From Pseudoxanthomonas japonensis (GTDB taxonomy: Bacteria > Pseudomonadota > Gammaproteobacteria > Xanthomonadales > Xanthomonadaceae), in the NCBI RefSeq assembly GCF_010093445.1, contig NZ_PDWW01000020.1:1-64000 (forward strand): a stretch of DNA of 64,000 nucleotides, given 5' to 3'. Numbering within the stretch: position 1 is the stretch's first letter; the number at the start of each line of letters is the position of its first letter. Shown here in pieces: positions 1-64,000 of this stretch. A program made the position numbers and the translations under genes. The notes below the pieces were generated by a model. It was not told the origin of the DNA. It worked only from the letters and a program-made list of their open reading frames with translations, and searched no databases.

Positions 1-30
1 CTGCCCGCCCACCCGACTGGATTAAGCGCC

Positions 31-1467
31 ATGACCGGGACGCAAGCCCCCGAACTGCCGACCGCGGCCGGCCCCGCCGTGACCGACCCCGCCCTCGTTC
101 CGCTGCCCATCGGCCGCCCCCGCGTGCCGGACCAGGTGCGGGGCAAGCTGTACATCAAGACCCACGGGTGCCAGATGAACGAGTACGACTCGGCCAAGAT
201 GGCCGACGTGCTCGCCGCCTCCGACGGCCTGGAGCTGACCGACAACCCCGAAGAAGCCGACGTGGTGCTGGTCAACACCTGCTCCATCCGCGAGAAGGCG
301 CAGGAGAAGGTGTTCAGCCAGCTCGGCCGCTGGAAGGCGCTGAAGGCCGGTGGCCGCGACGTCATCATCGGCGTCGGCGGCTGCGTGGCGTCGCAGGAAG
401 GCGAGGCCATCGTCAAGCGCGCACCGTACGTGGACCTGGTGTTCGGTCCCCAGACCTTGCACCGCCTGCCGGAGCTGATCCGCGCCCGCCGCGAGCAGAA
501 CAGGCCGCAGGTCGACATCAGCTTCCCCGAGATCGAGAAGTTCGACCGCCTGCCCGAGCCGCGTGCCGAAGGTCCGTCGGCATTCGTATCGATCATGGAA
601 GGCTGCTCGAAGTACTGCTCGTTCTGCGTGGTCCCCTACACCCGCGGCACCGAAGTCAGCCGGCCGTTCGAGGACGTGCTGGTGGAAGTGGCGCAACTCG
701 CCGCCCAGGGCGTGCGCGAGATCAACCTGCTCGGCCAGAACGTCAACGCCTACCGTGGTCCTTACGGCGATGGCGAGGTGGCAGACCTCGGCCTGCTGAT
801 CCGCACCATCGCCGAGATCGACGGCGTCGGCCGCATCCGCTTCACCACCTCGCACCCGCTTGAGTTCAGCGACTCGCTGGTGGACGCCTACCGCGACGTG
901 CCGCAACTGGCGAACTTCCTGCACCTGCCCGTGCAGGCCGGGAGCGACCGCGTGCTGTCGGCGATGAAGCGCGGCTACACGGCGCTGGAGTTCAAGCAGA
1001 AGATCCGCAAGCTGCGCGCGGTGCGGCAGGACATCTCGATCAGCTCGGACTTCATCGTCGGCTTCCCCGGCGAAACCGATGCCGATTTCGAGAAGACGAT
1101 GAAGCTGATCGAGGACGTCGGCTTCGACCAGAGCTTCAGCTTCATCTACTCGCGCCGCCCCGGTACGCCGGCCGCGGATCTGGAAGACGACACGACCGAT
1201 GCGGTGAAGCATGGGCGCCTGGACCGGCTGCAGCAGCACATCAACGCCTACGCCGCCGGCATCTCGCAGCGCATGGTCGGCACGGTGCAGTCGGTGCTGG
1301 TGGAAGGCCCGTCGAAGAAGAACCCGAACGAGCTGACCGGCAAGACCGAGAACATGCGCTCGGTGAACTTCCCCGGCCATCCGCGGCTGGTCGGCCAGTT
1401 CGTCGACGTGGTGATCACCGAGGCGCTGTCCAACTCGTTGCGCGGCCGCATCGCCGGCACCGACTGA
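31..1467 (+). CDS. miaB: MiaB tRNA methylthiotransferase
   Basis: A radical-SAM enzyme that adds a methylthio group to N6-isopentenyladenosine at position 37 of tRNAs reading U-initial codons. The 478-residue protein has the N-terminal UPF0004 domain with three cluster-binding cysteines (C47 in GCQMN, C84 in NTCS, C118 in GGCV), the radical-SAM motif CSKYCSFC (C192, C196, C199) and a C-terminal TRAM RNA-binding domain from about residue 415. All cysteines for both [4Fe-4S] clusters are present. The N-terminus is about 30 residues longer than in E. coli MiaB and Ala/Pro-rich, so a later start cannot be excluded. In many gammaproteobacteria miaB is followed directly by phoH; here an inverted exporter cluster lies between them. 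Confidence 0.97.
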
Positions 1468-1476
1468 GCCGATGGA

Positions 1477-1908
1477 TCAGCCGACAGCGGGCAGCGGCAC
1501 GCCGTCGCGTTCGTTGTCCCAGATCATGTGGATGATCTTCCAGCCGTCCTCGCCCTTGTAGAGCTGGATGCTGTTGATGCCGCGCCGCTCCGGCACGGCA
1601 TCGCCGGGCGCCGTACGCGCTTCGTACGCGCTCCAGACATGCGCGATGTTGCCAAACACGCGCACCTCGCGCCCGGTCTCGACCTCGAAGAAATCCATCT
1701 CCACCAGCAGTGCGTCCGCATTCGCGCGGTACTCCGCCAGCGTGAACGACAGGCGCCACGGTTTGCCGCCCGCATCGACGCCGGTACGGATCTGCCGGCA
1801 GTCCGGATGGAAGACCGCCTCCTGCGTCGACCAGTCACGGGGACCAGCCGGCCCGGAAATCATCGCGTACATGGCGTCCACCGCCTTGCCTATCGCCGCT
1901 TCGTCCAT
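1477..1908 (-). CDS. SnoaL/NTF2-like protein
   Basis: A 143-residue protein with the look of the NTF2-like (SnoaL_3/DUF4440) cone fold: an N-terminal helix (residues 3-20), a Trp-Ser-Thr segment, and late strands (SIQLYKGEDGWKIIHMIWDNE) typical of the family's C-terminal sheet. Members include ketosteroid isomerase-like enzymes and many non-catalytic small-molecule binders; no substrate can be read from the sequence. It lies 37 nt downstream of the ABC permease on the same strand with a GGAG upstream of ATG, so it may be the last gene of the exporter operon. It ends 9 nt from the convergent miaB stop. Confidence 0.8.
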   Translation of the reverse strand: MDEAAIGKAVDAMYAMISGPAGPRDWSTQEAVFHPDCRQIRTGVDAGGKPWRLSFTLAEYRANADALLVEMDFFEVETGREVRVFGNIAHVWSAYEARTAPGDAVPERRGINSIQLYKGEDGWKIIHMIWDNERDGVPLPAVG

Positions 1909-1945
1909 TACTCCATCTCCAGCTCCGGGCTGATGCGTCAGCCTA

Positions 1946-3031
1946 TCAGTCCAGCCGCTTGCGGAAGCGCAGGATCGCCGCCGACATCATCACCGCGGTG
2001 AAGGCCAGCAGCGCCAGCACGTCGGCCCACAGTTCCCACAGGCTGGCGCCGCGCAGCATGATGCCGCGGATCAGGCGCAGGAAATGCGTCAGCGGCAGCA
2101 CCTCGGCGATCCACTGCACGATCCTGGGCATCCCGGCGAACGGGAACATGAAACCGGACAGCAGGATCGACGGCAGGAAGATGAAGAACGTCATCTGCAT
2201 GGCCTGGAACTGCGATTGCGCGCGCGTGGAGATCAGCAGGCCCAGCGTAAGGTTGGCGACGATCAGCAGGCAGGCGGCGATGTAGACATGCAGCAGGCTG
2301 CCGCCCAGCGGCACCTGGAACAGCCACATGCCCAGCGCCAGCACCACCGTCGTCTGCACCAGGCCGATGGCAACGTACGGCAGCACCTTGCCGATCATCA
2401 GCTCGGCGCTGCTGACCGGCGTGGCGATCAGCAGTTCCATGTTGCCGCGTTCGCGCTCGCGCACGATGGCCACGCCGGTGAACAGCACCATGGTCATCGT
2501 CAGGATCACCCCGATCAGCCCCGGCACGATGTTCACCGCCGAGCGCCGTTGCGGGTTGTAGAAACCGACCACGCTGATGGTCCGCGTGGCCAGCGGACTG
2601 CTGCTGCCGTCCAGCGGCATCTGCGCCAGCTGCGCGGCGGCGCTCTGCACGGCGTTGTCGCTGCCGTCCACGAAAATCTGCACCGCCTCGCGGCCTTCTG
2701 CCCGACGGCGCGCGTAGTCCGGCGGGATGACGATGCCGATGCTGATCTCGCCGCGCCGCATCGCCTGCACCAGTTCCTGCGGCGTGGCGGCTTCCTGCGC
2801 AGGCGTGACCACGCCGGTGGCGACGATGTCCATCACCAGCGCACGCGAGGCGGCGGTGCGCGCCTGGTCGGCGATGCCGGCGGACAGGTCGCGCAGGTTG
2901 GTGTTGATCGCATAGCCGAACAGCAGCAGCTGCATCACCGGGATGCCGACGATCATCGCCAGGGTAATGCGGTCGCGGCGCATCTGCCGCAGCTCCTTGA
3001 CCATCACGGCCATCAGGCGTCGCAGGTTCAT
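1946..3031 (-). CDS. ABC-2 type permease (YbhR/YbhS-like)
   Basis: Membrane subunit of an ABC exporter. The 361-residue protein has the ABC-2 family pattern: a cytoplasmic N-terminus with KELRQMRRDR, one TM helix at about 25-45, a large extracytoplasmic loop to about 170, then five hydrophobic helices (about 180-345) with the usual charged RERERGNMELL loop. It resembles E. coli YbhR/YbhS. Its ATG overlaps the ATPase stop by 4 nt (ATGA), so translation is coupled. Only one permease is encoded here, whereas the E. coli ybh operon has two; this one probably works as a homodimer. Confidence 0.93.
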   Translation of the reverse strand: MNLRRLMAVMVKELRQMRRDRITLAMIVGIPVMQLLLFGYAINTNLRDLSAGIADQARTAASRALVMDIVATGVVTPAQEAATPQELVQAMRRGEISIGIVIPPDYARRRAEGREAVQIFVDGSDNAVQSAAAQLAQMPLDGSSSPLATRTISVVGFYNPQRRSAVNIVPGLIGVILTMTMVLFTGVAIVRERERGNMELLIATPVSSAELMIGKVLPYVAIGLVQTTVVLALGMWLFQVPLGGSLLHVYIAACLLIVANLTLGLLISTRAQSQFQAMQMTFFIFLPSILLSGFMFPFAGMPRIVQWIAEVLPLTHFLRLIRGIMLRGASLWELWADVLALLAFTAVMMSAAILRFRKRLD

Positions 3032-3981
3032 GCGGCCTCCTCGCGCGCCGGCTGGCCGCGCGTGGCCGACACGAAGACGTCCTCGAGGTTGGCCTGCGAG
3101 GCGGACACGCCCGCTTCAATGCCGGCGCTGCGCAGGCCCTGCGAGATGCGCGCGGAAGCATCGCCGTTCTCGGCCAGCAGCACGCGCAGCGCGTTGCCGA
3201 TCTGCGCCACGCTGATCACACCGTGCAGGCCCATCAGCACCTTCTGCGCCTGCCGCGGCTGTGCGGCGTCGACGACCAGCGTGCGTCCGGCGAGCTCGCC
3301 GGTCAGCGCATCCGGCGTGCCGTCCGCGACCAGCACGCCGCGGTCGAGGATGGCGATGCGGTGGCAGCGCTCCGCCTCGTCCATGTAGTGAGTCGACACC
3401 AGCAGCGTGGTGCCGGCATCGGCCAGCTCGAACAGCTTCTCCCAGAAGTCACGACGCGACTCCGGATCGACCGCGCTGGTCGGTTCGTCGAGGAACAGCA
3501 GTTCCGGCGAATGGATGACGGCACCGGCCAGGGCGAGCCGCTGCTTCTGGCCGCCGCTCATTGTGCCGGCCAACTGCTTCTGTCGATCCTGGAAGTGGTA
3601 GTGCTCGACCAGCTCGTCGATGCGGCGCTTCGCCTGCGCGTGCGGGATGTCCTGCACCGCGGCGAGGAATTCCAGGTTCTCGCGCACCGTCAGGTCTTCG
3701 AACAGCGAGAACTTCTGGGTCATGTAACCGATGCGCGTGCGCAGCTGTTCCGCCTGCTCCGGGATGCGCAGGCCGAGCACGTCGATCTCGCCGGCGCTGG
3801 GCGTCAGCAGGCCGCAGAGCATGCGGATGGTGGTGGACTTGCCGGAACCGTTCGGGCCGAGGAAGCCGTAGACGTTGCGCTTCGGCACGTCGAGGTCGAC
3901 GTCGTTGACGGCGACCAGCGCGCCGAAGCGCTTGGTCAGGCCGCGGACGCGGATCGCGGGATCGCCGTCACTCGTCGCCAT
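3028..3981 (-). CDS. ABC exporter ATP-binding protein (YbhF-like)
   Basis: Nucleotide-binding subunit of the exporter. In the 317-residue protein Walker A is GPNGSGKST (42-50), the signature is MSGGQ (141-145), and Walker B LFLDEP (162-167) is followed by the H-loop STHYMDEAERC. The C-terminal 80 residues are the extension common in drug/antibiotic-type exporters. I start at the ATG at 3981; the longer ORF adds eight residues (MRRCRWCP) that look unlike the family and extend the overlap with the adaptor gene. E. coli YbhF carries two such domains in one chain; here there is one. Confidence 0.94.
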   Translation of the reverse strand: MATSDGDPAIRVRGLTKRFGALVAVNDVDLDVPKRNVYGFLGPNGSGKSTTIRMLCGLLTPSAGEIDVLGLRIPEQAEQLRTRIGYMTQKFSLFEDLTVRENLEFLAAVQDIPHAQAKRRIDELVEHYHFQDRQKQLAGTMSGGQKQRLALAGAVIHSPELLFLDEPTSAVDPESRRDFWEKLFELADAGTTLLVSTHYMDEAERCHRIAILDRGVLVADGTPDALTGELAGRTLVVDAAQPRQAQKVLMGLHGVISVAQIGNALRVLLAENGDASARISQGLRSAGIEAGVSASQANLEDVFVSATRGQPAREEAA

Positions 3982-4927
3982 CGGACACCACCTGCAGCGG
4001 CGCACCGACCGGCAGGTCGGACGCCTCCTTGCCCAGGCTGATCTCTGCCAGATAGCTGAGCCGTGCCGCGTCCTGGCCGGTGAGTGCGAAGTACGGGGTG
4101 AAGCTGGGTTCGCTGCGGATCATCCGCACGCGACCGGCATAGGTCTTCTGCTGACCATCCAGACGCACCTGTACCGTGTCGCCGACCTTGAGCCGGTTGC
4201 GCAGCGCCTGTGGCAGGTAGACGCGCGCATAAGGCGCTTCGCCGACCAGCAGCACTGCCAGCGGCGCACCGACCGGCGCCTGGTCGCCGAGCTTGTACGG
4301 CAGGCTGTCGATACGGCCGGCGCGCGGCGCGACCACGCTGAGCTTGTCCAGCGTCACCGCCTGTACGCTCGCCTGCGCGTCAGCGGAGGCGACGGCGGCC
4401 ACGCCCTGCGCGACCTGCTCGCTGCGCGTGCCGCGCTCCAGTTCCAACAGTGCGGCCTGCGCCAGCTGCACCTGTGCCTGCGCGCTCTGCGACGCGGCGC
4501 GTGCGCGGTCCACCTCGGAGGCGGCGACCAGTTGCTGGCGCCCGAGCGGTTGCAGGCGTGCGTAGTAGGCATCGGCATCGCGGGCCTGCGCCTGTGCGGC
4601 GGCCAGGCTGGCGCGCGCCTGCGCGATGTCCTCGCGGCGTGGACCGGCGCGCAGCTCCGCCAGTGCTTCGCGGCTCTGCGTGGCCTGCGCCTGCGCCGCC
4701 GCCAGCTGCGACTGCGTGCGCGTCAGCTCGAGTTGCAACAGCGGTGCGCCGGCGGCGACCTGCTGGCCTTCGCGCACGTCGATGCGCACGATCTTCTCGG
4801 CCACCGGCGACGGCAGCGTCACCCGGTCCCATTCCAGCGTGCCCATGGCCTGTGGTGCGTCGGCCTTGCAGCCAGCCAGCAGGAGCAGTGCGGAGGCGAA
4901 GGCCAAACAGGTCAGTTCATTTCGCAT
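3968..4927 (-). CDS. HlyD-family periplasmic adaptor lipoprotein
   Basis: Membrane-fusion (adaptor) subunit linking the ABC exporter to an outer-membrane channel, like E. coli YbhG. The 319-residue protein begins with a lipoprotein signal ending LLLLAGC, then a biotinyl-lipoyl-like half (TLPSPVAEKIVRIDVREGQ), a long coiled-coil hairpin rich in Ala/Gln (about 85-190) and the second lipoyl/beta-barrel half with GDQAPVGAPL. The start at 4927 puts the signal peptide at the N-terminus; a longer in-frame start at 4945 adds MDWSWT. The gene overlaps the TetR gene upstream by 11 nt and the ATPase gene downstream by 14 nt. No outer-membrane factor gene is in the window. Confidence 0.92.
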   Translation of the reverse strand: MRNELTCLAFASALLLLAGCKADAPQAMGTLEWDRVTLPSPVAEKIVRIDVREGQQVAAGAPLLQLELTRTQSQLAAAQAQATQSREALAELRAGPRREDIAQARASLAAAQAQARDADAYYARLQPLGRQQLVAASEVDRARAASQSAQAQVQLAQAALLELERGTRSEQVAQGVAAVASADAQASVQAVTLDKLSVVAPRAGRIDSLPYKLGDQAPVGAPLAVLLVGEAPYARVYLPQALRNRLKVGDTVQVRLDGQQKTYAGRVRMIRSEPSFTPYFALTGQDAARLSYLAEISLGKEASDLPVGAPLQVVSDGDE

Positions 4928-5618
4928 GGTCCAGCTCCAGTCCACGGTCCAGCAGCACCAGCGTGTGCCGGCGCAGGTCGTCGAAGTCGATGTCGTCGGC
5001 GCCGAACAGCTGGCGCCAGATCGGCGCGCTCGCCATCGGGAACATGGTCAGCCCGATCAGCGACACCATCAGCAGGCGCGGATCGAGGTCGGGATTGAGC
5101 TGCCCCGCCTGCTGCGCGGCGGCGAAGCGGCCCGCCATCATCTTCGGAAGCATCGGGCCGACCTGGCTGATCATCATGTCGCGCAGCGCGCCGCCTTCGC
5201 AGAGGATCTCGCGCACCCACAGCGTCGGCAGCCACGGATGCTGCGCGACCACGCCGCCGATACCGTGCACGAAGCCCGCGACCAGCGCGGCCACATCGCC
5301 ATCGCCGGCCTGTATCACCGGTGCGCGCATCTGCGCCACCACCGGCAGCAGCCGTTCGGCCACCACCGCCTGCTGCAGCTGCGCCTTGTCGCCGAAGTAG
5401 TAGTGAACCAGCGCGGGCGTGACGTGGGCCTCGCTGGCGATGTCGCGCAGCGAACTGGCGGCGATGCCCTTGCGGACGAAGCAGGCCAGCGCGGCGTCGA
5501 GCAGCGTCGCGCGCAGGTCGGCCGACTCGGCCGTGGGCCGGCGTCCACGGGCGCGCTTGCGGGGAGCGGGATCGGGGCGTGTTACGGCCGGGGATGCGGG
5601 GGGCGTTGACTTCTTCAT
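4917..5618 (-). CDS. TetR/AcrR-family regulator (CecR-like)
   Basis: A transcriptional repressor of the TetR family, probably controlling the exporter it heads. The 233-residue protein has a basic, Pro-rich tail (1-30), then the helix-turn-helix: LLDAALACFVRKGIAASS, LRDIASEAHVTPALVHYYFG, ending in the family's YYFGDK. The C-terminal domain resembles DUF1956/CecR-type ligand domains. Gene order (regulator, adaptor, ATPase, permease) parallels the E. coli cecR-ybhGFSR cluster, linked there to sensitivity to some antibiotics; ligand and substrate here are unknown. An A/T-rich repeated sequence sits 7 nt upstream of its start codon. Confidence 0.92.
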   Translation of the reverse strand: MKKSTPPASPAVTRPDPAPRKRARGRRPTAESADLRATLLDAALACFVRKGIAASSLRDIASEAHVTPALVHYYFGDKAQLQQAVVAERLLPVVAQMRAPVIQAGDGDVAALVAGFVHGIGGVVAQHPWLPTLWVREILCEGGALRDMMISQVGPMLPKMMAGRFAAAQQAGQLNPDLDPRLLMVSLIGLTMFPMASAPIWRQLFGADDIDFDDLRRHTLVLLDRGLELDHAK

Positions 5619-5624
5619 GGCGGC

Positions 5625-5648
5625 ATTTAATTTTCTATTTAATTAAAT
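5625..5648. promoter_or_regulatory. Probable TetR operator, A/T-rich tandem 12-mers
   Basis: Two adjacent 12-mers, ATTTAATTTTCT (5625-5636) and ATTTAATTAAAT (5637-5648). The second is a perfect palindrome; the first shares its initial eight bases. They stand out from the GC-rich surroundings and lie just upstream of the TetR gene start (minus strand). This is where an autorepressor of this family usually binds. The assignment rests on position, symmetry and composition only. Confidence 0.55.
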
Positions 5649-5717
5649 CTCAACCCCTGTCCGACGGACGGCATTGATGCGGCTTTCCCGGGCAGCGGGT
5701 TACCCTGCTGGCCCGTC

Positions 5718-6062
5718 TTGCAATCGCCAGGAATCGCCGCCATTTCCTCCGACAGCCCGCGCCTGTGGGTGTTCACCCTGGAAGCCCGTCCGCTGCACGA
5801 CAGCCCCGATTTCGCCGAGGCCGGTGGCGCCTTCATCACCTGCTACCTGCGGCCCGGCTTCGCCGCGGACCCCATGCGCCGCGCGGTCGAATTCGTCCGT
5901 GAGCAGAAGTGGGAAGTGATCGCGGTGGAGGACGAGCCGCTGCAGATCGAGCGTCATGACGCGCCCGAGGCCGAACACTTCGACCAGGCCCTCGTCGACG
6001 ACGAGGTATACGTTTTCCACCAGTGGCCGGTCGACGACGCGGACGACCAGACCCGGCACTGA
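5718..6062 (+). CDS. Conserved small cytosolic protein, unknown function
   Basis: A 114-residue acidic protein that I cannot assign to a named family. It reads as a compact alpha/beta protein: strand LWVFTLEARPL, a segment AFITCYLRPGF, a helix DPMRRAVEFVREQKW, strand EVIAVEDEPLQI and a C-terminal acidic tail. The codon pattern is that of a real gene and no other frame competes. The start is a TTG at 5718; no in-frame ATG precedes Met53. It ends 29 nt before phoH, on the same strand, so it may be the first gene of the phoH-ybeY-corC run. Confidence 0.7.
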   Translation: MQSPGIAAISSDSPRLWVFTLEARPLHDSPDFAEAGGAFITCYLRPGFAADPMRRAVEFVREQKWEVIAVEDEPLQIERHDAPEAEHFDQALVDDEVYVFHQWPVDDADDQTRH

Positions 6063-6091
6063 TTCGACACCATGAGACCCCTGCCCGCCCC

Positions 6092-7078
6092 ATGACTGCC
6101 CCCAGCCACCACGAATTCACGCTGCAGCCCGAGAACGTCGAGCGACTCGCCAACCTGGCCGGGCCGTTCGACGCGCACCTGCGCCAGATCGAACTGCGCC
6201 TGGGCGTGGAGATCGCCAACCGCGGCGCCATCTTCCGCGTCACCGGGCCGGAGAAGTCCGCCGCCGCCGCCGAGAAGCTGCTGCATGCGCTGTACGACGA
6301 GACCGCCAGCGAGACCTTCGACAGCGAGGCGATCCACCTGCGCCTGAATGCGGCCAACGTCGACCGCATCGCCGACGAGGACTACCAGCCGCAGGACGTG
6401 GCCATCAAGGTCAAGCGCGGCACGGTGCGCGGCCGCGGCGCCAACCAGGCGAAGTACCTGCATGCCATCGCGACGCACGACATCAACTTCGGCATCGGCC
6501 CGGCCGGCACCGGCAAGACCTTCCTGGCGGTGGCCAGCGCGGTCGAGGCGCTGAACGAGTCGCGCGTGCAGCGGTTGATCCTGGTGCGTCCGGCGGTGGA
6601 GGCCGGCGAGAAGCTCGGTTTCCTGCCGGGCGACCTGAGCCAGAAGGTCGATCCCTACCTGCGCCCGCTGTACGACGCGCTGTACGAAATGCTGGGCGTG
6701 GAGAAGGTGGTCAAGCTGCTGGAGAAGAACGTCATCGAGATCGCGCCACTGGCCTACATGCGCGGCCGCACGCTCAACGATGCGTTCGTCATCCTCGACG
6801 AGGCGCAGAACACCACCATCGAACAGATGAAGATGTTCCTGACGCGTATCGGCTACGGCAGCACGGCCGTCGTCACCGGCGACCTGACCCAGATCGACCT
6901 GCCCAAGCACCAGAAGTCCGGCCTGAAGGACGCGCTGGAGGTGCTGCGCGGCGTCGACGGCATCTCGTTCAACTTCTTCACCAGCCGCGATGTGGTGCGT
7001 CATCCGCTGGTGGCGAAGATCGTGCGGGCTTACGATGCACGCGACGGCAAGGATCCCGACGTCGAGCCGGCCCCGTGA
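6092..7078 (+). CDS. phoH: PhoH-family ATPase (YbeZ)
   Basis: PhoH-like P-loop ATPase, often linked to RNA metabolism together with YbeY. The 328-residue protein has an N-terminal KH-like segment (about 1-90) and a PhoH domain with Walker A GPAGTGKT (136-143) and Walker B-like [10 protein letters not shown] take the ATG at 6092, since the longer ORF adds 23 Arg/Pro-rich residues with no family counterpart. The usual partner ybeY follows after a palindromic repeat; corC completes the conserved ybeZ-ybeY-corC order. Confidence 0.95.
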
Positions 7079-7083
7079 TGGCC

Positions 7084-7159
7084 GTAGAGTCGAGCTTGCT
7101 CGACTGCTTTGCTTCGCGGGATGATGACGCCATGCGCAGTCGAGCAAGCTCGACTCTAC
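7084..7159. repeat. GTAG-type palindromic repeat pair (REP)
   Basis: Two 24-nt arms, 7084-7107 and 7136-7159, are exact reverse complements. Each begins or ends with GTAG/CTAC and itself contains a hairpin, AGTCGAGC-TT-GCTCGACT. This head-to-head arrangement and the GTAG tetranucleotide match the REP elements described in Stenotrophomonas (SMAG family) and other xanthomonads, which are thought to be mobilised by RAYT transposases. It lies between phoH and ybeY. Confidence 0.8.
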
Positions 7160-7172
7160 CGAGGCAAACCCC

Positions 7173-7661
7173 ATGACCCAAGGCCCCGTCCGTCTCGAAG
7201 TCGCGGTCAACTATGCGCTGCCGCGTGCCGGCATTCCGTCCGCGGTGAGTTTCCGCAAATGGGTGGCCGCCGCGCTGAAGGGCCGCATTCGCGAAGCCGA
7301 CCTGGCCATCCGCATCGTCGACAGCAAGGAGGGCCGCGCGCTCAACCGGCACTACCGCGGTCGCGACTACGCGACCAACGTGCTCAGCTTCCCGGCCGAG
7401 ATGGCCGAAGGCGTCAAGCTGCCGAAGGGCGTGAAGATGCCGCTGCTCGGCGACCTGGTGATCTGCGCGCCGGTCGTCGCGCGCGAGGCCAAGGAACAGA
7501 AGAAGCCCCTGGCCGCGCACTACGCGCACATGACCGTGCACGGCACGCTGCACCTGCTCGGCTGGGACCACGAAGACGACAAGGAGGCCGAGTGCATGGA
7601 ACAGCTGGAGCGCGAGATCCTGTCCGAACTCGGCATCGCCGACCCCTACGCGGAAGACTGA
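7173..7661 (+). CDS. ybeY: YbeY rRNA-maturation endoribonuclease
   Basis: Metal-dependent single-strand endoribonuclease used in 16S rRNA 3'-end maturation and ribosome quality control. The 162-residue protein carries the UPF0054 signature [11 protein letters not shown], with the three zinc-binding histidines at 123, 127 and 133, and the conserved ATNVLSFP segment (67-74). Length agrees with the family. A secreted protein of unknown function starts 4 nt downstream and is probably co-transcribed. Confidence 0.96.
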
Positions 7662-7665
7662 TCCC

Positions 7666-8250
7666 ATGCTGCGTGCCGTCTGTTTCGCGCCTCTGCTGGC
7701 GCTGTGCCTCCCGCTGTCCGCCGCCGCACAGGATGCGCGCCCCGATCTCGCGGCGCTGATCGAATGCCGGGGCGACCTGGGCCAGCTCGCGGCGATCGCG
7801 CCGCTGCTGGAAGATCCGCTGAAAGCGGTCGCGCTGGGCTGGCAACCGCTACCGCAGGCGAACATGTTCATGAGCGAGTACCGCCTGCTCGCCCCGGTGC
7901 GGGTGTTCGGGCACGACACGGACCACATCGCCTTCTCCGGCGGCGGCGTCGTCGCCGTGCTCGATCTGCCCGATCCGCGTCCGCTGGCGAAGCAGCTCCA
8001 GCTGGAGACCGCCGTCGACACGCCGGCCAAGGCCATGTTCGGCAAGGAAGTGCGCAGCGAGGAGGTCAGCGACCCGGCCACGGGCAAGGTGCTGATCGAC
8101 TCGGCCGTGCTCAACGTCAGCAACGTGTCCTCGCACCCCGGCAAGACGCTGGCGGGCTGCAGCTACAGCCTGGACCTGCCGGGGGACGAGGCCGACGAGG
8201 ACGGTGGGGACGAGGCGGCACCGCCTGCGCCGGCCGCCCAACCGGGTTAG
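7666..8250 (+). CDS. Secreted protein of unknown function
   Basis: A 194-residue protein with a clear Sec signal peptide (MLRAVCFAPLLALCLPLSAAAQ, cleavage near residue 22). The mature part has two cysteines (in IECRGD and AGCSYS) that could form a disulfide, several short beta-rich segments, and a C-terminal Asp/Glu then Ala/Pro-rich tail. I recognise no domain. It starts 4 nt after ybeY and ends 40 nt before corC, so it is embedded in a housekeeping operon. Periplasmic location is inferred from the signal peptide. Confidence 0.75.
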   Translation: MLRAVCFAPLLALCLPLSAAAQDARPDLAALIECRGDLGQLAAIAPLLEDPLKAVALGWQPLPQANMFMSEYRLLAPVRVFGHDTDHIAFSGGGVVAVLDLPDPRPLAKQLQLETAVDTPAKAMFGKEVRSEEVSDPATGKVLIDSAVLNVSNVSSHPGKTLAGCSYSLDLPGDEADEDGGDEAAPPAPAAQPG

Positions 8251-8290
8251 ACTGAACGCCACGCCCCAGCGGGGCGACCGCTCCCGAGAG

Positions 8291-9166
8291 ATGTCAGAAG
8301 ACGACAGTACCCTCGCGCCGGAAGGCTCCGACAAACCGTCGGAGAAACGGCGCACCTGGCTGGACCGCCTCAGTTCGGCGTTCTCCGGCGAACCCAGCAC
8401 ACGCGACGACCTGGTGGCCATCCTGCGCGACGCGCAGTCCGACGGCCTGATCGGCGGCGACACCCTCAAGATGATGGAAGGCGCCATTGCGGTCGCCGAC
8501 CTGACCGTGGGCGACGTCATGGTGCCGCGCGCGCAGATGGTCTCGCTGCCGGTGGAGGCACGCTTCCTCGACCTGATGAAGGACGTGGTGGAATCCGGCC
8601 ACTCCCGCTTCCCGGTGCACGGCGAGAACAAGGACGAGATCCTCGGCATCCTGCTGGCCAAGGACCTGCTGCGCGGCGTCGTCGCCGACAACGGGCCGGG
8701 CAGCGTGCGCGAACTGCTGCGGCCGGCGGTGCTGATTCCCGAATCGAAGAAGCTCAACCTGCTGCTGAAGGAATTCCGGCTGTCGCGCAACCACATGGCG
8801 ATCGTCGTGGACGAGTACGGCGGCGTGGCCGGTCTGGTCACCATCGAGGACGTGCTGGAACAGATCGTCGGCGAGATCGACGACGAGCACGACGAAGCCG
8901 AGGACGGTGCGGCGCTGATCGCGGCGCAGGCCGACGGCCAGTTCGTGGTGGACGCACTGACGCCTATCGCCGATTTCAACGAGCGCTTCGGCGCCGATTT
9001 CCTCGACGACGAGTACGACACCGTCGGCGGCCTGATCACCGCCGCCATCGGCCACCTGCCGGAGACCGGCGAGGAGCTGACGCTGGGACGCTTCACGTTC
9101 CGCGTCGCCCGTGCCGATGCGCGCCGCGTGCATGCCTTCCACGTCGGAGTGCTCGCGGATGCGTAG
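8291..9166 (+). CDS. corC: CorC, CBS/transporter-associated domain protein
   Basis: Soluble CorC-type member of the HlyC/CorC family, implicated in Mg2+/Co2+ efflux. The 291-residue protein has two CBS domains after the conserved VGDVMVPRAQM segment (73-83) and a C-terminal CorC_HlyC domain (about 200-285) with the typical YDTVGGLI motif. It lacks the N-terminal DUF21 membrane domain, as expected for CorC. The ATG at 8291 was chosen over an upstream in-frame start that adds 29 Arg-rich residues. Its last 8 nt overlap the start of the DUF4105 gene, so the two are translationally coupled. Confidence 0.95.
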   Translation: MSEDDSTLAPEGSDKPSEKRRTWLDRLSSAFSGEPSTRDDLVAILRDAQSDGLIGGDTLKMMEGAIAVADLTVGDVMVPRAQMVSLPVEARFLDLMKDVVESGHSRFPVHGENKDEILGILLAKDLLRGVVADNGPGSVRELLRPAVLIPESKKLNLLLKEFRLSRNHMAIVVDEYGGVAGLVTIEDVLEQIVGEIDDEHDEAEDGAALIAAQADGQFVVDALTPIADFNERFGADFLDDEYDTVGGLITAAIGHLPETGEELTLGRFTFRVARADARRVHAFHVGVLADA

Positions 9167-10337
9167 TGCCGCCGCGCGCCTGGCGTTGCTGGGCGTGTTG
9201 TGGCTGCTGGCGTCGGCCGCCTGGGCGGCGCCGCGGATCGGCGTGGCCACGATGGCGCCGGGCGAGGTGTTCTTCGAGCGCTTTGGCCACAACGCCATCG
9301 TCGTGGTCGACCCCGCCAGCGGCGATGCGATCTCGTACAACTTCGGCTTCTTCGATCCGGGTGAAGCGGACTTCGTCGGCAACTTCGCCCGCGGCCACAT
9401 GATGTATTACCTGGTCGCACTGCCGTTCGAGCAGGACCTGATGCAGTACCGCGAGAGCGGGCGTGGCGTGTCGCTGCAGTGGCTGGACATGGAGCCTGCG
9501 CAGGCCCACGCGCTGGCGGACGCCCTGGCCGAACGCGCCAGGCCCGAGAACGCGCGCTACCGCTACGACTACTTCACTTCCAACTGCTCGACCCAGGTGC
9601 GCGACGCGCTGGACGCCGCCCTCGGCGGCAGGCTGAAGTCGCAGCTGGCCGGGCGTTCGCGCGGCAACACGTTCCGCAGCGAAGCCGTCCGGCTCGCTTC
9701 GCCGGCGACGTGGATGTGGTTGGGCTTCGACCTCGGCCTCGGTCCGAATGCCGACAAGCCGATGGCGCGCTGGGAGGAGGCCTACGTGCCGATGCGCCTG
9801 GCCGACAGCCTGCGCGAAGCGAAGAACGCCGCGGGCCGTCCGCTGGTGCAGTCGGAGATGCAACTGCTGCCGCACCGCATCGCCGCCGAACCCGCCGAGA
9901 CCCCACGACGCTGGTTGCCATGGCTGGGTGCGGGCGTGCTGATCGCGATTGCCATCGCGCTGGCTGGTCGACGCTGGCCCCGTGCGCTCGTCGCCGTGGC
10001 GCTGCCGTTCTGGCTGGTCTGCTTCATCGGTGGCGCATTGCTGGTCTACCTGTGGGGCTTCACCGACCATTGGGCCGCGTGGGCGAACCGCAACCTGCTG
10101 CTGCTCAATCCGCTGTGCGTACTGCTGATTCCCGGCGCAATTGCCGTGCTGCGCCGCCGCACACCGGCAGCGTGGTTCTCGTGGCTGCTGGTGACCATCG
10201 CGGCGGGCGCATTGGCCGCGTGGTTCCTGCACTGGCTGCCGTTGCGGCTGCAGTACAACCAGACCTGGATCGCCCTGCTGCTGCCGATCCATCTGGCGCT
10301 TGCATACGTATTCATGCCACGCCGCTTGTCGCGCTGA
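9159..10337 (+). CDS. DUF4105 membrane protein, possible lipoprotein N-acyltransferase
   Basis: A 392-residue membrane protein. After a signal anchor or peptide (ends ASAAWA, residue 23) comes a periplasmic DUF4105 domain of about 220 residues with an NlpC/P60-like arrangement: FGHNAIVV (H44) and the cysteine in FTSNCSTQVRDAL (C143). The C-terminal 140 residues form about five TM helices. A Bacteroides protein I recall as belonging to this family, Lnb, was reported to N-acylate lipoproteins through a Cys/His active site; I am not certain of the family match. The gene overlaps corC by 8 nt, the position where lnt is found in many gammaproteobacteria, and no lnt is visible here. The acyltransferase role is therefore a hypothesis; the family call is firmer. 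Confidence 0.8.
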   Translation: MRSAAARLALLGVLWLLASAAWAAPRIGVATMAPGEVFFERFGHNAIVVVDPASGDAISYNFGFFDPGEADFVGNFARGHMMYYLVALPFEQDLMQYRESGRGVSLQWLDMEPAQAHALADALAERARPENARYRYDYFTSNCSTQVRDALDAALGGRLKSQLAGRSRGNTFRSEAVRLASPATWMWLGFDLGLGPNADKPMARWEEAYVPMRLADSLREAKNAAGRPLVQSEMQLLPHRIAAEPAETPRRWLPWLGAGVLIAIAIALAGRRWPRALVAVALPFWLVCFIGGALLVYLWGFTDHWAAWANRNLLLLNPLCVLLIPGAIAVLRRRTPAAWFSWLLVTIAAGALAAWFLHWLPLRLQYNQTWIALLLPIHLALAYVFMPRRLSR

Positions 10338-10382
10338 GCCACGCCACGCACGATGCGGCCCTCTGCCTATCGCGAGGGTCGC

Positions 10383-12404
10383 ATGCTCCGTTTCCTCTCC
10401 ACGCTTGTTGTGTTCGCCGTCGCCGCATCGGCACATGCCGGACCCGGCCCACGCGTCGCCTCGCCCGACGGCACCATCGTCGTGGACTTGTCCACCGACA
10501 ACGACGGTCGCCCCGCCTACGCGCTCTCGCGCAAGGGCCAAGCGGTCATCACGCCATCGCGGCTGGGCTTCCTGCTGCTGGACGCGCCGAAGTTCGAGCG
10601 CAACATCGAGATCGTGCAGCCGCGCACGCGCAGCGTCGACGAGACCTGGGAACAGCCCTGGGGCGAGCGTCGCTTCATCCGCAACCACTACAACGAACTG
10701 ACCGTCACGCTAAAGGAAAAGGCCAAGCCGTTCCGCAGCTTCGACGTGGTGTTCCGTGTGTTCGACGACGGCGTGGGCTTCCGCTACCGCTTCCCGAAGC
10801 AGGCAGGCCTGGAACAGGTGAAGATCGGCGAGGAGCTGACCGAGTTCTCGCTGGCCCGTGATGCGACGGCGTGGTGGATTCCGGCCGGCGAGTGGAACCG
10901 CGAGGAATACCTGTACCACCGCACGCCGGTGCAGCAGGTCGGCGACGCGCAGACGCCGATCACCTTCAAGTTCGACGACGGCAGCCACCTGTCGATCCAT
11001 GAGGCCGCGCTGGTCGACTACAGCGGCATGAACCTGACCCGCGTCGAGGACCGCCGCCTGAAAGCCGACCTGACGCCGGGCATCGGCGAGGGCAAGGTGG
11101 TGCGCGCGGCGCCGTTCGACACGCCTTGGCGCACGCTGCTGCTGAGCGACGACGCGGCGGGCCTGGCGATGTCCAGCCTGACGCTCAACCTCAACGAGCC
11201 CAACGCGCTCGGCGACGTGTCGTGGGTCAAGCCGATGAAGTACGTCGGCGTGTGGTGGGAGATGCACTTGGACCTGAAGAGCTGGGCGTCCGGTCCCAAG
11301 CACGGCGCCACCAACGAGAACGTGCGCAAGCACATCGACTTCGCCGCGAAGCACGGCTTCGGCGGCGTGCTGGTCGAAGGCTGGAACGTGGGCTGGGACG
11401 GCGACTGGTTCGGCAACGGCGAGGATTTCAGCTTCACCCGCTCGTATCCCGATTTCGATCTGCCCGCGCTGGCCGCCTATGCGAAATCGAAGGGCGTGGT
11501 ACTGATCGGCCATCACGAGACCTCCGGCAACGCCGCGCACTACGAAGTGCAACTCGGCGATGCCTTCGACCTGTACCAGCGCGTCGGCGTGCCCGCGGTG
11601 AAGACGGGCTATGTCGCCGACGCCAGCCAGGCCAAAGTTACCGGCACGGATGGTAAGCGGCACTATGCATGGCATGAAGGCCAGGACATGGCGCGCCACC
11701 ACCTGAAGGTGGTCACGGAAGCGGCCAAGCGCCACATCTCGGTCAATCCGCACGAACCGATCAAGGACAGCGGCCTGCGCCGCACGTATCCGAACTGGAT
11801 CACCCGTGAAGGCGCGCGCGGCATGGAGTTCAGCGCCTGGGGCCAGCCCGGCAATCCGCCCGAGCACGAGGCCAACCTGGTGTTCACCCGCCTGCTGGCC
11901 GGTCCGATGGATTACACCCCCGGCATCTTCGGCATGAAGACGCGCTCCACCGACGGCATCGCGACCACCTGGGCCAAGCAGCTGTCGCTGTACGTGGTGA
12001 TCTACAGCCCGCTGCAGATGGCGGCCGACCTGCTGGAGAACTACGAGAAGAACCCGGCGCCGTTCCAGTTCATCAAGGACGTGCCGGTCGACTGGGACGA
12101 CACACGCGTGCTGAACGGCGAAGTCGGCGACTACGTCACCATCGCGCGCAAGGAGCGCGGCGGCGACAACTGGTACCTCGGCTCGCTGACCGACGAGGAC
12201 GGCCGCACGCTGAGCGTGCCGCTGTCGTTCCTCGACGAAGGCCGCCGCTATACCGCACAGATCTACCGCGATGGCGACAAGGCCAACTGGAAGACCGCGC
12301 CGCAGGACATCGTGATCGAGGAACGCAGCGTCACGCGTGGCGATACGCTGACGCTGAAGCTGGCGCCGGGTGGCGGCCAGGCGATCCGCTTCGTGGCGCA
12401 GTGA
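10383..12404 (+). CDS. GH97 alpha-glycosidase, secreted
   Basis: Glycoside hydrolase family 97, Ca2+-dependent exo-alpha-glycosidase of the SusB type, likely acting on alpha-glucosides in the periplasm. The 673-residue protein has a signal peptide (cleaved near residue 19), an N-terminal beta-sandwich (ASPDGTIVVDLSTDNDGRPAYALSR), the TIM barrel with GVLVEGWNVGWDGDW and the VNPHEPIKDSGLRRTYPN Glu motif, and a C-terminal beta domain. At the position where retaining members carry an Asp nucleophile (VKxDF) this protein reads VKTGYV, which favours the inverting, glucosidase-like branch; that reading is from memory of the family. The second in-frame ATG at 10383, with an upstream GAGGG, puts the signal peptide at the N-terminus. 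Confidence 0.93.
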   Translation: MLRFLSTLVVFAVAASAHAGPGPRVASPDGTIVVDLSTDNDGRPAYALSRKGQAVITPSRLGFLLLDAPKFERNIEIVQPRTRSVDETWEQPWGERRFIRNHYNELTVTLKEKAKPFRSFDVVFRVFDDGVGFRYRFPKQAGLEQVKIGEELTEFSLARDATAWWIPAGEWNREEYLYHRTPVQQVGDAQTPITFKFDDGSHLSIHEAALVDYSGMNLTRVEDRRLKADLTPGIGEGKVVRAAPFDTPWRTLLLSDDAAGLAMSSLTLNLNEPNALGDVSWVKPMKYVGVWWEMHLDLKSWASGPKHGATNENVRKHIDFAAKHGFGGVLVEGWNVGWDGDWFGNGEDFSFTRSYPDFDLPALAAYAKSKGVVLIGHHETSGNAAHYEVQLGDAFDLYQRVGVPAVKTGYVADASQAKVTGTDGKRHYAWHEGQDMARHHLKVVTEAAKRHISVNPHEPIKDSGLRRTYPNWITREGARGMEFSAWGQPGNPPEHEANLVFTRLLAGPMDYTPGIFGMKTRSTDGIATTWAKQLSLYVVIYSPLQMAADLLENYEKNPAPFQFIKDVPVDWDDTRVLNGEVGDYVTIARKERGGDNWYLGSLTDEDGRTLSVPLSFLDEGRRYTAQIYRDGDKANWKTAPQDIVIEERSVTRGDTLTLKLAPGGGQAIRFVAQ

Positions 12405-12416
12405 CTGCATGCCTCT

Positions 12417-12485
12417 GTAGGAGCGGGCCATGCCCGCGATGCTTTTGCGTGACCTAGAAGCATCGCGCCCATGGGGCGCTCCTAC
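12417..12485. repeat. GTAG-type palindromic repeat pair, second core type
   Basis: Starts GTAGGAGCGGGCCATGCCCGC and ends with the inverted counterpart ...GCGCTCCTAC. Each arm has its own hairpin: GCGGGC-CAT-GCCCGC (12423-12437) and GCGCCC-ATG-GGGCGC (12465-12479). It lies between the GH97 gene and corA. The open frame upstream of corA reads through it, so the longer ORF start of corA is not real. Confidence 0.75.
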
Positions 12486-12546
12486 AGGGATGTTCTACAA
12501 GGAGCCCGACTTGCCGCAGCCACGTGCATGGCGCACGATTCCCGCC

Positions 12547-13560
12547 ATGAATGACCTTGCCGCCGTCGATACCAAGCCCGTCCTTCCGCAGTGCGTGATC
12601 AACTGCGTGCTCTACGACAAGGGCGGCAAGCGGCGCGACATAGGACTGGACGAGATCAGCGACGTGCTGGCCGTCGACGACGGCAGCTTCATCTGGGTGG
12701 GGCTGTACGAGCCCGCCGATACGATCCTCGAGAAGCTGCAGGAGGAGTTCTGCCTGCACGACCTGGCCGTCGAGGACGCGCAGAACGCACACCAGCGCCC
12801 CAAACTGGAGGCCTACGGCAACTCGCTGTTCGTCGCCGTGCACACCGCGCAGGTCGTCGACGACCGCATCAAGTTCGGCGAGACCCACGCCTTCCTGGGT
12901 CCGCGCTACCTGGTGACGGTGCGCCACGGCGCCTCGCTGTCGTACGCGCCCGTGCGCGAACGCGTCCAGCGCGAGCCGGACCTGCTGGCACTCGGGCCGT
13001 CGTACGGGCTTTATGCGGTGCTGGACTACATCGTCGACAACTACCGGCCCATCATCGATCAGTTCAAGCGGACGCTGGACACGCTGGAGAAGGACATCTT
13101 CGCCGACACCTACCGGCGGGTGACGGTGGTGAAGCTGTACGAGCTGAAGCGCGAACTGACCCAGATGCGGCTCGCGGTGGCGCCACTGCAGGACGTGCTG
13201 GCGCAGCTGACGCGCTCGCAGAGCGCGCTGATCCCGGAGGAAGTGCGCCTGTACTTCCGCGACGTACAGGACCACGTGCTGCGCGTCAACGAGTACACCG
13301 ACACGCTGCGCGAGATGCTGACCACCGCGCTGAGCGTCAACCTGTCGCTGGTGACGCTGGCCCAGGGCGAGATCGTCAAGCGCCTGGGCGCCTGGGCCGC
13401 CCTGCTGGCGGCGCCGACGCTGATCACCAGCTGGTACGGCATGAACTTCAAGCACATGCCGGAACTGGAGGGCCGCTTCGCTTACCCGCTGCTGATCGGT
13501 GGCGTGGCGCTGGCCTGCTACGGCCTGTACCGGCTGTTCAAACGCTCGCGCTGGCTCTGA
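12547..13560 (+). CDS. corA: CorA magnesium/cobalt transporter
   Basis: Pentameric Mg2+/Co2+ channel of the inner membrane. The 337-residue protein has the cytoplasmic funnel domain (1-275), the long stalk helix, and two C-terminal TM helices; the selectivity motif GMN is at 298-300 (YGMNFKHMPE), and the C-terminus is basic (FKRSRWL). The start at 12547 gives the standard length; the upstream extension overlaps the palindromic repeat. It is read in the same direction as corC but is 3.4 kb away. Confidence 0.96.
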   Translation: MNDLAAVDTKPVLPQCVINCVLYDKGGKRRDIGLDEISDVLAVDDGSFIWVGLYEPADTILEKLQEEFCLHDLAVEDAQNAHQRPKLEAYGNSLFVAVHTAQVVDDRIKFGETHAFLGPRYLVTVRHGASLSYAPVRERVQREPDLLALGPSYGLYAVLDYIVDNYRPIIDQFKRTLDTLEKDIFADTYRRVTVVKLYELKRELTQMRLAVAPLQDVLAQLTRSQSALIPEEVRLYFRDVQDHVLRVNEYTDTLREMLTTALSVNLSLVTLAQGEIVKRLGAWAALLAAPTLITSWYGMNFKHMPELEGRFAYPLLIGGVALACYGLYRLFKRSRWL

Positions 13561-13672
13561 CGCCCCTACGCCGCCGGACTGCGACCAAAGTCGAAGGCTG
13601 AATCCGACATTACGGATTGACCGGTTTCCCGCATGGGGTGACCCTTGTGCCGACTTGTCGGAGGGTTCCCGT

Positions 13673-15760
13673 ATGAATGGCTTTTCCAAGATCGGCTGGG
13701 CGGCGCTCGCGCTGCTCGGTGCGGTGTGCCTGGGCGTGGTGGCGCTGCGCCAGGGCGAACAGATCAGTGCGTTGTGGATCGTCGTCGCGGCGGTGTCCAT
13801 CTACCTGGTCGCCTACCGCTACTACAGCCTGTACATCGCGAAGAACGTGATGGGGCTGGACCCGACCCGGGCCACGCCGGCGCACATCAACAACGATGGC
13901 CTGGACTACGTGCCCACCAACAAGCACGTGCTGTTCGGCCACCACTTCGCCGCCATCGCCGGTGCCGGTCCACTGGTCGGCCCCGTGCTGGCCGCACAGA
14001 TGGGCTACCTGCCCGGCATGCTGTGGCTGATCGCCGGCGTGGTGCTGGCGGGTGCGGTGCAGGACTTCATGGTCCTGTTCATCTCCAGCCGCCGCAACGG
14101 TCGCTCGCTCGGTGACCTGGTCCGCGAGGAAATGGGCCAGGTGGCCGGCACCATCGCGCTGTTCGGCGCCTTCCTGATCATGATCATCATCCTGGCGGTG
14201 CTGGCGATGATCGTGGTGAAGGCCTTGGCCGAAAGCCCGTGGGGCATGTTCACGGTGATCGCGACGATGCCCATCGCGATCTTCATGGGCATCTACATGC
14301 GCTACATCCGCCCGGGCAGGATCGGCGAGATCTCGGTGGTCGGCATCGTCCTGCTGCTGCTCGCCATCTGGTTCGGCGGCAAGGTCGGCGCGCATCCCAC
14401 CTGGGGCCCCGCCTTCACCTTCACCGGCACCCAGATCACCTGGATGCTGATCGGCTACGGTTTCGTCGCCGCCGTGCTGCCCGTGTGGCTGCTGCTGGCG
14501 CCGCGCGACTACCTGTCGACCTTCCTCAAGATCGGCGTGATCGTGGCACTGGCCATCGGCATCGTCATCGCCAGCCCGGAAGTGACCTCGCTGAAGATGC
14601 CGGCGCTGACGCAGTTCGCCAGCACCGGCGACGGCCCGGTCTGGAAGGGAGGCCTGTTCCCGTTCCTGTTCATTACCATCGCCTGCGGCGCGGTGTCCGG
14701 CTTCCACGCGCTGATCAGCTCGGGCACCTCGCCGAAGCTGCTGGCCAACGAGACCCACACCCGCTACATCGGCTACGGCGGCATGCTGATGGAATCGTTC
14801 GTCGCCATCATGGCGCTGGTCGCGGCCTCGATCATCGAGCCGGGCGTGTACTTCGCCATGAACAGCCCTGCCGCCGCGATCGGCACCACCGCGGTCGACG
14901 TGGCCGCCAAGGTCAGCAGCTGGGGCTTCGTGGTGACGCCGGAAATGCTGGAACAGACGGCGCACAACATCGGCGAGCACACCATCATCTCGCGCGCCGG
15001 TGGCGCGCCCACGCTTGCCGTCGGCATCGCGGTGATCCTGCACGATGCCCTGCCCGGCGGCGACGCGATGATGGCGTTCTGGTACCACTTCGCCATCCTG
15101 TTCGAAGCGCTGTTCATCCTGACCGCGGTGGATGCGGGTACGCGTGCCGGCCGCTTCATGCTGCAGGACCTGCTGGGCAACTTCATCCCGCCGCTGCGCA
15201 AGACCGACTCCTGGGGCGCGAATGTCATCGGCACCGCCGGCTGCGTCGCGCTGTGGGGGTACTTCCTGTACCAGGGCGTCGTGGATCCGCTGGGTGGCAT
15301 CAACACCCTGTGGCCGCTGTTCGGCATCGCCAACCAGATGCTCGCCGGCATCGCGCTGATGCTGTGCACGGTGGTGCTGTTCAAGATGAAGCGCGACCGC
15401 TACGCCTGGGTCACCATCGTGCCGGCGATCTGGCTGCTGATCTGCACGACCTACGCGGGCCTGATCAAGATCTTCGACAGCAACCCGGCGGTCGGCTTCG
15501 TCGCCCAGGCGAAGAAGTACCAGGCCTCCATTGCCGACGGCCAGCTGCTCGGCGCCGCCAAGAGCATGAGCCAGATGCACCAGGTGGTGATCAACAGCTA
15601 CGTCAACACCGGCCTGACCGTGCTGTTCCTGTTCGTGGTGTTCAGCGTGCTGTTCTACGCGGTCAAGGCGATCCTGAAAGCCCGTGCCAGCAGCGTGCGT
15701 ACGGATCGGGAATCGCCGTATGTCGCGCTGACGGAAGAACAGCAGAAGGTGTGGCTGTAA
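13673..15760 (+). CDS. cstA: CstA-family pyruvate/peptide transporter
   Basis: Carbon-starvation protein CstA, a multi-spanning inner-membrane carrier; E. coli CstA and its paralogue BtsT take up pyruvate, and CstA is also linked to peptide use. The 695-residue protein has about 16-18 hydrophobic segments and the conserved HFAAIAGAGPLVGPVLAAQ motif near residues 83-101. The start at 13673 has a strong GGAGGG 8 nt upstream. A short DUF466 gene follows by 3 nt, as in E. coli cstA-ybdD. Confidence 0.96.
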   Translation: MNGFSKIGWAALALLGAVCLGVVALRQGEQISALWIVVAAVSIYLVAYRYYSLYIAKNVMGLDPTRATPAHINNDGLDYVPTNKHVLFGHHFAAIAGAGPLVGPVLAAQMGYLPGMLWLIAGVVLAGAVQDFMVLFISSRRNGRSLGDLVREEMGQVAGTIALFGAFLIMIIILAVLAMIVVKALAESPWGMFTVIATMPIAIFMGIYMRYIRPGRIGEISVVGIVLLLLAIWFGGKVGAHPTWGPAFTFTGTQITWMLIGYGFVAAVLPVWLLLAPRDYLSTFLKIGVIVALAIGIVIASPEVTSLKMPALTQFASTGDGPVWKGGLFPFLFITIACGAVSGFHALISSGTSPKLLANETHTRYIGYGGMLMESFVAIMALVAASIIEPGVYFAMNSPAAAIGTTAVDVAAKVSSWGFVVTPEMLEQTAHNIGEHTIISRAGGAPTLAVGIAVILHDALPGGDAMMAFWYHFAILFEALFILTAVDAGTRAGRFMLQDLLGNFIPPLRKTDSWGANVIGTAGCVALWGYFLYQGVVDPLGGINTLWPLFGIANQMLAGIALMLCTVVLFKMKRDRYAWVTIVPAIWLLICTTYAGLIKIFDSNPAVGFVAQAKKYQASIADGQLLGAAKSMSQMHQVVINSYVNTGLTVLFLFVVFSVLFYAVKAILKARASSVRTDRESPYVALTEEQQKVWL

Positions 15761-15763
15761 GCC

Positions 15764-15988
15764 ATGGGCACCGACCTCGTCCCGCTCTCGCACTTCGCCA
15801 CGCACAAGCGTGTGTGGCGAAGACTGGTGCAGACGGCGCGGCTGTGCTGCGGCGTGCCGGACTACGACAACTATGTCCGGCACATCCTCGAGAAGCATCC
15901 CGACCGCGAGCCGATGGACTACAAGACCTTCTTTCGGGAGCGGCAGGAAGCGCGGTTCGGCGGCAGGAGTGGGTTCCGCTGCTGTTGA
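15764..15988 (+). CDS. YbdD/YjiX (DUF466) small protein
   Basis: A 74-residue protein of the DUF466 family found beside CstA/BtsT carriers, where it is thought to support transport. It shows the family signature: VPDYDNYVRHILEKHPDREPM, then FFRERQEARFGG and a terminal RCC. It starts 3 nt after the cstA stop and is followed by a strong terminator, so the two form a closed unit. Confidence 0.95.
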   Translation: MGTDLVPLSHFATHKRVWRRLVQTARLCCGVPDYDNYVRHILEKHPDREPMDYKTFFRERQEARFGGRSGFRCC

Positions 15989-16011
15989 GCGAATAGCCCA
16001 TGCAGCAGAGA

Positions 16012-16044
16012 AAAGGGCGAAGCCGTCGGCTTCGCCCTTTCTAT
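16012..16044 (+). terminator. Intrinsic terminator of cstA-DUF466
   Basis: A 13-bp perfect stem AAAGGGCGAAGCC (16012-16024) with its complement (16028-16040) around a GTC loop, followed by CTATT. A-run on the left and T-run on the right mean it could act in both directions. Confidence 0.85.
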
Positions 16045-16054
16045 TGGGACCGAT

Positions 16055-16113
16055 GTAGGAGCGACGTAAGTCGCGACGTTGATATTTAAGGTCGCGACTC
16101 ACGTCGCTCCTAC
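16055..16113. repeat. GTAG-type palindromic repeat pair, GCGACGT core
   Basis: Two 23-nt inverted arms (16055-16077 and 16091-16113) beginning GTAGGAGCGACGTAAGTCGC and its complement, with one A/G difference and a 13-nt A/T-rich spacer. The same arms recur at 37797-37919 with a longer spacer. It lies between the cstA terminator and the 3' end of the DUF819 gene. Confidence 0.8.
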
Positions 16114-16129
16114 AGTGTGTCCGTCCGCC

Positions 16130-17389
16130 CTACCCCGCCATGCCGCGCAGCAGGATGCCGGTGATGTACGCGGCATACGTGCCCAGCGCATAGCCGAACA
16201 CCGCAAGCAGCACCGCGACCGGCGCCAGCGACGGATGGAATGCGCTGGCGACCACCGGTGCCGATGCCGCCGCGCCGATATTCGCCTGCGATCCCACCGC
16301 AGCGAAGAACAACGGCGCCTTGATCAGCTTGGCCACGATGAAGAGCAGCAGCCCATGCGTCACGATCCAGATCGCGCCCAGCAGGAACAGCCAGGGCTTG
16401 TCGACCAGTGCCTTCAAGTCCATGTGCATGCCGATGGTGGCGATCAGCACGTACAGCATCGCGGTACCGACCTTCGAGGCCCCGGCTCCCTCCATCTGCC
16501 GCGCGCGGGTGAAGCTGAGCAGCAGGCCGACCGTGGTGGCGATCACCACCATCCAGAAGAACGTGGAGGTCAGGCTGAACTCTTCCAGCTTCCATTCCGC
16601 CGGCAACGTCCTGATCCACTCGACCAGCGGCGTGGCGAGGAAGTGCGCCAGGCCCGTGGTGCCCAGGCCGATGCCCAGGATGATCATCAGGTCGGTCAGC
16701 GTGGGATTGCGTGCGTGCTGCGCGTGGTAGTTCTCCATGCGCTGGCGCAGGTCGTCGATGACCCGGGTATCGGCACCCATCCAGCGGTCGATCTTCGCCG
16801 CGCGCGGAATCAGGAACAGCAGGAACGCCATCCAGACGTTGGCGACCAGGATGTCCACCGCGACGAACTGCCCGAACAGCGTGGAATCGACGGCGAAGAC
16901 TTCCTTCATCGCGGCCTGGTTGGCGCCACCGCCGATCCAGCTGCCCGCGAGCGTGGCCATGCCGCTCCAGGTATCGCCGGCCACGGTCTCCGGATGGATG
17001 ATGCCCAGCGCGACGAACGACACGAGGGCGCCCAGCATCACGCCTGCCGTACCGGTCAGGAACATGATGATCGCCTTCGGCCCCAGCCGCAGGATGGCGA
17101 CCAGGTCGATGGCGATGCAGAACAGCGCCAGCGAGCTGGGCAGCATGTAGTCGCGCGCCATCGCGTACAGGCCGGACGCATTGCCGTCGATCAGTCCGAC
17201 GCTGTTGTAGATCGCCGGAAGCAGGTAGCACATCAGCAGTGCCGGCACGACGGCATAGAACTTCTTCCAGGCGCCGGCCGGGCGCGAGGCGCCCCAGAAC
17301 ACGAACGCCAGCGTGGCCGCGAGCAGGCCCATCACGGCGGCGTCGTTCTGGATCAGTGCGGTGGATGGTGCGGTGGCTTCGATCGCCAT
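16130..17389 (-). CDS. DUF819 (YjcL-like) membrane protein
   Basis: A 419-residue inner-membrane protein of the DUF819 family, with about ten TM segments and the conserved GSWIGGGANQAAMKE segment (near 146-160) and a second VGSQANIGAAASAPVVA repeat-like motif near 366-382. Such paired inverted helical motifs suggest a secondary carrier, but no substrate is established. The ATG at 17389 has AGGGAG 8 nt upstream; a longer ORF adds 19 residues with no membrane character. It is divergent from nothing nearby and follows the S9 peptidase gene on the same strand, 67 nt away. Confidence 0.9.
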   Translation of the reverse strand: MAIEATAPSTALIQNDAAVMGLLAATLAFVFWGASRPAGAWKKFYAVVPALLMCYLLPAIYNSVGLIDGNASGLYAMARDYMLPSSLALFCIAIDLVAILRLGPKAIIMFLTGTAGVMLGALVSFVALGIIHPETVAGDTWSGMATLAGSWIGGGANQAAMKEVFAVDSTLFGQFVAVDILVANVWMAFLLFLIPRAAKIDRWMGADTRVIDDLRQRMENYHAQHARNPTLTDLMIILGIGLGTTGLAHFLATPLVEWIRTLPAEWKLEEFSLTSTFFWMVVIATTVGLLLSFTRARQMEGAGASKVGTAMLYVLIATIGMHMDLKALVDKPWLFLLGAIWIVTHGLLLFIVAKLIKAPLFFAAVGSQANIGAAASAPVVASAFHPSLAPVAVLLAVFGYALGTYAAYITGILLRGMAG

Positions 17390-17422
17390 CGGTCGGGACT
17401 CCCTGCGGACTTCGGAAACGAC

Positions 17423-17447
17423 GATGGCCGGCGCACGGCCGGCCATC
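17423..17447 (-). terminator. GC-rich hairpin after the S9 peptidase gene
   Basis: A perfect 10-bp inverted repeat GATGGCCGGC/GCCGGCCATC around a 5-nt loop, between the S9 peptidase stop and the DUF819 start. There is no T-run, so its strength as a terminator is doubtful; it may be a transcript-stabilising hairpin. Confidence 0.45.
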
Positions 17448-17456
17448 GGACGACGC

Positions 17457-19526
17457 TCAACGGCCGATGTGCTGCTTCAGCCAGGCGTTGACGGTGTCGT
17501 GCCACAGGATGCTGTTCTGCGGCTTCAGCACCCAGTGGTTCTCGTCGGGGAAGTACAGCAGCTTGGACTCGATGCCCTTGCGCTGCAGCGCGGTGAACGT
17601 GGACAGGCCCTGGTCCACCGGCACGCGGTAGTCCTTCTCGCCCTGTACCACCAGCATCGGCACGCGCCACTTGGCGATATGGTTGACCGGGTTGAACTTC
17701 TCGATGTTCTTCGGCACGTCGTACGGGGTACCGCCGTTTTCCCACTCGGTGAACCACAGTTCTTCGGTCACGTAGGCCATCGAACGGATGTCGAACACGC
17801 CGTCGTGGTTGACCAGGCACTTCCACGGCTCGTTCCAGTTGCCCGCGATCCAGTTGATCATGTAGCCGCCGTAGCTGGCGCCCAGCGCGCAGGCATTCTT
17901 GCCGTCGAGGAAGGCGTACTTCTGCTGCGCCGCCGCCCAGCCCTTCTGCAGGTCTTCCAGCGGACGGTCGCCCCAGTGCTGGCTGATCGCGTCGGTGAAG
18001 GCCTGGCCGTAGCCGGTGGAGCCGTGGAAGTCGATCATCACCACCGCGTAGCCCTGGCCCGCGTAGGTCTGCGGATTCCAGCGGTAGCTCCAGCCGTTGC
18101 CGAAGCTGCCCTGCGGACCACCGTGGATCAGGAACGCCACCGGGTACTTCTGTCCTTCCACGTAGTCGTGCGGCTTGACCACGTAACCGTGCACGGTCTC
18201 GTTGTTCCAGCCCTTGAAGTCGAACTGTTCGAAATCGCCGAACGACACGTCCTTCAGCACCTCACCGGCGCTTGGGGTGATGGCGCGCAGGGTGGCACCG
18301 ACGTCGTCGCTGGTGGCGTAGATGACATCGCCGGACTGCAACGTGTTGCGCGACAACACCAGCGTCTTACCAGCCATGTCGAACGCCGAGACGCTACCGT
18401 CGCCAACGATCTTGCGCGTCTCGCCGCTCTGGATGTCGACCGAGAACAGCGGGTGCTCACCGACGTCCTGCGCAGTGGTGTAGATCCGTTCGCCATCCTC
18501 CGAAAGCACGATGCTGTCGGCACTGCGATCCCAGTCCGGTGCGATCTCGCGGACTTTTCCGTTGTCCAGGTCCATCGCCATCAGACCGAAGCGATCGGCT
18601 TCGAAACCCGGGCGCTTCATCGCGCGGTAGTACAGCGTCTTGCCGTCGGCGCTGAACACCGGGCCGGTGTCCCACGCAGGATTCGACGCCGTCAGGTTGA
18701 CCGGTGCGCTGCTGCCATCGGCGGCGAGCCTGTACAGGTCGAAGTTGGTCGACCATGCCTCGCCCTTGCCGGCCACGCGGATCGCAGCGACGACCGACGC
18801 GCCATCCGGCGACCAGGTGTACTCGTCCGCACCACCGAACGGCTTGGACGGTGCGTCGCCATCCAGGGTGTCCGTCAGCGAGGTGGCGCTGGCAACCGGC
18901 TTGGTCTTGCCTTGCGGGAGCGCTGCGACGAACAGACGGCTGCGCCGGCCATCGGCCCAAGTATCCCAATGACGCACGAACAGGCCATCGTAGACCACGC
19001 CGGTGCTCTTCTTCGCCGCGGTGTCGTCCAGCTTCTTCTTCGTGCAGGCGAAGTCGGCCTTGCAGTCGGCGAAGGTGTCGGTACTGAACAGCACGCGCGT
19101 GCCGTCCGGCGAGAGCTTGTAGCTGGCGACGTCCAAGGCGAAGTCGGTCAGCTGGCGCGGCGTGCCGCCAGTGAGGGGCAGCGCGTACAGCTGCTGCGTG
19201 CCGGACTTGGCGCTGAGGAAGTAGACGGTCTTGCCGTCCGGCGAGAACGAGGGCGAATTGACGCTCCAGCCTTCCGGGGTCAGCCGCTTCGGCGGCGCCA
19301 GGTCGCGGGTCAGCAGGTTCCGGATCCACAGGCTGCTGCTGGCCTTCACCACGTCGGCATCGACGACGCGCTTGGCGAACACGACAGTGCTGCCATCCGG
19401 CGACAGCGTGGGCGATGAGACGCGGTCCAGTTTCTGCAGGTCGCGCACGTCCAGGCCGCGGGCGGCGGCCAGCGACGGCAGTGCGGCCAGCAGGCAGAGG
19501 GGCAACAGGGCGGATTTCAGCTTCAT
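17457..19526 (-). CDS. S9 prolyl-oligopeptidase-family dipeptidyl peptidase, secreted
   Basis: Serine peptidase of family S9 (DPP5/acylaminoacyl-peptidase type), releasing dipeptides or small peptides in the periplasm. The 689-residue protein has a Sec signal (cleaved near residue 22), a beta-propeller built from LSPDG/FSPDG-type WD40-like repeats (residues ~35-420) and a C-terminal alpha/beta hydrolase with the nucleophile in GASYGGYM, Asp in GEKDYRVP and His in DENHWV. The start at 19526 is the second in-frame ATG and places the signal correctly. With the OPT and POT transporters just downstream in the window, it suggests peptide foraging. Confidence 0.94.
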   Translation of the reverse strand: MKLKSALLPLCLLAALPSLAAARGLDVRDLQKLDRVSSPTLSPDGSTVVFAKRVVDADVVKASSSLWIRNLLTRDLAPPKRLTPEGWSVNSPSFSPDGKTVYFLSAKSGTQQLYALPLTGGTPRQLTDFALDVASYKLSPDGTRVLFSTDTFADCKADFACTKKKLDDTAAKKSTGVVYDGLFVRHWDTWADGRRSRLFVAALPQGKTKPVASATSLTDTLDGDAPSKPFGGADEYTWSPDGASVVAAIRVAGKGEAWSTNFDLYRLAADGSSAPVNLTASNPAWDTGPVFSADGKTLYYRAMKRPGFEADRFGLMAMDLDNGKVREIAPDWDRSADSIVLSEDGERIYTTAQDVGEHPLFSVDIQSGETRKIVGDGSVSAFDMAGKTLVLSRNTLQSGDVIYATSDDVGATLRAITPSAGEVLKDVSFGDFEQFDFKGWNNETVHGYVVKPHDYVEGQKYPVAFLIHGGPQGSFGNGWSYRWNPQTYAGQGYAVVMIDFHGSTGYGQAFTDAISQHWGDRPLEDLQKGWAAAQQKYAFLDGKNACALGASYGGYMINWIAGNWNEPWKCLVNHDGVFDIRSMAYVTEELWFTEWENGGTPYDVPKNIEKFNPVNHIAKWRVPMLVVQGEKDYRVPVDQGLSTFTALQRKGIESKLLYFPDENHWVLKPQNSILWHDTVNAWLKQHIGR

Positions 19527-19576
19527 CCGGGGCTCCGGCAACAGGGAAACCCCGATGGTAGGCGCTAAGCGCGCCG

Positions 19577-19610
19577 CGGCGCAAAGGCGTCAGGTCACGC
19601 CTTTGCGCCG
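19577..19610 (-). terminator. Strong hairpin after the OPT transporter gene
   Basis: A perfect 14-bp inverted repeat, CGGCGCAAAGGCGT and complement, with a 6-nt loop, placed 9 nt beyond the OPT stop codon (minus strand). No T-run follows. Probably terminates or stabilises the OPT transcript before the S9 gene begins. Confidence 0.55.
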
Positions 19611-19619
19611 TGTGTCATC

Positions 19620-21608
19620 TCACTTGGGGCCGGGTTCGACGTCGCCCAGCGCCTTCGACTTGGCGCCCGTGCGGTAGAGCAGCCAGCCGACGATCGCCAG
19701 CACCACCAGGCCAACGATCTCGCCCTGCTGGAACGCCTCCGGCAGCACCAGCACGTCGCGGTCCTTGGTGGCGTAGATGGCGACGCCCACGGCGATGCCC
19801 ATCAGCGCCTCGCCGGTGATCAGGCCGGCAGCGAACAGGGTGCCGGGACGATGGATGCGATCCCGCGCCTCCTCGTCCTTGGTACCGACCATGCCGTGCC
19901 GCTTCTCGACCAGGTAGGCCAGCAGGCCGCCCAGGAAGATCGGCACCATCAGTTCCAGCGGCAGGTAGATGCCGATGGCGGCGGCGAGCACCGGCACGCG
20001 GAAGCTGCTGCCCTTGGCTTTCAATGCCTCGTCGATGGCGATGATGACCGCGCCGATCACCGCACCGATGCCGATGATGCCCCACGGCAGCTCGCCGCCG
20101 AACAGGCCCTTGGCGACCGAGGCCATCAGCGTGGCCTGCGGCGCGGAGAGCGGATTCGGATGTTCGGCCGTCGGTGCCCCGATGCCGTAGGCCTCCGACA
20201 GGATGTTCAGCACCGGCGCCATGATCAGCGCGCAGGAGAACGCGCCGATGCCGAGCATCAGCTGCTGCTTCCACGGCGTGGCGCCGACGATGTTGCCCGC
20301 CTTGAGGTCCTGCAGGTTGTCGCCGCCGACCGCTGCGGCGCAGCACACCACCGCGCCGATCATGATGGCGGCGACCGCACCGAGCGGCGCGCCGCCGGCT
20401 CCGACCGCCATGCGTCCGCTCTCGCCCAGCAGCAGCAACAGCACCACGGACGCGAACAGGATGGTCGCGATGGTGATGCCCGACACCGGATTGTTCGATG
20501 AACCGACCAGGCCCGCGAGATACGCGGACACCGACACGAACAGGAAGCCAGCGACGATCATGATGATCGCCATCGGGATGCTGACGTGCCACATGCCGAC
20601 GATGGCCTGATACAGCAGCAGCAGCGGCAGCACGAAAATCACCAGCGCCACCAGCATCCACTTCATCGGCAGGTCGCGGTCGGTCTCGGCGACATCGGCG
20701 CCGCCCGAGCCCGCACGCGCGGCGGCGATGCCGCTCTTCACGCCCGACAGCAGCGACTTGCGCAGCGAGAACAGGGTCCACACGCCACCGATCAGCATGG
20801 CGCCCACGCCGAGGTAACGGATCTTGGCCGACCAGATGGCGCCGGCGATGTCCTCCGCACCCGCACCGGCAATGCTCTGCGCCAAGGCCGGATCCGTTCC
20901 CATGAAGAACATGTGGTACAGCGGAATGGCGATATGCCAGGACAGGATGCTGCCCGACAGCACCACGATGCCGATGTTCAGGCCGACGATGTAGCCCACG
21001 CCCAGCAGCGCCGGCGACAGGTTGGTGCCCAGGTAACCGAGGTATTTGCCGAAGAAGCCGGCACCGGCGGCGGTGTCGGGAATCAGGCGCATGCCGCTGT
21101 AGGCGGCGACCTTCAGCACCGCGCCGATGGCGGCGGAGAACGCCAGGATCTTCAGGCCCGGGCCAGGATTCTCACCGGCCTTGAGCACTTCGGCTGCGGC
21201 CTTGCCTTCGGGGAACGGCAGCGGCTCTTCCACGATCATCGAGCGGCGCAGCGGCACGGAGAACAGCACGCCCAGCAGGCCGCCCAGGCCGGCGATGGCC
21301 AGCACCCACGAGTACTGGAAGTCCTGCCAGTAGCCCAGGATGATCAGCGCGGGAATCGTGAAGATCACGCCCGCCGCGATCGACGAACCGGCGGAGGCGC
21401 CGGTCTGCACGATGTTGTTCTCCAGGATGGTGCCGCCGCCGAGCAGGCGCAGCACGCCCATCGATACGACGGCCGCCGGGATGGCGGTGGCCACGGTCAG
21501 GCCGGCGAACAGGCCCAGGTAGGCGTTGGCGGCCGACAGCACCACGGCCAGCACGATGGCCAGCACGACGGCGCGGAAGGTAAGTTGCGGGGTCCCCGGC
21601 GAGCTCAT
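19620..21608 (-). CDS. OPT-family oligopeptide transporter
   Basis: A large polytopic importer of the oligopeptide transporter superfamily (bacterial PTO/OPT branch), with peptides or metal-peptide chelates as likely substrates. The 662-residue protein has about 15-16 TM helices, starts with TFRAVVLAIVLAVVLSAANAYLGL, and has the characteristic GGTILENNIVQTGASAGSSIAAGV segment (57-80) and NNPVSGITIATILF. The gene starts at 21608, divergent from the POT transporter gene, with a 124-nt shared promoter region. Confidence 0.94.
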   Translation of the reverse strand: MSSPGTPQLTFRAVVLAIVLAVVLSAANAYLGLFAGLTVATAIPAAVVSMGVLRLLGGGTILENNIVQTGASAGSSIAAGVIFTIPALIILGYWQDFQYSWVLAIAGLGGLLGVLFSVPLRRSMIVEEPLPFPEGKAAAEVLKAGENPGPGLKILAFSAAIGAVLKVAAYSGMRLIPDTAAGAGFFGKYLGYLGTNLSPALLGVGYIVGLNIGIVVLSGSILSWHIAIPLYHMFFMGTDPALAQSIAGAGAEDIAGAIWSAKIRYLGVGAMLIGGVWTLFSLRKSLLSGVKSGIAAARAGSGGADVAETDRDLPMKWMLVALVIFVLPLLLLYQAIVGMWHVSIPMAIIMIVAGFLFVSVSAYLAGLVGSSNNPVSGITIATILFASVVLLLLLGESGRMAVGAGGAPLGAVAAIMIGAVVCCAAAVGGDNLQDLKAGNIVGATPWKQQLMLGIGAFSCALIMAPVLNILSEAYGIGAPTAEHPNPLSAPQATLMASVAKGLFGGELPWGIIGIGAVIGAVIIAIDEALKAKGSSFRVPVLAAAIGIYLPLELMVPIFLGGLLAYLVEKRHGMVGTKDEEARDRIHRPGTLFAAGLITGEALMGIAVGVAIYATKDRDVLVLPEAFQQGEIVGLVVLAIVGWLLYRTGAKSKALGDVEPGPK

Positions 21609-21732
21609 GGCGCGTTCCCGAATGGCAGAAGGCGGACACGCTAGCGTTCACCGCCCGGCAAGTCCAGCTGCCGCGGGGCCTTCCGGACCGGCCGCTATAC
21701 TCGCCACGGATTTTCCTTGCCCGGAGCGGTGC

Positions 21733-23538
21733 TTGAGCGTTCTTTCCCCCGCCGTTCCCGGCCGCGACGACTTTCTCGGCCATCCCAAGGGCGTCTACGT
21801 CTGCTTCTTCACCGAGATGTGGGAGCGCTTCTCCTTCTACGGGATGAAGGCGCTGCTGCTGCTCTACCTGACCAAGTACCACCTGTTCGCCGACGGCGCC
21901 GGTTACGACCTGATAGGTGCCTACGGTGGCCTGGTCTACTGCATTCCCGTGATCGGCGGCCTGCTGGCGGACCGCTGGCTGGGCATGCGCAAGGCCGTGG
22001 TGTTCGGCGGCCTGTTGCTGGTCGCGGGCCATGCCGGCATGGCGCTGGAGGGCGTGGCGGCCGTGTCCGACGGCGGCGTGGTGACGCGCGACGAAGGCGC
22101 GCTACGCACGATGTACCTGTCGCTGGCGCTGATCGTCATGGGCGTGGGCTTCCTGAAGCCGAACATCACCGGCATCGTCGGCCGCCTGTATCCGCTTGGC
22201 GATCCGCGTCGCGATGGTGGCTTCAGCCTGTTCTACGCCGGCATCAACCTCGGCGCGCTGCTGGCGTCGCTGGTGTGCGGCTACCTCGGCGAAACGCTGG
22301 GCTGGCGATACGGCTTCGGTGCTGCGGGCATCGGCATGCTGCTGGGGCTGGCGATGTTCCTGTGGGGCCAGCGCTATCTGCAAGGGCATGCGGAACCACC
22401 CTCGCCTTCAGCACTTCGTGCGTCCGTGCTGGGCGTGAGGCGCGAATGGACGATTTACCTCGGCGCGGCGCTTGGCGTACTGCCCTTGGCATGGTTGATG
22501 TGGGCCGCGGCGAACGGCGCGTTCGCGCTGGGTGGCGAACTGTCGCTCGCCCTGGTGCTGATGCTGGTCGTGCTGCTGGTGGTGCTCGGCTGGTTCGGCT
22601 GGCTCATTACCACACAATGCACCGCGACCCAGCGGCGGCAGATGCTCGCGCTGATGGCGATGATCTTCATGTGCCTGGTGTTCTTCACCTTGTACGAGCA
22701 GACCTATGGCTCGTGGGTGATGTTCACCGATCGCCTGCTGACCAAGGACCTGTTCCCGTCGCTGGTGCATGCGCCGGGCGCGCTGGTGTGGTCGGACAGC
22801 CTGGCGGCGAACCTCGGACTGTTCATCGGCACGGCACCGTGGTCGACCTGGGGACTGCTGGCCATGCCGGTCGCGTTCGTGATGGCCGTGCGCGCATCGG
22901 AACGTGGCGCCACATCGGCCGCCCGCACGATCTTCCTCGGCGTGGCCGGCGTGATGGTCGCGCTGGTGCTGCGCGATTCGATCGTGCTGCCGCAGACGGC
23001 GGGTTCGCTGACCTATCTTGGCGCACTGTTCCTCGTGGTGCTCGCGCCGGTATTCGCGTGGCTGTGGGCGGCGCTGGGACGGCGCGGGTGCGATCCTTCC
23101 AAGCCGTTCAAGGGCGCACTGGGCCTGGTGTTCGGTGGCCTGTCGTTCGTGCCGCTCGCCCTCGCTGCGCAGCAGGTCGGCGGGACCGGCGTGATGGCCA
23201 GCGTATGGTGGCTGGTGCTGGCCTACCTGCTGCTGGAGATCGGCGAGATGTGCCTCGCGCCGGTCAGCCTGGCCGCGGTCACCGAGCTGTCGGTGCCGCG
23301 CGTGGTCGGCCTGATGATGGGCATGTGGCTGCTCGCCACTGCGTTTTCCGAAACGCTGGCCGCGCAGTTCGGCAAGCTCGCTGCGCTCGACGTTCCCGAG
23401 GGCGAGACCTGGGATCTCGCCCAGGCGGCGACCGGCTATGCCGATCTGTTCTGGCTGATGATGTGGATCGGCCTTGGCTGCGGCGCGGTCGCGCTGATCG
23501 TGTCGCCGGTGTTGAAGCGGATGATGCGCAGCGCGTGA
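21733..23538 (+). CDS. POT-family proton-coupled peptide transporter
   Basis: Proton-dependent di/tripeptide symporter (POT/PTR2, MFS fold). The 601-residue protein opens with the PTR2 signature FFTEMWERFSFYGMKALLLLYL, including the ExxER-type motif, and has about 14 TM helices. I take the TTG at 21733, preceded by CCGGAGCGG, because the ORF upstream shows no membrane or family character. A TATACT box at 21696-21701 is a candidate -10. Divergent from the OPT transporter gene. Confidence 0.93.
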   Translation: MSVLSPAVPGRDDFLGHPKGVYVCFFTEMWERFSFYGMKALLLLYLTKYHLFADGAGYDLIGAYGGLVYCIPVIGGLLADRWLGMRKAVVFGGLLLVAGHAGMALEGVAAVSDGGVVTRDEGALRTMYLSLALIVMGVGFLKPNITGIVGRLYPLGDPRRDGGFSLFYAGINLGALLASLVCGYLGETLGWRYGFGAAGIGMLLGLAMFLWGQRYLQGHAEPPSPSALRASVLGVRREWTIYLGAALGVLPLAWLMWAAANGAFALGGELSLALVLMLVVLLVVLGWFGWLITTQCTATQRRQMLALMAMIFMCLVFFTLYEQTYGSWVMFTDRLLTKDLFPSLVHAPGALVWSDSLAANLGLFIGTAPWSTWGLLAMPVAFVMAVRASERGATSAARTIFLGVAGVMVALVLRDSIVLPQTAGSLTYLGALFLVVLAPVFAWLWAALGRRGCDPSKPFKGALGLVFGGLSFVPLALAAQQVGGTGVMASVWWLVLAYLLLEIGEMCLAPVSLAAVTELSVPRVVGLMMGMWLLATAFSETLAAQFGKLAALDVPEGETWDLAQAATGYADLFWLMMWIGLGCGAVALIVSPVLKRMMRSA

Positions 23539-23539
23539 A

Positions 23540-23569
23540 AACCAACGGCGCCCGAGGGCGCCGTTGGTT
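23540..23569 (+). terminator. Hairpin terminator after the POT gene
   Basis: A 13-bp perfect stem AACCAACGGCGCC with its complement around a CGAG loop, starting 2 nt after the POT stop and followed by a short GT/T stretch. It stands between convergent transcripts, so it may serve both strands. Confidence 0.7.
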
Positions 23570-23590
23570 GGCAGGACACGGGTGGCTGGA

Positions 23591-23992
23591 CTACTTCGCC
23601 GTCGCGCCGCCGAGATGCCGATTGAAGAAGGCGAGCAGTCGCGTGTAGTACTCTTTCCGATGCTCCGGCTTGTAGAAGCCGTGACCTTCGGTCTTGTACT
23701 CCAGCATTTCGACCGGGACGCCGGCGGCCTTGAGACGGCGTTCCATCAGTTCGGTGTGCTGGATCGGCGTGCGTTTGTCTTCGCCGCCTGCCGCCAGGAA
23801 CACCGGAGCCTTGATCTGGCTCACGAGGTTCATCGGCGACACCACCCCAAGTTTCGCCTTGTCGCCGTACCAGTCGCGCAGGAACGTCTTCCCGGACATG
23901 GTCTCCTGGAGATCGCCGCGCTGGAACGCCGTGGGCAGGTCGTGGAGGCCCACCCAGCCGGCGGAATACGTGTAAAGCGAGGCTCTTCGGCA
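23591..23992 (-). pseudogene. Truncated S9 peptidase, C-terminal remnant
   Basis: About 130 codons matching the C-terminal end of an S9 prolyl oligopeptidase: LYTYSAGWVGLHDLPTAF, then SPMNLVSQIKAPVFLAAGGE, the catalytic Asp region (GEDKRTPIQHTELMERRL) and the catalytic His (TEGHGFYKPEHR). The propeller and the nucleophile GxSxGG segment are missing. The ORF continues upstream to 24241 but those codons read as Arg-rich shadow of the overlapping rfbD gene. Family resemblance appears at about 23992, 82 nt downstream of the rfbD stop codon. I call it a remnant left by a deletion or rearrangement; it is not expected to make an active peptidase. Confidence 0.8.
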
Positions 23993-24074
23993 ATGCCCAT
24001 CGATGGCGTCCCTCGAGGCGCGGACGATAGCCCTGACGCGGCGAACCCGCGATCGAACCAGGAAGCGGTGAGGT

Positions 24075-24983
24075 CTACGAGGCCCGACTCCCGGCAAGTC
24101 CATCGAGCACCGTGGACAGGCTTTCCCGCCAGTCGGGCATCGAGAAGCCCAGCGCGCCCTCCAGCTTTGCAACGTCCAGACGCGAATACGCCGGCCTCCT
24201 CGCACGCGTCGGGAAATCGGCCGTCGTGATGGGCACGACATGCGGCGCCCGCGAAACCAGCCCCCGCTCGGCCGCCCCGTCCAGGATGGCCGTCGCGAAG
24301 CCGTGCCAGCTGGTCTCGCCGCCCGCCGTCAGGTGATAGGTACCTCGCGGTGCGGTGCCATCCTTCAGCAGCGCCGCGGTGACATCAGCGATCAGGTAGG
24401 CCGGCGTCGGCGTCCCACGCTGGTCCGCCACGACACGCAGCTCATCCCGTTCGGCACCGAGCCGCAACATCGTCCGCAGGAAGTTGTGGCCGCGTCCGCC
24501 ATAGACCCACGCTGTGCGCAGGATCAGGTGCCCGTCGCCCGCCTGACGGACCGCCTCTTCACCGGCAAGCTTGCTGGCGCCATAGACACCCAGCGGCCTC
24601 GTCGCCTGGTCTTCGCGGTAAGGATGGGTGCCTTGCCCGTCGAACACGTAGTCGGTCGAGTAATGGACGAACGGGATACCGCGCTCAGCACAGGCCTGCG
24701 CCAGGATGCCCGGTGCCTCCGCATTGGCACGGAATGCAGCAGCTTCTTCGTCTTCGGCCTTGTCCACCGCCGTGTACGCAGCCGCATTGACGACGGCGAC
24801 GGGCGCAATGCGCTGCACAAGCTCGGCGAGCGTGTCCGGACGGTCGAAGTCGGCGATCTCGCAACGCCCGCCATCCGGCAGTTCACCGGACCGTGTTGTC
24901 GCCACGATATTTCCCAAAGCCGCCAGACTGCGTCGCAGCTCATGCCCGACTTGGCCATTCGCGCCAAGCAGGAGGATTTTCAT
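24075..24983 (-). CDS. rfbD: dTDP-4-dehydrorhamnose reductase RmlD
   Basis: Last step of dTDP-L-rhamnose synthesis: NAD(P)H reduction of dTDP-4-keto-L-rhamnose. The 302-residue SDR-fold protein has the cofactor motif GANGQVG (7-13), the STDYVFDG segment and the YGASKLAGE catalytic Tyr/Lys pair. ATG overlaps the rfbC stop by 4 nt. Last gene of the rmlBACD block. Confidence 0.96.
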   Translation of the reverse strand: MKILLLGANGQVGHELRRSLAALGNIVATTRSGELPDGGRCEIADFDRPDTLAELVQRIAPVAVVNAAAYTAVDKAEDEEAAAFRANAEAPGILAQACAERGIPFVHYSTDYVFDGQGTHPYREDQATRPLGVYGASKLAGEEAVRQAGDGHLILRTAWVYGGRGHNFLRTMLRLGAERDELRVVADQRGTPTPAYLIADVTAALLKDGTAPRGTYHLTAGGETSWHGFATAILDGAAERGLVSRAPHVVPITTADFPTRARRPAYSRLDVAKLEGALGFSMPDWRESLSTVLDGLAGSRAS

Positions 24984-25537
24984 GGTTTGCAGTCCGGCAA
25001 ACGCTCCGGCGCGATGTTTGCCAGCAAGGGCGCATTCCGGTCCTTCGGCGACAGCACCGGCTCAGCCGCGGGCCAATCGATGGCGAGAGCTGGATCATCC
25101 CAGCGGACGGCAGCGTCCGCCGTGCTGTCGTACGGCGCAGTGCAGAGATAGCTGAAGACCGCGCGTTCAGACAGCACCAGATACCCGTGCGCAAAGCCTT
25201 CGGGGATCCACATCTGGCGGCGGTTCATCGCGCTCAGGACGACGGCCGTCCAATGACCGAACCGCGGCGATCCCGGACGGACGTCGACCGCCACGTCATA
25301 CACTTCGCCTTCCAGCACGCCGACCAGTTTTCCTTGAGGGTTCGGCCACTGGTAGTGCAGTCCGCGCAGGACGCCGCGAGACGAAGAAGCGACGTTGCTT
25401 TGGACGAACGACGTTGGCAGGCCATGCTGCGCGAACTTCCTTGCATTCCATGCCTCGAAGAAAGCACCGCGCTCGTCTTCGAACACGGCGGGCTCGATCA
25501 CAAGGCACCCCGGCAGGGACGTCTCCACAATTCGCAT
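24980..25537 (-). CDS. rfbC: dTDP-4-dehydrorhamnose 3,5-epimerase RmlC
   Basis: Epimerises dTDP-4-keto-6-deoxyglucose at C3 and C5. The 185-residue cupin has the family features RGVLRGLHYQ (with the catalytic His), GEVYDVAVDVR and PEGFAHGYLVLSE. The start at 25537 gives normal length; the ORF can be extended 72 residues in frame but that part is antisense noise within rfbA. ATG shares one base with the rfbA stop (TGATG). Confidence 0.96.
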   Translation of the reverse strand: MRIVETSLPGCLVIEPAVFEDERGAFFEAWNARKFAQHGLPTSFVQSNVASSSRGVLRGLHYQWPNPQGKLVGVLEGEVYDVAVDVRPGSPRFGHWTAVVLSAMNRRQMWIPEGFAHGYLVLSERAVFSYLCTAPYDSTADAAVRWDDPALAIDWPAAEPVLSPKDRNAPLLANIAPERLPDCKP

Positions 25538-26421
25538 CAGGCTGCACCACGCTTCAAGAGGGACAAGAGGTAGTCCCCGTAGCCGCTCTTGCCGTGGTGG
25601 GCCGCGAGCCTCTCCAACTGCGCGGCATCGATCCAGCCGTTCCCGAATGCGATCTCCTCGGGACAGCAGACGCGAAGGCCCTGCCGCGCCTCGATGGTGC
25701 CGATGAAGTTCGAAGCCTCGAGGAGGGACTGTGGGGTACCCGTATCGAGCCATGCATGGCCGCGTCCCAGCGTCTCCAGGTGGAGATCGCCGGCATCGAG
25801 GTAGCAGCGATTGAGATCGGTGATCTCGAATTCGCCACGCGCGGACGGTTTCAACGAGGCCGCGTAGTCGCTGGCGCGACCGTCGTAGAAGTAAAGTCCC
25901 GTGATCGCATAATTGGATCGTGGCGTGGCCGGCTTCTCCTCGATCCCCACCACCCTGCCGACGGCATCGAATTCAGCGACGCCATACCGCTGCGGATCGT
26001 TTACCCAATAACCAAACACGGTGGCGCCCGAGGGTCTAGCGTCGGCGCGCTTCAGCATCTCGGTCAGGCCGTGGCCATGGAAGATGTTGTCGCCCAGGAC
26101 CAGGCAACTGGGGCCGTCCGCCACGAAGTCACGACCGATCAGGTAGGCCTGCGCCAGGCCATCGGGACGTTCCTGCATCGCATAGGTGAAATTCATGCCC
26201 CATTGCGTGCCATCGCCGAGCAATGTCCGGAACAGCGGCTGTTCGTGCGGCGTGTTGATGATCAGCACGTCGCGGATGCCCGCCAGCATCAGGACGCTCA
26301 GCGGATAGTAGATCATCGGCTTGTCGTATACCGGCAGCAGTTGCTTGCTGACCGCATGGGTCAACGGGTACAGGCGCGTACCGGACCCGCCGGCGAGGAT
26401 GATGCCTTTTCGCGTGGTCAT
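25537..26421 (-). CDS. rfbA: Glucose-1-phosphate thymidylyltransferase RmlA
   Basis: Makes dTDP-glucose from dTTP and glucose-1-phosphate, the committed step towards dTDP-L-rhamnose. The 294-residue protein begins [17 protein letters not shown], the nucleotidyltransferase signature, and contains the usual [18 protein letters not shown] and GDNIFHG motifs. Overlaps rfbB by 4 nt at its start and rfbC by 1 nt at its end. Confidence 0.97.
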
Positions 26422-27491
26422 GTATTCCCGTCTCCTTGCGCAGCCGTGCCGATGCGTTCCAGCCTGTAGCTGCCGTCAAGGACGCGCTCCACCCAGGACT
26501 GGTTGGCCAGGTACCAGTCGACGGTCTCCGCGATGCCCTGCTCGAAGGTGTATGCCGGCTCCCAGCCGAGTTCGTCCCGCAGCTTCGACGCGTCGATCGC
26601 GTAGCGGCGATCATGCCCCGGCCGGTCGGCGACGAAGGCGATCTGGCTGCTGCGTGGCTTACCGTCCCCGCGCGGCATGCGGGCATCGAGCAACTCGCAG
26701 ATCGTATGGACGACCTCGATGTTCTGCTTCTCGGCGTTGCCACCGACGTTGTAGGTCTCGCCTACCCTCCCCTTTTCCAGCACGCTGTGGATCGCACTGC
26801 AGTGATCGCCGACGAAAAGCCAGTCGCGCACGTGCTTTCCGTCGCCGTACACCGGTAGCGGTTCGCCGGCGAGGGCCCGGGCGATGATCAGCGGGATCAG
26901 CTTCTCGGGGAAATGGTAGGGACCGTAGTTGTTGGAACAATTGGTCGTCAGGACTGGCAACCCGTACGTATGGTGGAACGCACGCACCAGATGATCGGAC
27001 GCGGCCTTGGATGCGGAATACGGGGAATTGGGCGCATACGGCGTCGTTTCGGTAAACGTGCCGGTGTCTCCGAGGGAGCCGTATACCTCGTCGGTGGACA
27101 CGTGCAGAAAGCGGAACCGCTCGCTGCGCTCGCCTTCCAACGCCTTCCAGTAATCGCGCGTCGCTTCTAGCAGGCCGAGTGTGCCTACTACATTGGTCCG
27201 GACGAAAGCGGCAGGCCCATCGATGGACCGGTCGACGTGGCTCTCCGCCGCGAAATTGATCACGGCTTCGGGTTGGTGTTCCAGCAGCAGTCGAAACACC
27301 TGTTCGCGGTCACCGATGTCGCCTTGCACGAACACGTGCAGGGGATCGTCCAGAACCGACGCCAGCGTATCCAGATTGCCCGCATAGGTCAGGGCGTCCA
27401 GGTTGACGACTTTCACGCCCTGCGCGATGGCGCGCAGGACGAAGTTCCCACCAATGAAACCGGCGCCGCCGGTCACCAGCCATGTCGACAC
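26418..27491 (-). CDS. rfbB: dTDP-glucose 4,6-dehydratase RmlB
   Basis: NAD-dependent dehydratase forming dTDP-4-keto-6-deoxyglucose. The 357-residue extended SDR has the N-terminal [11 protein letters not shown] motif (8-18), [10 protein letters not shown] and the active-site [12 protein letters not shown], and the FVGDHCSAI segment. First gene of the rml block. The order rfbB-A-C-D with overlaps is that seen in Xanthomonas. Rhamnose made here goes to LPS O-antigen or other surface glycans; no glycosyltransferase is in the window. Confidence 0.97.
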
Positions 27492-27544
27492 CGTCAGTAC
27501 TCCTCACCATGATGCCGGCAGTGTGTTGCTGACACGCGAGCTCG

Positions 27545-28045
27545 TCAGAACGGAATGTCGTCATCCGCGAAGTCGTCCATCGGCGCCGGCTGGGAAGCAG
27601 GCGCAGGCGCCTGGCGACGCTGGCCGCCACCACCGCCCTGGTTGCCGTACTCCTGGCGCGGCGTACGCGCCGGACGGTCGCCGCCACCCATGCCACCACC
27701 ACCGCCGCCTTCGCGGCCGCCGAGCATCTGCATCTCGTCGGCGATGATGTCGGTGGAGTACTTCTCCTGACCGTCCTGGCCGGTGTACTTGTCGTAGCGG
27801 ATCGAGCCCTCGACGTACACCGAACTGCCCTTGCGCAGGTATTCGCCGGCGATCTCGCCGAGCTTGCCGAAGAACACCACGCGGTGCCATTCGGTGCGTT
27901 CCTGCTGGTTGCCGTCCTTGTCCTTGCGCACGCTGGTGGTGGCCAGGCTGATCCGCGTGATCGCCATGCCGCCCTGCGTGTAGCGGGTTTCGGGGTCGTT
28001 GCCGAGGTTGCCGACCAGGATGACTTTGTTGATGCCGCGGGCCAT
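27545..28045 (-). CDS. ssb: Single-stranded DNA-binding protein
   Basis: Binds and protects single-stranded DNA in replication, repair and recombination. The 166-residue protein has the OB fold ([19 protein letters not shown] to about residue 110), a Gly/Gln-rich disordered linker and the acidic tip DDDIPF for partner recruitment. It lies 53 nt upstream of rfbB on the same strand and diverges from ispB. Confidence 0.97.
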
Positions 28046-28166
28046 ATCGATATCCGTTCAGGGATGCCCGCCGAGCGCGGGCAAAGACCAGTGGAGTATA
28101 CCTGCCGGGCACCTGCCATCGGCCTTTCGCCGACTCTCATATAGGGCATTACCGCACGCGGACGCC

Positions 28167-28172
28167 TATAAT
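28167..28172 (+). promoter_or_regulatory. -10 box upstream of ispB
   Basis: A consensus TATAAT 26 nt before the ispB start codon. No good -35 is visible at 16-18 nt spacing. Part of the 153-nt ssb/ispB divergent region. Confidence 0.5.
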
Positions 28173-28198
28173 TCCGCGACTTCCCGGCCCATCGTCCT

Positions 28199-29197
28199 AT
28201 GTCCGTCGTCGAATCGCCCCGCCCCGCCCTCGCCCTGTCCGGCATCCAATCGCTCGCCCAGGCCGACATGGCCGCCGTCGATGCCCTGATCCGGGCGCGG
28301 CTGGCGTCGGACGTGGTGCTGATCAACCAGATCGCCGACCACATCATCTCGGCGGGCGGCAAGCGCCTGCGGCCGATGCTGGTGGTGCTGGCCGGCCAGG
28401 CCTGCGGGCCGACCACAGCGGACCACCACCAGCTGGCGGCCATCATCGAGTTCATCCACACCTCCACCCTGCTGCACGACGACGTCGTGGACGAGTCCGA
28501 CCTGCGCCGCGGCCGCAGCACGGCCAATGCGCTGTGGGGAAATGCGCCCAGCGTGCTGGTCGGCGACTTCCTGTATTCGCGCAGTTTCCAGCTGATGGTG
28601 GAACTGGACCGCATGGACGTGATGCGCCTGCTGGCCGATACCACCAACCGCATCGCCGAAGGCGAAGTGCTGCAGCTGCTGCACGTCCACAACCCCGATA
28701 CCGACGAGGCCGCCTACCTGCGCGTGATCGAGCGCAAGACGGCCGTCCTGTTCGCCGCCGGCACGCAGCTGGGCGCGATGGCATCGGGCGCGGCAGGCAA
28801 CGTCCCGCAGAAGCTCTACGACTACGGCATGGCGCTGGGCTATGCCTTCCAGATCGCCGACGACGTGCTCGACTACACGGCCGACGCCGAAGCACTGGGC
28901 AAGAACCTCGGTGACGACCTGGCCGAAGGCAAGGCGACGCTGCCCCTGATCCATGCGATCCGCCACTCCGACGCCGCCACCGCCGATCGCCTGCGCACCA
29001 TCGTGCAGGAAGGCGACGCGGGTGCCATGCCCGAAGTGCTGGCCGCCATCCGCGCGACCGGCGGCCTGGACTACAGCCGCGAGCGCGCGCATCACTACGC
29101 CACGCTGGCCGAGCAGGCGCTCGATGGCCTGCCCGAGTCCGATGCCCTGGCCGCCCTGCGCGGCCTGGCGCGCTACGCGGTGGAGCGCGGGCACTGA
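28199..29197 (+). CDS. ispB: Octaprenyl diphosphate synthase (trans-polyprenyl synthase)
   Basis: Chain-elongating prenyltransferase that makes the side chain of ubiquinone. The 332-residue protein has both Asp-rich motifs, DDVVDESD (94-101) and DDVLDYTAD (221-229), plus GGKRLRP near 53-59. The all-helical fold and length agree with IspB. The exact chain length cannot be deduced with confidence from the sequence; octaprenyl is the usual product in xanthomonads. Confidence 0.95.
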   Translation: MSVVESPRPALALSGIQSLAQADMAAVDALIRARLASDVVLINQIADHIISAGGKRLRPMLVVLAGQACGPTTADHHQLAAIIEFIHTSTLLHDDVVDESDLRRGRSTANALWGNAPSVLVGDFLYSRSFQLMVELDRMDVMRLLADTTNRIAEGEVLQLLHVHNPDTDEAAYLRVIERKTAVLFAAGTQLGAMASGAAGNVPQKLYDYGMALGYAFQIADDVLDYTADAEALGKNLGDDLAEGKATLPLIHAIRHSDAATADRLRTIVQEGDAGAMPEVLAAIRATGGLDYSRERAHHYATLAEQALDGLPESDALAALRGLARYAVERGH

Positions 29198-29210
29198 CCC
29201 GCGCACCGCA

Positions 29211-29990
29211 TCACTTCGCGAACACCTCGGCGAAGAAGTCCGCCATCATCCGGTAGGCACGCTTTGCCGAGCGCTCGTGGTAGACGCAGCCGGGCGGGTT
29301 CTGCGCGTCGGACTCGGCGAAGCAATGCACGGCGCCGCTGAAGTTGACGAACTGCCAGTCGGCGCCGGCCTTGCGCATTTCGTCCTGGAACGCCGTGATC
29401 TCCGCAGCCGAGACATAGGTATCGTCGCCGCCGTTGAGCACCATCACCGGCGTCTTCACGGGCCCCGCCGCAGGAAGATCGGTCGCCAATCCGCCGTGCA
29501 GGCTGACCACGCCGGCGAGTGCGTCACCGGCACGCACCAGTTCCAGTACCGTGCTGCCGCCGAAGCAATAGCCAAACGCACCGATGCGTGCGTGGTCCAC
29601 CAGCGTGGCGGGCTGCTGCTTCAATACCTCGACGGCCTTCTGGACCCGGGCCCGCAGCTTCGGACGGTCGGCGCGCATCGCGGTGGCGACCGGACCGGCC
29701 TCGGCATCGGTCTTCGGTCGGATGCCCTTGCCGTAGACGTCGGCGACCAGCACCACGTAGTCGTTGCCGGCGACGAGATGCGCCTTCTCGATTGCGGACT
29801 CGTTGACGCCCTTCCAGTTCGGCACCATCACCAGGCCCGGGCGCGGGATCTTCACGCTGTCGTCGTAGACGAGGTAGCCGGAGAACGTATCGCTACCGAT
29901 CTTCCATTCAACGGGCTTGGCGACCGGCGCCGCCAGCAGCGCGGGCGACCACAGCAGGGACAGCAGGCAGGGCAGTAACAGGCGGCGCAT
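29211..29990 (-). CDS. Dienelactone hydrolase-family protein, exported
   Basis: Alpha/beta hydrolase of the dienelactone hydrolase family with a signal peptide (cleaved near residue 20). The nucleophile is the cysteine in GYCFGG (C142), with Asp in NGGDDTYVS and His in GAVHCF completing the triad. The 259-residue form starting at 29990 has a GGAG upstream; the longer ORF adds 14 residues ahead of the signal. The natural substrate is unknown; the export signal makes a role in chloroaromatic degradation less likely. Confidence 0.9.
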   Translation of the reverse strand: MRRLLLPCLLSLLWSPALLAAPVAKPVEWKIGSDTFSGYLVYDDSVKIPRPGLVMVPNWKGVNESAIEKAHLVAGNDYVVLVADVYGKGIRPKTDAEAGPVATAMRADRPKLRARVQKAVEVLKQQPATLVDHARIGAFGYCFGGSTVLELVRAGDALAGVVSLHGGLATDLPAAGPVKTPVMVLNGGDDTYVSAAEITAFQDEMRKAGADWQFVNFSGAVHCFAESDAQNPPGCVYHERSAKRAYRMMADFFAEVFAK

Positions 29991-30061
29991 GGCAGGCTCC
30001 TCGTGGGGGACCTGCCGAGTGTAAGACCGCATGCTTGCGGCGGCGTCGACAGCAGGTGACG

Positions 30062-31465
30062 TCAGGCGATCCCGAGACCGGGAATCGCCGTGATGGCGTC
30101 CGGGTCGAAGCCCGCCAGTTCGGCAAAATGACGGCCACGCGCGACGTAGTCCTTGTACTGGCCGAAGCTCGGCGCGCCAGGCGACAGCAGCACGACGCCG
30201 CCTTCGCCCAGGGCCGCCCGTGCGGCAGCGACCGCCTCCGGCAACGTCCCGGCGGCCATCAGCGTGAAGCCGGCCTCCTGCGCCACCGGCGCAAGCAGGG
30301 CATGGATGCGCGGGCCGTTGGCCCCCATCGTGACGATGGTTGCGGGCGCACCGTCGCGCATGTGCTCGGCAAACTCGGACCAGTCCACGCCGCGGTCGTG
30401 CCCGCCAACCAGCAGCGCGATACGCCGGCCGGCGAAACAGTCCAGTGCGGCCAGCGTGGCGTGTGGCGTGGTGCTGATCGAGTCGTTGACCCAGGTGATC
30501 CCGTCGCGCGTGCCCATCACTTGCAGGCGGTTCGGCAGCGGACGGAACGACTGCGCGTGCGCCGCCAGCGGTCGTGCTTCGATGCCCGTCGCTTCCAGCG
30601 CGGTCAGCACCGCACAGAGATTACTGCGGTTGTGGCGACCGGGCAGCGGCAACGGACGCGTGTCCATGACGAACACATCGCCGCGGTACAGGTCATCCTC
30701 GCGAAGATGCCAACCGTCCGCGCGGTTGAACCAGCGGATCTCGCTGTTCGGCAACCGGAGTGCGGCCAGCCGCGGGTCGGCCGCATTGAGCACGGCAATG
30801 CGCGGGTGCGCGTCGGTGACGAGCTTCAGCTTGTCCTCGATGTAGCGCGCTTCACTGCCGTGCCAGTCCAGGTGTTCCGGGAACAGGTTCAGCACGACGG
30901 CGACATCGGGATGCGCACCGCTCACCGCGACATCGCCGGTCTGGTAGCTCGACAGCTCGATGGCCCACGCCTCCGGCGCTGGCTGCGGATCCAGCACTTC
31001 CAGCATCGGCACGCCGATATTGCCGACCAGTGCGGTGCGGCGCCCGGAGGCGCGCAACAGATGCGCCAGCAGCGAGGTCGTGGTGCTCTTGCCCTTGGTG
31101 CCGGTGACGCAGAAGGTGTTCGAGACCACACCGTTGTCGCCCGCATGCTCGGCGAACCACAGGCTGGTGCCACCGATGAAGCGCGTGCCCGACGCCGTGG
31201 CCGCCACCGCTGCCGGTCCATTGGGACTGATGCCAGGCGACTTGATGACAACATCGAACGCCGACAGCCGCTCTGCCGTCGCCTGTGTCTCGACAGAGAG
31301 CAGTTTGTCGTCCAGCGCGGCGGCCTCGACGGCTTCCGCCTCGCTGCAGAACAGCGTCAGCGGCATCGAAAGCAGGCGCGAACGTACCGCGAGATAGGCG
31401 GCACGGCCTTCGCGACCCCAGCCCCAGAGGGCGACACGCTTGCCCTCAAGCTGCGAAATTCGCAC
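30062..31465 (-). CDS. murD2: MurD2, UDP-MurNAc-L-Ala--L-glutamate ligase
   Basis: Mur ligase that adds L-glutamate (not D-glutamate) to UDP-MurNAc-L-alanine, working with the epimerase MurL encoded just upstream; this two-step route was shown in Xanthomonas oryzae. The 467-residue protein has the Mur ligase P-loop [10 protein letters not shown] (121-130), the ELSSYQTGD segment, [11 protein letters not shown], and the C-terminal domain with [16 protein letters not shown] start at the GTG at 31465, preceded by GGGAG, because the longer ORF adds 81 Arg-rich residues antisense in character. It overlaps murL by 20 nt. Classical MurD would be the alternative call; the murL neighbour decides. Confidence 0.92.
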
Positions 31466-32801
31466 GCAGGCGCTCCCACAGCGCGGCGGGAATGCGGTGT
31501 TCGCCGCCGATTTCCAGCAACGGCGCCACCGCCAGTTCCGCGGCATCGAGCTGCGGGCGGATCTCGTGGTTGAAGCGCGCAACGATCGCGTCCTCGCGCC
31601 ATTCCGGCCGGTCGCCGAGCGTCGCCATCGCCGCACGCGACTCCTGGCCCTCGCCAACGCATTCGAACGGCTTGTGGTCCTGGTACTCCAGCAACGCATC
31701 GAACCCACCCGTCTGGTTCACGTCATCCAGCAGGTTGCGGCCGAAGATGCCGACCAGGCGCGGCTTGGGCATGAACGGCGCCAGCGCCAGGAACACGAAG
31801 TGGCACTTCGGGCACACGCCGCACCAGCGGTTGGTCGGGCGCTCGCCGAGCAGGTGGAAATTGCGGTTGCAACTGGAGAAATGCGCGTCGTAGTGGTCGG
31901 TGCGCGCGAACTGCCGCGCCACCGCCAGCTCCGAGAGCGGGCGCAGCAACGAGTAGTAATGCAGATCCGCGGCGACATGCGACTGGACATAGTCGCCGAA
32001 CGCCTGCTCGAAGGCCCAACCCTTCGACCACTGGTGGTTCACTTCGCCGGTGCCGGGAATCATGCTGCCGTAGCTGGCCGAGCGCTCGTTGGAGAACACC
32101 ACCTGGTCCACGCCGTGCAGCAGCGCGGCCAGCACCATGATCGCCGAGTTGATCGCGGTGACCGGGATATGCCCGTTCCACGCACCCTGGCGGTTGTACT
32201 CGAACAGCTCCGGCGCCAGCGCACGGCCGATGTTGAGCGTGGGCAGGCCCGTACGCGCTGCGCAGGCCGCGATCAGCTGCGAACCGCCGATCCACGTCAC
32301 CGTCTGGTCGACGCCGGCACCCCGCAGCGCCTCGATGCTGACCAGCGAATCCTTGCCGCCGCCGATGGCGACCAGCGCATGCTCATGTAGGCCAGCGGCG
32401 GGCGCGCGGGACTGCGCCTGAGCGCCGACCGGGAAACGCACACGGCCATGCAGGCTCAGGCCGTTGCGGTAGGCGAACTCGCCCAGCCCGTGCACGTAGA
32501 CCTGCTCCATCAGCACGGCGGTCGCTGCGTCGATGGCATAGCCGTCGATGCGGATCTCGCTGGGCACCGCCGCCTTGTAATAGCTGACGCCAGTGATGAG
32601 GTGCAGCAGGCGCACTGCCTGCTCGACCGCCTGCGTGCGCGTGGCATCCAGCGTGAACGGCGCGCCGGGAATCGTGACGGTTTCCGTCAGCTCCGGGCCG
32701 TCGTCGAAGGCGTACACCAGCCGCGCGACGCCGGTTTCCGTCTCGAAGGAACAGCGGACGAAGCGGAAGGCGCGGATGGCGGATTTGTCGAAGTTCGTCA
32801 T
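31446..32801 (-). CDS. murL: MurL, UDP-MurNAc-L-Ala-L-Glu epimerase
   Basis: ATP-dependent epimerase that converts the terminal L-Glu of UDP-MurNAc-L-Ala-L-Glu to D-Glu, replacing glutamate racemase MurI in peptidoglycan synthesis. The 451-residue protein has a PP-loop-like ATP site GGGKDS (147-152) and a Cys cluster [10 protein letters not shown] in its second half, both seen in MurL homologues. ATG overlaps the stop of the upstream membrane-protein gene by 4 nt. Pairing with murD2 makes the assignment strong. Confidence 0.93.
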
Positions 32802-33289
32802 GCGGGGTCCGTACAAGGAACGGCCTGCCGTCGCAGGTAGCGACGGCAGGCGAAGTATTCAAGGAGGAACGCGGGTGCGGCGCCGAACACGATCGCCGCC
32901 AGCGAGCCATAAAAGACGATGATCGGCAACCAGGCCAGGGATTCCCGCAGGTTGCCCGGACTCGCGGCGGCCATCTGGTCGATCGCCAGCGTGACCGCCG
33001 CCCAGGCGGCGAGCGCCAGCGGGAACAGCAGGAACACCACCAGCAAGGTACGCAGCGTCATGCCTCCCGGCTTCCAGTGGCGGCCCATCGCCACGACGCG
33101 CCCATGCCAGCGGGTGGAAAACCAGGCCCCTACACCCGCTGCCAGCAGTACGGCAGGCGCGATGCGCAGCGCGGAGGCGACGTCCCGCATGCCGGCATGA
33201 CGCTCCACCCCCACCAGCCACGCGATGCCGACCGTCAGCACCGCGGCAACCAGCAGGCTGGCTCCGATGAACTCAGCCCGCGGCGACAT
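32798..33289 (-). CDS. Four-TM membrane protein, unknown function
   Basis: A 163-residue protein with four hydrophobic helices (about 9-28, 40-58, 80-102 and 123-147) and no recognised domain. It overlaps the lysA fusion gene by 17 nt upstream and murL by 4 nt downstream, so it is translated within a cell-wall precursor operon. The start at 33289 (MSPRAEFIG) gives a compact protein; a longer start adds 14 residues. Position suggests a role linked to envelope precursor metabolism, but nothing in the sequence names it. Confidence 0.8.
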   Translation of the reverse strand: MSPRAEFIGASLLVAAVLTVGIAWLVGVERHAGMRDVASALRIAPAVLLAAGVGAWFSTRWHGRVVAMGRHWKPGGMTLRTLLVVFLLFPLALAAWAAVTLAIDQMAAASPGNLRESLAWLPIIVFYGSLAAIVFGAAPAFLLEYFACRRYLRRQAVPCTDPA

Positions 33290-35903
33290 CGCCGGACACT
33301 CCTTCGATGACGTCCTCTGCCGGCAGACCACGCAGGTTGTAATGGCTGGCCATCACGAATCCGTAGGCACCTGCATCGGAGAACAGCAGCACATCGCCTT
33401 CGGCCGTCGCCGAGGCCAGCTTGCGGCGCTTGCCGAAGATGTCGCTCGACTCGCAGATCGGACCGACCACGTCGAACGGTTCCTGTTCGGTGTCGTCCAG
33501 GCGCGACAGGTTGGCCACGTCGTGCCAGGCGTCGTACAGCGCCGGGCGGATCAGCGTGTGCATGCCGGCATCGCTGCCGACACGACGGATGCCGAGCTTC
33601 TCGACGACCTGGGTGACGTGCGCCAGCAGGACGCCCGATTCGGCGACCAGGTAGCGACCCGGCTCGATGACAAGCTGGTAGGCCGGATAAGCGGCCTTGA
33701 TCGCGGCCAGGCCTTCGCCCCACGCCGCCAGGTCGAACGGCTCGTCCCCTTCGGCATACGGAATCGGCAGGCCGCCGCCGATGTCGATCGTCTCGATGGT
33801 GCCGATCTGGTCGGCCAGTCCACCCAGCTCATCGGCGATCTGGTTCCAGTGCTGCGCGCTTTCCACGCCACTGCCGAGGTGCGCGTGGAGGCCGGTGATG
33901 CGCACGTCGATCGCACGCGCCGCGGCGAGGAATTCGTCCAGCTTGGCCAACGGCAGGCCGAACTTCGAGCTCTTGCCGCCCGTCTTGACCTTGTCGTGGT
34001 GGCCGTCGCCGCGACCCAGGTCCACGCGCAGCCACAGCCGGCGTCCGCGGAACACCTCAGGCCATTGCTGCAGCGCCTCGACATTGTCGAGGGTGACGTT
34101 GATGCCGCGCTCAAGCGCGAACGCGTACTCGGCGCGCGGCGCGAAACTCGGTGTGAACAGCACGCGCTCCATCGGCAGCGACGGCGCAATCTCGAACACG
34201 CGCTCCAGTTCGCCCCGCGAGACGCATTCCAGACCAAAGCCTTCTTCCACCAGCGCCCGCAGGATAGTCGGATGCGAGTTGGCCTTGATGGCGAAGAAGC
34301 GCCGATCCACCGCGGTGATCGCGGCCAACGCGCGGGCCCGCGCACGCACGACGTCCAGGTCGTAGACGTAACGCGGCGTTTCGCCCTGTGCCAGGGACAG
34401 CAGCCGATCGCGCGCGGACGGCGCGCTCCACCAGCGCACGCCGCGGTGGCGCACGGCGCCGTTGATCTCGCGCCAACTGGGCCCGAACACGCTGGCCTCG
34501 TCGGCCGGCATCGCGCCGCTTTCGATCAGCGCCTCGTGCAGCAGCGGAAGCATGCCGTCGGCGTCGGCTTCGTCGATGACGAAGGTCAGGTTGAGATCGT
34601 TCGACGACTGCGAGATCAGGTGCACCCGCTCGCGGCCGAACATCGCCCACACGTCCGACAGCTTGTGCAGCAGCGAACGCATGCCGCGCCCGACCAGGGT
34701 AATCGCCGTGCACGGCGCGATCACCTTGACCCGGCAAATCTCGGCCAAGTCGGCAGACAGCGCGGCCAGCACGTCGGTGTTGACCAGGTTTTCGCTGGGA
34801 TCCAGCGACACGGTGACGTTGGTCTCCGAGGAGCCGATCAGGTCCACCGACAGGCCATGCTTCTTGAAGCGCGCGAACACGTCCGCCAGGAAGCCGACCT
34901 GCTGCCACATGCCGATGCCTTCCATCGACACCAGCACGATGCCGTTGCGGCGACTGACCGCTTTCACGCCGGGCACGGTCAATGCCGTGCCGTCGATGGT
35001 GGTGCCGGGCAGTTCGGGACGCTCGGTGTCGAGGATCGCCATCGCCACGCCGGCATCGCGGCAGGGCTTGATCGAGCGCGGGTGCAGGACCTTGGCGCCG
35101 GTCGTCGCGATTTCCTGCGCCTCGTAATAGTCCAGTCGTGTCAGCAGGCGTGCGTCGGGCACTTCGCGTGGGTTGGCGCTGAACATGCCGGGCACGTCGG
35201 TCCAGATTTCCACGCGCTGCGCACCGAGCAGGGCGCCGAAGTATGCCGCCGACGTATCCGAGCCGCCGCGGCCGAGGATGGCGGTACCGCCGTCGGCGTG
35301 CCGCGAGATGAAACCCTGGGTCAGCAGCATCCGGTTCGCCTGGCCGGCGAACGCACGGCGCCAGTCCTGGTCGGGCGCGGTATTGCACGACACCGACAGC
35401 CGCTGCGCCCACGGGCTCTGGTTGGGCAGGAAGTTCGCCTGCAGCCAGTGCCGCGCGTCGACCCAGCCGAAATCTAGGCCCTGCGCGCGCAGGTAGGCGA
35501 CGCCGATCGTCGAGGAAAGCAGTTCGCCCTGCCCCAGCACCTCGGCCTGCCAGTCCAAGGTGCGACTCGCGGCACGCGGATCCGTGAGCAGGTTGCGCAA
35601 CGCGGCCAGGCGATCGCCCAGCACGGCATCGGCGTCGAGCTCCAGTTCCGCGAGGAACTCACGGTGGCGCTGCTCTAGCGTCGCCACGCGCTCGGCGCTG
35701 TCCGCGGCGCCGTCGGCGATCGCGGTCAGTTCGTTGGTCACGCCGGACAGCGCCGATACCACCACGAGGATCCGGGCCTCGTTCTCGTCCGCCCGTTTTT
35801 TCGCCAGCGTACCGATCGTGTTCCAGCGGTGGCGACGCGACACCGAGGTGCCGCCGAACTTGAGGACGATCCAACGATCAGACGCGGGGGTGGCAGAGGG
35901 CAT
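33273..35903 (-). CDS. lysA: Bifunctional aspartate kinase/diaminopimelate decarboxylase
   Basis: A fusion of the first and last enzymes of the meso-DAP/lysine pathway, 876 residues. The N-terminal aspartokinase has KFGGTS (15-20), GRGGSDTSA (211-219) and two ACT-like regulatory segments (about 320-470). The C-terminal alanine-racemase-fold decarboxylase has the PLP lysine in FFAIKANSHP (K540), the HLGSG motif and the CESSDIFG substrate motif near the C-terminus. The fused protein is characteristic of Xanthomonadaceae. Combining both activities may tie lysine feedback to DAP consumption. First gene of the lysA-TM-murL-murD2 run. Confidence 0.96.
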   Translation of the reverse strand: MPSATPASDRWIVLKFGGTSVSRRHRWNTIGTLAKKRADENEARILVVVSALSGVTNELTAIADGAADSAERVATLEQRHREFLAELELDADAVLGDRLAALRNLLTDPRAASRTLDWQAEVLGQGELLSSTIGVAYLRAQGLDFGWVDARHWLQANFLPNQSPWAQRLSVSCNTAPDQDWRRAFAGQANRMLLTQGFISRHADGGTAILGRGGSDTSAAYFGALLGAQRVEIWTDVPGMFSANPREVPDARLLTRLDYYEAQEIATTGAKVLHPRSIKPCRDAGVAMAILDTERPELPGTTIDGTALTVPGVKAVSRRNGIVLVSMEGIGMWQQVGFLADVFARFKKHGLSVDLIGSSETNVTVSLDPSENLVNTDVLAALSADLAEICRVKVIAPCTAITLVGRGMRSLLHKLSDVWAMFGRERVHLISQSSNDLNLTFVIDEADADGMLPLLHEALIESGAMPADEASVFGPSWREINGAVRHRGVRWWSAPSARDRLLSLAQGETPRYVYDLDVVRARARALAAITAVDRRFFAIKANSHPTILRALVEEGFGLECVSRGELERVFEIAPSLPMERVLFTPSFAPRAEYAFALERGINVTLDNVEALQQWPEVFRGRRLWLRVDLGRGDGHHDKVKTGGKSSKFGLPLAKLDEFLAAARAIDVRITGLHAHLGSGVESAQHWNQIADELGGLADQIGTIETIDIGGGLPIPYAEGDEPFDLAAWGEGLAAIKAAYPAYQLVIEPGRYLVAESGVLLAHVTQVVEKLGIRRVGSDAGMHTLIRPALYDAWHDVANLSRLDDTEQEPFDVVGPICESSDIFGKRRKLASATAEGDVLLFSDAGAYGFVMASHYNLRGLPAEDVIEGVSGDVAAG

Positions 35904-35923
35904 GGATAGAATGGGGGTGGGAT

Positions 35924-35940
35924 GCCCGAACCCTTCGGGC
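35924..35940 (-). promoter_or_regulatory. Leader hairpin and -10 box before the lysA fusion
   Basis: A 7-bp stem GCCCGAA/TTCGGGC around CCC lies 21 nt upstream of the lysA start. On the minus strand a TAGAAT box (35957-35952) would place the transcript start just ahead of it, so the hairpin would form at the 5' end of a leader of about 40 nt. No leader peptide or riboswitch fold is evident. Confidence 0.4.
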
Positions 35941-35991
35941 GTGAACCGTCGATTCTAGCCCAAGCTCCCGGGCCCGACCGGACCGTACCGC

Positions 35992-36870
35992 ATGCAACGA
36001 ACCTCCCACCGCTATCTGCAGGTCGACGTATTCGCCGATCGTCCCGGCGCGGGCAACCCACTGGGGGTGGTCATGGATGCCGATGGCTGGGATACCGACC
36101 GCATGCAGGCGTTCGCGGCTTGGACCAACCTGTCCGAAACCATCTTCTTCCTGACGCCGACCACCCCGCACGCCAGCTACCGCATCCGCATCTTCACCCC
36201 GCGGCAGGAGCTGCCGTTCGCGGGGCATCCGAGCGTCGGCGCCGCCTGGGTGGCGCTGGAGGCCGGCCTGACCGATGACGCGGACAGGCTGGTGCAGGAA
36301 TGCGCGGCCGGCCTGCTGCCGATCCGTATCGACGGCAGCGGACGCCAGCGGGCGATCCGGTTGCGGGCACCGCGCGCACGTCGCGTCGATGCAACAGCAT
36401 CGCCTGCCCTCTTGGACGCCGTGGTCGCGCACCTTCCCATCGCGGGCCTGGCCCCCGCCCTCTGGAACAACGGACCTTCGTGGTGGCTCGTTGAAACGGA
36501 GGACGCCGATGCCGTCCGGCGCCTGGCGCCCGACCTGCCTGCCATCGCCGCGCTGACGCAGGCGACCGCGGCCGTCGGCCTGGCGGTCTTCGGCCGCACG
36601 CCGGCGGGCACCGACCCTGACCTCGCCGTGCGTGCCTTCTGCCCGGCCGACAACATCCCGGAAGATCCGGTCACCGGCAGCGTCAACGCGTGCATTGCTG
36701 CCGCACTCCACGCCGCCGACGCGCTGCCCGGCAACGACCGGTGCTATACCGCCAGCCAGGGGCGCGAACTCGGCCGCGACGGTCGCGTCGCCTTGCAGGT
36801 CGATGACGAGGGCGAAGTCTGGATCGGCGGTCAGGTGCAGTTGGTCATCGACGGCCGGGTGACTTGGTAA
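35992..36870 (+). CDS. PhzF-family isomerase-like protein (copy 1)
   Basis: Diaminopimelate-epimerase-fold protein of the PhzF family, 292 residues. It has the N-terminal VDVFADRPGAGNPLGVV signature, the catalytic-type Glu in LSETIF (E49), FAGHPSVGAA and the C-terminal EDPVTGSVN phosphate/oxyanion motif, all intact, so it is probably an active enzyme. Most PhzF relatives outside phenazine clusters have unknown substrates. It diverges from the lysA fusion and is followed after 31 nt by a paralogue of identical length. Confidence 0.9.
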   Translation: MQRTSHRYLQVDVFADRPGAGNPLGVVMDADGWDTDRMQAFAAWTNLSETIFFLTPTTPHASYRIRIFTPRQELPFAGHPSVGAAWVALEAGLTDDADRLVQECAAGLLPIRIDGSGRQRAIRLRAPRARRVDATASPALLDAVVAHLPIAGLAPALWNNGPSWWLVETEDADAVRRLAPDLPAIAALTQATAAVGLAVFGRTPAGTDPDLAVRAFCPADNIPEDPVTGSVNACIAAALHAADALPGNDRCYTASQGRELGRDGRVALQVDDEGEVWIGGQVQLVIDGRVTW

Positions 36871-36901
36871 GCTGCGCGGCCCCCACGCGACCACGTCCCC
36901 C

Positions 36902-37780
36902 ATGACCCTCCGCCGCTACGTCCAGCTGGACGTATTCGCCGACCGCCCCGGCGCCGGCAACCCGCTGGCCGTCGTCCTCGACGCCGCCGGCCTCGACGAC
37001 GCCGCCATGCAGGCCATCGCCCGCTGGACGCGCCTGCCGGAAACCACGTTCGTGTTCGCCCCCACTCAGCCGGGCGCGAGCTATGCCGTGCGCATGTTCA
37101 GCCCGCGCCGCGAAGTACCGTTCGCGGGCCACCCCAGCGTCGGCACCGCCCATGTCGTGCTCGATGCCGGCCTCGCCTCGCCCGTCGACGGCCTGCTGAT
37201 GCAGGAAGGCGCAGCCGGCGTGCTGCCGCTGTGCGTGGATGGCGAAGGCGCCTCGCGCACGATCGCCGTTCGCACGCCGCGGGCACACGTCGTGAAGATC
37301 GGTGAGCCGGCTTCCGATGATGTGCTGCGTGCAACCCTCGCAACTTTACCTGCCGGCGACCTGCCGCCCGCCCTGGTCGACGGTGGTCGCCGCTGGTGGC
37401 TGGCGGAGGTGCGCGACGAGGCCGCACTGCGTGGAGCGATACCGGACTGGGAAGCCATTGGCGCGCTCGCCCGTGCCAGCGAAAGCATGGGTGTCTGTGC
37501 GTACGCACGCACGCCTGGGCAGCCGTATGACCTGGCCGTACGTGCCTTCGTCGGCGCGCCTGCCGCATTCGAGGATGCCGCCTCCGGTGCCGCCAACGCG
37601 ACGCTGGCGGCCTGGCTGGCGGCGCGCGATGCGCTGCCCGGCCGCGACGGCCGCTACATCGTCAGCCAGGGCCGCGAAGTCGGCTACGACGCGCGCCTTC
37701 AACTGCGCGTGGACGACGCGGGCGACGTGTGGTCCGGCGGCCATGTGCGTACCATCGTGACCGGTGAGATCGACTGGTAG
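36902..37780 (+). CDS. PhzF-family isomerase-like protein (copy 2)
   Basis: Tandem paralogue of the preceding gene, also 292 residues, with LDVFADRPGAGNPLAVV, the Glu in LPETTF (E47) and FAGHPSVGTA. The C-terminal motif, EDPVTGS in copy 1, reads EDAASGAAN here, so substrate binding has probably changed. Divergence along the whole length suggests an old duplication. A GTAG palindrome follows its stop codon. Confidence 0.9.
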   Translation: MTLRRYVQLDVFADRPGAGNPLAVVLDAAGLDDAAMQAIARWTRLPETTFVFAPTQPGASYAVRMFSPRREVPFAGHPSVGTAHVVLDAGLASPVDGLLMQEGAAGVLPLCVDGEGASRTIAVRTPRAHVVKIGEPASDDVLRATLATLPAGDLPPALVDGGRRWWLAEVRDEAALRGAIPDWEAIGALARASESMGVCAYARTPGQPYDLAVRAFVGAPAAFEDAASGAANATLAAWLAARDALPGRDGRYIVSQGREVGYDARLQLRVDDAGDVWSGGHVRTIVTGEIDW

Positions 37781-37796
37781 TGGCATCCGGTTTTTT

Positions 37797-37919
37797 GTAG
37801 GAGCGACGTAAGTCGCGACCGCGGACCCTCTCTGCTGCAGATGCATGGGACAAGCGCATGCAGGTCAGCCCTGTCCCGGATGCGTTCGACTGCACGGTCG
37901 CGACTCACGTCGCTCCTAC
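37797..37919. repeat. GTAG-type palindromic repeat pair with long spacer
   Basis: Inverted 23-nt arms (37797-37819 and 37897-37919) identical to those at 16055-16113, but with a 77-nt spacer in place of 13 nt. Lies between convergent PhzF copy 2 and the amidohydrolase gene, so it may double as a terminator. Confidence 0.8.
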
Positions 37920-37932
37920 AGAAGCCTGAGAT

Positions 37933-39597
37933 CTACTTCGCCTCGTAGACAGGCTTGCCGTCGACCCAGGTCGAACGGACATGCAGGTCGTCGAGTTGCT
38001 CGCCCGGAATCGCCAGCGGATCCTCGTCCAGGATGACGAAATCGGCGTGCAGACCCGGCGCGAGCCGGCCCACCGCTTTCTCGTCGTGCCCTGCCCATGC
38101 GGCATCCGCGGTGAATCCGCGCAATGCCTCAGCAGCGCTCAAACGTTGGTCCGGCATCCACCCGCCGTCGGGGTGATCCTTGCCGTCCTGCCTTGTCACC
38201 GCTGCATGCAGGCCGCGCCGCGGGTCCACCGACTCCACCGGGAAATCCGAGCCCAGCGCCAGCTTCACACCACTCCCCTGCAACCGCTGCCACGCATAGG
38301 CGACGGTGATGCGCACCGGCCCCAGACGATCCTGCGCCCATGGCATGTCGGACGTGGCATGCGTCGGCTGCATCGAGGCGATCACGCCGAGGGCGGCGAA
38401 GCGCGGGAATTCTTCCGGCGCCACCACCTGCGCATGCTCGATGCGCCAGCGATGGTCGGTCTTGGCGGCATCGCCCAGCACGCGCTGGTAGGCATCCAGC
38501 ACCAGTCGATTGCCGCGGTCGCCGATCGCATGCGTCGCCACCTGCACCTTGCAGTCTCGTGCCTTGCGCATGGCGACCTCCAGCGCCGCCGGCTCGGTCA
38601 CCAGCAGGCCGCGATTGCCGGGATCGTCGCTGTAGTCCTCCAGCAGCGCGGCACCGCGACTGCCCAACGCGCCATCGGCATACAGCTTCACGCCGGTCAT
38701 CTGCAGGCGACCGCCGGCATGGCGATATGGGCCCTGCGCGCACAGGTCGGCCAGTGCGGCGCCATCGCCGTCCGCATAGGCATCGATGCGCAGTGGCAGG
38801 CGACCTTCGTCGGCGAACTGCTTCATCAGTGCCAGATCCTCGCGCGACACGCCCATGTCGTGCACGCCGGTCAGGCCATTTTGCACCGCCGCCTGCGTGG
38901 CCTTCTCCAGTGCCTGCCGACGGTAGGCCGCATCGGGCGCCGGCACCACGGCATTGACCAGCACCATCGCGGCATCGACGAACACACCGCTCGGCTTGCC
39001 ATCAATGCGCTCGATGCGCCCGCCGTCCGGTTGCCAGTCGCCGCCCAGCGGACGCGGCGCCTTCGCGGCCACCGCACGCAGGGCCGCACTGTTCGCCCAG
39101 CCGGCATGGCCATCCACGCGCTCGAGCCAGACCGAGCGATCGGGGAATGCGGCATCGAGATCCGCCGCGGTCGGGAACGTCCTCTCCGGCCAGTCGTTCT
39201 GGTCCCAGCCGCCACCCAGCAGCCAGGCATTCGGCGGCAGTTGCTTTTCGAACGCGCGCAGGCGCGCGATCACTTCCGCCTTGTCCTCGGCATCCACCAG
39301 GTCGGCGCGCATCAAGGCGTATCCCAGCCCCATGACATGGCCATGCGCATCGATCAGGCCGGGGATCACCGTCTTGCCGGCGGCGTCGATGCGTGTCGCA
39401 TCCGGATAGCGCGCAAGCAGTTCGCGCGCGCCGCCAACGGCCAGGATGCGCCCGTCGGCATCCCATGCCATCGCTTCCGCGACGGGCCGTGAGGCATCGG
39501 ACGTGTGCACACGCGCCGCCGTCACCACCTGCACCTGTGCCTGCACGGCACCCGCGCACATCAACAGCCCGCCCATTCCCCATGCCAGATGCCGCAT
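37933..39597 (-). CDS. Amidohydrolase 3-family (YtcJ-like) metalloenzyme, exported
   Basis: A 554-residue metal-dependent amidohydrolase of the YtcJ/amidohydrolase_3 group with a signal peptide (cleaved near residue 20). The metal-binding HxH lies in PGLIDAHGHVMGLG, further conserved segments are GGGWDQNDWP, GDRGNRLVLD (His in ATHAIGD) and HAQVV, and the active-site Asp region is LALGSDFPVE. Substrate specificity in this group is broad (imides, formamides, N-acyl compounds), and none can be assigned. Monocistronic, ending against the palindromic repeat. Confidence 0.9.
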   Translation of the reverse strand: MRHLAWGMGGLLMCAGAVQAQVQVVTAARVHTSDASRPVAEAMAWDADGRILAVGGARELLARYPDATRIDAAGKTVIPGLIDAHGHVMGLGYALMRADLVDAEDKAEVIARLRAFEKQLPPNAWLLGGGWDQNDWPERTFPTAADLDAAFPDRSVWLERVDGHAGWANSAALRAVAAKAPRPLGGDWQPDGGRIERIDGKPSGVFVDAAMVLVNAVVPAPDAAYRRQALEKATQAAVQNGLTGVHDMGVSREDLALMKQFADEGRLPLRIDAYADGDGAALADLCAQGPYRHAGGRLQMTGVKLYADGALGSRGAALLEDYSDDPGNRGLLVTEPAALEVAMRKARDCKVQVATHAIGDRGNRLVLDAYQRVLGDAAKTDHRWRIEHAQVVAPEEFPRFAALGVIASMQPTHATSDMPWAQDRLGPVRITVAYAWQRLQGSGVKLALGSDFPVESVDPRRGLHAAVTRQDGKDHPDGGWMPDQRLSAAEALRGFTADAAWAGHDEKAVGRLAPGLHADFVILDEDPLAIPGEQLDDLHVRSTWVDGKPVYEAK

Positions 39598-39662
39598 GCC
39601 TCGCTCCCACGCTGATCCAGCGGTGGACTATGCGCGGTGCGGCGCACGACGGCAACGGCAGC

Positions 39663-39687
39663 AAAAAAGGGGCCTTGCGGCCCCTTT
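39663..39687 (-). terminator. Intrinsic terminator of the glycine-zipper gene
   Basis: On the minus strand a stem AAAGGGGCC/GGCCCCTTT with a GCAA loop is followed by a run of six T. Lies 49 nt beyond the glycine-zipper stop codon. Confidence 0.85.
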
Positions 39688-39735
39688 CGCGGCATTCCCC
39701 TGCTTACCGCCCCGGGTTTCCGCGCAACGCGACGG

Positions 39736-40449
39736 TCATTCGGGGCGCACGTCCACGCGCACGCGCATCCGCTCGCCGGGGTGGTAACCGGTGCGGGTGT
39801 GGTAGGTGCGGCCGCCGTATTCATAGGTGACGTCGTAACCGGATACGCGTCCGTCGCCGTAGTAGTCATCGCCATAGCGGCCGTCGCTCACCGGCACGGG
39901 ATCACAGACTCGCACCTGGCCGCGCTGCACCTGGCGGTTGCGCTGGTTGTTGTGGTAGATGGAACGGCCCGCCATGCCGCCGACCATCGAACCGACCGCC
40001 GTGCCGACGTAGCGACCGCTGCCGTCGCCGACCTTGCTGCCCAGCACCGCACCGGCGATGCCGCCGATCACCGTAGCCACCGTGCGACCGGCCTCGGTTC
40101 CGCCGGAGGTCGTGCGCCGGTCGCCATATCCGTTCTGCCCGTAGACATCGCGGTAGTCGCCATTGTCGTAGACATCGCCGTAGCCGCGATTCGAATACCC
40201 ATCGTCGCGATACCCGTCGCGCGCATAGACATCATCGGCATCGCGGTAGTAGCACCGTTGCGACGTCGTGCTTCGCGCATCGCGGTAACCGCCTTCGATG
40301 ACGGGATCGACGCGGACAACGCGTGCGTAGTCGTAATAGGGTTCGTCGCCGTAGCGGTCGGACGTACCGTACTGCCGTGAGGTCTGCGCGGATGCCACGC
40401 CGGCGGCCAACAGGCCCACGGCCATCACGGCGGCGGAAAGACGCTTCAT
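39736..40449 (-). CDS. Glycine-zipper 2TM-domain envelope protein
   Basis: A 237-residue exported protein (signal MKRLSAAVMAVGLLAAGVASAQ). After a Tyr/Asp/Arg-rich low-complexity stretch (residues 25-110, many YRD/GYGD repeats) comes a glycine-zipper segment GGIAGAVLGSKVGDGSGR...VGSMVGGMAG, as in Rickettsia 17-kDa-antigen-like proteins that insert in or coat the outer membrane. There is no lipobox. The C-terminal 60 residues (YDVTYEYGGRTYHTRTGYHPG) form a beta-rich region common in xanthomonad homologues. Function unknown. Confidence 0.85.
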   Translation of the reverse strand: MKRLSAAVMAVGLLAAGVASAQTSRQYGTSDRYGDEPYYDYARVVRVDPVIEGGYRDARSTTSQRCYYRDADDVYARDGYRDDGYSNRGYGDVYDNGDYRDVYGQNGYGDRRTTSGGTEAGRTVATVIGGIAGAVLGSKVGDGSGRYVGTAVGSMVGGMAGRSIYHNNQRNRQVQRGQVRVCDPVPVSDGRYGDDYYGDGRVSGYDVTYEYGGRTYHTRTGYHPGERMRVRVDVRPE

Positions 40450-40519
40450 GTCGGGTACTCCCCCACGCCGGATTGGCGTGGACGCATGCTCGGCCCGCCC
40501 GGGTGAAATCGGGCTGAAC

Positions 40520-41215
40520 TCAACCGACCTGAACCGCGTGGTTTAGCCATTCGACAGCTTGCGCGGCGATGCCGGTCGCGTGCCGGTCCAGCAGTGGCCC
40601 GACATGGGAGGGAGACACCGTTTGCAGCACATCGGACGACCATGCGGCCGCCATCGCCGATGGGATCGATGGCGGGACGTCGTCATCGACCTGCGACAGC
40701 ACGAGCAGCACCGGACACGCGGGCCGCGCGATCTCGTCGCCCGCATACGCATGACGCAGCACCGCACCGGACTCATCGCGCCAGTGGCGGAAGGCGAACA
40801 GCGCCGTCGCCTCGTCGGCATCCGGCAACGCACGCCGTGTACCGTCGAGGCGCGCTTGGCGATGCCACGGGACGATGTCCGGCCAGGTGCGCACGATCAG
40901 GTCCGAATGCCACGGCGCCGGCGGCAGCGGATTCACGAGTACGACCGCATCCGCGGCCTCAGCCACGTGGAGCGCCAGCAGACCACCCAGGCTGGCGCCG
41001 ACCACGACGCGTGGCCGCGGCATTACCGACAACGCGTCGCGCACCTGCTGCAGGTAATCGTCGAAGCCGGTGGCCGCGAGTCCCGCGGCCACCGGCTGCA
41101 GATCCGGCGCGGCGACGGCGATGCCCTTCGCCTCGAACACGCCGCGCCACACGTTCCATTCCCAGCCGCCACCGCCGGCGCCATGCACCAGCAGCGCGGC
41201 CCGGATGGCGGTCAA
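40520..41215 (-). CDS. Alpha/beta hydrolase
   Basis: A 231-residue alpha/beta hydrolase with the oxyanion-type LLVHGAGGGGWEW (8-20), nucleophile elbow VGASLGG and a C-terminal PSHVGPLLDRH with the probable catalytic His. No substrate is evident. The start is a TTG whose TTGA overlaps the OsmC stop, with GGAGG 11 nt upstream; no ATG start fits the fold. Translationally coupled to osmC. Confidence 0.82.
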   Translation of the reverse strand: MTAIRAALLVHGAGGGGWEWNVWRGVFEAKGIAVAAPDLQPVAAGLAATGFDDYLQQVRDALSVMPRPRVVVGASLGGLLALHVAEAADAVVLVNPLPPAPWHSDLIVRTWPDIVPWHRQARLDGTRRALPDADEATALFAFRHWRDESGAVLRHAYAGDEIARPACPVLLVLSQVDDDVPPSIPSAMAAAWSSDVLQTVSPSHVGPLLDRHATGIAAQAVEWLNHAVQVG

Positions 41216-41646
41216 AGCAGCGTCGCCTCCAGTGACACCGGCACCGACAGGGCGCGCGAGATCACGCAGCCGGCCTTCGCCTGCTGGGCGATCTCCTCGA
41301 ACTGCGCGGCGCTGATGTCCGGCACGCTGGCCGACACAGTCAGCTTGATCGCGGTGACGGTCGGGCCCGGATCCATGCCCGGCTCCATCGTCGCCTCGGC
41401 GCGCGTCTGCAGCTTGTCCGGCGTGAAGCCGGCCTTGCCCAGCACCGCCGACAGCGCCATGGTGAAGCAACCGGCATGCGCCGCCGCCAGCAGTTCCTCC
41501 GGATTGGTGCCCTTCTCGTCGCCGAAGCGCGTCTTGAAGGAATAGTTCTGGCCTTCGAACAGGCCGCTCTGCGGCGTGCTCAACGTGCCCTTGCCGGACT
41601 GCAGGTCGCCGCTCCACACCGCATCCGCATAACGCTTCAAAGCCAT
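41212..41646 (-). CDS. osmC: OsmC-family organic hydroperoxide reductase
   Basis: A thiol peroxidase-like protein that reduces organic hydroperoxides. The 144-residue protein has both reactive cysteines: C60 in LLAAAHAGCFTMAL and C127 in KAGCVIS. Length and motif spacing agree with OsmC more than Ohr. The alpha/beta hydrolase gene downstream overlaps it by 4 nt. Confidence 0.94.
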   Translation of the reverse strand: MALKRYADAVWSGDLQSGKGTLSTPQSGLFEGQNYSFKTRFGDEKGTNPEELLAAAHAGCFTMALSAVLGKAGFTPDKLQTRAEATMEPGMDPGPTVTAIKLTVSASVPDISAAQFEEIAQQAKAGCVISRALSVPVSLEATLL

Positions 41647-41852
41647 GGTCGTGCTCCATCAGGGTCAGGGGAGCGCAGGGTACACCCGCGGATGTTCACG
41701 GCATGTACCGCAGTGCGGCTTGACCCCGCCCACCCACGTGCCGATGCTGGCCGTCCGCCATGACCGCCCGCCGAGCGCCACGCTCACGGGATGCGCTCAG
41801 CCCGGACAGCCATGACGGCCCTTCGACCCCAACCTTCGGGAGGAACGGCCTC

Positions 41853-43898
41853 ATGTCGTACAGCACGCAACAGATCCGCAACGTGGCCCTGGCGGGCCAC
41901 CCCGGCGCCGGCAAAACAACCTTGTTCGAAGCCCTGCTGCATGCCGGCGGCGCCCTCCAGGTGGCAGGCACCATCGAGCGCGGTACCACGGTCTCGGACC
42001 ACGATCCAATCGAGAAGGCCCGCGGCCATTCCATCGACACCGCCATCGCCAGCACCGACCACGGCGGCATGCACGTCAACCTGATCGACACGCCCGGCTA
42101 TCCGGAATTCCGCGGCCCCACGCTGTCGGCGTTCTCCGCGGTGGATACCGCACTGATCGTGGTCGATGCCGACAGCGGCGTCGCCCACGGCACCCGCCGC
42201 CTGATGGAACGCGCCCGCGAGCGCAACCTGTGCCGCGCCATCGTCATCAACAAGATCGACCACGAAGGCGCCGACGCGGCCGGCGTGCTGGCCGCGCTGC
42301 GCGAGGAGTTCGGGCCGGAAGTGCTGCCGCTCAATCTCCCCGCGCAGGATGGCAAGGCCGTGATCGACTGCTTCTGGCAATCGGCCGGCGATTCCGACCT
42401 CGGCGCGGTCGCCGACTGGCACCAGAAGATCATCGACCAGGTCGTCGAGATCAACGAGACGGTGATGGAGCACTACCTGGACCTGGGCGAAGGCGGCCTG
42501 TCCGGCGAGGAACTGCACGACGCCTTCGAGCAGTGCCTGCGCGAAGGACATCTGGTGCCGGTGTGTTTCGCGTCCGCGCGTACCGGCGTCGGCGTGAAGG
42601 AACTGCTGGACGTGGCCGAACGGCTGTTTCCGAATCCGGCAGAAGCCAACCCGCCACCGTTCGTGAAGTCCAACGGCAGCGGCCAGCAACGGATCGAAGC
42701 GGTTCCCGACCCGCGTGCGCACGTCATCGCCGACGTCTTCAAGATCGTCAACGATCCCTTCGTCGGCAAGCTGGGCATCTTCCGCGTGTACCAGGGCACG
42801 CTGAAGAAGGACACGCAGCTGTTCGTCGATGACGGCAAGAAGCCGTTCAAGGTCGGCCACCTGTTCAAGCTCAAGGGCAAGGACCACGTGGAAGTCGAGC
42901 AGGCCATTCCCGGCGACATCGCCGCCGTGGCCAAGGTCGACGACCTGCACTTCGATGCGGTGCTGCACGACAGCCACGACGAGGATCACATCCACCTGGC
43001 GCCAGTGGCGTTTCCGAAGCCGATGTTCGGCCTGGCGATCGAGGCGGCCAGCAAGGGCCAGGAACAGAAACTGTCCATCGCCCTGCAGAAACTGGCCGAA
43101 GAGGATCCCGCCTTCGTCGTCGAGCACCAGCCCGAGTTGAACGAGACCGTCATCCACGGCCTGTCCGACCTGCACCTGCGCGTGATGCTGGAGCGGTTGA
43201 AGGAACGGCACGGCGTGGAAGTGAAGACGCGGCCGCCGCGCATCGCCTACCGCGAGACCATCGGCGCCAAGGCCGAAGGCCACCATCGCCACAAGAAGCA
43301 GACCGGCGGCGCCGGGCAGTTCGGCGAGGTCGCCCTGCGCATCGAGCCGCTGCCGCGTGGCGCCGGTTTCGAGTTCGTCGACGAAGTGAAAGGCGGCACC
43401 ATCCCCGGGCAGTTCCTGCCGGCCGTGGAAAAAGGCGTGCGCCAGGTGCTGGGCAGTGGCGCGGTGGCGGGTTATCCGCTGCAGGACATCCGCGTGGTCG
43501 TCCATGACGGCAAGCACCACGCGGTGGACAGCAAGGAGGTCGCGTTCGTCGCCGCCGGCAAGAAGGCCTTCCTCGACGCCATCGCCAAGGCGCGGCCGCA
43601 GGTACTGGAGCCGGTGGTCGACCTGGAAGTCGCCGTGCCCGAAGCGCAGGTCGGCGATATCACCGGCAGCCTGGCCGGCAAGCGCGCCCGCATCAACGGC
43701 ACCGACGCGACGCGCGGCGAGATCGTGGTAAGGGCTCAGGTACCGTTGGCGGAACTGGAGGGCTACGCTGCGGAACTGAAAGCGATGACCGCCGGCCAGG
43801 GACGCTACCGCCTGGATTTCAGCCACTACGAGCCGGTGCCGCCTGGCGTCCAGCAGAAGCTGGTGGACGCCTACAAGCCGCGGCACGACGACGATTGA
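41853..43898 (+). CDS. EF-G-like translational GTPase, paralogue
   Basis: A 681-residue protein with all EF-G domains: the G domain (Walker A GHPGAGKT, 15-22; DTPG; NKID), domain II, domain III, a domain IV with HHRHKKQTGGAGQFGEV and a C-terminal domain V. It is annotated in many genomes as an elongation factor G-like protein, distinct from canonical fusA next to rpsG/tufA. The switch I segment reads EKARGHSID, not the usual RGITI, so it may not act in ordinary elongation. The start at 41853 has GGAGG upstream. No ribosomal genes are near. Confidence 0.9.
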   Translation: MSYSTQQIRNVALAGHPGAGKTTLFEALLHAGGALQVAGTIERGTTVSDHDPIEKARGHSIDTAIASTDHGGMHVNLIDTPGYPEFRGPTLSAFSAVDTALIVVDADSGVAHGTRRLMERARERNLCRAIVINKIDHEGADAAGVLAALREEFGPEVLPLNLPAQDGKAVIDCFWQSAGDSDLGAVADWHQKIIDQVVEINETVMEHYLDLGEGGLSGEELHDAFEQCLREGHLVPVCFASARTGVGVKELLDVAERLFPNPAEANPPPFVKSNGSGQQRIEAVPDPRAHVIADVFKIVNDPFVGKLGIFRVYQGTLKKDTQLFVDDGKKPFKVGHLFKLKGKDHVEVEQAIPGDIAAVAKVDDLHFDAVLHDSHDEDHIHLAPVAFPKPMFGLAIEAASKGQEQKLSIALQKLAEEDPAFVVEHQPELNETVIHGLSDLHLRVMLERLKERHGVEVKTRPPRIAYRETIGAKAEGHHRHKKQTGGAGQFGEVALRIEPLPRGAGFEFVDEVKGGTIPGQFLPAVEKGVRQVLGSGAVAGYPLQDIRVVVHDGKHHAVDSKEVAFVAAGKKAFLDAIAKARPQVLEPVVDLEVAVPEAQVGDITGSLAGKRARINGTDATRGEIVVRAQVPLAELEGYAAELKAMTAGQGRYRLDFSHYEPVPPGVQQKLVDAYKPRHDDD

Positions 43899-44149
43899 GC
43901 GTCGCAGGGGTGCGGCATCCGGTCGCGGCGGCATGCGACGGATGCCGCTTGCGGTGCATGTGAGTGAGGTGATTTCGTCATGCCGACCGGCGATTTCCGA
44001 CGCGCGGCGATGGAAAAACGGAAAAAAAGCGAAAAAAAAGGCGTTTCAGGGTCGATCTGCCCTTGGCGCCGCCAGTTCTTTGCCCTACATTTCGCTTGCC
44101 GATGCGATCGGCCCGATTACCCAACCACTCGACAGTAGAGACAGGACAC

Positions 44150-44548
44150 ATGGCAAAGAGCACCAAGAAGGCCGCGCCGAAGAAGGCCGCCAAGAAAGCT
44201 GCACCGAAGGCCGCCGCCAAGCCGGCCGCGCCGAAGCCGATCAAGGAAGCGCTGAGCAAGTCGGGCCTCGTCGCCCACATCGCCGAAGCCACCGCCGTTG
44301 CCGCCAAGGACGTCCGCGCCGTGCTGGCTTCGCTGGAAAGCGCCGTGCACGCCTCCGTCAACAAGAAGGGCGCTGGCGCCTTCACGCTGCCGGGCCTGCT
44401 GAAGATCACGGCCGTCAACGTGCCGGCCAAGCCGAAGCGCAAGGGCATCAACCCGTTCACCAAGGAAGAGCAGTGGTTCGCCGCCAAGCCCGCCACGGTG
44501 AAGGTCAAGGTCCGTCCGCTGAAGAAGCTGAAGGACGCCGCAGCCTGA
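44150..44548 (+). CDS. HU-like DNA-binding protein with Lys/Ala-rich N-terminal tail
   Basis: A nucleoid-associated protein of 132 residues. Residues 1-33 are a Lys/Ala/Pro tail with repeated KKAAPK-type units resembling histone H1 tails; residues 34-125 form an HU/IHF fold that keeps the KGINPFTKEEQ-like DNA-contact arm. Such tailed HU proteins occur in xanthomonads and some other bacteria and are thought to compact DNA. An ATG at 44150 follows GACAGGACAC. A terminator lies directly downstream. Confidence 0.92.
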   Translation: MAKSTKKAAPKKAAKKAAPKAAAKPAAPKPIKEALSKSGLVAHIAEATAVAAKDVRAVLASLESAVHASVNKKGAGAFTLPGLLKITAVNVPAKPKRKGINPFTKEEQWFAAKPATVKVKVRPLKKLKDAAA

Positions 44549-44570
44549 TCGCTGCGCACCTCGCGGTTGC

Positions 44571-44604
44571 AAGAAGGGACGGCCTGGCCGTCCCTTCTTT
44601 TTTG
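44571..44604 (+). terminator. Intrinsic terminator of the HU-like gene
   Basis: An AAGAAGGGACGG stem with its complement around CCTGG, followed by TTTTTTG. Strong stem and U-run directly after the HU-like stop codon. Confidence 0.88.
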
Positions 44605-44640
44605 CGCGTGTCGTGCGGACCATGGCCGTTGCCTGTCCTT

Positions 44641-44662
44641 GTAGAGCGGAGCTTGCTCCGCT
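44641..44662. repeat. Single GTAG-type palindromic unit, partly degenerate
   Basis: GTAGAGCGGAGC-TT-GCTCCGCT: the GTAG signature followed by an 8-bp hairpin (44645-44652 with 44655-44662). A recognisable but decayed partner, with AGCAAGCTCGAC, lies around 44706-44722. The remainder of the 268-nt gap has the promoter of the DUF533 gene. Confidence 0.65.
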
Positions 44663-44753
44663 GCTTTCCGGCCCCGTTCGCGGAAGCATGCCGAAAGAGC
44701 AGAACAGTCCAGCAAGCTCGACGCTGCGCTGCCGCCCCTGCCGTCCGTCACCC

Positions 44754-44790
44754 TTGTCCTGACGCCTCCACGCCCTAAGATCGTCAGGAC
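44754..44790 (+). promoter_or_regulatory. Promoter with 9-bp inverted repeat before the DUF533 gene
   Basis: A TTGTCC (-35, 44754-44759), a 16-nt spacer and TAAGAT (-10, 44776-44781). A perfect inverted repeat GTCCTGACG (44756-44764) and CGTCAGGAC (44782-44790) overlaps both boxes, centres 26 nt apart, which fits a dimeric regulator binding across the promoter. No regulator gene is adjacent. Confidence 0.5.
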
Positions 44791-44816
44791 ATCCCTCCAC
44801 GCAAGGCATCGACCGC

Positions 44817-45446
44817 ATGAAGATCCAGGGCTTCCTCGACCATCTGCTGAAATCCTCCAGCGGCAGCGGCAGCGTGCTCAACGCCGACTTCGGCAAGGGT
44901 GCGATTTCCGGCGGCGCACTCGGCCTGCTGCTGGGCAAGAACAAGACCACGCGCAAGCTGGCCACCTACGGCGGCCTGGCCGCGATCGGCGTGATGGCCT
45001 ACCGCGCCTACGGCGAGTACAAGCAACAGCAGGGCGGATTCGCCGCCGGCGCTGCGCCGCAGACGGTCGACCGCCTGCCGCCGCCGCAGGTGGAGCTGCA
45101 CAGCCAGGCCATCCTCAAGGCGCTGGTCGCCGCAGCGAAGGCCGACGGCCATATCGACGCGCGCGAGCGTGAGGTGATCGAAGGCGAATTTTCCCGCGTC
45201 GGCACCGATGCCGACCTGCAGCAGTGGATGCATGCCGAACTGGAGAAGCCGCTGGATCCGGCCGAAGTCGCGCGCGCCGGCAGCACGCCGGAAATCGCCT
45301 CCGAGATGTACCTGGCCAGCCTGCTGGTGGCCGACGAGCAGAACTTCATGGAACGCGCCTACCTGGACGAACTGGCCAAGCAACTGAAGCTCGACCCCGC
45401 GCTGAAGGCCCAGCTGGAACGCCAGCTCGCGCAGCCGCAGGACTGA
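44817..45446 (+). CDS. DUF533/TerB-like membrane protein (YebE-like)
   Basis: A 209-residue protein of the DUF533 (YebE) family. It has a glycine-rich hydrophobic segment (GAISGGALGLLLGKN, 28-42, and YGGLAAIGVMAYRAY, 51-65) likely spanning or touching the inner membrane, and a cytoplasmic TerB-like helical domain (about 95-205) with KADGHIDAREREVIEGEF, where the acidic residues bind metal in TerB. E. coli YebE is an envelope-stress-responsive protein of unknown role. Followed 7 nt later by an M23 peptidase gene. Confidence 0.88.
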   Translation: MKIQGFLDHLLKSSSGSGSVLNADFGKGAISGGALGLLLGKNKTTRKLATYGGLAAIGVMAYRAYGEYKQQQGGFAAGAAPQTVDRLPPPQVELHSQAILKALVAAAKADGHIDAREREVIEGEFSRVGTDADLQQWMHAELEKPLDPAEVARAGSTPEIASEMYLASLLVADEQNFMERAYLDELAKQLKLDPALKAQLERQLAQPQD

Positions 45447-45453
45447 TCTCCTG

Positions 45454-46023
45454 ATGCGACCGGCCGCCCGCCGCCTGCGACGACTCGCGTGGTCGCTGCT
45501 GTGGCTGGCGGTCTTCGCCGGGCTGCTCGCTTGGGCATGGGGACAGCCCTTCATGGCATCCGCCCGCATGCTGTGGGACATCTCGCGCGCACCGCCGCCG
45601 CAGGAATTGCCAGTGCCCGTGCAGGGCGTGCGTGTGCGGCAGATCGCGGACACGTTCGGTGCGCCGCGCGGCAGCGACCGCACGCACCAGGGCGTGGACA
45701 TCTTCGCCAAACGCGGAACGCCGGTGCTGAGTGCGACGCGAGGCGTGGTGGCCTCCGTACGCGACGGGGGGCTTGGCGGCAAGCAGGTCTGGGTGATCGG
45801 GCCCGGCCGTGAGCGCCACTACTACGCGCACCTGGACGACTGGGCGGCGGAACTGTCCAGTGGACAGATCGTGCATGCCGGTGACGTGCTGGGCTTCGTC
45901 GGTACCACCGGCAACGCGCAGGGCACGCCGCCACACCTGCATTACGGCATCTATGGCGCGGATGGCGCCTACGACCCACTGCCGCTGTTCCACGCCGGCA
46001 AGGCGGCCACGACCGCCGACTGA
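45454..46023 (+). CDS. M23-family (LytM-type) zinc metallopeptidase
   Basis: Cell-wall endopeptidase-like protein anchored in the inner membrane by one N-terminal TM helix (about 12-30). The 189-residue protein has a single LytM domain with zinc ligands in THQGVDIF (H78, D82) and HLHYG near the C-terminus (His of HLH). All ligands appear intact, so it is likely active rather than a degenerate activator. It starts 7 nt after the DUF533 gene. Confidence 0.93.
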   Translation: MRPAARRLRRLAWSLLWLAVFAGLLAWAWGQPFMASARMLWDISRAPPPQELPVPVQGVRVRQIADTFGAPRGSDRTHQGVDIFAKRGTPVLSATRGVVASVRDGGLGGKQVWVIGPGRERHYYAHLDDWAAELSSGQIVHAGDVLGFVGTTGNAQGTPPHLHYGIYGADGAYDPLPLFHAGKAATTAD

Positions 46024-46128
46024 ACCGCGGCGGCGCCCGACGGAACAGTCCATCGCGGCGAAGGCGCTCGTTCCCCCGGGCGCACGGGCCTATCTTGGCC
46101 CTGTCCCCACCTCGCCTGCCCCATCGCC

Positions 46129-46440
46129 ATGCCCAACGACACGCACCGCTACCGCATCACCGTCACCCCGATCGAGGACGACGGCCTGCAGTGCAACGGC
46201 CGCTGCACCATCGAGTTCGAACACACCTGCCACGACGACTGGATGCGCATCCTCGAGAACATCCAGCGCCAGCGTGGCCTCAGCGGCGACGAGCGCGCCG
46301 CGCTGGTGGTCGGCACCAAGCTGCTCAGCGGCCTGATGGTGGACCACCGCAAGGACACCGACGACCTGTTCGCGCCGTTGCGCCCGCACATGGGCACCTT
46401 CATCGCGGCGCTGAAGGACCGCGCCCGCGACGCCGGCTGA
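46129..46440 (+). CDS. DUF3861-family small protein
   Basis: A 103-residue cytosolic protein fitting DUF3861: HRYRITVTPIEDDG at the start, then CTIEFEHTCHDDWMRILE and a C-terminal helical stretch. The family is known only from sequence. The start at 46129 gives the full domain. It precedes the Cdd1-like gene by 31 nt. Confidence 0.78.
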   Translation: MPNDTHRYRITVTPIEDDGLQCNGRCTIEFEHTCHDDWMRILENIQRQRGLSGDERAALVVGTKLLSGLMVDHRKDTDDLFAPLRPHMGTFIAALKDRARDAG

Positions 46441-46471
46441 CATCCGGCACGCGTCCGCGTAGCCTGACCGC

Positions 46472-46765
46472 ATGAAGGCCCGGCATGCCACCGACGCGCA
46501 CTCGCTGGAACAGATCCCCAACATCGGGCCGTCGATCGCGGGCGACCTGCGCGGGATCGGCATCGTGCGACCGCGCGATCTGGTCGGCCAGGATCCCTAC
46601 GCGCTCTACCGCCGCGTCAACGACAGCACCGGCCAGCGACACGACCCCTGCCTCTGCGACTGTTTCATCGCCGCCGTGCGTTTCATGGAAGGCAGCGGTC
46701 CGGTGCCCTGGTGGCACTACACGCCCGAGCGGAAGCTGCATTTCCTGCGACACCCCGCCGGTTAG
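46472..46765 (+). CDS. Cdd1-like helix-hairpin-helix protein
   Basis: A 97-residue protein of the pathogenicity locus Cdd1 family. It has a helix-hairpin-helix-like N-terminus, LEQIPNIGPSIAGDLRGIGI, then DPYALYRRVNDSTGQRHDPCLCDCFIAAVRF and WWHYTPERK. HhH motifs bind DNA non-specifically in many proteins, but no function is known for this family. Two of its three cysteines are in the PCLCDCF stretch. Confidence 0.85.
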   Translation: MKARHATDAHSLEQIPNIGPSIAGDLRGIGIVRPRDLVGQDPYALYRRVNDSTGQRHDPCLCDCFIAAVRFMEGSGPVPWWHYTPERKLHFLRHPAG

Positions 46766-46818
46766 GCTTCGGACAGGCGCGGCCGGCTAAGGTGCGGCGA
46801 CCCGTCACGGAGCCCTCC

Positions 46819-47388
46819 ATGCGCACCCGCCGCCGCTTCCTGGTCGCCGCCCTCGCCGGCACCGCCACGCTCGCCCTCGCCGGCTGCGAAACGCTCAATA
46901 CGGTCACCGGCCTGTTCGGCAACCAGATCAACTTCACCCAGCCGCAGCTGCAGCGCTATCTCAACCAGAGTTTCCCGCGCGAGTTCGACAAGCTCGGCGG
47001 CCTGGTGTCGGCCACGCTGACCAATCCACGCCTGAGCATGCCGTCGAACGACGACCGCCTGCGCCTGGATTTCGACATCGGCGTCAGCGCGCTGGGTGCG
47101 CGCGACGTGAGTCGCGGTCATTTCGCGCTCGCCAGCCGCCTGCGCTACGACCCCGCCACGCGTGGCCTGCACTTGGACAATCCGGAAATCCTGTCGGTCG
47201 ACGTGCCGGGCAGCGGCTCGCTGATGTCGGGCGGCACGCGCCAGCTGGTCAACACCGTGCTGGCCGAGTACGCCGGCAGCGAGCCGGTCTACCGCATCGA
47301 CAGCGACATCCTGCAGCGCCTGCCGGCCAGCAAGCGCATCGCCGGCACCCAGATCGAGGACGGCCGCGTGGTCATCCACCTGCAATGA
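46819..47388 (+). CDS. DUF1439 lipoprotein (paralogue 1)
   Basis: A 189-residue lipoprotein of the DUF1439 family (E. coli YceB type). The N-terminus has a twin-arginine-like TRRRFLVA motif and a lipobox LALAGC, so export of a folded lipoprotein by Tat is possible. The mature part has the DUF1439 pattern, QPQLQRYLNQSFPRE, and repeats of the LRYDPATRGLHLDNPEI type. The start at 46819 has GGAG. Function unknown; tandem with a second copy 9 nt downstream. Confidence 0.88.
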   Translation: MRTRRRFLVAALAGTATLALAGCETLNTVTGLFGNQINFTQPQLQRYLNQSFPREFDKLGGLVSATLTNPRLSMPSNDDRLRLDFDIGVSALGARDVSRGHFALASRLRYDPATRGLHLDNPEILSVDVPGSGSLMSGGTRQLVNTVLAEYAGSEPVYRIDSDILQRLPASKRIAGTQIEDGRVVIHLQ

Positions 47389-47397
47389 GGTAATCCG

Positions 47398-47961
47398 ATG
47401 AAATCCCTGCTCTCCCGACTCACGCTGCTTACCCTGTTCTCGCTGCCGGCGCTGGCGTCGGCTGCTGATACCGGCGGCAACGTGCTCCGCTTCAACGCCG
47501 ACCAGTTGCAGTCCGCAGCGCGCAGCGGCTTCCCGATGGAACACGCCCTGCTGGAAGGCTTCGCCTCGCTCACGCTGAGCGACCCGCAGGTGCGCATCCC
47601 GAAACCGGGCGAACGGCTGAACCTGCAGATGAACTACGACATCGCACTGGCCGGCGGCGACCGCCTGGAGAACGGCAACGTGGTCGTCAGCAGCGGCCTG
47701 CGCTACGACCCCGGCACGCGCGGCCTGCACCTGGTGGACCCGGTGCTGGAACACGTGGGCACCGGCGCCGCGGGCCGCGGCCTGCCGGGTGGTTCGCGCG
47801 AGGCCTTGCAGAACCTGATCCGTGAATACGCCAACACGCGTCCGCTGTACCGGCTGAGCGACGACGACCTGGCGCAGGTACCAGGCACGCTGGGCACCGA
47901 TGCCGTCAGCATCGCGGATGGCGAGGTGATCATCACCCTGCCGCCCGCCTCCGCGCGCTGA
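47398..47961 (+). CDS. DUF1439-like periplasmic protein (paralogue 2)
   Basis: A 187-residue paralogue of the preceding gene with an ordinary Sec signal peptide (MKSLLSRLTLLTLFSLPALASA) and no lipobox. The shared patterns LRYDPGTRGLHLVDPVLE and QNLIREYANTRPLYRL support the relationship. So the pair would give one lipid-anchored and one soluble version of the same fold. Same operon, 9-nt gap. It ends 10 nt from the convergent DUF5916 gene. Confidence 0.85.
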   Translation: MKSLLSRLTLLTLFSLPALASAADTGGNVLRFNADQLQSAARSGFPMEHALLEGFASLTLSDPQVRIPKPGERLNLQMNYDIALAGGDRLENGNVVVSSGLRYDPGTRGLHLVDPVLEHVGTGAAGRGLPGGSREALQNLIREYANTRPLYRLSDDDLAQVPGTLGTDAVSIADGEVIITLPPASAR

Positions 47962-47971
47962 CAGCGGGGCA

Positions 47972-50182
47972 TCAGATCTCGAAGCGGTAACTCAGCTTGA
48001 CGACCAGCTGTTCGTCGTCGCGCAGGCGAAAGCTGTCCTGCAGCAGGTTGTCCACGCCGTCGGTGCCGGTGCGCTGCTCGTAGCCGCCACGGGCATACAC
48101 CACGTACAGGTAGGACAACGGCGCGAGCTCGTAGCGGTAGCGCACCTGGAAACCCAGGTTGCGCACGCTGAAGTCCTCCACCGTATCGGACGCAGCCAAC
48201 GCATGGCCCGCCGGATCGAAGCGCCATGCATCCTGCACGCGCGCATCCAGTGCGATCGCCTGCATCTTCACCCGCAGTTCGTGGCGGTCCGACATCACCC
48301 AGTCCACGCCGGCATCCAGGCTCATCTGGCGACGCTTGAAACCGCCTACCAGGTCCTCGCGCTGCCAGACCAGCCAGTCGGGCGTGTAGAGCGCATAGAA
48401 GCCGCCGTAGAGGCTGAAGGCGTCGTTGATGAAGTAGGTGCCGGTGTAGCCCACGCCGCCGCCCAGCTTGCGGTTGCCCGCCAGGCCGCCGCTGACGACC
48501 TCCATTTCCGTCTCATGCGCCCAGTCGCCCTTGCGCGGTCGCTCGTACTCGAAATACGTGTTGAAGTTGGCCGGCATCCGCACCACGCCGTTGCCGCGCA
48601 GCAGCATGTCGCTCAGGCCGGCGCTGTTGACGTTGATCTGGCCGTACTCGTAGCTGCCGTTGCGCAACTGGCCCTGCCGGCTGACGCGGAACTGGTCGTT
48701 GAGCTTGTCGCCGTGGTTGTTGTGGCTGCTGCTGACACGCCAGCGCCAGTCCTTGGAGGAATACCGCGAGTCTTCCGGCAGGTCGGTGAAGCGCTTGCGT
48801 ATTTCCCAGTGCAGGTAGTTGGTGCTGTTGCGCGACAGATAGCCGAAATCGTTGAGCTGCAGGTCGTTGCCGAAGTGCATGGCGATCCACTGCTGGCGCC
48901 AGCCGTGGTCCATCTCGTAGTCGGCCCACACGGTCGCGCCGACGTCGTCGACCTCGTTGCCGGCCTGTTCGATGCGACTGCCCAGCAGCCGCGTGCGTAC
49001 GTTCCAGCGCGCGGTCGGCCGCCAGTTGTGGTCCACGCCCAGCACGGTGGCGTCGCGGTCGCGCCAGGGGTCGTCCACGCGGGTGAGCATCGCACCGACG
49101 TTCTGCGTTTCGAAGTCGCGCACCACGCGCAGTGCGTGGTAGCTGCGCCCGGTGGCGCCATCCTCGTCGGCGGAAAACAGGCCGTAGTTCACCTTGCCCA
49201 GGCTGCCGTTCAACTTCACCGCCGCGGTGATGTCGCCGGTGCTGCCGACGCGGCGCGTGTACAGCTGCTGGCTGTCGTCGGACGGCGTGGTCAGTTCGAA
49301 GATGCCCTGGTTCTCGGTGAAGAACGGGCGCTTGTCGCTGATGAAGGTCTCGGTGGCGCTGAAGTTCACGACCAGGTCGTCGGCTTCCACCTGGCCGAAA
49401 TCCGGCTTCAGTGTCGCGGTCAGCTGGAAGCGGCCGTTCGGCTTCCAGAACAGATCGCCGCCGGCGTTGAAATCACTGCGTCCGCCGACGTTGTCGTACA
49501 AGCCCGATACGTAGGGCGTGATCGCAAGCAGCGACTGGTCGTACCGCGGAACCGTGACCGGAGCGAAGTCCGACAGGAAGCGGGGGCGCTCGAAACTGGC
49601 CTGCGGCCACGCCATGCGCTCGCCGGTGGACCCGATGACGCGCGCCAGGAACACCTTAAGCGTGCGCTGCCCGTCGGTGCCATCGCGCATCGGCGCGGTG
49701 TGCCACGGGATCAGCAGTTCGACCGACCAGCCCTGTTCGTCCTCGCTGACGGCATGGCGCCACTGGCCGTCCCAGTCGTTGCTGAACTGGTTCTCGTTGG
49801 TGATGATCTCGTCGGCGATGCCACCCGTCGAACTGACGGTGAAGGCATAGCCGGTGCGGCCATCGCCATCGAAGTCGATGAACGCATTGACGCGGTCGAC
49901 CTGCGCATCGAAGTCGCGCTGCACCTTCTGCCGGGTGCGCGGCACGCTGGCCGGGTGCGTGGCGCGGAAGGCGATCGCCAGCCCGTCCGGCGTGGCGAGG
50001 ATCCAGGCTTCGGTCGGCAGCGAGCCGGGCTCGCCGGTCAGGGGCTGGGTCTTGCGGAAGTCGGTGACGTGGCGCGCGTCCTGCCATTCGGCGGGATCGA
50101 TGCGACCGTCGATCTCGACGGCGTGGACGAGACCGCAGGGGGCGGCCAGGGCGAGCGCACAGGCGAAACGGAAGAGGGTCAT
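47972..50182 (-). CDS. DUF5916 protein with CBM9-like N-terminal domain
   Basis: A 736-residue exported protein. After the signal peptide (cleaved near residue 21) a CBM9-like domain (about 25-190: IDGRIDPAEWQDA, FDAQVDRVNAFIDFDGDGRTGY, TDGQRTLKVFLARVIGS) precedes a long DUF5916 domain that ends in aromatic-rich beta strands and the C-terminal VKLSYRFEI, the usual outer-membrane barrel signature. The family is common in Xanthomonadaceae and Bacteroidetes and may be a surface glycan-related outer-membrane protein; that role is not established. The start at 50182 is preferred to the longer ORF. Confidence 0.85.
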   Translation of the reverse strand: MTLFRFACALALAAPCGLVHAVEIDGRIDPAEWQDARHVTDFRKTQPLTGEPGSLPTEAWILATPDGLAIAFRATHPASVPRTRQKVQRDFDAQVDRVNAFIDFDGDGRTGYAFTVSSTGGIADEIITNENQFSNDWDGQWRHAVSEDEQGWSVELLIPWHTAPMRDGTDGQRTLKVFLARVIGSTGERMAWPQASFERPRFLSDFAPVTVPRYDQSLLAITPYVSGLYDNVGGRSDFNAGGDLFWKPNGRFQLTATLKPDFGQVEADDLVVNFSATETFISDKRPFFTENQGIFELTTPSDDSQQLYTRRVGSTGDITAAVKLNGSLGKVNYGLFSADEDGATGRSYHALRVVRDFETQNVGAMLTRVDDPWRDRDATVLGVDHNWRPTARWNVRTRLLGSRIEQAGNEVDDVGATVWADYEMDHGWRQQWIAMHFGNDLQLNDFGYLSRNSTNYLHWEIRKRFTDLPEDSRYSSKDWRWRVSSSHNNHGDKLNDQFRVSRQGQLRNGSYEYGQINVNSAGLSDMLLRGNGVVRMPANFNTYFEYERPRKGDWAHETEMEVVSGGLAGNRKLGGGVGYTGTYFINDAFSLYGGFYALYTPDWLVWQREDLVGGFKRRQMSLDAGVDWVMSDRHELRVKMQAIALDARVQDAWRFDPAGHALAASDTVEDFSVRNLGFQVRYRYELAPLSYLYVVYARGGYEQRTGTDGVDNLLQDSFRLRDDEQLVVKLSYRFEI

Positions 50183-50307
50183 GGCAGGCGGGTGGTGGTC
50201 CGGTGCGCGCAAGGTAGCGACGTGCGGGACGGACCACACCTGCCTTCGGTCATTTCAACCTTCTGGCTTGCGGCGGCATCCGTGCCTGCGAAGGGGACTC
50301 GCCGGGA

Positions 50308-50781
50308 TCAGCGGCCCTTCTTCGGTTGCAGCATCGTGCCCGTGCACTTCTTGCTGCCGCAGCGGCAGGCCCAGATCTTCTTCAGCCTGGCAGTGTGCGG
50401 CTCGGCCAGCACGATGCCGTAGTTGTACGTCAGTTCCTCGCCCGGCTTGATCGCACGGATCGCCTCGATGAACACCTTGTCCTTCTTGCGGTTCTTGCCG
50501 TCGTGCTCTTCGATGACGGCTTCGCAGTTCGGATCGCAGCTGTGGTTGATCCAGCGCGCCTTGTTGCCCTTGTGGTTCGCGTCGATGACGTAGTCGTCGT
50601 TGAGCGTGAACAGGAAGGTGTGACCGGAATCGGCGTCGCCGGTGTCGTCGGCGTCCACTTCGTCGTGGGTGCGACGCTTGCCCTTGTACTCCACCACGCG
50701 CTCGCCCTTCTCGATCGGGGCGATGGCGAACACGCCGTTGCCGTGGATGTCGGATTGGCGGGCTTCGATCTTGCGGGGCAT
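50308..50781 (-). CDS. SET-domain protein lysine methyltransferase
   Basis: A 157-residue stand-alone SET protein. It has the SAM/pseudoknot motifs HGNGVFAI (13-20), INHSCDPNC (78-86) and GEELTYNYG (114-122), and a post-SET cysteine set CRC and C (C139, C141, C146) expected to bind zinc with C82 or C86. All catalytic features (Asn/His of NHS, Tyr of YNYG) are intact. The protein substrate is unknown; basic tails such as that of the HU-like protein at 44.1 kb are possible. No neighbour is on its strand closer than the DUF5916 gene 126 nt away. Confidence 0.93.
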   Translation of the reverse strand: MPRKIEARQSDIHGNGVFAIAPIEKGERVVEYKGKRRTHDEVDADDTGDADSGHTFLFTLNDDYVIDANHKGNKARWINHSCDPNCEAVIEEHDGKNRKKDKVFIEAIRAIKPGEELTYNYGIVLAEPHTARLKKIWACRCGSKKCTGTMLQPKKGR

Positions 50782-50930
50782 GCGGCGTCCAGAGGGGAGG
50801 TGAAGGCGGGATTCTCGCCCATGCCCGCGGGATTCCCAAATCGGCGACCTGAATCGCGGGCGGTCCCGACATGGCCGGTCCACGTGGGACGGCGCGTTCG
50901 ATGGCTGATTCCCGTCGCAGAGCCCTCGCC

Positions 50931-51464
50931 ATGCCTCCTATCCGTTCCCTGCTCGTTCCCGCGCTGGCGCTGTCGCTGGCCGCCTGCCATGCCCCGTCCC
51001 CGCACACGCAGGCAGCGCAACCCGCGGCAACGCCGTCTGACGCCGACCTGCTGGCACGCGGGGAATACCTGGTCCGCATCACGGGCTGCAACGACTGCCA
51101 TACGCCGGGCTATGCGGAGTCCGGCGGGACGGTGGCCAAGGACACCTGGCTGGTCGGTTCGCCGATGGGCTTCAACGGGCCGTGGGGCACCACTTACCCA
51201 AGCAATCTGCGCCTGCGGATGCAGCAGCTGACCGAAGCGCAATGGATGGAATACAGCGCCACCCTGCGCACGCGTCCGATGATGCCGGACTTCGCCGTGC
51301 GCGCGATGAGCGAAGACGATCGCCGCGCGATCTACCGCTTCGTCCACGCGCTGGGCGCGGCAGGCCAGCCGGCCCCCGAGGCACTGCCGCCTGGGAAGAC
51401 GCCGCCAGCACCGTACCTGGGCATGGTGTTGCCGGCCGCCGCGGAGGCACCGGCCGCGAAATGA
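50931..51464 (+). CDS. c-type cytochrome lipoprotein
   Basis: A 177-residue lipoprotein (lipobox LSLAAC) with a single haem-binding CNDCH motif in RITGCNDCHTPG and a helical cytochrome c core, including MSEDDRRAIYRFVHALG, near the C-terminus. A likely axial Met lies in MMPDF. The Pro/Ala-rich tail is disordered. It is likely a periplasmic electron carrier; its partners are not identifiable here. The ATG at 50931 gives the lipoprotein signal at the N-terminus. Confidence 0.9.
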   Translation: MPPIRSLLVPALALSLAACHAPSPHTQAAQPAATPSDADLLARGEYLVRITGCNDCHTPGYAESGGTVAKDTWLVGSPMGFNGPWGTTYPSNLRLRMQQLTEAQWMEYSATLRTRPMMPDFAVRAMSEDDRRAIYRFVHALGAAGQPAPEALPPGKTPPAPYLGMVLPAAAEAPAAK

Positions 51465-51479
51465 GCGGCCGGGCGCGGC

Positions 51480-51683
51480 TCACCACGGAAAACCGCGGCC
51501 GTTGAAGATCCAGGCCAGGCCGAATGCCAGGCCGAACACGGTCCAGAACAGTGCGCCAACGCCGCGGAACAGCTTGACCGCGAGGTAGATGCCGCCCGCA
51601 ACCAGCAGGGCGCGCCACAGGAAACGATGGTCCAGGCCATGGCCCGGGGAAGCGGATGCGGTGTGGGCATGGGACGTGTTCAT
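51480..51683 (-). CDS. Small single-TM protein, unknown
   Basis: A 67-residue protein with one or two hydrophobic stretches: residues 23-40 (RALLVAGGIYLAVKLF) and 43-60 (GALFWTVFGLAFGLAW). The start at 51683 omits a charged extension of 24 residues. No family recognised. Convergent with the cytochrome gene. Confidence 0.6.
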   Translation of the reverse strand: MNTSHAHTASASPGHGLDHRFLWRALLVAGGIYLAVKLFRGVGALFWTVFGLAFGLAWIFNGRGFPW

Positions 51684-51813
51684 GGCGGTTGCCTCGGGTC
51701 GCTGACCGTCCGGGAGTGGACGTGACCCATCTTCCGGATCGCGTTCGCCCGACATCAGTCGCAGCCGTCAGCCATCGCGGGTGACAATCGTCAACCGCAC
51801 CCATGCGCCTGAA

Positions 51814-51868
51814 CGGGGAAATCCCCGGATTTGAGCCTGGCGGCACGAAAGCGTACAATTTCGGTACG
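51814..51868 (+). promoter_or_regulatory. suf operon promoter and operator-like repeats
   Basis: A TTGAGC -35 (51831-51836), a 17-nt spacer and TACAAT -10 (51854-51859). The inverted repeat CGTAC-N7-GTACG (51852-51868) covers the -10, and a second one, CGGGGA-AA-TCCCCG (51814-51827), lies just ahead of the -35. The first is well placed for autorepression by the Rrf2 regulator encoded downstream. Confidence 0.65.
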
Positions 51869-51889
51869 TTTTCTGGATCACCCTCCCCG

Positions 51890-52351
51890 ATGCTCCGTGT
51901 CACCAAGCTCACCGACTACGCCACCGTGGTCCTGACCGTGCTCGCCGCCCGTCCGGGCGAGGTGCTCAGTGCGTCCGACCTGGCCGAGCATTCCGGCCTG
52001 GAGACGCCCACCGTCAGCAAGGTGCTCAAGCCGCTGGCCCAGGCCGGGCTGGTGGAAGGCCTGCGTGGCGTGCACGGCGGTTACCGCCTGAGCCGCGACG
52101 CCGCCGCGATCAGCCTGGTGGAGATCGTCGAGGCCATGGAAGGTCCACTGGCGATGACCGAGTGCAGCCAGAGCGAAAGCCAGTGCGGCATCGCGCAGAA
52201 ATGCGGCGCACGCGCCAACTGGCGGCTGATCAACGACGTGGTGGCCGACGCGCTGCGCGGTTTCACCCTCGCCCAGATGATCGCTCCTCCCCCCTCCTCT
52301 TCCGACGACGTGCGCAGGCGACCCATCGCCGTGCAGGTCGCCACCCGCTGA
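51890..52351 (+). CDS. sufR: Rrf2/SufR-type Fe-S cluster-sensing regulator
   Basis: Transcriptional regulator of the Rrf2 family that heads the suf operon. The 153-residue protein has a winged-helix domain (LTDYATVVLTVLAARPGE, ...GLETPTVSKVLKPLA..., GVHGGYRL) and three cysteines C92, C99 and C105 for an Fe-S cluster. It matches the SUF-associated group more than IscR. The start at 51890 is chosen because upstream codons include the promoter. Ends 15 nt before sufB. Confidence 0.93.
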   Translation: MLRVTKLTDYATVVLTVLAARPGEVLSASDLAEHSGLETPTVSKVLKPLAQAGLVEGLRGVHGGYRLSRDAAAISLVEIVEAMEGPLAMTECSQSESQCGIAQKCGARANWRLINDVVADALRGFTLAQMIAPPPSSSDDVRRRPIAVQVATR

Positions 52352-52366
52352 ACCGTAGGCAGCCCG

Positions 52367-53806
52367 ATGGCCACCGAGAACGCTGAAATCCTGGAACAGC
52401 TGGGACGTCGCTACGACGCCGGCTTCATCACCGACATCGAATCCGACTCGCTGCCGCCCGGCCTCGACGAGGACGTGGTGCGCGCCCTGTCCGCCAAGAA
52501 GGACGAGCCCGAATGGATGACCGAATGGCGCCTGGCGGCCTACCGCCACTGGCTGACCATGCCGGTGCCGCACTGGGCCAAGCTGAAGATCGCACCGATC
52601 GACTTCCAGGCCATCAGCTACTACTCCGCGCCGAAGGCCAAGTACGCCTCGCTGGACGAGGTGCCGCAGGAACTGCTGGACACCTACGACAAGCTGGGCG
52701 TGCCGCTGCACGAGCGCGCCAAGCTGGCCGGCGTGGCGGTGGATGCGGTGTTCGACTCCGTGTCGGTGGGTACCACCTTCCGCAATGAACTGGCCGAGAA
52801 GGGCATCGTGTTCTGCTCGATGAGCGAGGCCATCAAGGAACATCCGGAACTGGTCAAGCAGTATCTGGGCAGCGTGGTGCCGGTCGGCGACAACTATTTC
52901 GCGGCGCTGAATTCGGCAGTGTTCTCCGACGGCAGTTTCGTGTTCATCCCCAAGGGCGTGCGCTGCCCGATGGAACTGAGCACCTACTTCCGTATCAACG
53001 CCGGCCACACCGGCCAGTTCGAGCGCACCTTGATCATCTGCGAGGACAAGGCGTCGGTGTCCTACCTGGAAGGCTGCACCGCGCCGATGCGCGACGAGAA
53101 CCAGCTGCATGCCGCCGTGGTCGAACTGGTGGCGCTGGAAGATGCCGACATCAAGTACAGCACGGTGCAGAACTGGTATCCCGGCGACGAGGAAGGCCGT
53201 GGCGGCATCTACAACTTCGTCACCAAGCGTGCCGAATGCCGTGGCGCCCGCAGCAAGGTGGTATGGACCCAGGTGGAAACCGGCTCGGCGATCACCTGGA
53301 AGTATCCGTCCTGCGTGCTGCTCGGCGACGACTCGGTGGGCGAGTTCCACTCGGTCGCGCTGACCCACCACCGCCAGCAGGCCGATACCGGCACCAAGAT
53401 GATCCACATCGGCAAGCGCACCAAGTCGAAGATCGTCAGCAAAGGCATCAGCGCCGGCCGTGGCCAGAACACCTATCGCGGCCTGGTGAAGGTGGACCGC
53501 AACGCCGATGGCGCACGCAACCACACCCAGTGCGACAGCCTGCTGATCGGCAAGAAGTGCGGCGCCCACACCTTCCCCTACATCGAGGTGAAGAACCCGA
53601 CGGCGACGTTGGAGCACGAGGCCACCACGTCGAAGATCAGCGACGACCAGATGTTCTATTGCCGCGCGCGCGGCATCGGCCAGGAAGATGCCGTCAGCAT
53701 GATCGTCGACGGCTTCTGCAAGCAGGTGTTCCGCGAGCTGCCGATGGAGTTCGCGGTGGAAGCGAAGAAGCTGCTGGAAGTGTCGCTGGAAGGCAGCGTC
53801 GGGTGA
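52367..53806 (+). CDS. sufB: SufB, Fe-S scaffold subunit
   Basis: Core scaffold subunit of the SufBCD complex, assembling Fe-S clusters. The 479-residue protein has the right-handed beta-helix core and family segments: [44 protein letters not shown]. Length agrees with E. coli SufB. A palindromic repeat separates it from sufC, unlike the rest of the tight operon. Confidence 0.97.
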
Positions 53807-53816
53807 CGAAACCAAA

Positions 53817-53915
53817 CCCTTCCTCCGCCTGCGGGGGAAGGTGCCCGAAGGGCGGATGGGGGCGGACGTACCGCGATGCCCCCACCCCAGCCCTCCCCCG
53901 CAAGCGGAGGAGGGA
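53817..53915. repeat. Composite palindromic element between sufB and sufC
   Basis: Two outer hairpins, CCTTCCTCCGC-CT-GCGGGGGAAGG (53818-53841) and CCCTCCCCCGC-AA-GCGGAGGAGGG (53891-53914), each with one G/T or A/C mismatch, flank a centre with TGGGGGC (53857-53863) and GCCCCCA (53878-53884). The 99-nt structure has the look of a mosaic intergenic repeat inside the operon. Its copies are not found elsewhere in this window. Confidence 0.7.
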
Positions 53916-53940
53916 GCAGATCAACGAATCGGAAACGAAC

Positions 53941-54704
<764 letters not shown>

Positions 54705-54705
<1 letters not shown>

Positions 54706-55967
54706 TGAGTGCGCTGCTGGATTCCCTGTCGGCCGGCTTCACCGGCGATGCCGCCCGCCGCGCGGTGCTGGACGAGGCACTGCGCGACGGCCTGCCAGGC
54801 CCGCGCACCGAGGCCTGGAAGTACACCTCGCTGCGGCAGCTGGAGCGTCGCAGCTTCGCCGCCGTCGACGCGTTGCCGTCGCTGGACCCGATGCTGCTGG
54901 CCGATATCCCTGCGCCGCGCGCGGTGTTCGTCAACGGCCTCTACTCGGTCGCGCTGTCGCTGACGACCGACCTGCCGGACGGCGTCAGCCTGCAACTGCT
55001 GTCCGAGGCCTTGGCTGAGGGCGGCGATGCGGCACGCTTCCTGCAGCGCCGCTTCGAGCGTACGGACGAAGTGTTCGCGCGCCTCAATGCGGCGCTTGCG
55101 ACCGAAGGCGTGCTGCTGCGCGCCGAGCCGGGCGTACGCAGCGACCAGCCGTTGCACCTGGTCTTCATCGGGGCCGGCGATGGCACGGACCGCGCCTGGC
55201 ACCTGCGCAACCTGATCGAACTGCGTGCCGGTGCGGCATTGACGGTGGTCGAGCACCACCTGGCCATCGACAGCCACGCCCATTTCATCAATGCGCTGAG
55301 CCACGTGCACCTGGCCAAGGATGCACGCCTGACGCACGCCCGCATCGAGTCCGACAGCGAGCGCGCGACCACGCTGCTGCGCACCGATGCGGTGCTGGCG
55401 CGCGACAGCGAGTACCGTCGCGTGGACCTGGAACTCGGCGGCGCGCTGTCGCGGCACGAACTGAACGTCCGATTGGAAGGCGACGCCGCACGGCTCGTGG
55501 CCAATGGCGTACTGCTCGCCCACGGCCGTCGCCATGTCGACACGCGACTCGGCATCGACCACATCGGTCGCGACACCGCCTGCGAGCTAACGTGGCGCGG
55601 CCTGGGCGCGGGCCGCGGACGTGCCGTATTCCACGGCGGCATCCTGATCCGCGAAGGCGCGGACGGTACCGATGCCGCGCTGTCGAACAAGAACCTGTTG
55701 CTGTCAGCCAACGCGGAGATCGACACCCAGCCGGTGCTCGAGATCCATGCCGACGAAGTGAAAGCCGCGCATGGCGCCACGGTCGGCCAACTGGAGGCCA
55801 ACGCGTTGTTCTACCTGCGCTCGCGTGGCCTGCCGCAGGCTGAAGCACAGCAACTGCTGACGGCCGCGTTCTGCCGCGAGCCGCTGTCCGCCATCGAGGA
55901 TCCCCGCCTGCGCGACCTGCTGGTCGCGCGCGTCGACGCCGCCCTCGCCAACGTGGGCGTCGCATGA
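54705..55967 (+). CDS. sufD: SufD, SufB paralogue
   Basis: SufBCD complex subunit, needed for iron acquisition by the scaffold. A 420-residue beta-helix protein with the SufD pattern GPRTEAWKYTSL at the start and a C-terminal SRGLPQAEAQQLLTAAFC segment. TGATG with sufC and ATGA with sufS show translational coupling at both ends. Confidence 0.95.
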
Positions 55968-57217
55968 ATCACGAAGTCAGCGCACCGCCGACGATGGATG
56001 CCACCATCGACTGGAATCGCGTCCGCGCGGACTTCCCGTTGCTAACGCGGCAGGTCAACGGCAAACCGCTGATCTACCTGGACAGCGCCAACACGGGACA
56101 GAAGCCGGGCTCCGTCATCCAGACGGTCGACGACTTCTACCGGCAGCACAACGCCAACGTCAGCCGCGCCGTGCATACGCTGGGCACGGAGGCCACCGAA
56201 GCCTATGAAGGTGCGCGCAAGACCCTGGCGCGCTTCCTCAACGTGCGGCCGGACGAACTGGTGCTGTGCAGCGGCACGACGTTCGCGATCAACTTGGTCG
56301 CGTATTCGTGGGCGCTGCCGCGCCTGCAGGCCGGCGACACGATCCTCGTCTCGCGCATGGAGCACCATGCCAACATCGTGCCGTGGCAGCTGGTAGCCCA
56401 ACGCACCGGCGCCACGATCAAGGTCGCCGAGATCCGTGAGGACGGCACGCTCGACCTGGATGCACTGCTTGCAGCGATGACGGGCGACGTGAAACTGCTC
56501 GCCCTCACCCATACCTCGAACGTACTGGGTACCGTGAATCCCGTGCGGGAGATCTGCCGCGAGGCGCGCAAGCGTGGGATCGTCACCGTTGTGGATGGCT
56601 CGCAGGCCGTGCCGCATCGCGCCGTGGATGTCGCCGCGATCGGCTGCGACTTCTACGCACTGACCGGCCACAAGATGTGCGGCCCCACCGGTACCGGCGC
56701 GCTGTGGGCGCGCAAGGAACACCTGCAGGCCATGCCGCCCTTCATCGGCGGCGGCGAGATGATCAAGGAAGTCAGCTTCGACGGCACCGTGTTCAACGAC
56801 GCGCCGCACAAGTTCGAAGCCGGCACACCCAATATCGCGGGCTTCATCGGTCTGGGTGCTGCCGCGGAATACCTGGACGCGCTGGGCATGGCGAACGTCG
56901 AGGCGTGTGAAGCGGAACTGCTCGCGCACGCCACCGAAGAGCTGGACCGCATCGAAGGCCTGCGCATCTTCGGCCGGGCGCCCGACAAGGCGGCGGTGAT
57001 CTCCTTCCTGATCGAAGGCGCGCACGCGCACGATCTCGCGACCCTGCTGGACCTGGAGGGCGTCGCCGTCCGTTCCGGCCAGCATTGCGCGCACCCCTTG
57101 CTGCAGTTCTACGGCGTGGCCGCTACCCTGCGTGCCTCGTTCGCGTTCTACAACACGCACGAGGAAGTCGAGCATTTCGTCGCTGCGCTCAAGAAGGCCC
57201 GGAGCCTGCTGGCCTGA
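55964..57217 (+). CDS. sufS: SufS cysteine desulfurase (group II)
   Basis: PLP enzyme that takes sulfur from cysteine for cluster assembly. The 417-residue protein has the PLP lysine in TGHKMCG (K237) and the reactive cysteine in SGQHCAHPL (C374). Group II desulfurases need a sulfur acceptor (SufE or SufU); no such gene lies in this operon. ATG overlaps sufD by 4 nt. Confidence 0.96.
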   Translation: MNHEVSAPPTMDATIDWNRVRADFPLLTRQVNGKPLIYLDSANTGQKPGSVIQTVDDFYRQHNANVSRAVHTLGTEATEAYEGARKTLARFLNVRPDELVLCSGTTFAINLVAYSWALPRLQAGDTILVSRMEHHANIVPWQLVAQRTGATIKVAEIREDGTLDLDALLAAMTGDVKLLALTHTSNVLGTVNPVREICREARKRGIVTVVDGSQAVPHRAVDVAAIGCDFYALTGHKMCGPTGTGALWARKEHLQAMPPFIGGGEMIKEVSFDGTVFNDAPHKFEAGTPNIAGFIGLGAAAEYLDALGMANVEACEAELLAHATEELDRIEGLRIFGRAPDKAAVISFLIEGAHAHDLATLLDLEGVAVRSGQHCAHPLLQFYGVAATLRASFAFYNTHEEVEHFVAALKKARSLLA

Positions 57218-57223
57218 CGGTGT

Positions 57224-57244
57224 GGACCGCCGTGACGGCGGTCC
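57224..57244 (+). terminator. Hairpin between sufS and the GNAT gene
   Basis: A perfect inverted repeat GGACCGCCGT-G-ACGGCGGTCC starts 6 nt after the sufS stop. No T-run. A TACAAT box (57251-57256) stands directly before the GNAT start at 57263, suggesting a partial stop and an internal promoter giving a nearly leaderless transcript. Confidence 0.45.
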
Positions 57245-57262
57245 GCACCCTACAATGCGCGG

Positions 57263-57805
57263 ATGGATACCCCGACCTTCCGCGCCGCCACGGCGGCTGA
57301 CATCCCCGCCCTCGTTTCCCTGGTGACCTCCGCCTACCGTGGCGACGTCAGCAAGCAGGGCTGGACCACCGAAGCCGACATGCTGGATGGGCAGCGCATC
57401 GATGCCGAGGTGCTCCGCAAGGACATAGAACGACCGCGCAGCCGCATCGTGCTGGCCGAACGCGGGGACGGCGACCTGCTGGCCTGTGCGCACGTAGCGG
57501 AAGAAGACGGCGCAGGCTATTTCGGCATGTTTTCGGTCCGTCCCGACCTGCAGGGCGGCGGCGTCGGCAAGGCGGTGCTGGCGGAGGCCGAGCGCGTCGC
57601 GCGCGAGGACTGGGGGCTCCCGGCCATGCGCATGACCGTGATCGACATCCGCGACGAACTGATCGCGTTCTACGAGCGCCGTGGTTACATGCGCACCGGC
57701 ATCAAGAAGCCGTTCCCCTACGGCGATGAGCGCTACGGCATCCCCAAACGCGACGACCTGCGCTTCGAGGTGCTGGAGAAGCCGCTGACGGGAGCACGCG
57801 CATGA
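57263..57805 (+). CDS. GNAT-family acetyltransferase
   Basis: A 180-residue GCN5-like N-acetyltransferase with the acetyl-CoA loop in VRPDLQGGGVGKAVLAEAE (Q/RxxGxG/A) and the C-terminal FYERRGYMRTG strand. Such a gene is often found in xanthomonad suf operons; the acceptor is unknown. It overlaps the Rieske gene by 4 nt, so these two are translated together. Confidence 0.9.
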   Translation: MDTPTFRAATAADIPALVSLVTSAYRGDVSKQGWTTEADMLDGQRIDAEVLRKDIERPRSRIVLAERGDGDLLACAHVAEEDGAGYFGMFSVRPDLQGGGVGKAVLAEAERVAREDWGLPAMRMTVIDIRDELIAFYERRGYMRTGIKKPFPYGDERYGIPKRDDLRFEVLEKPLTGARA

Positions 57806-58134
57806 GCGGGAACTGGACCTTCGTCTGCGCGACGGGCGAGCTGTTGCCCGGGGAAATGAAGACCGTGTTCGACGAGGTCACCGGTACCCCGATCATGGTG
57901 GTCAACCATGACGGCGAGGTGTACGCGCTCGAGGACAAGTGCAGCCACGAGGACTTCGAGCTGTCCTCCGGCACTTTTGATCCTGTGGAGGCCAGCATCG
58001 AATGCGTTCTCCATGGCGCCCGCTTTGACGTCCGGGACGGGCGGGCCTTGTGCGCACCGGCGTATTCGCCGGTAGCCAAGTTCCCCACCAAGCTGGAGCA
58101 TGGCGGCATCTGGACACGCGACGACCGGGACTGA
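57802..58134 (+). CDS. Rieske [2Fe-2S] ferredoxin-like protein
   Basis: A 110-residue Rieske protein with both cluster motifs, CSHEDF (C47, H49) and CVLHGARFD (C68, H71). Similar small ferredoxin subunits occur at the end of suf operons, where they may serve as test substrates or electron donors for cluster assembly. No oxygenase partner is next to it. Ends the suf block; its 3' neighbour is an iron-regulated promoter. Confidence 0.95.
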   Translation: MSGNWTFVCATGELLPGEMKTVFDEVTGTPIMVVNHDGEVYALEDKCSHEDFELSSGTFDPVEASIECVLHGARFDVRDGRALCAPAYSPVAKFPTKLEHGGIWTRDDRD

Positions 58135-58187
58135 GTGCCCTGCCCCGGCTCCCCGCGCCAGCGTTGTAAAGCCGATGTTGTAATCGC

Positions 58188-58205
58188 GAATAATTCTCAT
58201 TATTC
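58188..58205 (+). promoter_or_regulatory. Fur-box-like operator, receptor 1 unit
   Basis: Inverted repeat GAATAAT-TCTC-ATTATTC, close to the classic Fur consensus GATAATGATAATCATTATC. A TTGTAA (58178-58183) and TATTCT (58201-58206) at 17-nt spacing could form the promoter that Fur would cover. Upstream of the small ORF and first TonB receptor. Confidence 0.72.
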
Positions 58206-58252
58206 TGGCGCCCCGCCTGCGACCGGCTGTCGCAGCCCGCGCCCGGATCCGC

Positions 58253-58624
58253 TTGACCCCTCTCTTCGCCGCCGCTGCCCGTATCGTCGCCTGCCTGCTG
58301 CTGGGCTGCGTACTGCTGGCCGTGGCTCGCGACAAGGCGGCGCCGGTCGCCGATCGCCTGGCGACGTCGTCCGTTCCGCTGGCGGCACTCCTTGTCAGTG
58401 GCGATGCCGATCACCAGGATGCCGCCTGCGTGAAGGCGCCATCCGGTCTGCAAACACCGGAGTCCGGCGCCACGAAGACGGAAGCGGAGCCCGACCTCCC
58501 CTTCGGTTGCCCGCGCGCCGCGCGGCCCGACCTGGTGCTCTGGCGTCCGATCAGGCTGCGTGATGCCTCGCCGGCCATGCGACGCAGCGCCTCCCTTGGG
58601 CGCGGCCCTCCGCGCGCCACCTGA
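58253..58624 (+). CDS. Small membrane-anchored ORF before receptor 1, unknown
   Basis: A 123-residue ORF starting at TTG. It has an N-terminal hydrophobic stretch (residues 4-24, RIVACLLLGCVLLAVAR) then an Ala/Pro/Arg-rich hydrophilic tail with no recognised domain. The ADHQ motif at 52-55 finds a loose echo (SDHQ) in the counterpart ORF before receptor 2. It lies between a Fur-box promoter and the receptor gene, with 152 nt to the receptor start. The long antisense frame here is unlikely to be coding, but expression of this ORF is also unproven. Confidence 0.5.
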   Translation: MTPLFAAAARIVACLLLGCVLLAVARDKAAPVADRLATSSVPLAALLVSGDADHQDAACVKAPSGLQTPESGATKTEAEPDLPFGCPRAARPDLVLWRPIRLRDASPAMRRSASLGRGPPRAT

Positions 58625-58776
58625 GCAGGGCGCACGTCACCGACGTGCACTCCCACGTCGCCTGCCCGCCCCTTTCCCGACCTTGTCCCGGCCGCAGTCC
58701 GATCCCGGCTGCGCGCATCTCCTTTCCCTTCCCGCCAGCCTTCGCCAACGGGTGCCCCACCACCTTGAGGATGCTC

Positions 58777-61038
58777 ATGAACCTTCGTCATTCCCCGCTT
58801 ACCGCCGCCCTGTTGCTGGCGATCGCCACGCCGGTCCTGGCCGCCCCCGCCGGAGAAGCACCCGCCGATGCATCGAGCCAGGCCAAACAGCTCGACACGG
58901 TCGAAGTCCACGGCGAACGCGTGCGCAAGGCCAGTTCGCCCAAGTACACCGAGGAACTGGTCGACACGCCGCAGACCATCACCGTGGTCACCAGCGAAGT
59001 GATGGCGCAGCAGAACCTGCTCGGCCTTCGCGACGTGCTCAGCACCCTGCCCGGCATCACCTTCGGCGCAGGCGAAGGCGGTGGCGGTTATGGCGACAGC
59101 ATCAATCTGCGCGGTTTCAACGCGACCACTGACATCACGGTCGACGGCGTGCGGGACAGCGCGCAGTACACCCGCACTGACAACTTCAATCTGGAGTCCA
59201 TCGAGCTCGTCAACGGCGCCAACTCCGCGATGTCCGGCGCCGGGTCCGTGGGTGGCAACATCAACCTCGTGAGCAAGACGGCACGCGAAGGCAATTTCAG
59301 TACGTTCACGCTGGGTGCTGGCACCGACAGCTTCGGGCGCGCCACCGTGGACAGCAATCACGACTTCGGCACCGGCCAGGCACTGCGCGTCAACGCCATG
59401 GTCCATCGCAACGACGTCGCGGACCGTGATGTGGAGGAATACAAGCGCTGGGGCATCGCGCCTTCGTTCGCGATCGGCCTGGGTTCCGACACCCGCTTCA
59501 CGCTGAGCTACCTGCACCAGCACGACGAGAACATCCCGGAATACGGTCTGCCCTACTTCGCAGCCTACGGCGGCCTGCTGCCCGGCATCAGCCGAAATGC
59601 CTACTTCGGCTACCGCAACATGGACAGGCAGGAGATCGATGTCGACATGCTGACCGGCGTCTTCGAGCACGACTTCAACGACCGGACCTCTCTGCGCAGC
59701 CTCGCCCGTTACCAGAAGGTCGACCAGCACACGCTGGTGAACCCGACGCAGGGTGCCTGGTGCCTGGACAGCGGCATCAATCCGTCCACGGGCGCGGCCT
59801 GTACCGGCACCATGCTGCCGGGGACATACCAGCCATCCGGCCCCCGTGGCACCACGCGCGACACCACCAACGGATTGGCGCTCAGCCAGACCGACCTGAC
59901 GGCACGCTTCACCACCGGCAGCGTGGAGCATGCGCTGGTTGCGGGCTTCTCGTTCATGCATGAAACCTACGAACTGGACAACGGCAACACCCAGCGCAAC
60001 GCGGATGGCACGGCTCCCGCGTACCCGGTGATGGACATCCATAACCCGGACAATGTCTATGCCGGTCCCTTGAACTACATCCGCACCGGTCACACGGACG
60101 GCACGCTGGACAACCAGGCCATCTATGCCTTCGACACACTGAAGTTCAACCCGAAATGGGAACTGGCCCTGGGCGCGCGCTATGAACACAACGAGGGCGA
60201 CACGCGCACGCTCACCTATGCGACACCGGCGGCTGGCGGTGCCATCACTGTCGGCCCCACTTTCCGAAACGAGGAGGACCTGTTCTCCTACCGTGCAGGT
60301 CTTCTGTTCAAGCCCGCCGACAACGGCAGCGTCTACCTGTCCTACGCCAACTCGAAGACGCCCTCCAAGGCATCGGTCAACGGCGCCTGCACCGCGCAGA
60401 CCTGCGAAGTGGATCCTGAAACCGCGGTCAACATCGAGCTGGGTACCAAGTGGAATCTGTTGGACGAGCGGCTGGCCGTGACGGCGGCGCTGTTCCGCAA
60501 CGAACGCCAGAACTACAAGGTGGCCGATCCCAACAACCCGGACAATCCGTCGGGCATGCAGCAGCTGGACGGCAAGGCGCGCGTGGACGGCATCGCGCTG
60601 GGCGTGGCGGGCAACATCACGCGCGCGTGGTCGATCTTCGCCAACTACACCTACCTGGACAGCGAGGTCCTGCAGAGCGTGTCGGATCGCGTACTGGAGG
60701 ACACGGGCATCGATGCCCAGGCCGGCAATCCGCTGCCCAACACGCCGGAGCACTCTGCCAGCGCGTGGACGACGTATGCGCTGCAAGGCTGGACATTCGG
60801 CTACGGCGTCACCTACCAGGGCGACTTCTACACCGCGAGTACGGCCAACGCACCTCGCGTGAAGAGCTACACCATGCACCGGGCGATGGCAGGCTACCAG
60901 TTCAACGCGCGCTTCGGATTGCAGTTGAATATCGACAATCTGTTCGACAAGCAATACTTCACGCGGGTACGCAACAATGGCTGGGCGACGCCTGGCGCGG
61001 CACGCTCGGCCGTGCTGACGGCCACCTTCAAGTTCTGA
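58777..61038 (+). CDS. fiu: TonB-dependent siderophore receptor, Fiu-like
   Basis: Outer-membrane receptor for catecholate-type siderophores or their breakdown products. The 753-residue protein has a signal peptide (cleaved near residue 22), a plug domain (QLDTVEVHGERV, LVDTPQTITVVTSEVM, INLRGFNATTDITVDGVRD) and a 22-strand barrel ending in aromatic FKF. It resembles Fiu/PiuA, and the piuC-type gene follows. Two ATGs compete (58771 and 58777); GAGG at 58767-58770 fits the second. Confidence 0.9.
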   Translation: MNLRHSPLTAALLLAIATPVLAAPAGEAPADASSQAKQLDTVEVHGERVRKASSPKYTEELVDTPQTITVVTSEVMAQQNLLGLRDVLSTLPGITFGAGEGGGGYGDSINLRGFNATTDITVDGVRDSAQYTRTDNFNLESIELVNGANSAMSGAGSVGGNINLVSKTAREGNFSTFTLGAGTDSFGRATVDSNHDFGTGQALRVNAMVHRNDVADRDVEEYKRWGIAPSFAIGLGSDTRFTLSYLHQHDENIPEYGLPYFAAYGGLLPGISRNAYFGYRNMDRQEIDVDMLTGVFEHDFNDRTSLRSLARYQKVDQHTLVNPTQGAWCLDSGINPSTGAACTGTMLPGTYQPSGPRGTTRDTTNGLALSQTDLTARFTTGSVEHALVAGFSFMHETYELDNGNTQRNADGTAPAYPVMDIHNPDNVYAGPLNYIRTGHTDGTLDNQAIYAFDTLKFNPKWELALGARYEHNEGDTRTLTYATPAAGGAITVGPTFRNEEDLFSYRAGLLFKPADNGSVYLSYANSKTPSKASVNGACTAQTCEVDPETAVNIELGTKWNLLDERLAVTAALFRNERQNYKVADPNNPDNPSGMQQLDGKARVDGIALGVAGNITRAWSIFANYTYLDSEVLQSVSDRVLEDTGIDAQAGNPLPNTPEHSASAWTTYALQGWTFGYGVTYQGDFYTASTANAPRVKSYTMHRAMAGYQFNARFGLQLNIDNLFDKQYFTRVRNNGWATPGAARSAVLTATFKF

Positions 61039-61113
61039 GGCGCGTGATGCCGTAGTTCCTGCGCCCCGTCCGTGCACAATGGGCGGGGCGCTTCCGTTGC
61101 GAGGTCAACCACT

Positions 61114-61800
61114 ATGCTGCTGGCGATTCCCGATGTCCTCACGTCCTCGCAGGTCGCACAGGCTCGCGCACTGCTGGACGCAGCTGATTGGGCCGATGGC
61201 CGCATCACGGCCGGCTACCAGTCAGCCAAGGCCAAGGACAACGCCCAGTTGCCGGAGGACGCTCCAGCAGCGCGCGATGTCGGCGCACTGATCCTGGACG
61301 CGCTGTCGCGCAACAGCACCTTCTTCTCGGCCGCGCTGCCCAGGCGCATCTATCCGCCGCTGTTCAATCGGTACCGTGGCGGGCAGTCGTTCGGCTACCA
61401 CGTCGACAACGCCATCCGCTACGACCGCAGCCGGGGCGGTGTGGATCCGGTGCGCACCGACCTGTCGGCAACGCTCTTCCTCAGCGCCCCCGACGAGTAC
61501 GACGGCGGTGAACTGGTCATCGAGGACACCTTCGGCACCCAGACCGTGAAATTGCCTGCCGGCCACATGGTCCTTTACCCGGGTACCAGCCTGCACAAGG
61601 TCACGCCGGTGACACGCGGCGCACGCGTTGCCTCGTTCTTCTGGCTGCAGAGCATGGTGCGCGACGACGGCCAGCGGCGACTGATGTTCGAACTGGACGT
61701 TTCGATACGGCGCCTGACCGCGGATGTGCCCGAACACCCTGCCCTGGTGCAGCTGACCGGCGTGTACCACAACCTGCTCAGGCAGTGGACCGACATCTAA
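61114..61800 (+). CDS. piuC: PiuC/YbiX-type Fe(II)/2-oxoglutarate dioxygenase
   Basis: PKHD-type hydroxylase usually found next to Fiu/PiuA receptors. The 228-residue protein has the iron ligands in YHVDN (H96, D98) and SLHKVTP (H161), with the 2-oxoglutarate Arg in TRGARV near 169-171. Substrate unknown; loss of the homologue affects use of siderophore-antibiotic conjugates in other species. The start at 61114 gives the standard length; an upstream start adds 14 residues. Confidence 0.93.
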
Positions 61801-61828
61801 CCTTCCAGCAAATAGGATTCATCCCTTT

Positions 61829-61858
61829 TTGCATTTGAGAAGTATTCTCACTTACTAT
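61829..61858 (+). promoter_or_regulatory. Promoter with Fur-box-like repeat, receptor 2 unit
   Basis: TTGCAT (61829-61834), 18-nt spacer, TACTAT (61853-61858). The perfect inverted repeat TGAGAA-GTA-TTCTCA (61836-61850) fills the spacer, the right place for Fur repression. It is a less exact Fur match than the first site. Confidence 0.58.
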
Positions 61859-61901
61859 AGCCCCGTTCAGCCTGCCTCCAAGGCAGGTTCCGGGGACTCG
61901 C

Positions 61902-62366
61902 TTGATCTACCCACCGCCAAGTTCCAGACGTTCCAAGCGCGCACTGCCGCCGCCGCGCGCGCGCCTGGCGTGGCGGTCTGTCGCGGGCTGGGGACTCCTG
62001 ATCCTGGTGCTGGGCATGGTGATGTCGGTAGCCACGCTGTCCCGCCGCGGTGGCAGCGACCACCAGGCAGCGAACACCTTTGTCGAGCCCGCCGTCGCCC
62101 AGCATGACCTGAGTGAGGATGACCCCCCGCTCGAATCCAAGCATCAGGCGTCACCGGCCAAGAAGCCCCGCCTGAAGACGCTGCTGGTCCAGACCATGCC
62201 GGCCACAGATCCGGTGCAGCGCCTGGCCTTCCACCTGTGCTCGTGCGATGCCGCTCCCACGCCGCACCACGTTGCCCGGCATACCGCGCCCGAGCCCCGC
62301 TCGCGCCGCAGAGATCCCGTCCTGCGCCTGCATCCAGGCCAGGCACCTCCCCGCCTCGTCGCCTGA
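61902..62366 (+). CDS. Small membrane-anchored ORF before receptor 2, unknown
   Basis: A 154-residue ORF starting at TTG, preceded by CGGGGACTCGC. A basic N-terminus (SSRRSKRALPPPRARLAWR) leads into one TM helix (about 28-46, VAGWGLLILVLGMVMSVAT), then a Pro/His/Arg-rich tail with SDHQ just after the helix. It holds the same position as the ORF before receptor 1: after an iron-type promoter, before a receptor. Orientation by the positive-inside rule puts the tail in the periplasm. No family recognised; expression is unproven. Confidence 0.5.
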   Translation: MIYPPPSSRRSKRALPPPRARLAWRSVAGWGLLILVLGMVMSVATLSRRGGSDHQAANTFVEPAVAQHDLSEDDPPLESKHQASPAKKPRLKTLLVQTMPATDPVQRLAFHLCSCDAAPTPHHVARHTAPEPRSRRRDPVLRLHPGQAPPRLVA

Positions 62367-62467
62367 CGCGCGTGCCGGCGCCATGCCGGCAATTCACCTC
62401 CATCACCCCTTCGTGCGAGCGCTGACGCCAGCGCCCTGCCTTCCGCTTCCTACTTCATGTGAACGCC

Positions 62468-64000
62468 ATGACTGACTCCCGCCTCACCGGGCGCGCCCGC
62501 CTGCGCCACCACCGCCTCGCCATTGCCTTGTTCGCCATCACCTCGGCACCCGCCTTCGGACAGGTCGCTCCGAACGGTTCCGCTGACGCGACCGATTTCG
62601 ATACCGTCGTCGTGACCGCCGCCGGCTTCGAACAGAAGATCACCGATGCACCCGCCAGCATCAGCGTGATCACCCGCGAGGACCTCAGCCAGCGGCCCTA
62701 CATGACGCTGCTGGATGCCGTGCGCGACATCGAAGGTGTCGACGTGGGTGAAACCCGCGACAAGACCGGCCAGGGCACCATCTCCATGCGCGGCATGGGC
62801 TCGGACTACACGTTGATCCTGGTGAACGGCAGGCGCCAGAACAACCACGGAGATATCTACCCGAACAACTTCGGCGGCAACCAGTTCAACCACATCCCGC
62901 CACTGGACGCGATCGAGCGGATCGAAGTGATCCGTGGGCCGGCATCCACGCTTTACGGTGCGGATGCCATGGGTGGCGTGATCAACATCATCACCAAGCG
63001 CAACCTCGACAACTGGAGCGGCTCGATCAGCGTCGGCCGCACCATCGAGACGGACGACCAGTTCGGCGATGACTCCACCGCGGATTTCTACGTCACCGGC
63101 CCCCTCGTCGCAGGCACACTGGACTTCAGCGCACGTGGCAGCTGGTATGAACGCGATGCCTCCAATCCCGTGTATGCGCCGGCTACGGATCCGTCGGGCG
63201 TGACCCACACCCGCGTTCTCGGCTTCGGTGGTGGCGGCAAGACCGTAGACAACACCAACAAGGCTGGCGGCTTCAGCCTGGAGTGGATGCCCACCGAGAA
63301 CCAGAGTCTGACGCTGGACTACGACACGTCCAGGCAGGAATACGACAACAGCACCAAGATCAACGATGCCGGCGTGGAAGAGTATCCGGTCGGCACCGTG
63401 GACAGCATTGCCAGCATCTGGGCGGCAGGCAATGCCTGCCTGGGAGCCGCCGGCGCCAATGCCGCTGCCTGCCAGGCGAATGGCGGCACCTGGGGACGGC
63501 GCGCGAATCCGCGCGTGGGCTATGGCCCTACCCAGGAATTCACCCGCGACAGCTGGGCGCTCACCCACGAAGGCAGGTGGAGCTTCGGCAACAGCATGGT
63601 CTCGCTGGCGCACATCGCCACCAACAATGATGGGCGCACGTTGCCCTTCACGGTGACAGAGCGCGAGCAGTTGCTGGCGATGTTCGACGGCACCGGACAG
63701 TACGCCGGCATGAGCCTGGCCGATCGCCGCGCGTTGGCCGAGTCCACCTTCCTGCCTCGCCCCAAGCGCACTCTTGAGAGTCGCCAGTACACGCTCGATG
63801 CCAAGCTCGACGCACCCTGGCAGTGGCGAGGCGACCACACCTCCGTCATCGGCGCCCAGGTCATCCGCGGCGAGCTGGAAGATGGCGTCTTCGGCATGGA
63901 AGCGGGCACGCCCAGCGCGGTGCAGGAGCACAACATGTATTCCGTGTTCTCCGAGGACACCTGGTACGTGATCAAGCCGCTGGCGATCACTGCTGGCCTG
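62468..64000 (+). CDS. TonB-dependent receptor (FepA/CirA-like), 3' end beyond the window
   Basis: The first 511 codons of an outer-membrane receptor; the reading frame is still open at 64000. Signal peptide ends near residue 31 (ITSAPAFG). The plug domain is complete: DTVVVTAAGFEQ, ITDAPASISVITREDL, ISMRGMGSDYTLILVNGR, IERIEVIRGPASTLYGADAM, followed by GGVINIITKR. The LYGADAMGGVINIITK wording is typical of FepA/CirA/BfrA-type ferric-siderophore receptors. About 150-200 residues of the barrel are missing. It follows the second Fur-box-like promoter and a small ORF. Confidence 0.88.
   Translation, partial: MTDSRLTGRARLRHHRLAIALFAITSAPAFGQVAPNGSADATDFDTVVVTAAGFEQKITDAPASISVITREDLSQRPYMTLLDAVRDIEGVDVGETRDKTGQGTISMRGMGSDYTLILVNGRRQNNHGDIYPNNFGGNQFNHIPPLDAIERIEVIRGPASTLYGADAMGGVINIITKRNLDNWSGSISVGRTIETDDQFGDDSTADFYVTGPLVAGTLDFSARGSWYERDASNPVYAPATDPSGVTHTRVLGFGGGGKTVDNTNKAGGFSLEWMPTENQSLTLDYDTSRQEYDNSTKINDAGVEEYPVGTVDSIASIWAAGNACLGAAGANAAACQANGGTWGRRANPRVGYGPTQEFTRDSWALTHEGRWSFGNSMVSLAHIATNNDGRTLPFTVTEREQLLAMFDGTGQYAGMSLADRRALAESTFLPRPKRTLESRQYTLDAKLDAPWQWRGDHTSVIGAQVIRGELEDGVFGMEAGTPSAVQEHNMYSVFSEDTWYVIKPLAITAGL

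Follow-up and report, generated by a model that had tools for sequence, protein, structure and literature searches.

An operon of Pseudoxanthomonas japonensis that probably links diaminopimelate supply to MurD2/MurL-dependent D-glutamate addition

In the canonical MurI and MurD route, D-glutamate (D-Glu) is made first, and in this it differs from the MurL route. An alternative D-Glu pathway has been described in Xanthomonas oryzae, where MurD2 and MurL correspond to XOO_1320 and XOO_1319 (Feng et al. 2017, as presented in PMC8788868 and PMC5808125), and the reactions of both enzymes are known from the X. oryzae work described in passages of PMC8788868. According to the same source, residues E197 and R358 set the L-Glu specificity of MurD2, and MurD2/MurL is a proposed target for narrow-spectrum antibiotics. 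The published passages on the pathway treat the two genes alone, with no aspartokinase link, fusions, or MurL fold. A second described system is the bifunctional aspartate kinase/diaminopimelate decarboxylase (LysAC; NF006515, PRK08961), which unites two enzymes of diaminopimelate (DAP) and lysine metabolism. The enzymes and the pathway discussed here are already known.

The window, which is the whole 64,000-nucleotide stretch of Pseudoxanthomonas japonensis DNA that was analysed (contig NZ_PDWW01000020.1), contains four head-to-tail genes, listed here from upstream to downstream:

33273..35903, reverse strand: LysAC, 876 amino acids (ATG at 35903, stop at 33273), with aspartokinase (AK) at about residues 11-461 and diaminopimelate decarboxylase at about residues 507-866.
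32798..33289, reverse strand: 163-amino-acid membrane protein (ATG at 33289, stop at 32798) with about four hydrophobic helices by hydropathy, from an orphan family, accessory.
31446..32801, reverse strand: MurL, 451 amino acids (ATG at 32801, stop at 31446), NF041275.
30062..31465, reverse strand: MurD2, predicted L-Glu-adding Mur ligase, 467 amino acids (GTG at 31465, stop at 30062), TIGR01087.

An earlier note made from the sequence of this locus had named LysAC, MurL, and MurD2 and had stated that the four genes overlap by 17, 4, and 20 nt. Exact coordinates agree with all three overlaps (LysAC with the membrane gene, 17 nt; the membrane gene with MurL, 4 nt, as ATGA; murL with the adjoining murD2, 20 nt), and the three identities are upheld by NCBIfam scores over the cut-off: 1404 bits for LysAC against NF006515 over residues 4-867 (cut-off 802), 844 bits for MurL against NF041275 over residues 4-448 (curated cut-off 700), and 306 bits for MurD2 against TIGR01087 (cut-off 212). 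LysAC contains both halves in one protein, as in the described bifunctional enzyme, with the Pfam domains AA_kinase and ACT_9 and two decarboxylase domains. This is a real operon of known enzymes, found in many public genomes. The divergent neighbour of the operon is a PhzF-family gene, and the gene that follows the operon in the same orientation encodes a hydrolase. A simple scan of positions 29900-36100 for sigma-70 promoters found 0 promoter-like sites, compared to a mean of 0.3 in shuffled sequences, and is uninformative on internal promoters; in the scan for terminator-like sites, 2 were found compared to 2.7 in shuffles.

The locus shares with the X. oryzae pathway a MurL over the family cut-off, an adjacent MurD2 (P0004) with E197 and R358 at the published numbers, and a genome in which no MurI scores over the cut-off. 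The best match to TIGR00067 reaches 28 bits, compared to a cut-off of 146.65, and belongs to a 231-amino-acid YgeA-like amino-acid racemase whose closest family is PRK10200 (332 bits, cut-off 417) and which scores over the cut-off for TIGR00035; this racemase might make some D-Glu. No D-amino-acid transaminase scores over the cut-off in the host genome, whose two class IV aminotransferases comprise one branched-chain enzyme and one protein of the PRK09266 type. No murD other than that of the window exceeds its cut-off. Because neither MurI nor a D-amino-acid transaminase exceeds its cut-off and there is a single murD, MurD2/MurL is very probably the D-Glu route of this genome, in line with the MurL route that the earlier note had named. 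The functional murI with murD elsewhere that the note gave as counter-evidence did not turn up in the host genome at these cut-offs. On the DAP side, LysAC is the sole diaminopimelate decarboxylase over the cut-off; a second match, of 239 bits and with a stop inside the matched stretch, is below the cut-off. The genome encodes two aspartokinases, LysAC and one in an 831-amino-acid frame, which from its length is presumably an aspartokinase-homoserine dehydrogenase.

The association of these genes was followed in 151 genomes of the host's order, which carry family labels (f1 for the window's family, and so on) and genus labels (g19, g44, and g59). MurL is present in 146 of the 151, LysAC in 137 (E <= 1e-150), and a MurD2 match in 149 (E <= 1e-30), while MurI exceeds its cut-off in only three (G019, G119, and G126), one of which, G126, has both MurL and MurI over the cut-off. 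G042 and G092 lack MurL and also lack a MurD2 match at E 1e-30. When coordinates were compared, MurL had LysAC upstream of it, no more than 1.2 kb away and in the same orientation, in 25/25 f1 and 24/24 f12 genomes. LysAC is the immediate upstream neighbour of MurL in 77 of the 80 named loci, an association beyond chance in a sample that was chosen by MurL similarity and is biased to close relatives; the exceptions are L194, at a contig edge, L169, and L170. The 77 linked loci include members of Xanthomonas, Stenotrophomonas, Pseudoxanthomonas, Lysobacter, Luteimonas, Dyella, and Rhodanobacter. In f11, LysAC-MurL is kept but MurD2 is on a contig other than that of MurL in six genomes (G011, G021, G030, G038, G059, and G066). 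No AK was found near MurL in any f8 locus read, in 8 of the 12 f9 loci read, or in G006 (f6) and G010 (f10). Outside the order, MurD2 is adjacent to MurL in eight of nine loci, taken from 10 MurL-bearing genomes, with the ninth (G221) ending at a contig edge, and none of the nine has an AK or decarboxylase beside MurL.

Family f7 has a different arrangement. MurL is present in 32 of its 39 genomes, and in 20 of these it is immediately preceded by a stand-alone AK, equivalent to the AK half of LysAC; two of the 20 are cut by contig ends (G107 and G156) and one has broken frames (G153). Eight others have room for an AK before MurL but lack one (G007, G018, G049, G070, G122, G158, G160, and G161), and in four the link cannot be judged (G112, G151, G155, and G162). 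Most of these f7 genomes also carry LysAC elsewhere; in G063, G097, G137, and G142, where the linked AK adjoins MurL, LysAC was not found at E <= 1e-150. In an AK tree of 68 rows, built with f1 and f12 thinned to six genomes apiece in addition to the window and without the partial AK of G107, the 14 MurL-linked AKs of f7 form one clade (support 100/100). This clade is nested in a larger group (100/100) that also contains all 35 operon LysACs together with six unlinked LysACs, three of them from f7; the other 11 unlinked LysACs of f7 are outside that group. Support for the position of the clade within the group is weak (84/86), and the root depends on a long branch of AK-homoserine dehydrogenases. 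The simplest reading of this tree, short of proof, is that in f7 the decarboxylase half was lost from the copy in the operon and a separate LysAC was retained. The linked AKs keep their kinase motifs, with GRGGSD in 14/14 and KFGGTSV in 12/14, the other two having one-letter variants. Their ACT segment reads ATSETTTT, where operon LysACs have GSaETNVTV and unlinked LysACs have STSES.VTV. Against Pfam ACT_9, the window's LysAC scores 49.7 bits and an AK-MurL fusion only 20.6, below the cut-off of 27. Together, these hint that the linked AK may respond to a changed effector.

We propose, with a probability of roughly 0.7, that the four genes form a cell-wall precursor operon in which the supplies of both MurE substrates are coupled. 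In this reading, LysAC would set the DAP pool, its AK half opening the DAP/lysine pathway and its decarboxylase half draining meso-DAP to lysine, and the product of MurD2/MurL would meet meso-DAP at MurE. The arrangement suggests co-transcription of the operon, flux coupling, and contact between the enzymes. This reading is supported by the gene overlaps, the LysAC-MurL link in 77/80 named loci and in all f1 and f12 genomes, the AK-MurL link in 20/32 f7 genomes, the grouping of the linked f7 AKs with the operon LysACs, the fusion of AK to MurL in 4/4 g59 genomes, the fusion of MurL to MurD2 in seven genomes, the constancy of R358 in MurL-bearing loci, and the lack of MurI or D-amino-acid transaminase over the cut-off beside a single murD in the host genome. 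Against it stand the absence of the AK link from the f8 loci read, 8/12 f9 loci read, eight f7 genomes with room for it, and all nine loci read outside the order, as well as the co-occurrence of MurL and MurI in G126 and the YgeA-like racemase of the host. The six f11 genomes in which MurD2 has moved away, and the several families without the AK link, argue against a strict unit. The coupling of the DAP/lysine branch to MurL described in the earlier note reaches beyond this locus, to several families of the order and to a recurring AK-MurL gene pair and fusion. Conservation of the operon itself held in part: LysAC precedes MurL in nearly all named loci and throughout the f1 genomes, and the link is missing from the f8 loci read, most f9 loci read, and several f7 genomes. 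The most strongly conserved unit is aspartokinase-MurL, usually with MurD2; neither the decarboxylase half nor the membrane protein is indispensable to the arrangement.

The alternative that survives best is ordinary operon inheritance, in which two cell-wall supply genes became neighbours a single time and stayed so because overlapping frames are hard to break, giving shared expression with no special functional coupling. The AK tree is compatible with a single origin of the link followed by losses, many genomes do without an AK link, and MurD2 has been relocated in six f11 genomes. Inheritance of this kind does not readily account for an AK that stays beside MurL in f7 despite the absence of the decarboxylase half, or for AK and MurL becoming one protein in genus g59, and we consider it an unlikely, if still serious, explanation compared to coupling of the supply of MurE's substrates.

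The membrane protein is the least constant member of the operon. It has no Pfam or NCBIfam match at E <= 0.001, its predicted model has four long helices (pLDDT 77.9), and a structure search with this model found no relative at E <= 0.001. At least 88 homologs were found among the 7996 candidates sharing most words, and those bearing an organism name are from Xanthomonas or Pseudoxanthomonas, the nearest named homolog among the matches listed being 80% identical. The earlier note had counted this protein as part of the module, which the wider comparison does not support: a full ORF of the family is present in 6/22 f1 loci, and a tblastn match in 14/80 named loci, one of which (X. albilineans, L172) is a remnant only. 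Given this patchy distribution, we reject the idea that the protein is essential to the operon. In other loci there is almost nothing between LysAC and MurL, or the space is taken by small membrane ORFs that tblastn does not match to this protein (two in G012, and others in G031, L190, and L220), or, in many f12 loci, by small ORFs that we take to resemble DUF559 nucleases. A role in organising LysAC, MurL, and MurD2 near MurE/MraY, as a membrane anchor or a sensor, might be read from the overlap of the gene's start and stop with both neighbours and from the RRYLRR tail and near-start EF that are invariant in 42 homologs. We regard this role as very improbable, given that LysAC-MurL stays where the membrane protein is missing and that the protein evolves fast, with 47% identity to a same-genus copy compared to 84% for the flanking LysAC and 86% for MurL. 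We weighed a 12-bp hairpin at 32851-32823, towards the end of the membrane gene, as a candidate attenuator and dropped it, as it follows the RRYLRR codons across loci and is often imperfect.

Three pairs of activities are each fused somewhere: AK with decarboxylase in LysAC, AK with MurL, and MurL with MurD2. AK and MurL share one open frame in all four g59 genomes, with lengths of 942 amino acids in G127 and 935 amino acids on each of two contigs in G164, and with truncation at contig ends in G117 and G163. MurL and MurD2 share one open frame in G008, G028, G108, G133, G148, G056, and G147, which represent 5/6 g19 genomes and 2/5 g44 genomes; open-frame lengths agree between the MurL and the MurD2 searches. 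All fusions come from draft assemblies in many contigs, the frames of G117, G163, and G133 run into contig ends, and nearby G153 has apparent frame breaks in AK and MurD2, but assembly artefacts are a scarcely credible source of fusions that recur within genera, and the MurL parts on both G164 contigs share 75-76% identity with the MurL of G127. A more specific and rather doubtful extension of the coupling reading is that the MurL-linked AK works in a peptidoglycan-precursor complex with MurL and MurD2, controlled by a muramyl precursor or DAP and not by lysine. Fusions of both kinds would fit contact among the three enzymes, and the altered ACT segment and lower ACT_9 score are hints of such control.

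Residue 358 of MurD2 is Arg in 191/191 readable loci with MurL (185 with E/R at positions 197 and 358, six with D/R), counts that are not independent because some named contigs are also counted as genomes; two further loci are unreadable there. Four loci lack MurL. Two of these have Lys at position 358 and a genome with MurI over the cut-off (G119, E/K; G019, D/K), one is truncated (G132, ?/R), and one is an E/R row that is presumably G117, with its MurL on its other contig. In G119, MurD2 begins 72 nt after LysAC, and the MurL that genus mate G020 keeps is missing from between them; the contig with MurI also carries the AK of G119 in an 840-amino-acid frame. At only 32% identity, the G019 protein may represent a standard MurD. 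G019 and G119 appear to use the canonical MurI and MurD route, and MurL-less genomes with MurI and a changed specificity residue provide a natural counterpart of the published mutants. G126, which has both MurL and MurI, keeps E/R and counts against strict exclusion.

MurL has been described as lacking known conserved domains. MurL (P0003) has no Pfam match at E <= 10 and no PADLOC match, and by sequence its best PDB match is at E 0.17 with the single sequence and at E 0.014 with a profile, the latter to the PP-loop of TtuA. The alignment of MurL proteins has an invariant GGGKDS and five invariant Cys, and the predicted structure is QueC-like, so that motif and predicted fold both fit the QueC-like PP-loop superfamily. 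MurL has no significant sequence match to the QueC-like PP-loop enzymes QueC (2pg3), QatC (9y01), and Cap9 (9nto). An hhalign comparison with QueC (11 of 14 ORFs used, without L278, L279, and L287) gave E 0.0063 for one comparison and a probability of 5.9, with the PP-loop and four Cys in register. The Cys of QueC bind zinc. MurL models as a QueC-like PP-loop enzyme and may use QueC-like adenylation. In its published reaction MurL epimerises and makes no amide or nitrile, unlike QueC. A QueC-like PP-loop fold would explain the use of ATP by MurL with AMP release and would point to its active site.

In the literature searched, which included few subscription papers, we found no account of an AK-MurL(-MurD2) link in several families, of fusions joining AK to MurL or MurL to MurD2, of a natural Arg-to-Lys change in MurD2, or of a fold for MurL. 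Contact between AK and MurL and control of aspartokinase by muramyl precursors are now directly testable. The lasting gene link and the fusions suggest that bacteria of the host's order handle the supply of DAP and the addition of D-Glu jointly. If the proposed control of the linked aspartokinase is true, cell-wall demand, and not lysine demand, would set entry into the aspartate pathway in these bacteria.

The D-Glu route appears to differ among genomes of the order. In G119, MurL is absent between LysAC and MurD2, a MurI scoring over the cut-off is encoded away from this locus, and MurD2 has Lys at residue 358, a published L-Glu-specificity position occupied by Arg in all readable MurL-bearing loci. 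Two genomes of family f7 (G042 and G092) have no MurL; at E 1e-30 they gave no match to MurD2 either, and their MurI-like matches were weak only, at about 50 bits. The other specificity residue, Glu-197, is replaced by Asp in six MurL-bearing loci, all of which retain Arg-358.

L108 3072-7100; L123: genome G119, no MurL between LysAC and MurD2, MurI elsewhere, MurD2 with Lys-358
L098, L099, L109, L134, L143, L254: MurD2 with Asp-197

Near the window's operon lie a convergent gene resembling polyprenyl diphosphate synthases, here called IspB, and two adjacent ORFs divergent from the operon. A tblastn search of 209 neighbourhood loci matched the IspB-like gene in 115 of them, some from f7. The first ORF of the pair belongs to the PhzF family (over the cut-off); the second looks similar to it.

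28199-29197, (+): IspB-like gene
35992-37780, (+): ORF pair divergent from the operon

Within the end of the membrane protein gene, codons of the invariant RRYLRR tail build a 12-bp hairpin, which is perfect in certain loci but often imperfect. In loci of the f12 type, small ORFs can be inserted after LysAC and before MurL; they resemble nucleases of what we assume to be the DUF559 family.

32823-32851, (-): 12-bp hairpin
L072, L073, L075, L078, L079, L083, L088, L215, L219, L230, L236, L242, L247: DUF559-like ORF insertions

Aspartokinase and MurL are spanned by one open frame in four genomes, all of a single genus (g59).

L129 4276-7104; L249 4346-7153; L250 4109-6916; L130; L251: aspartokinase-MurL single frame
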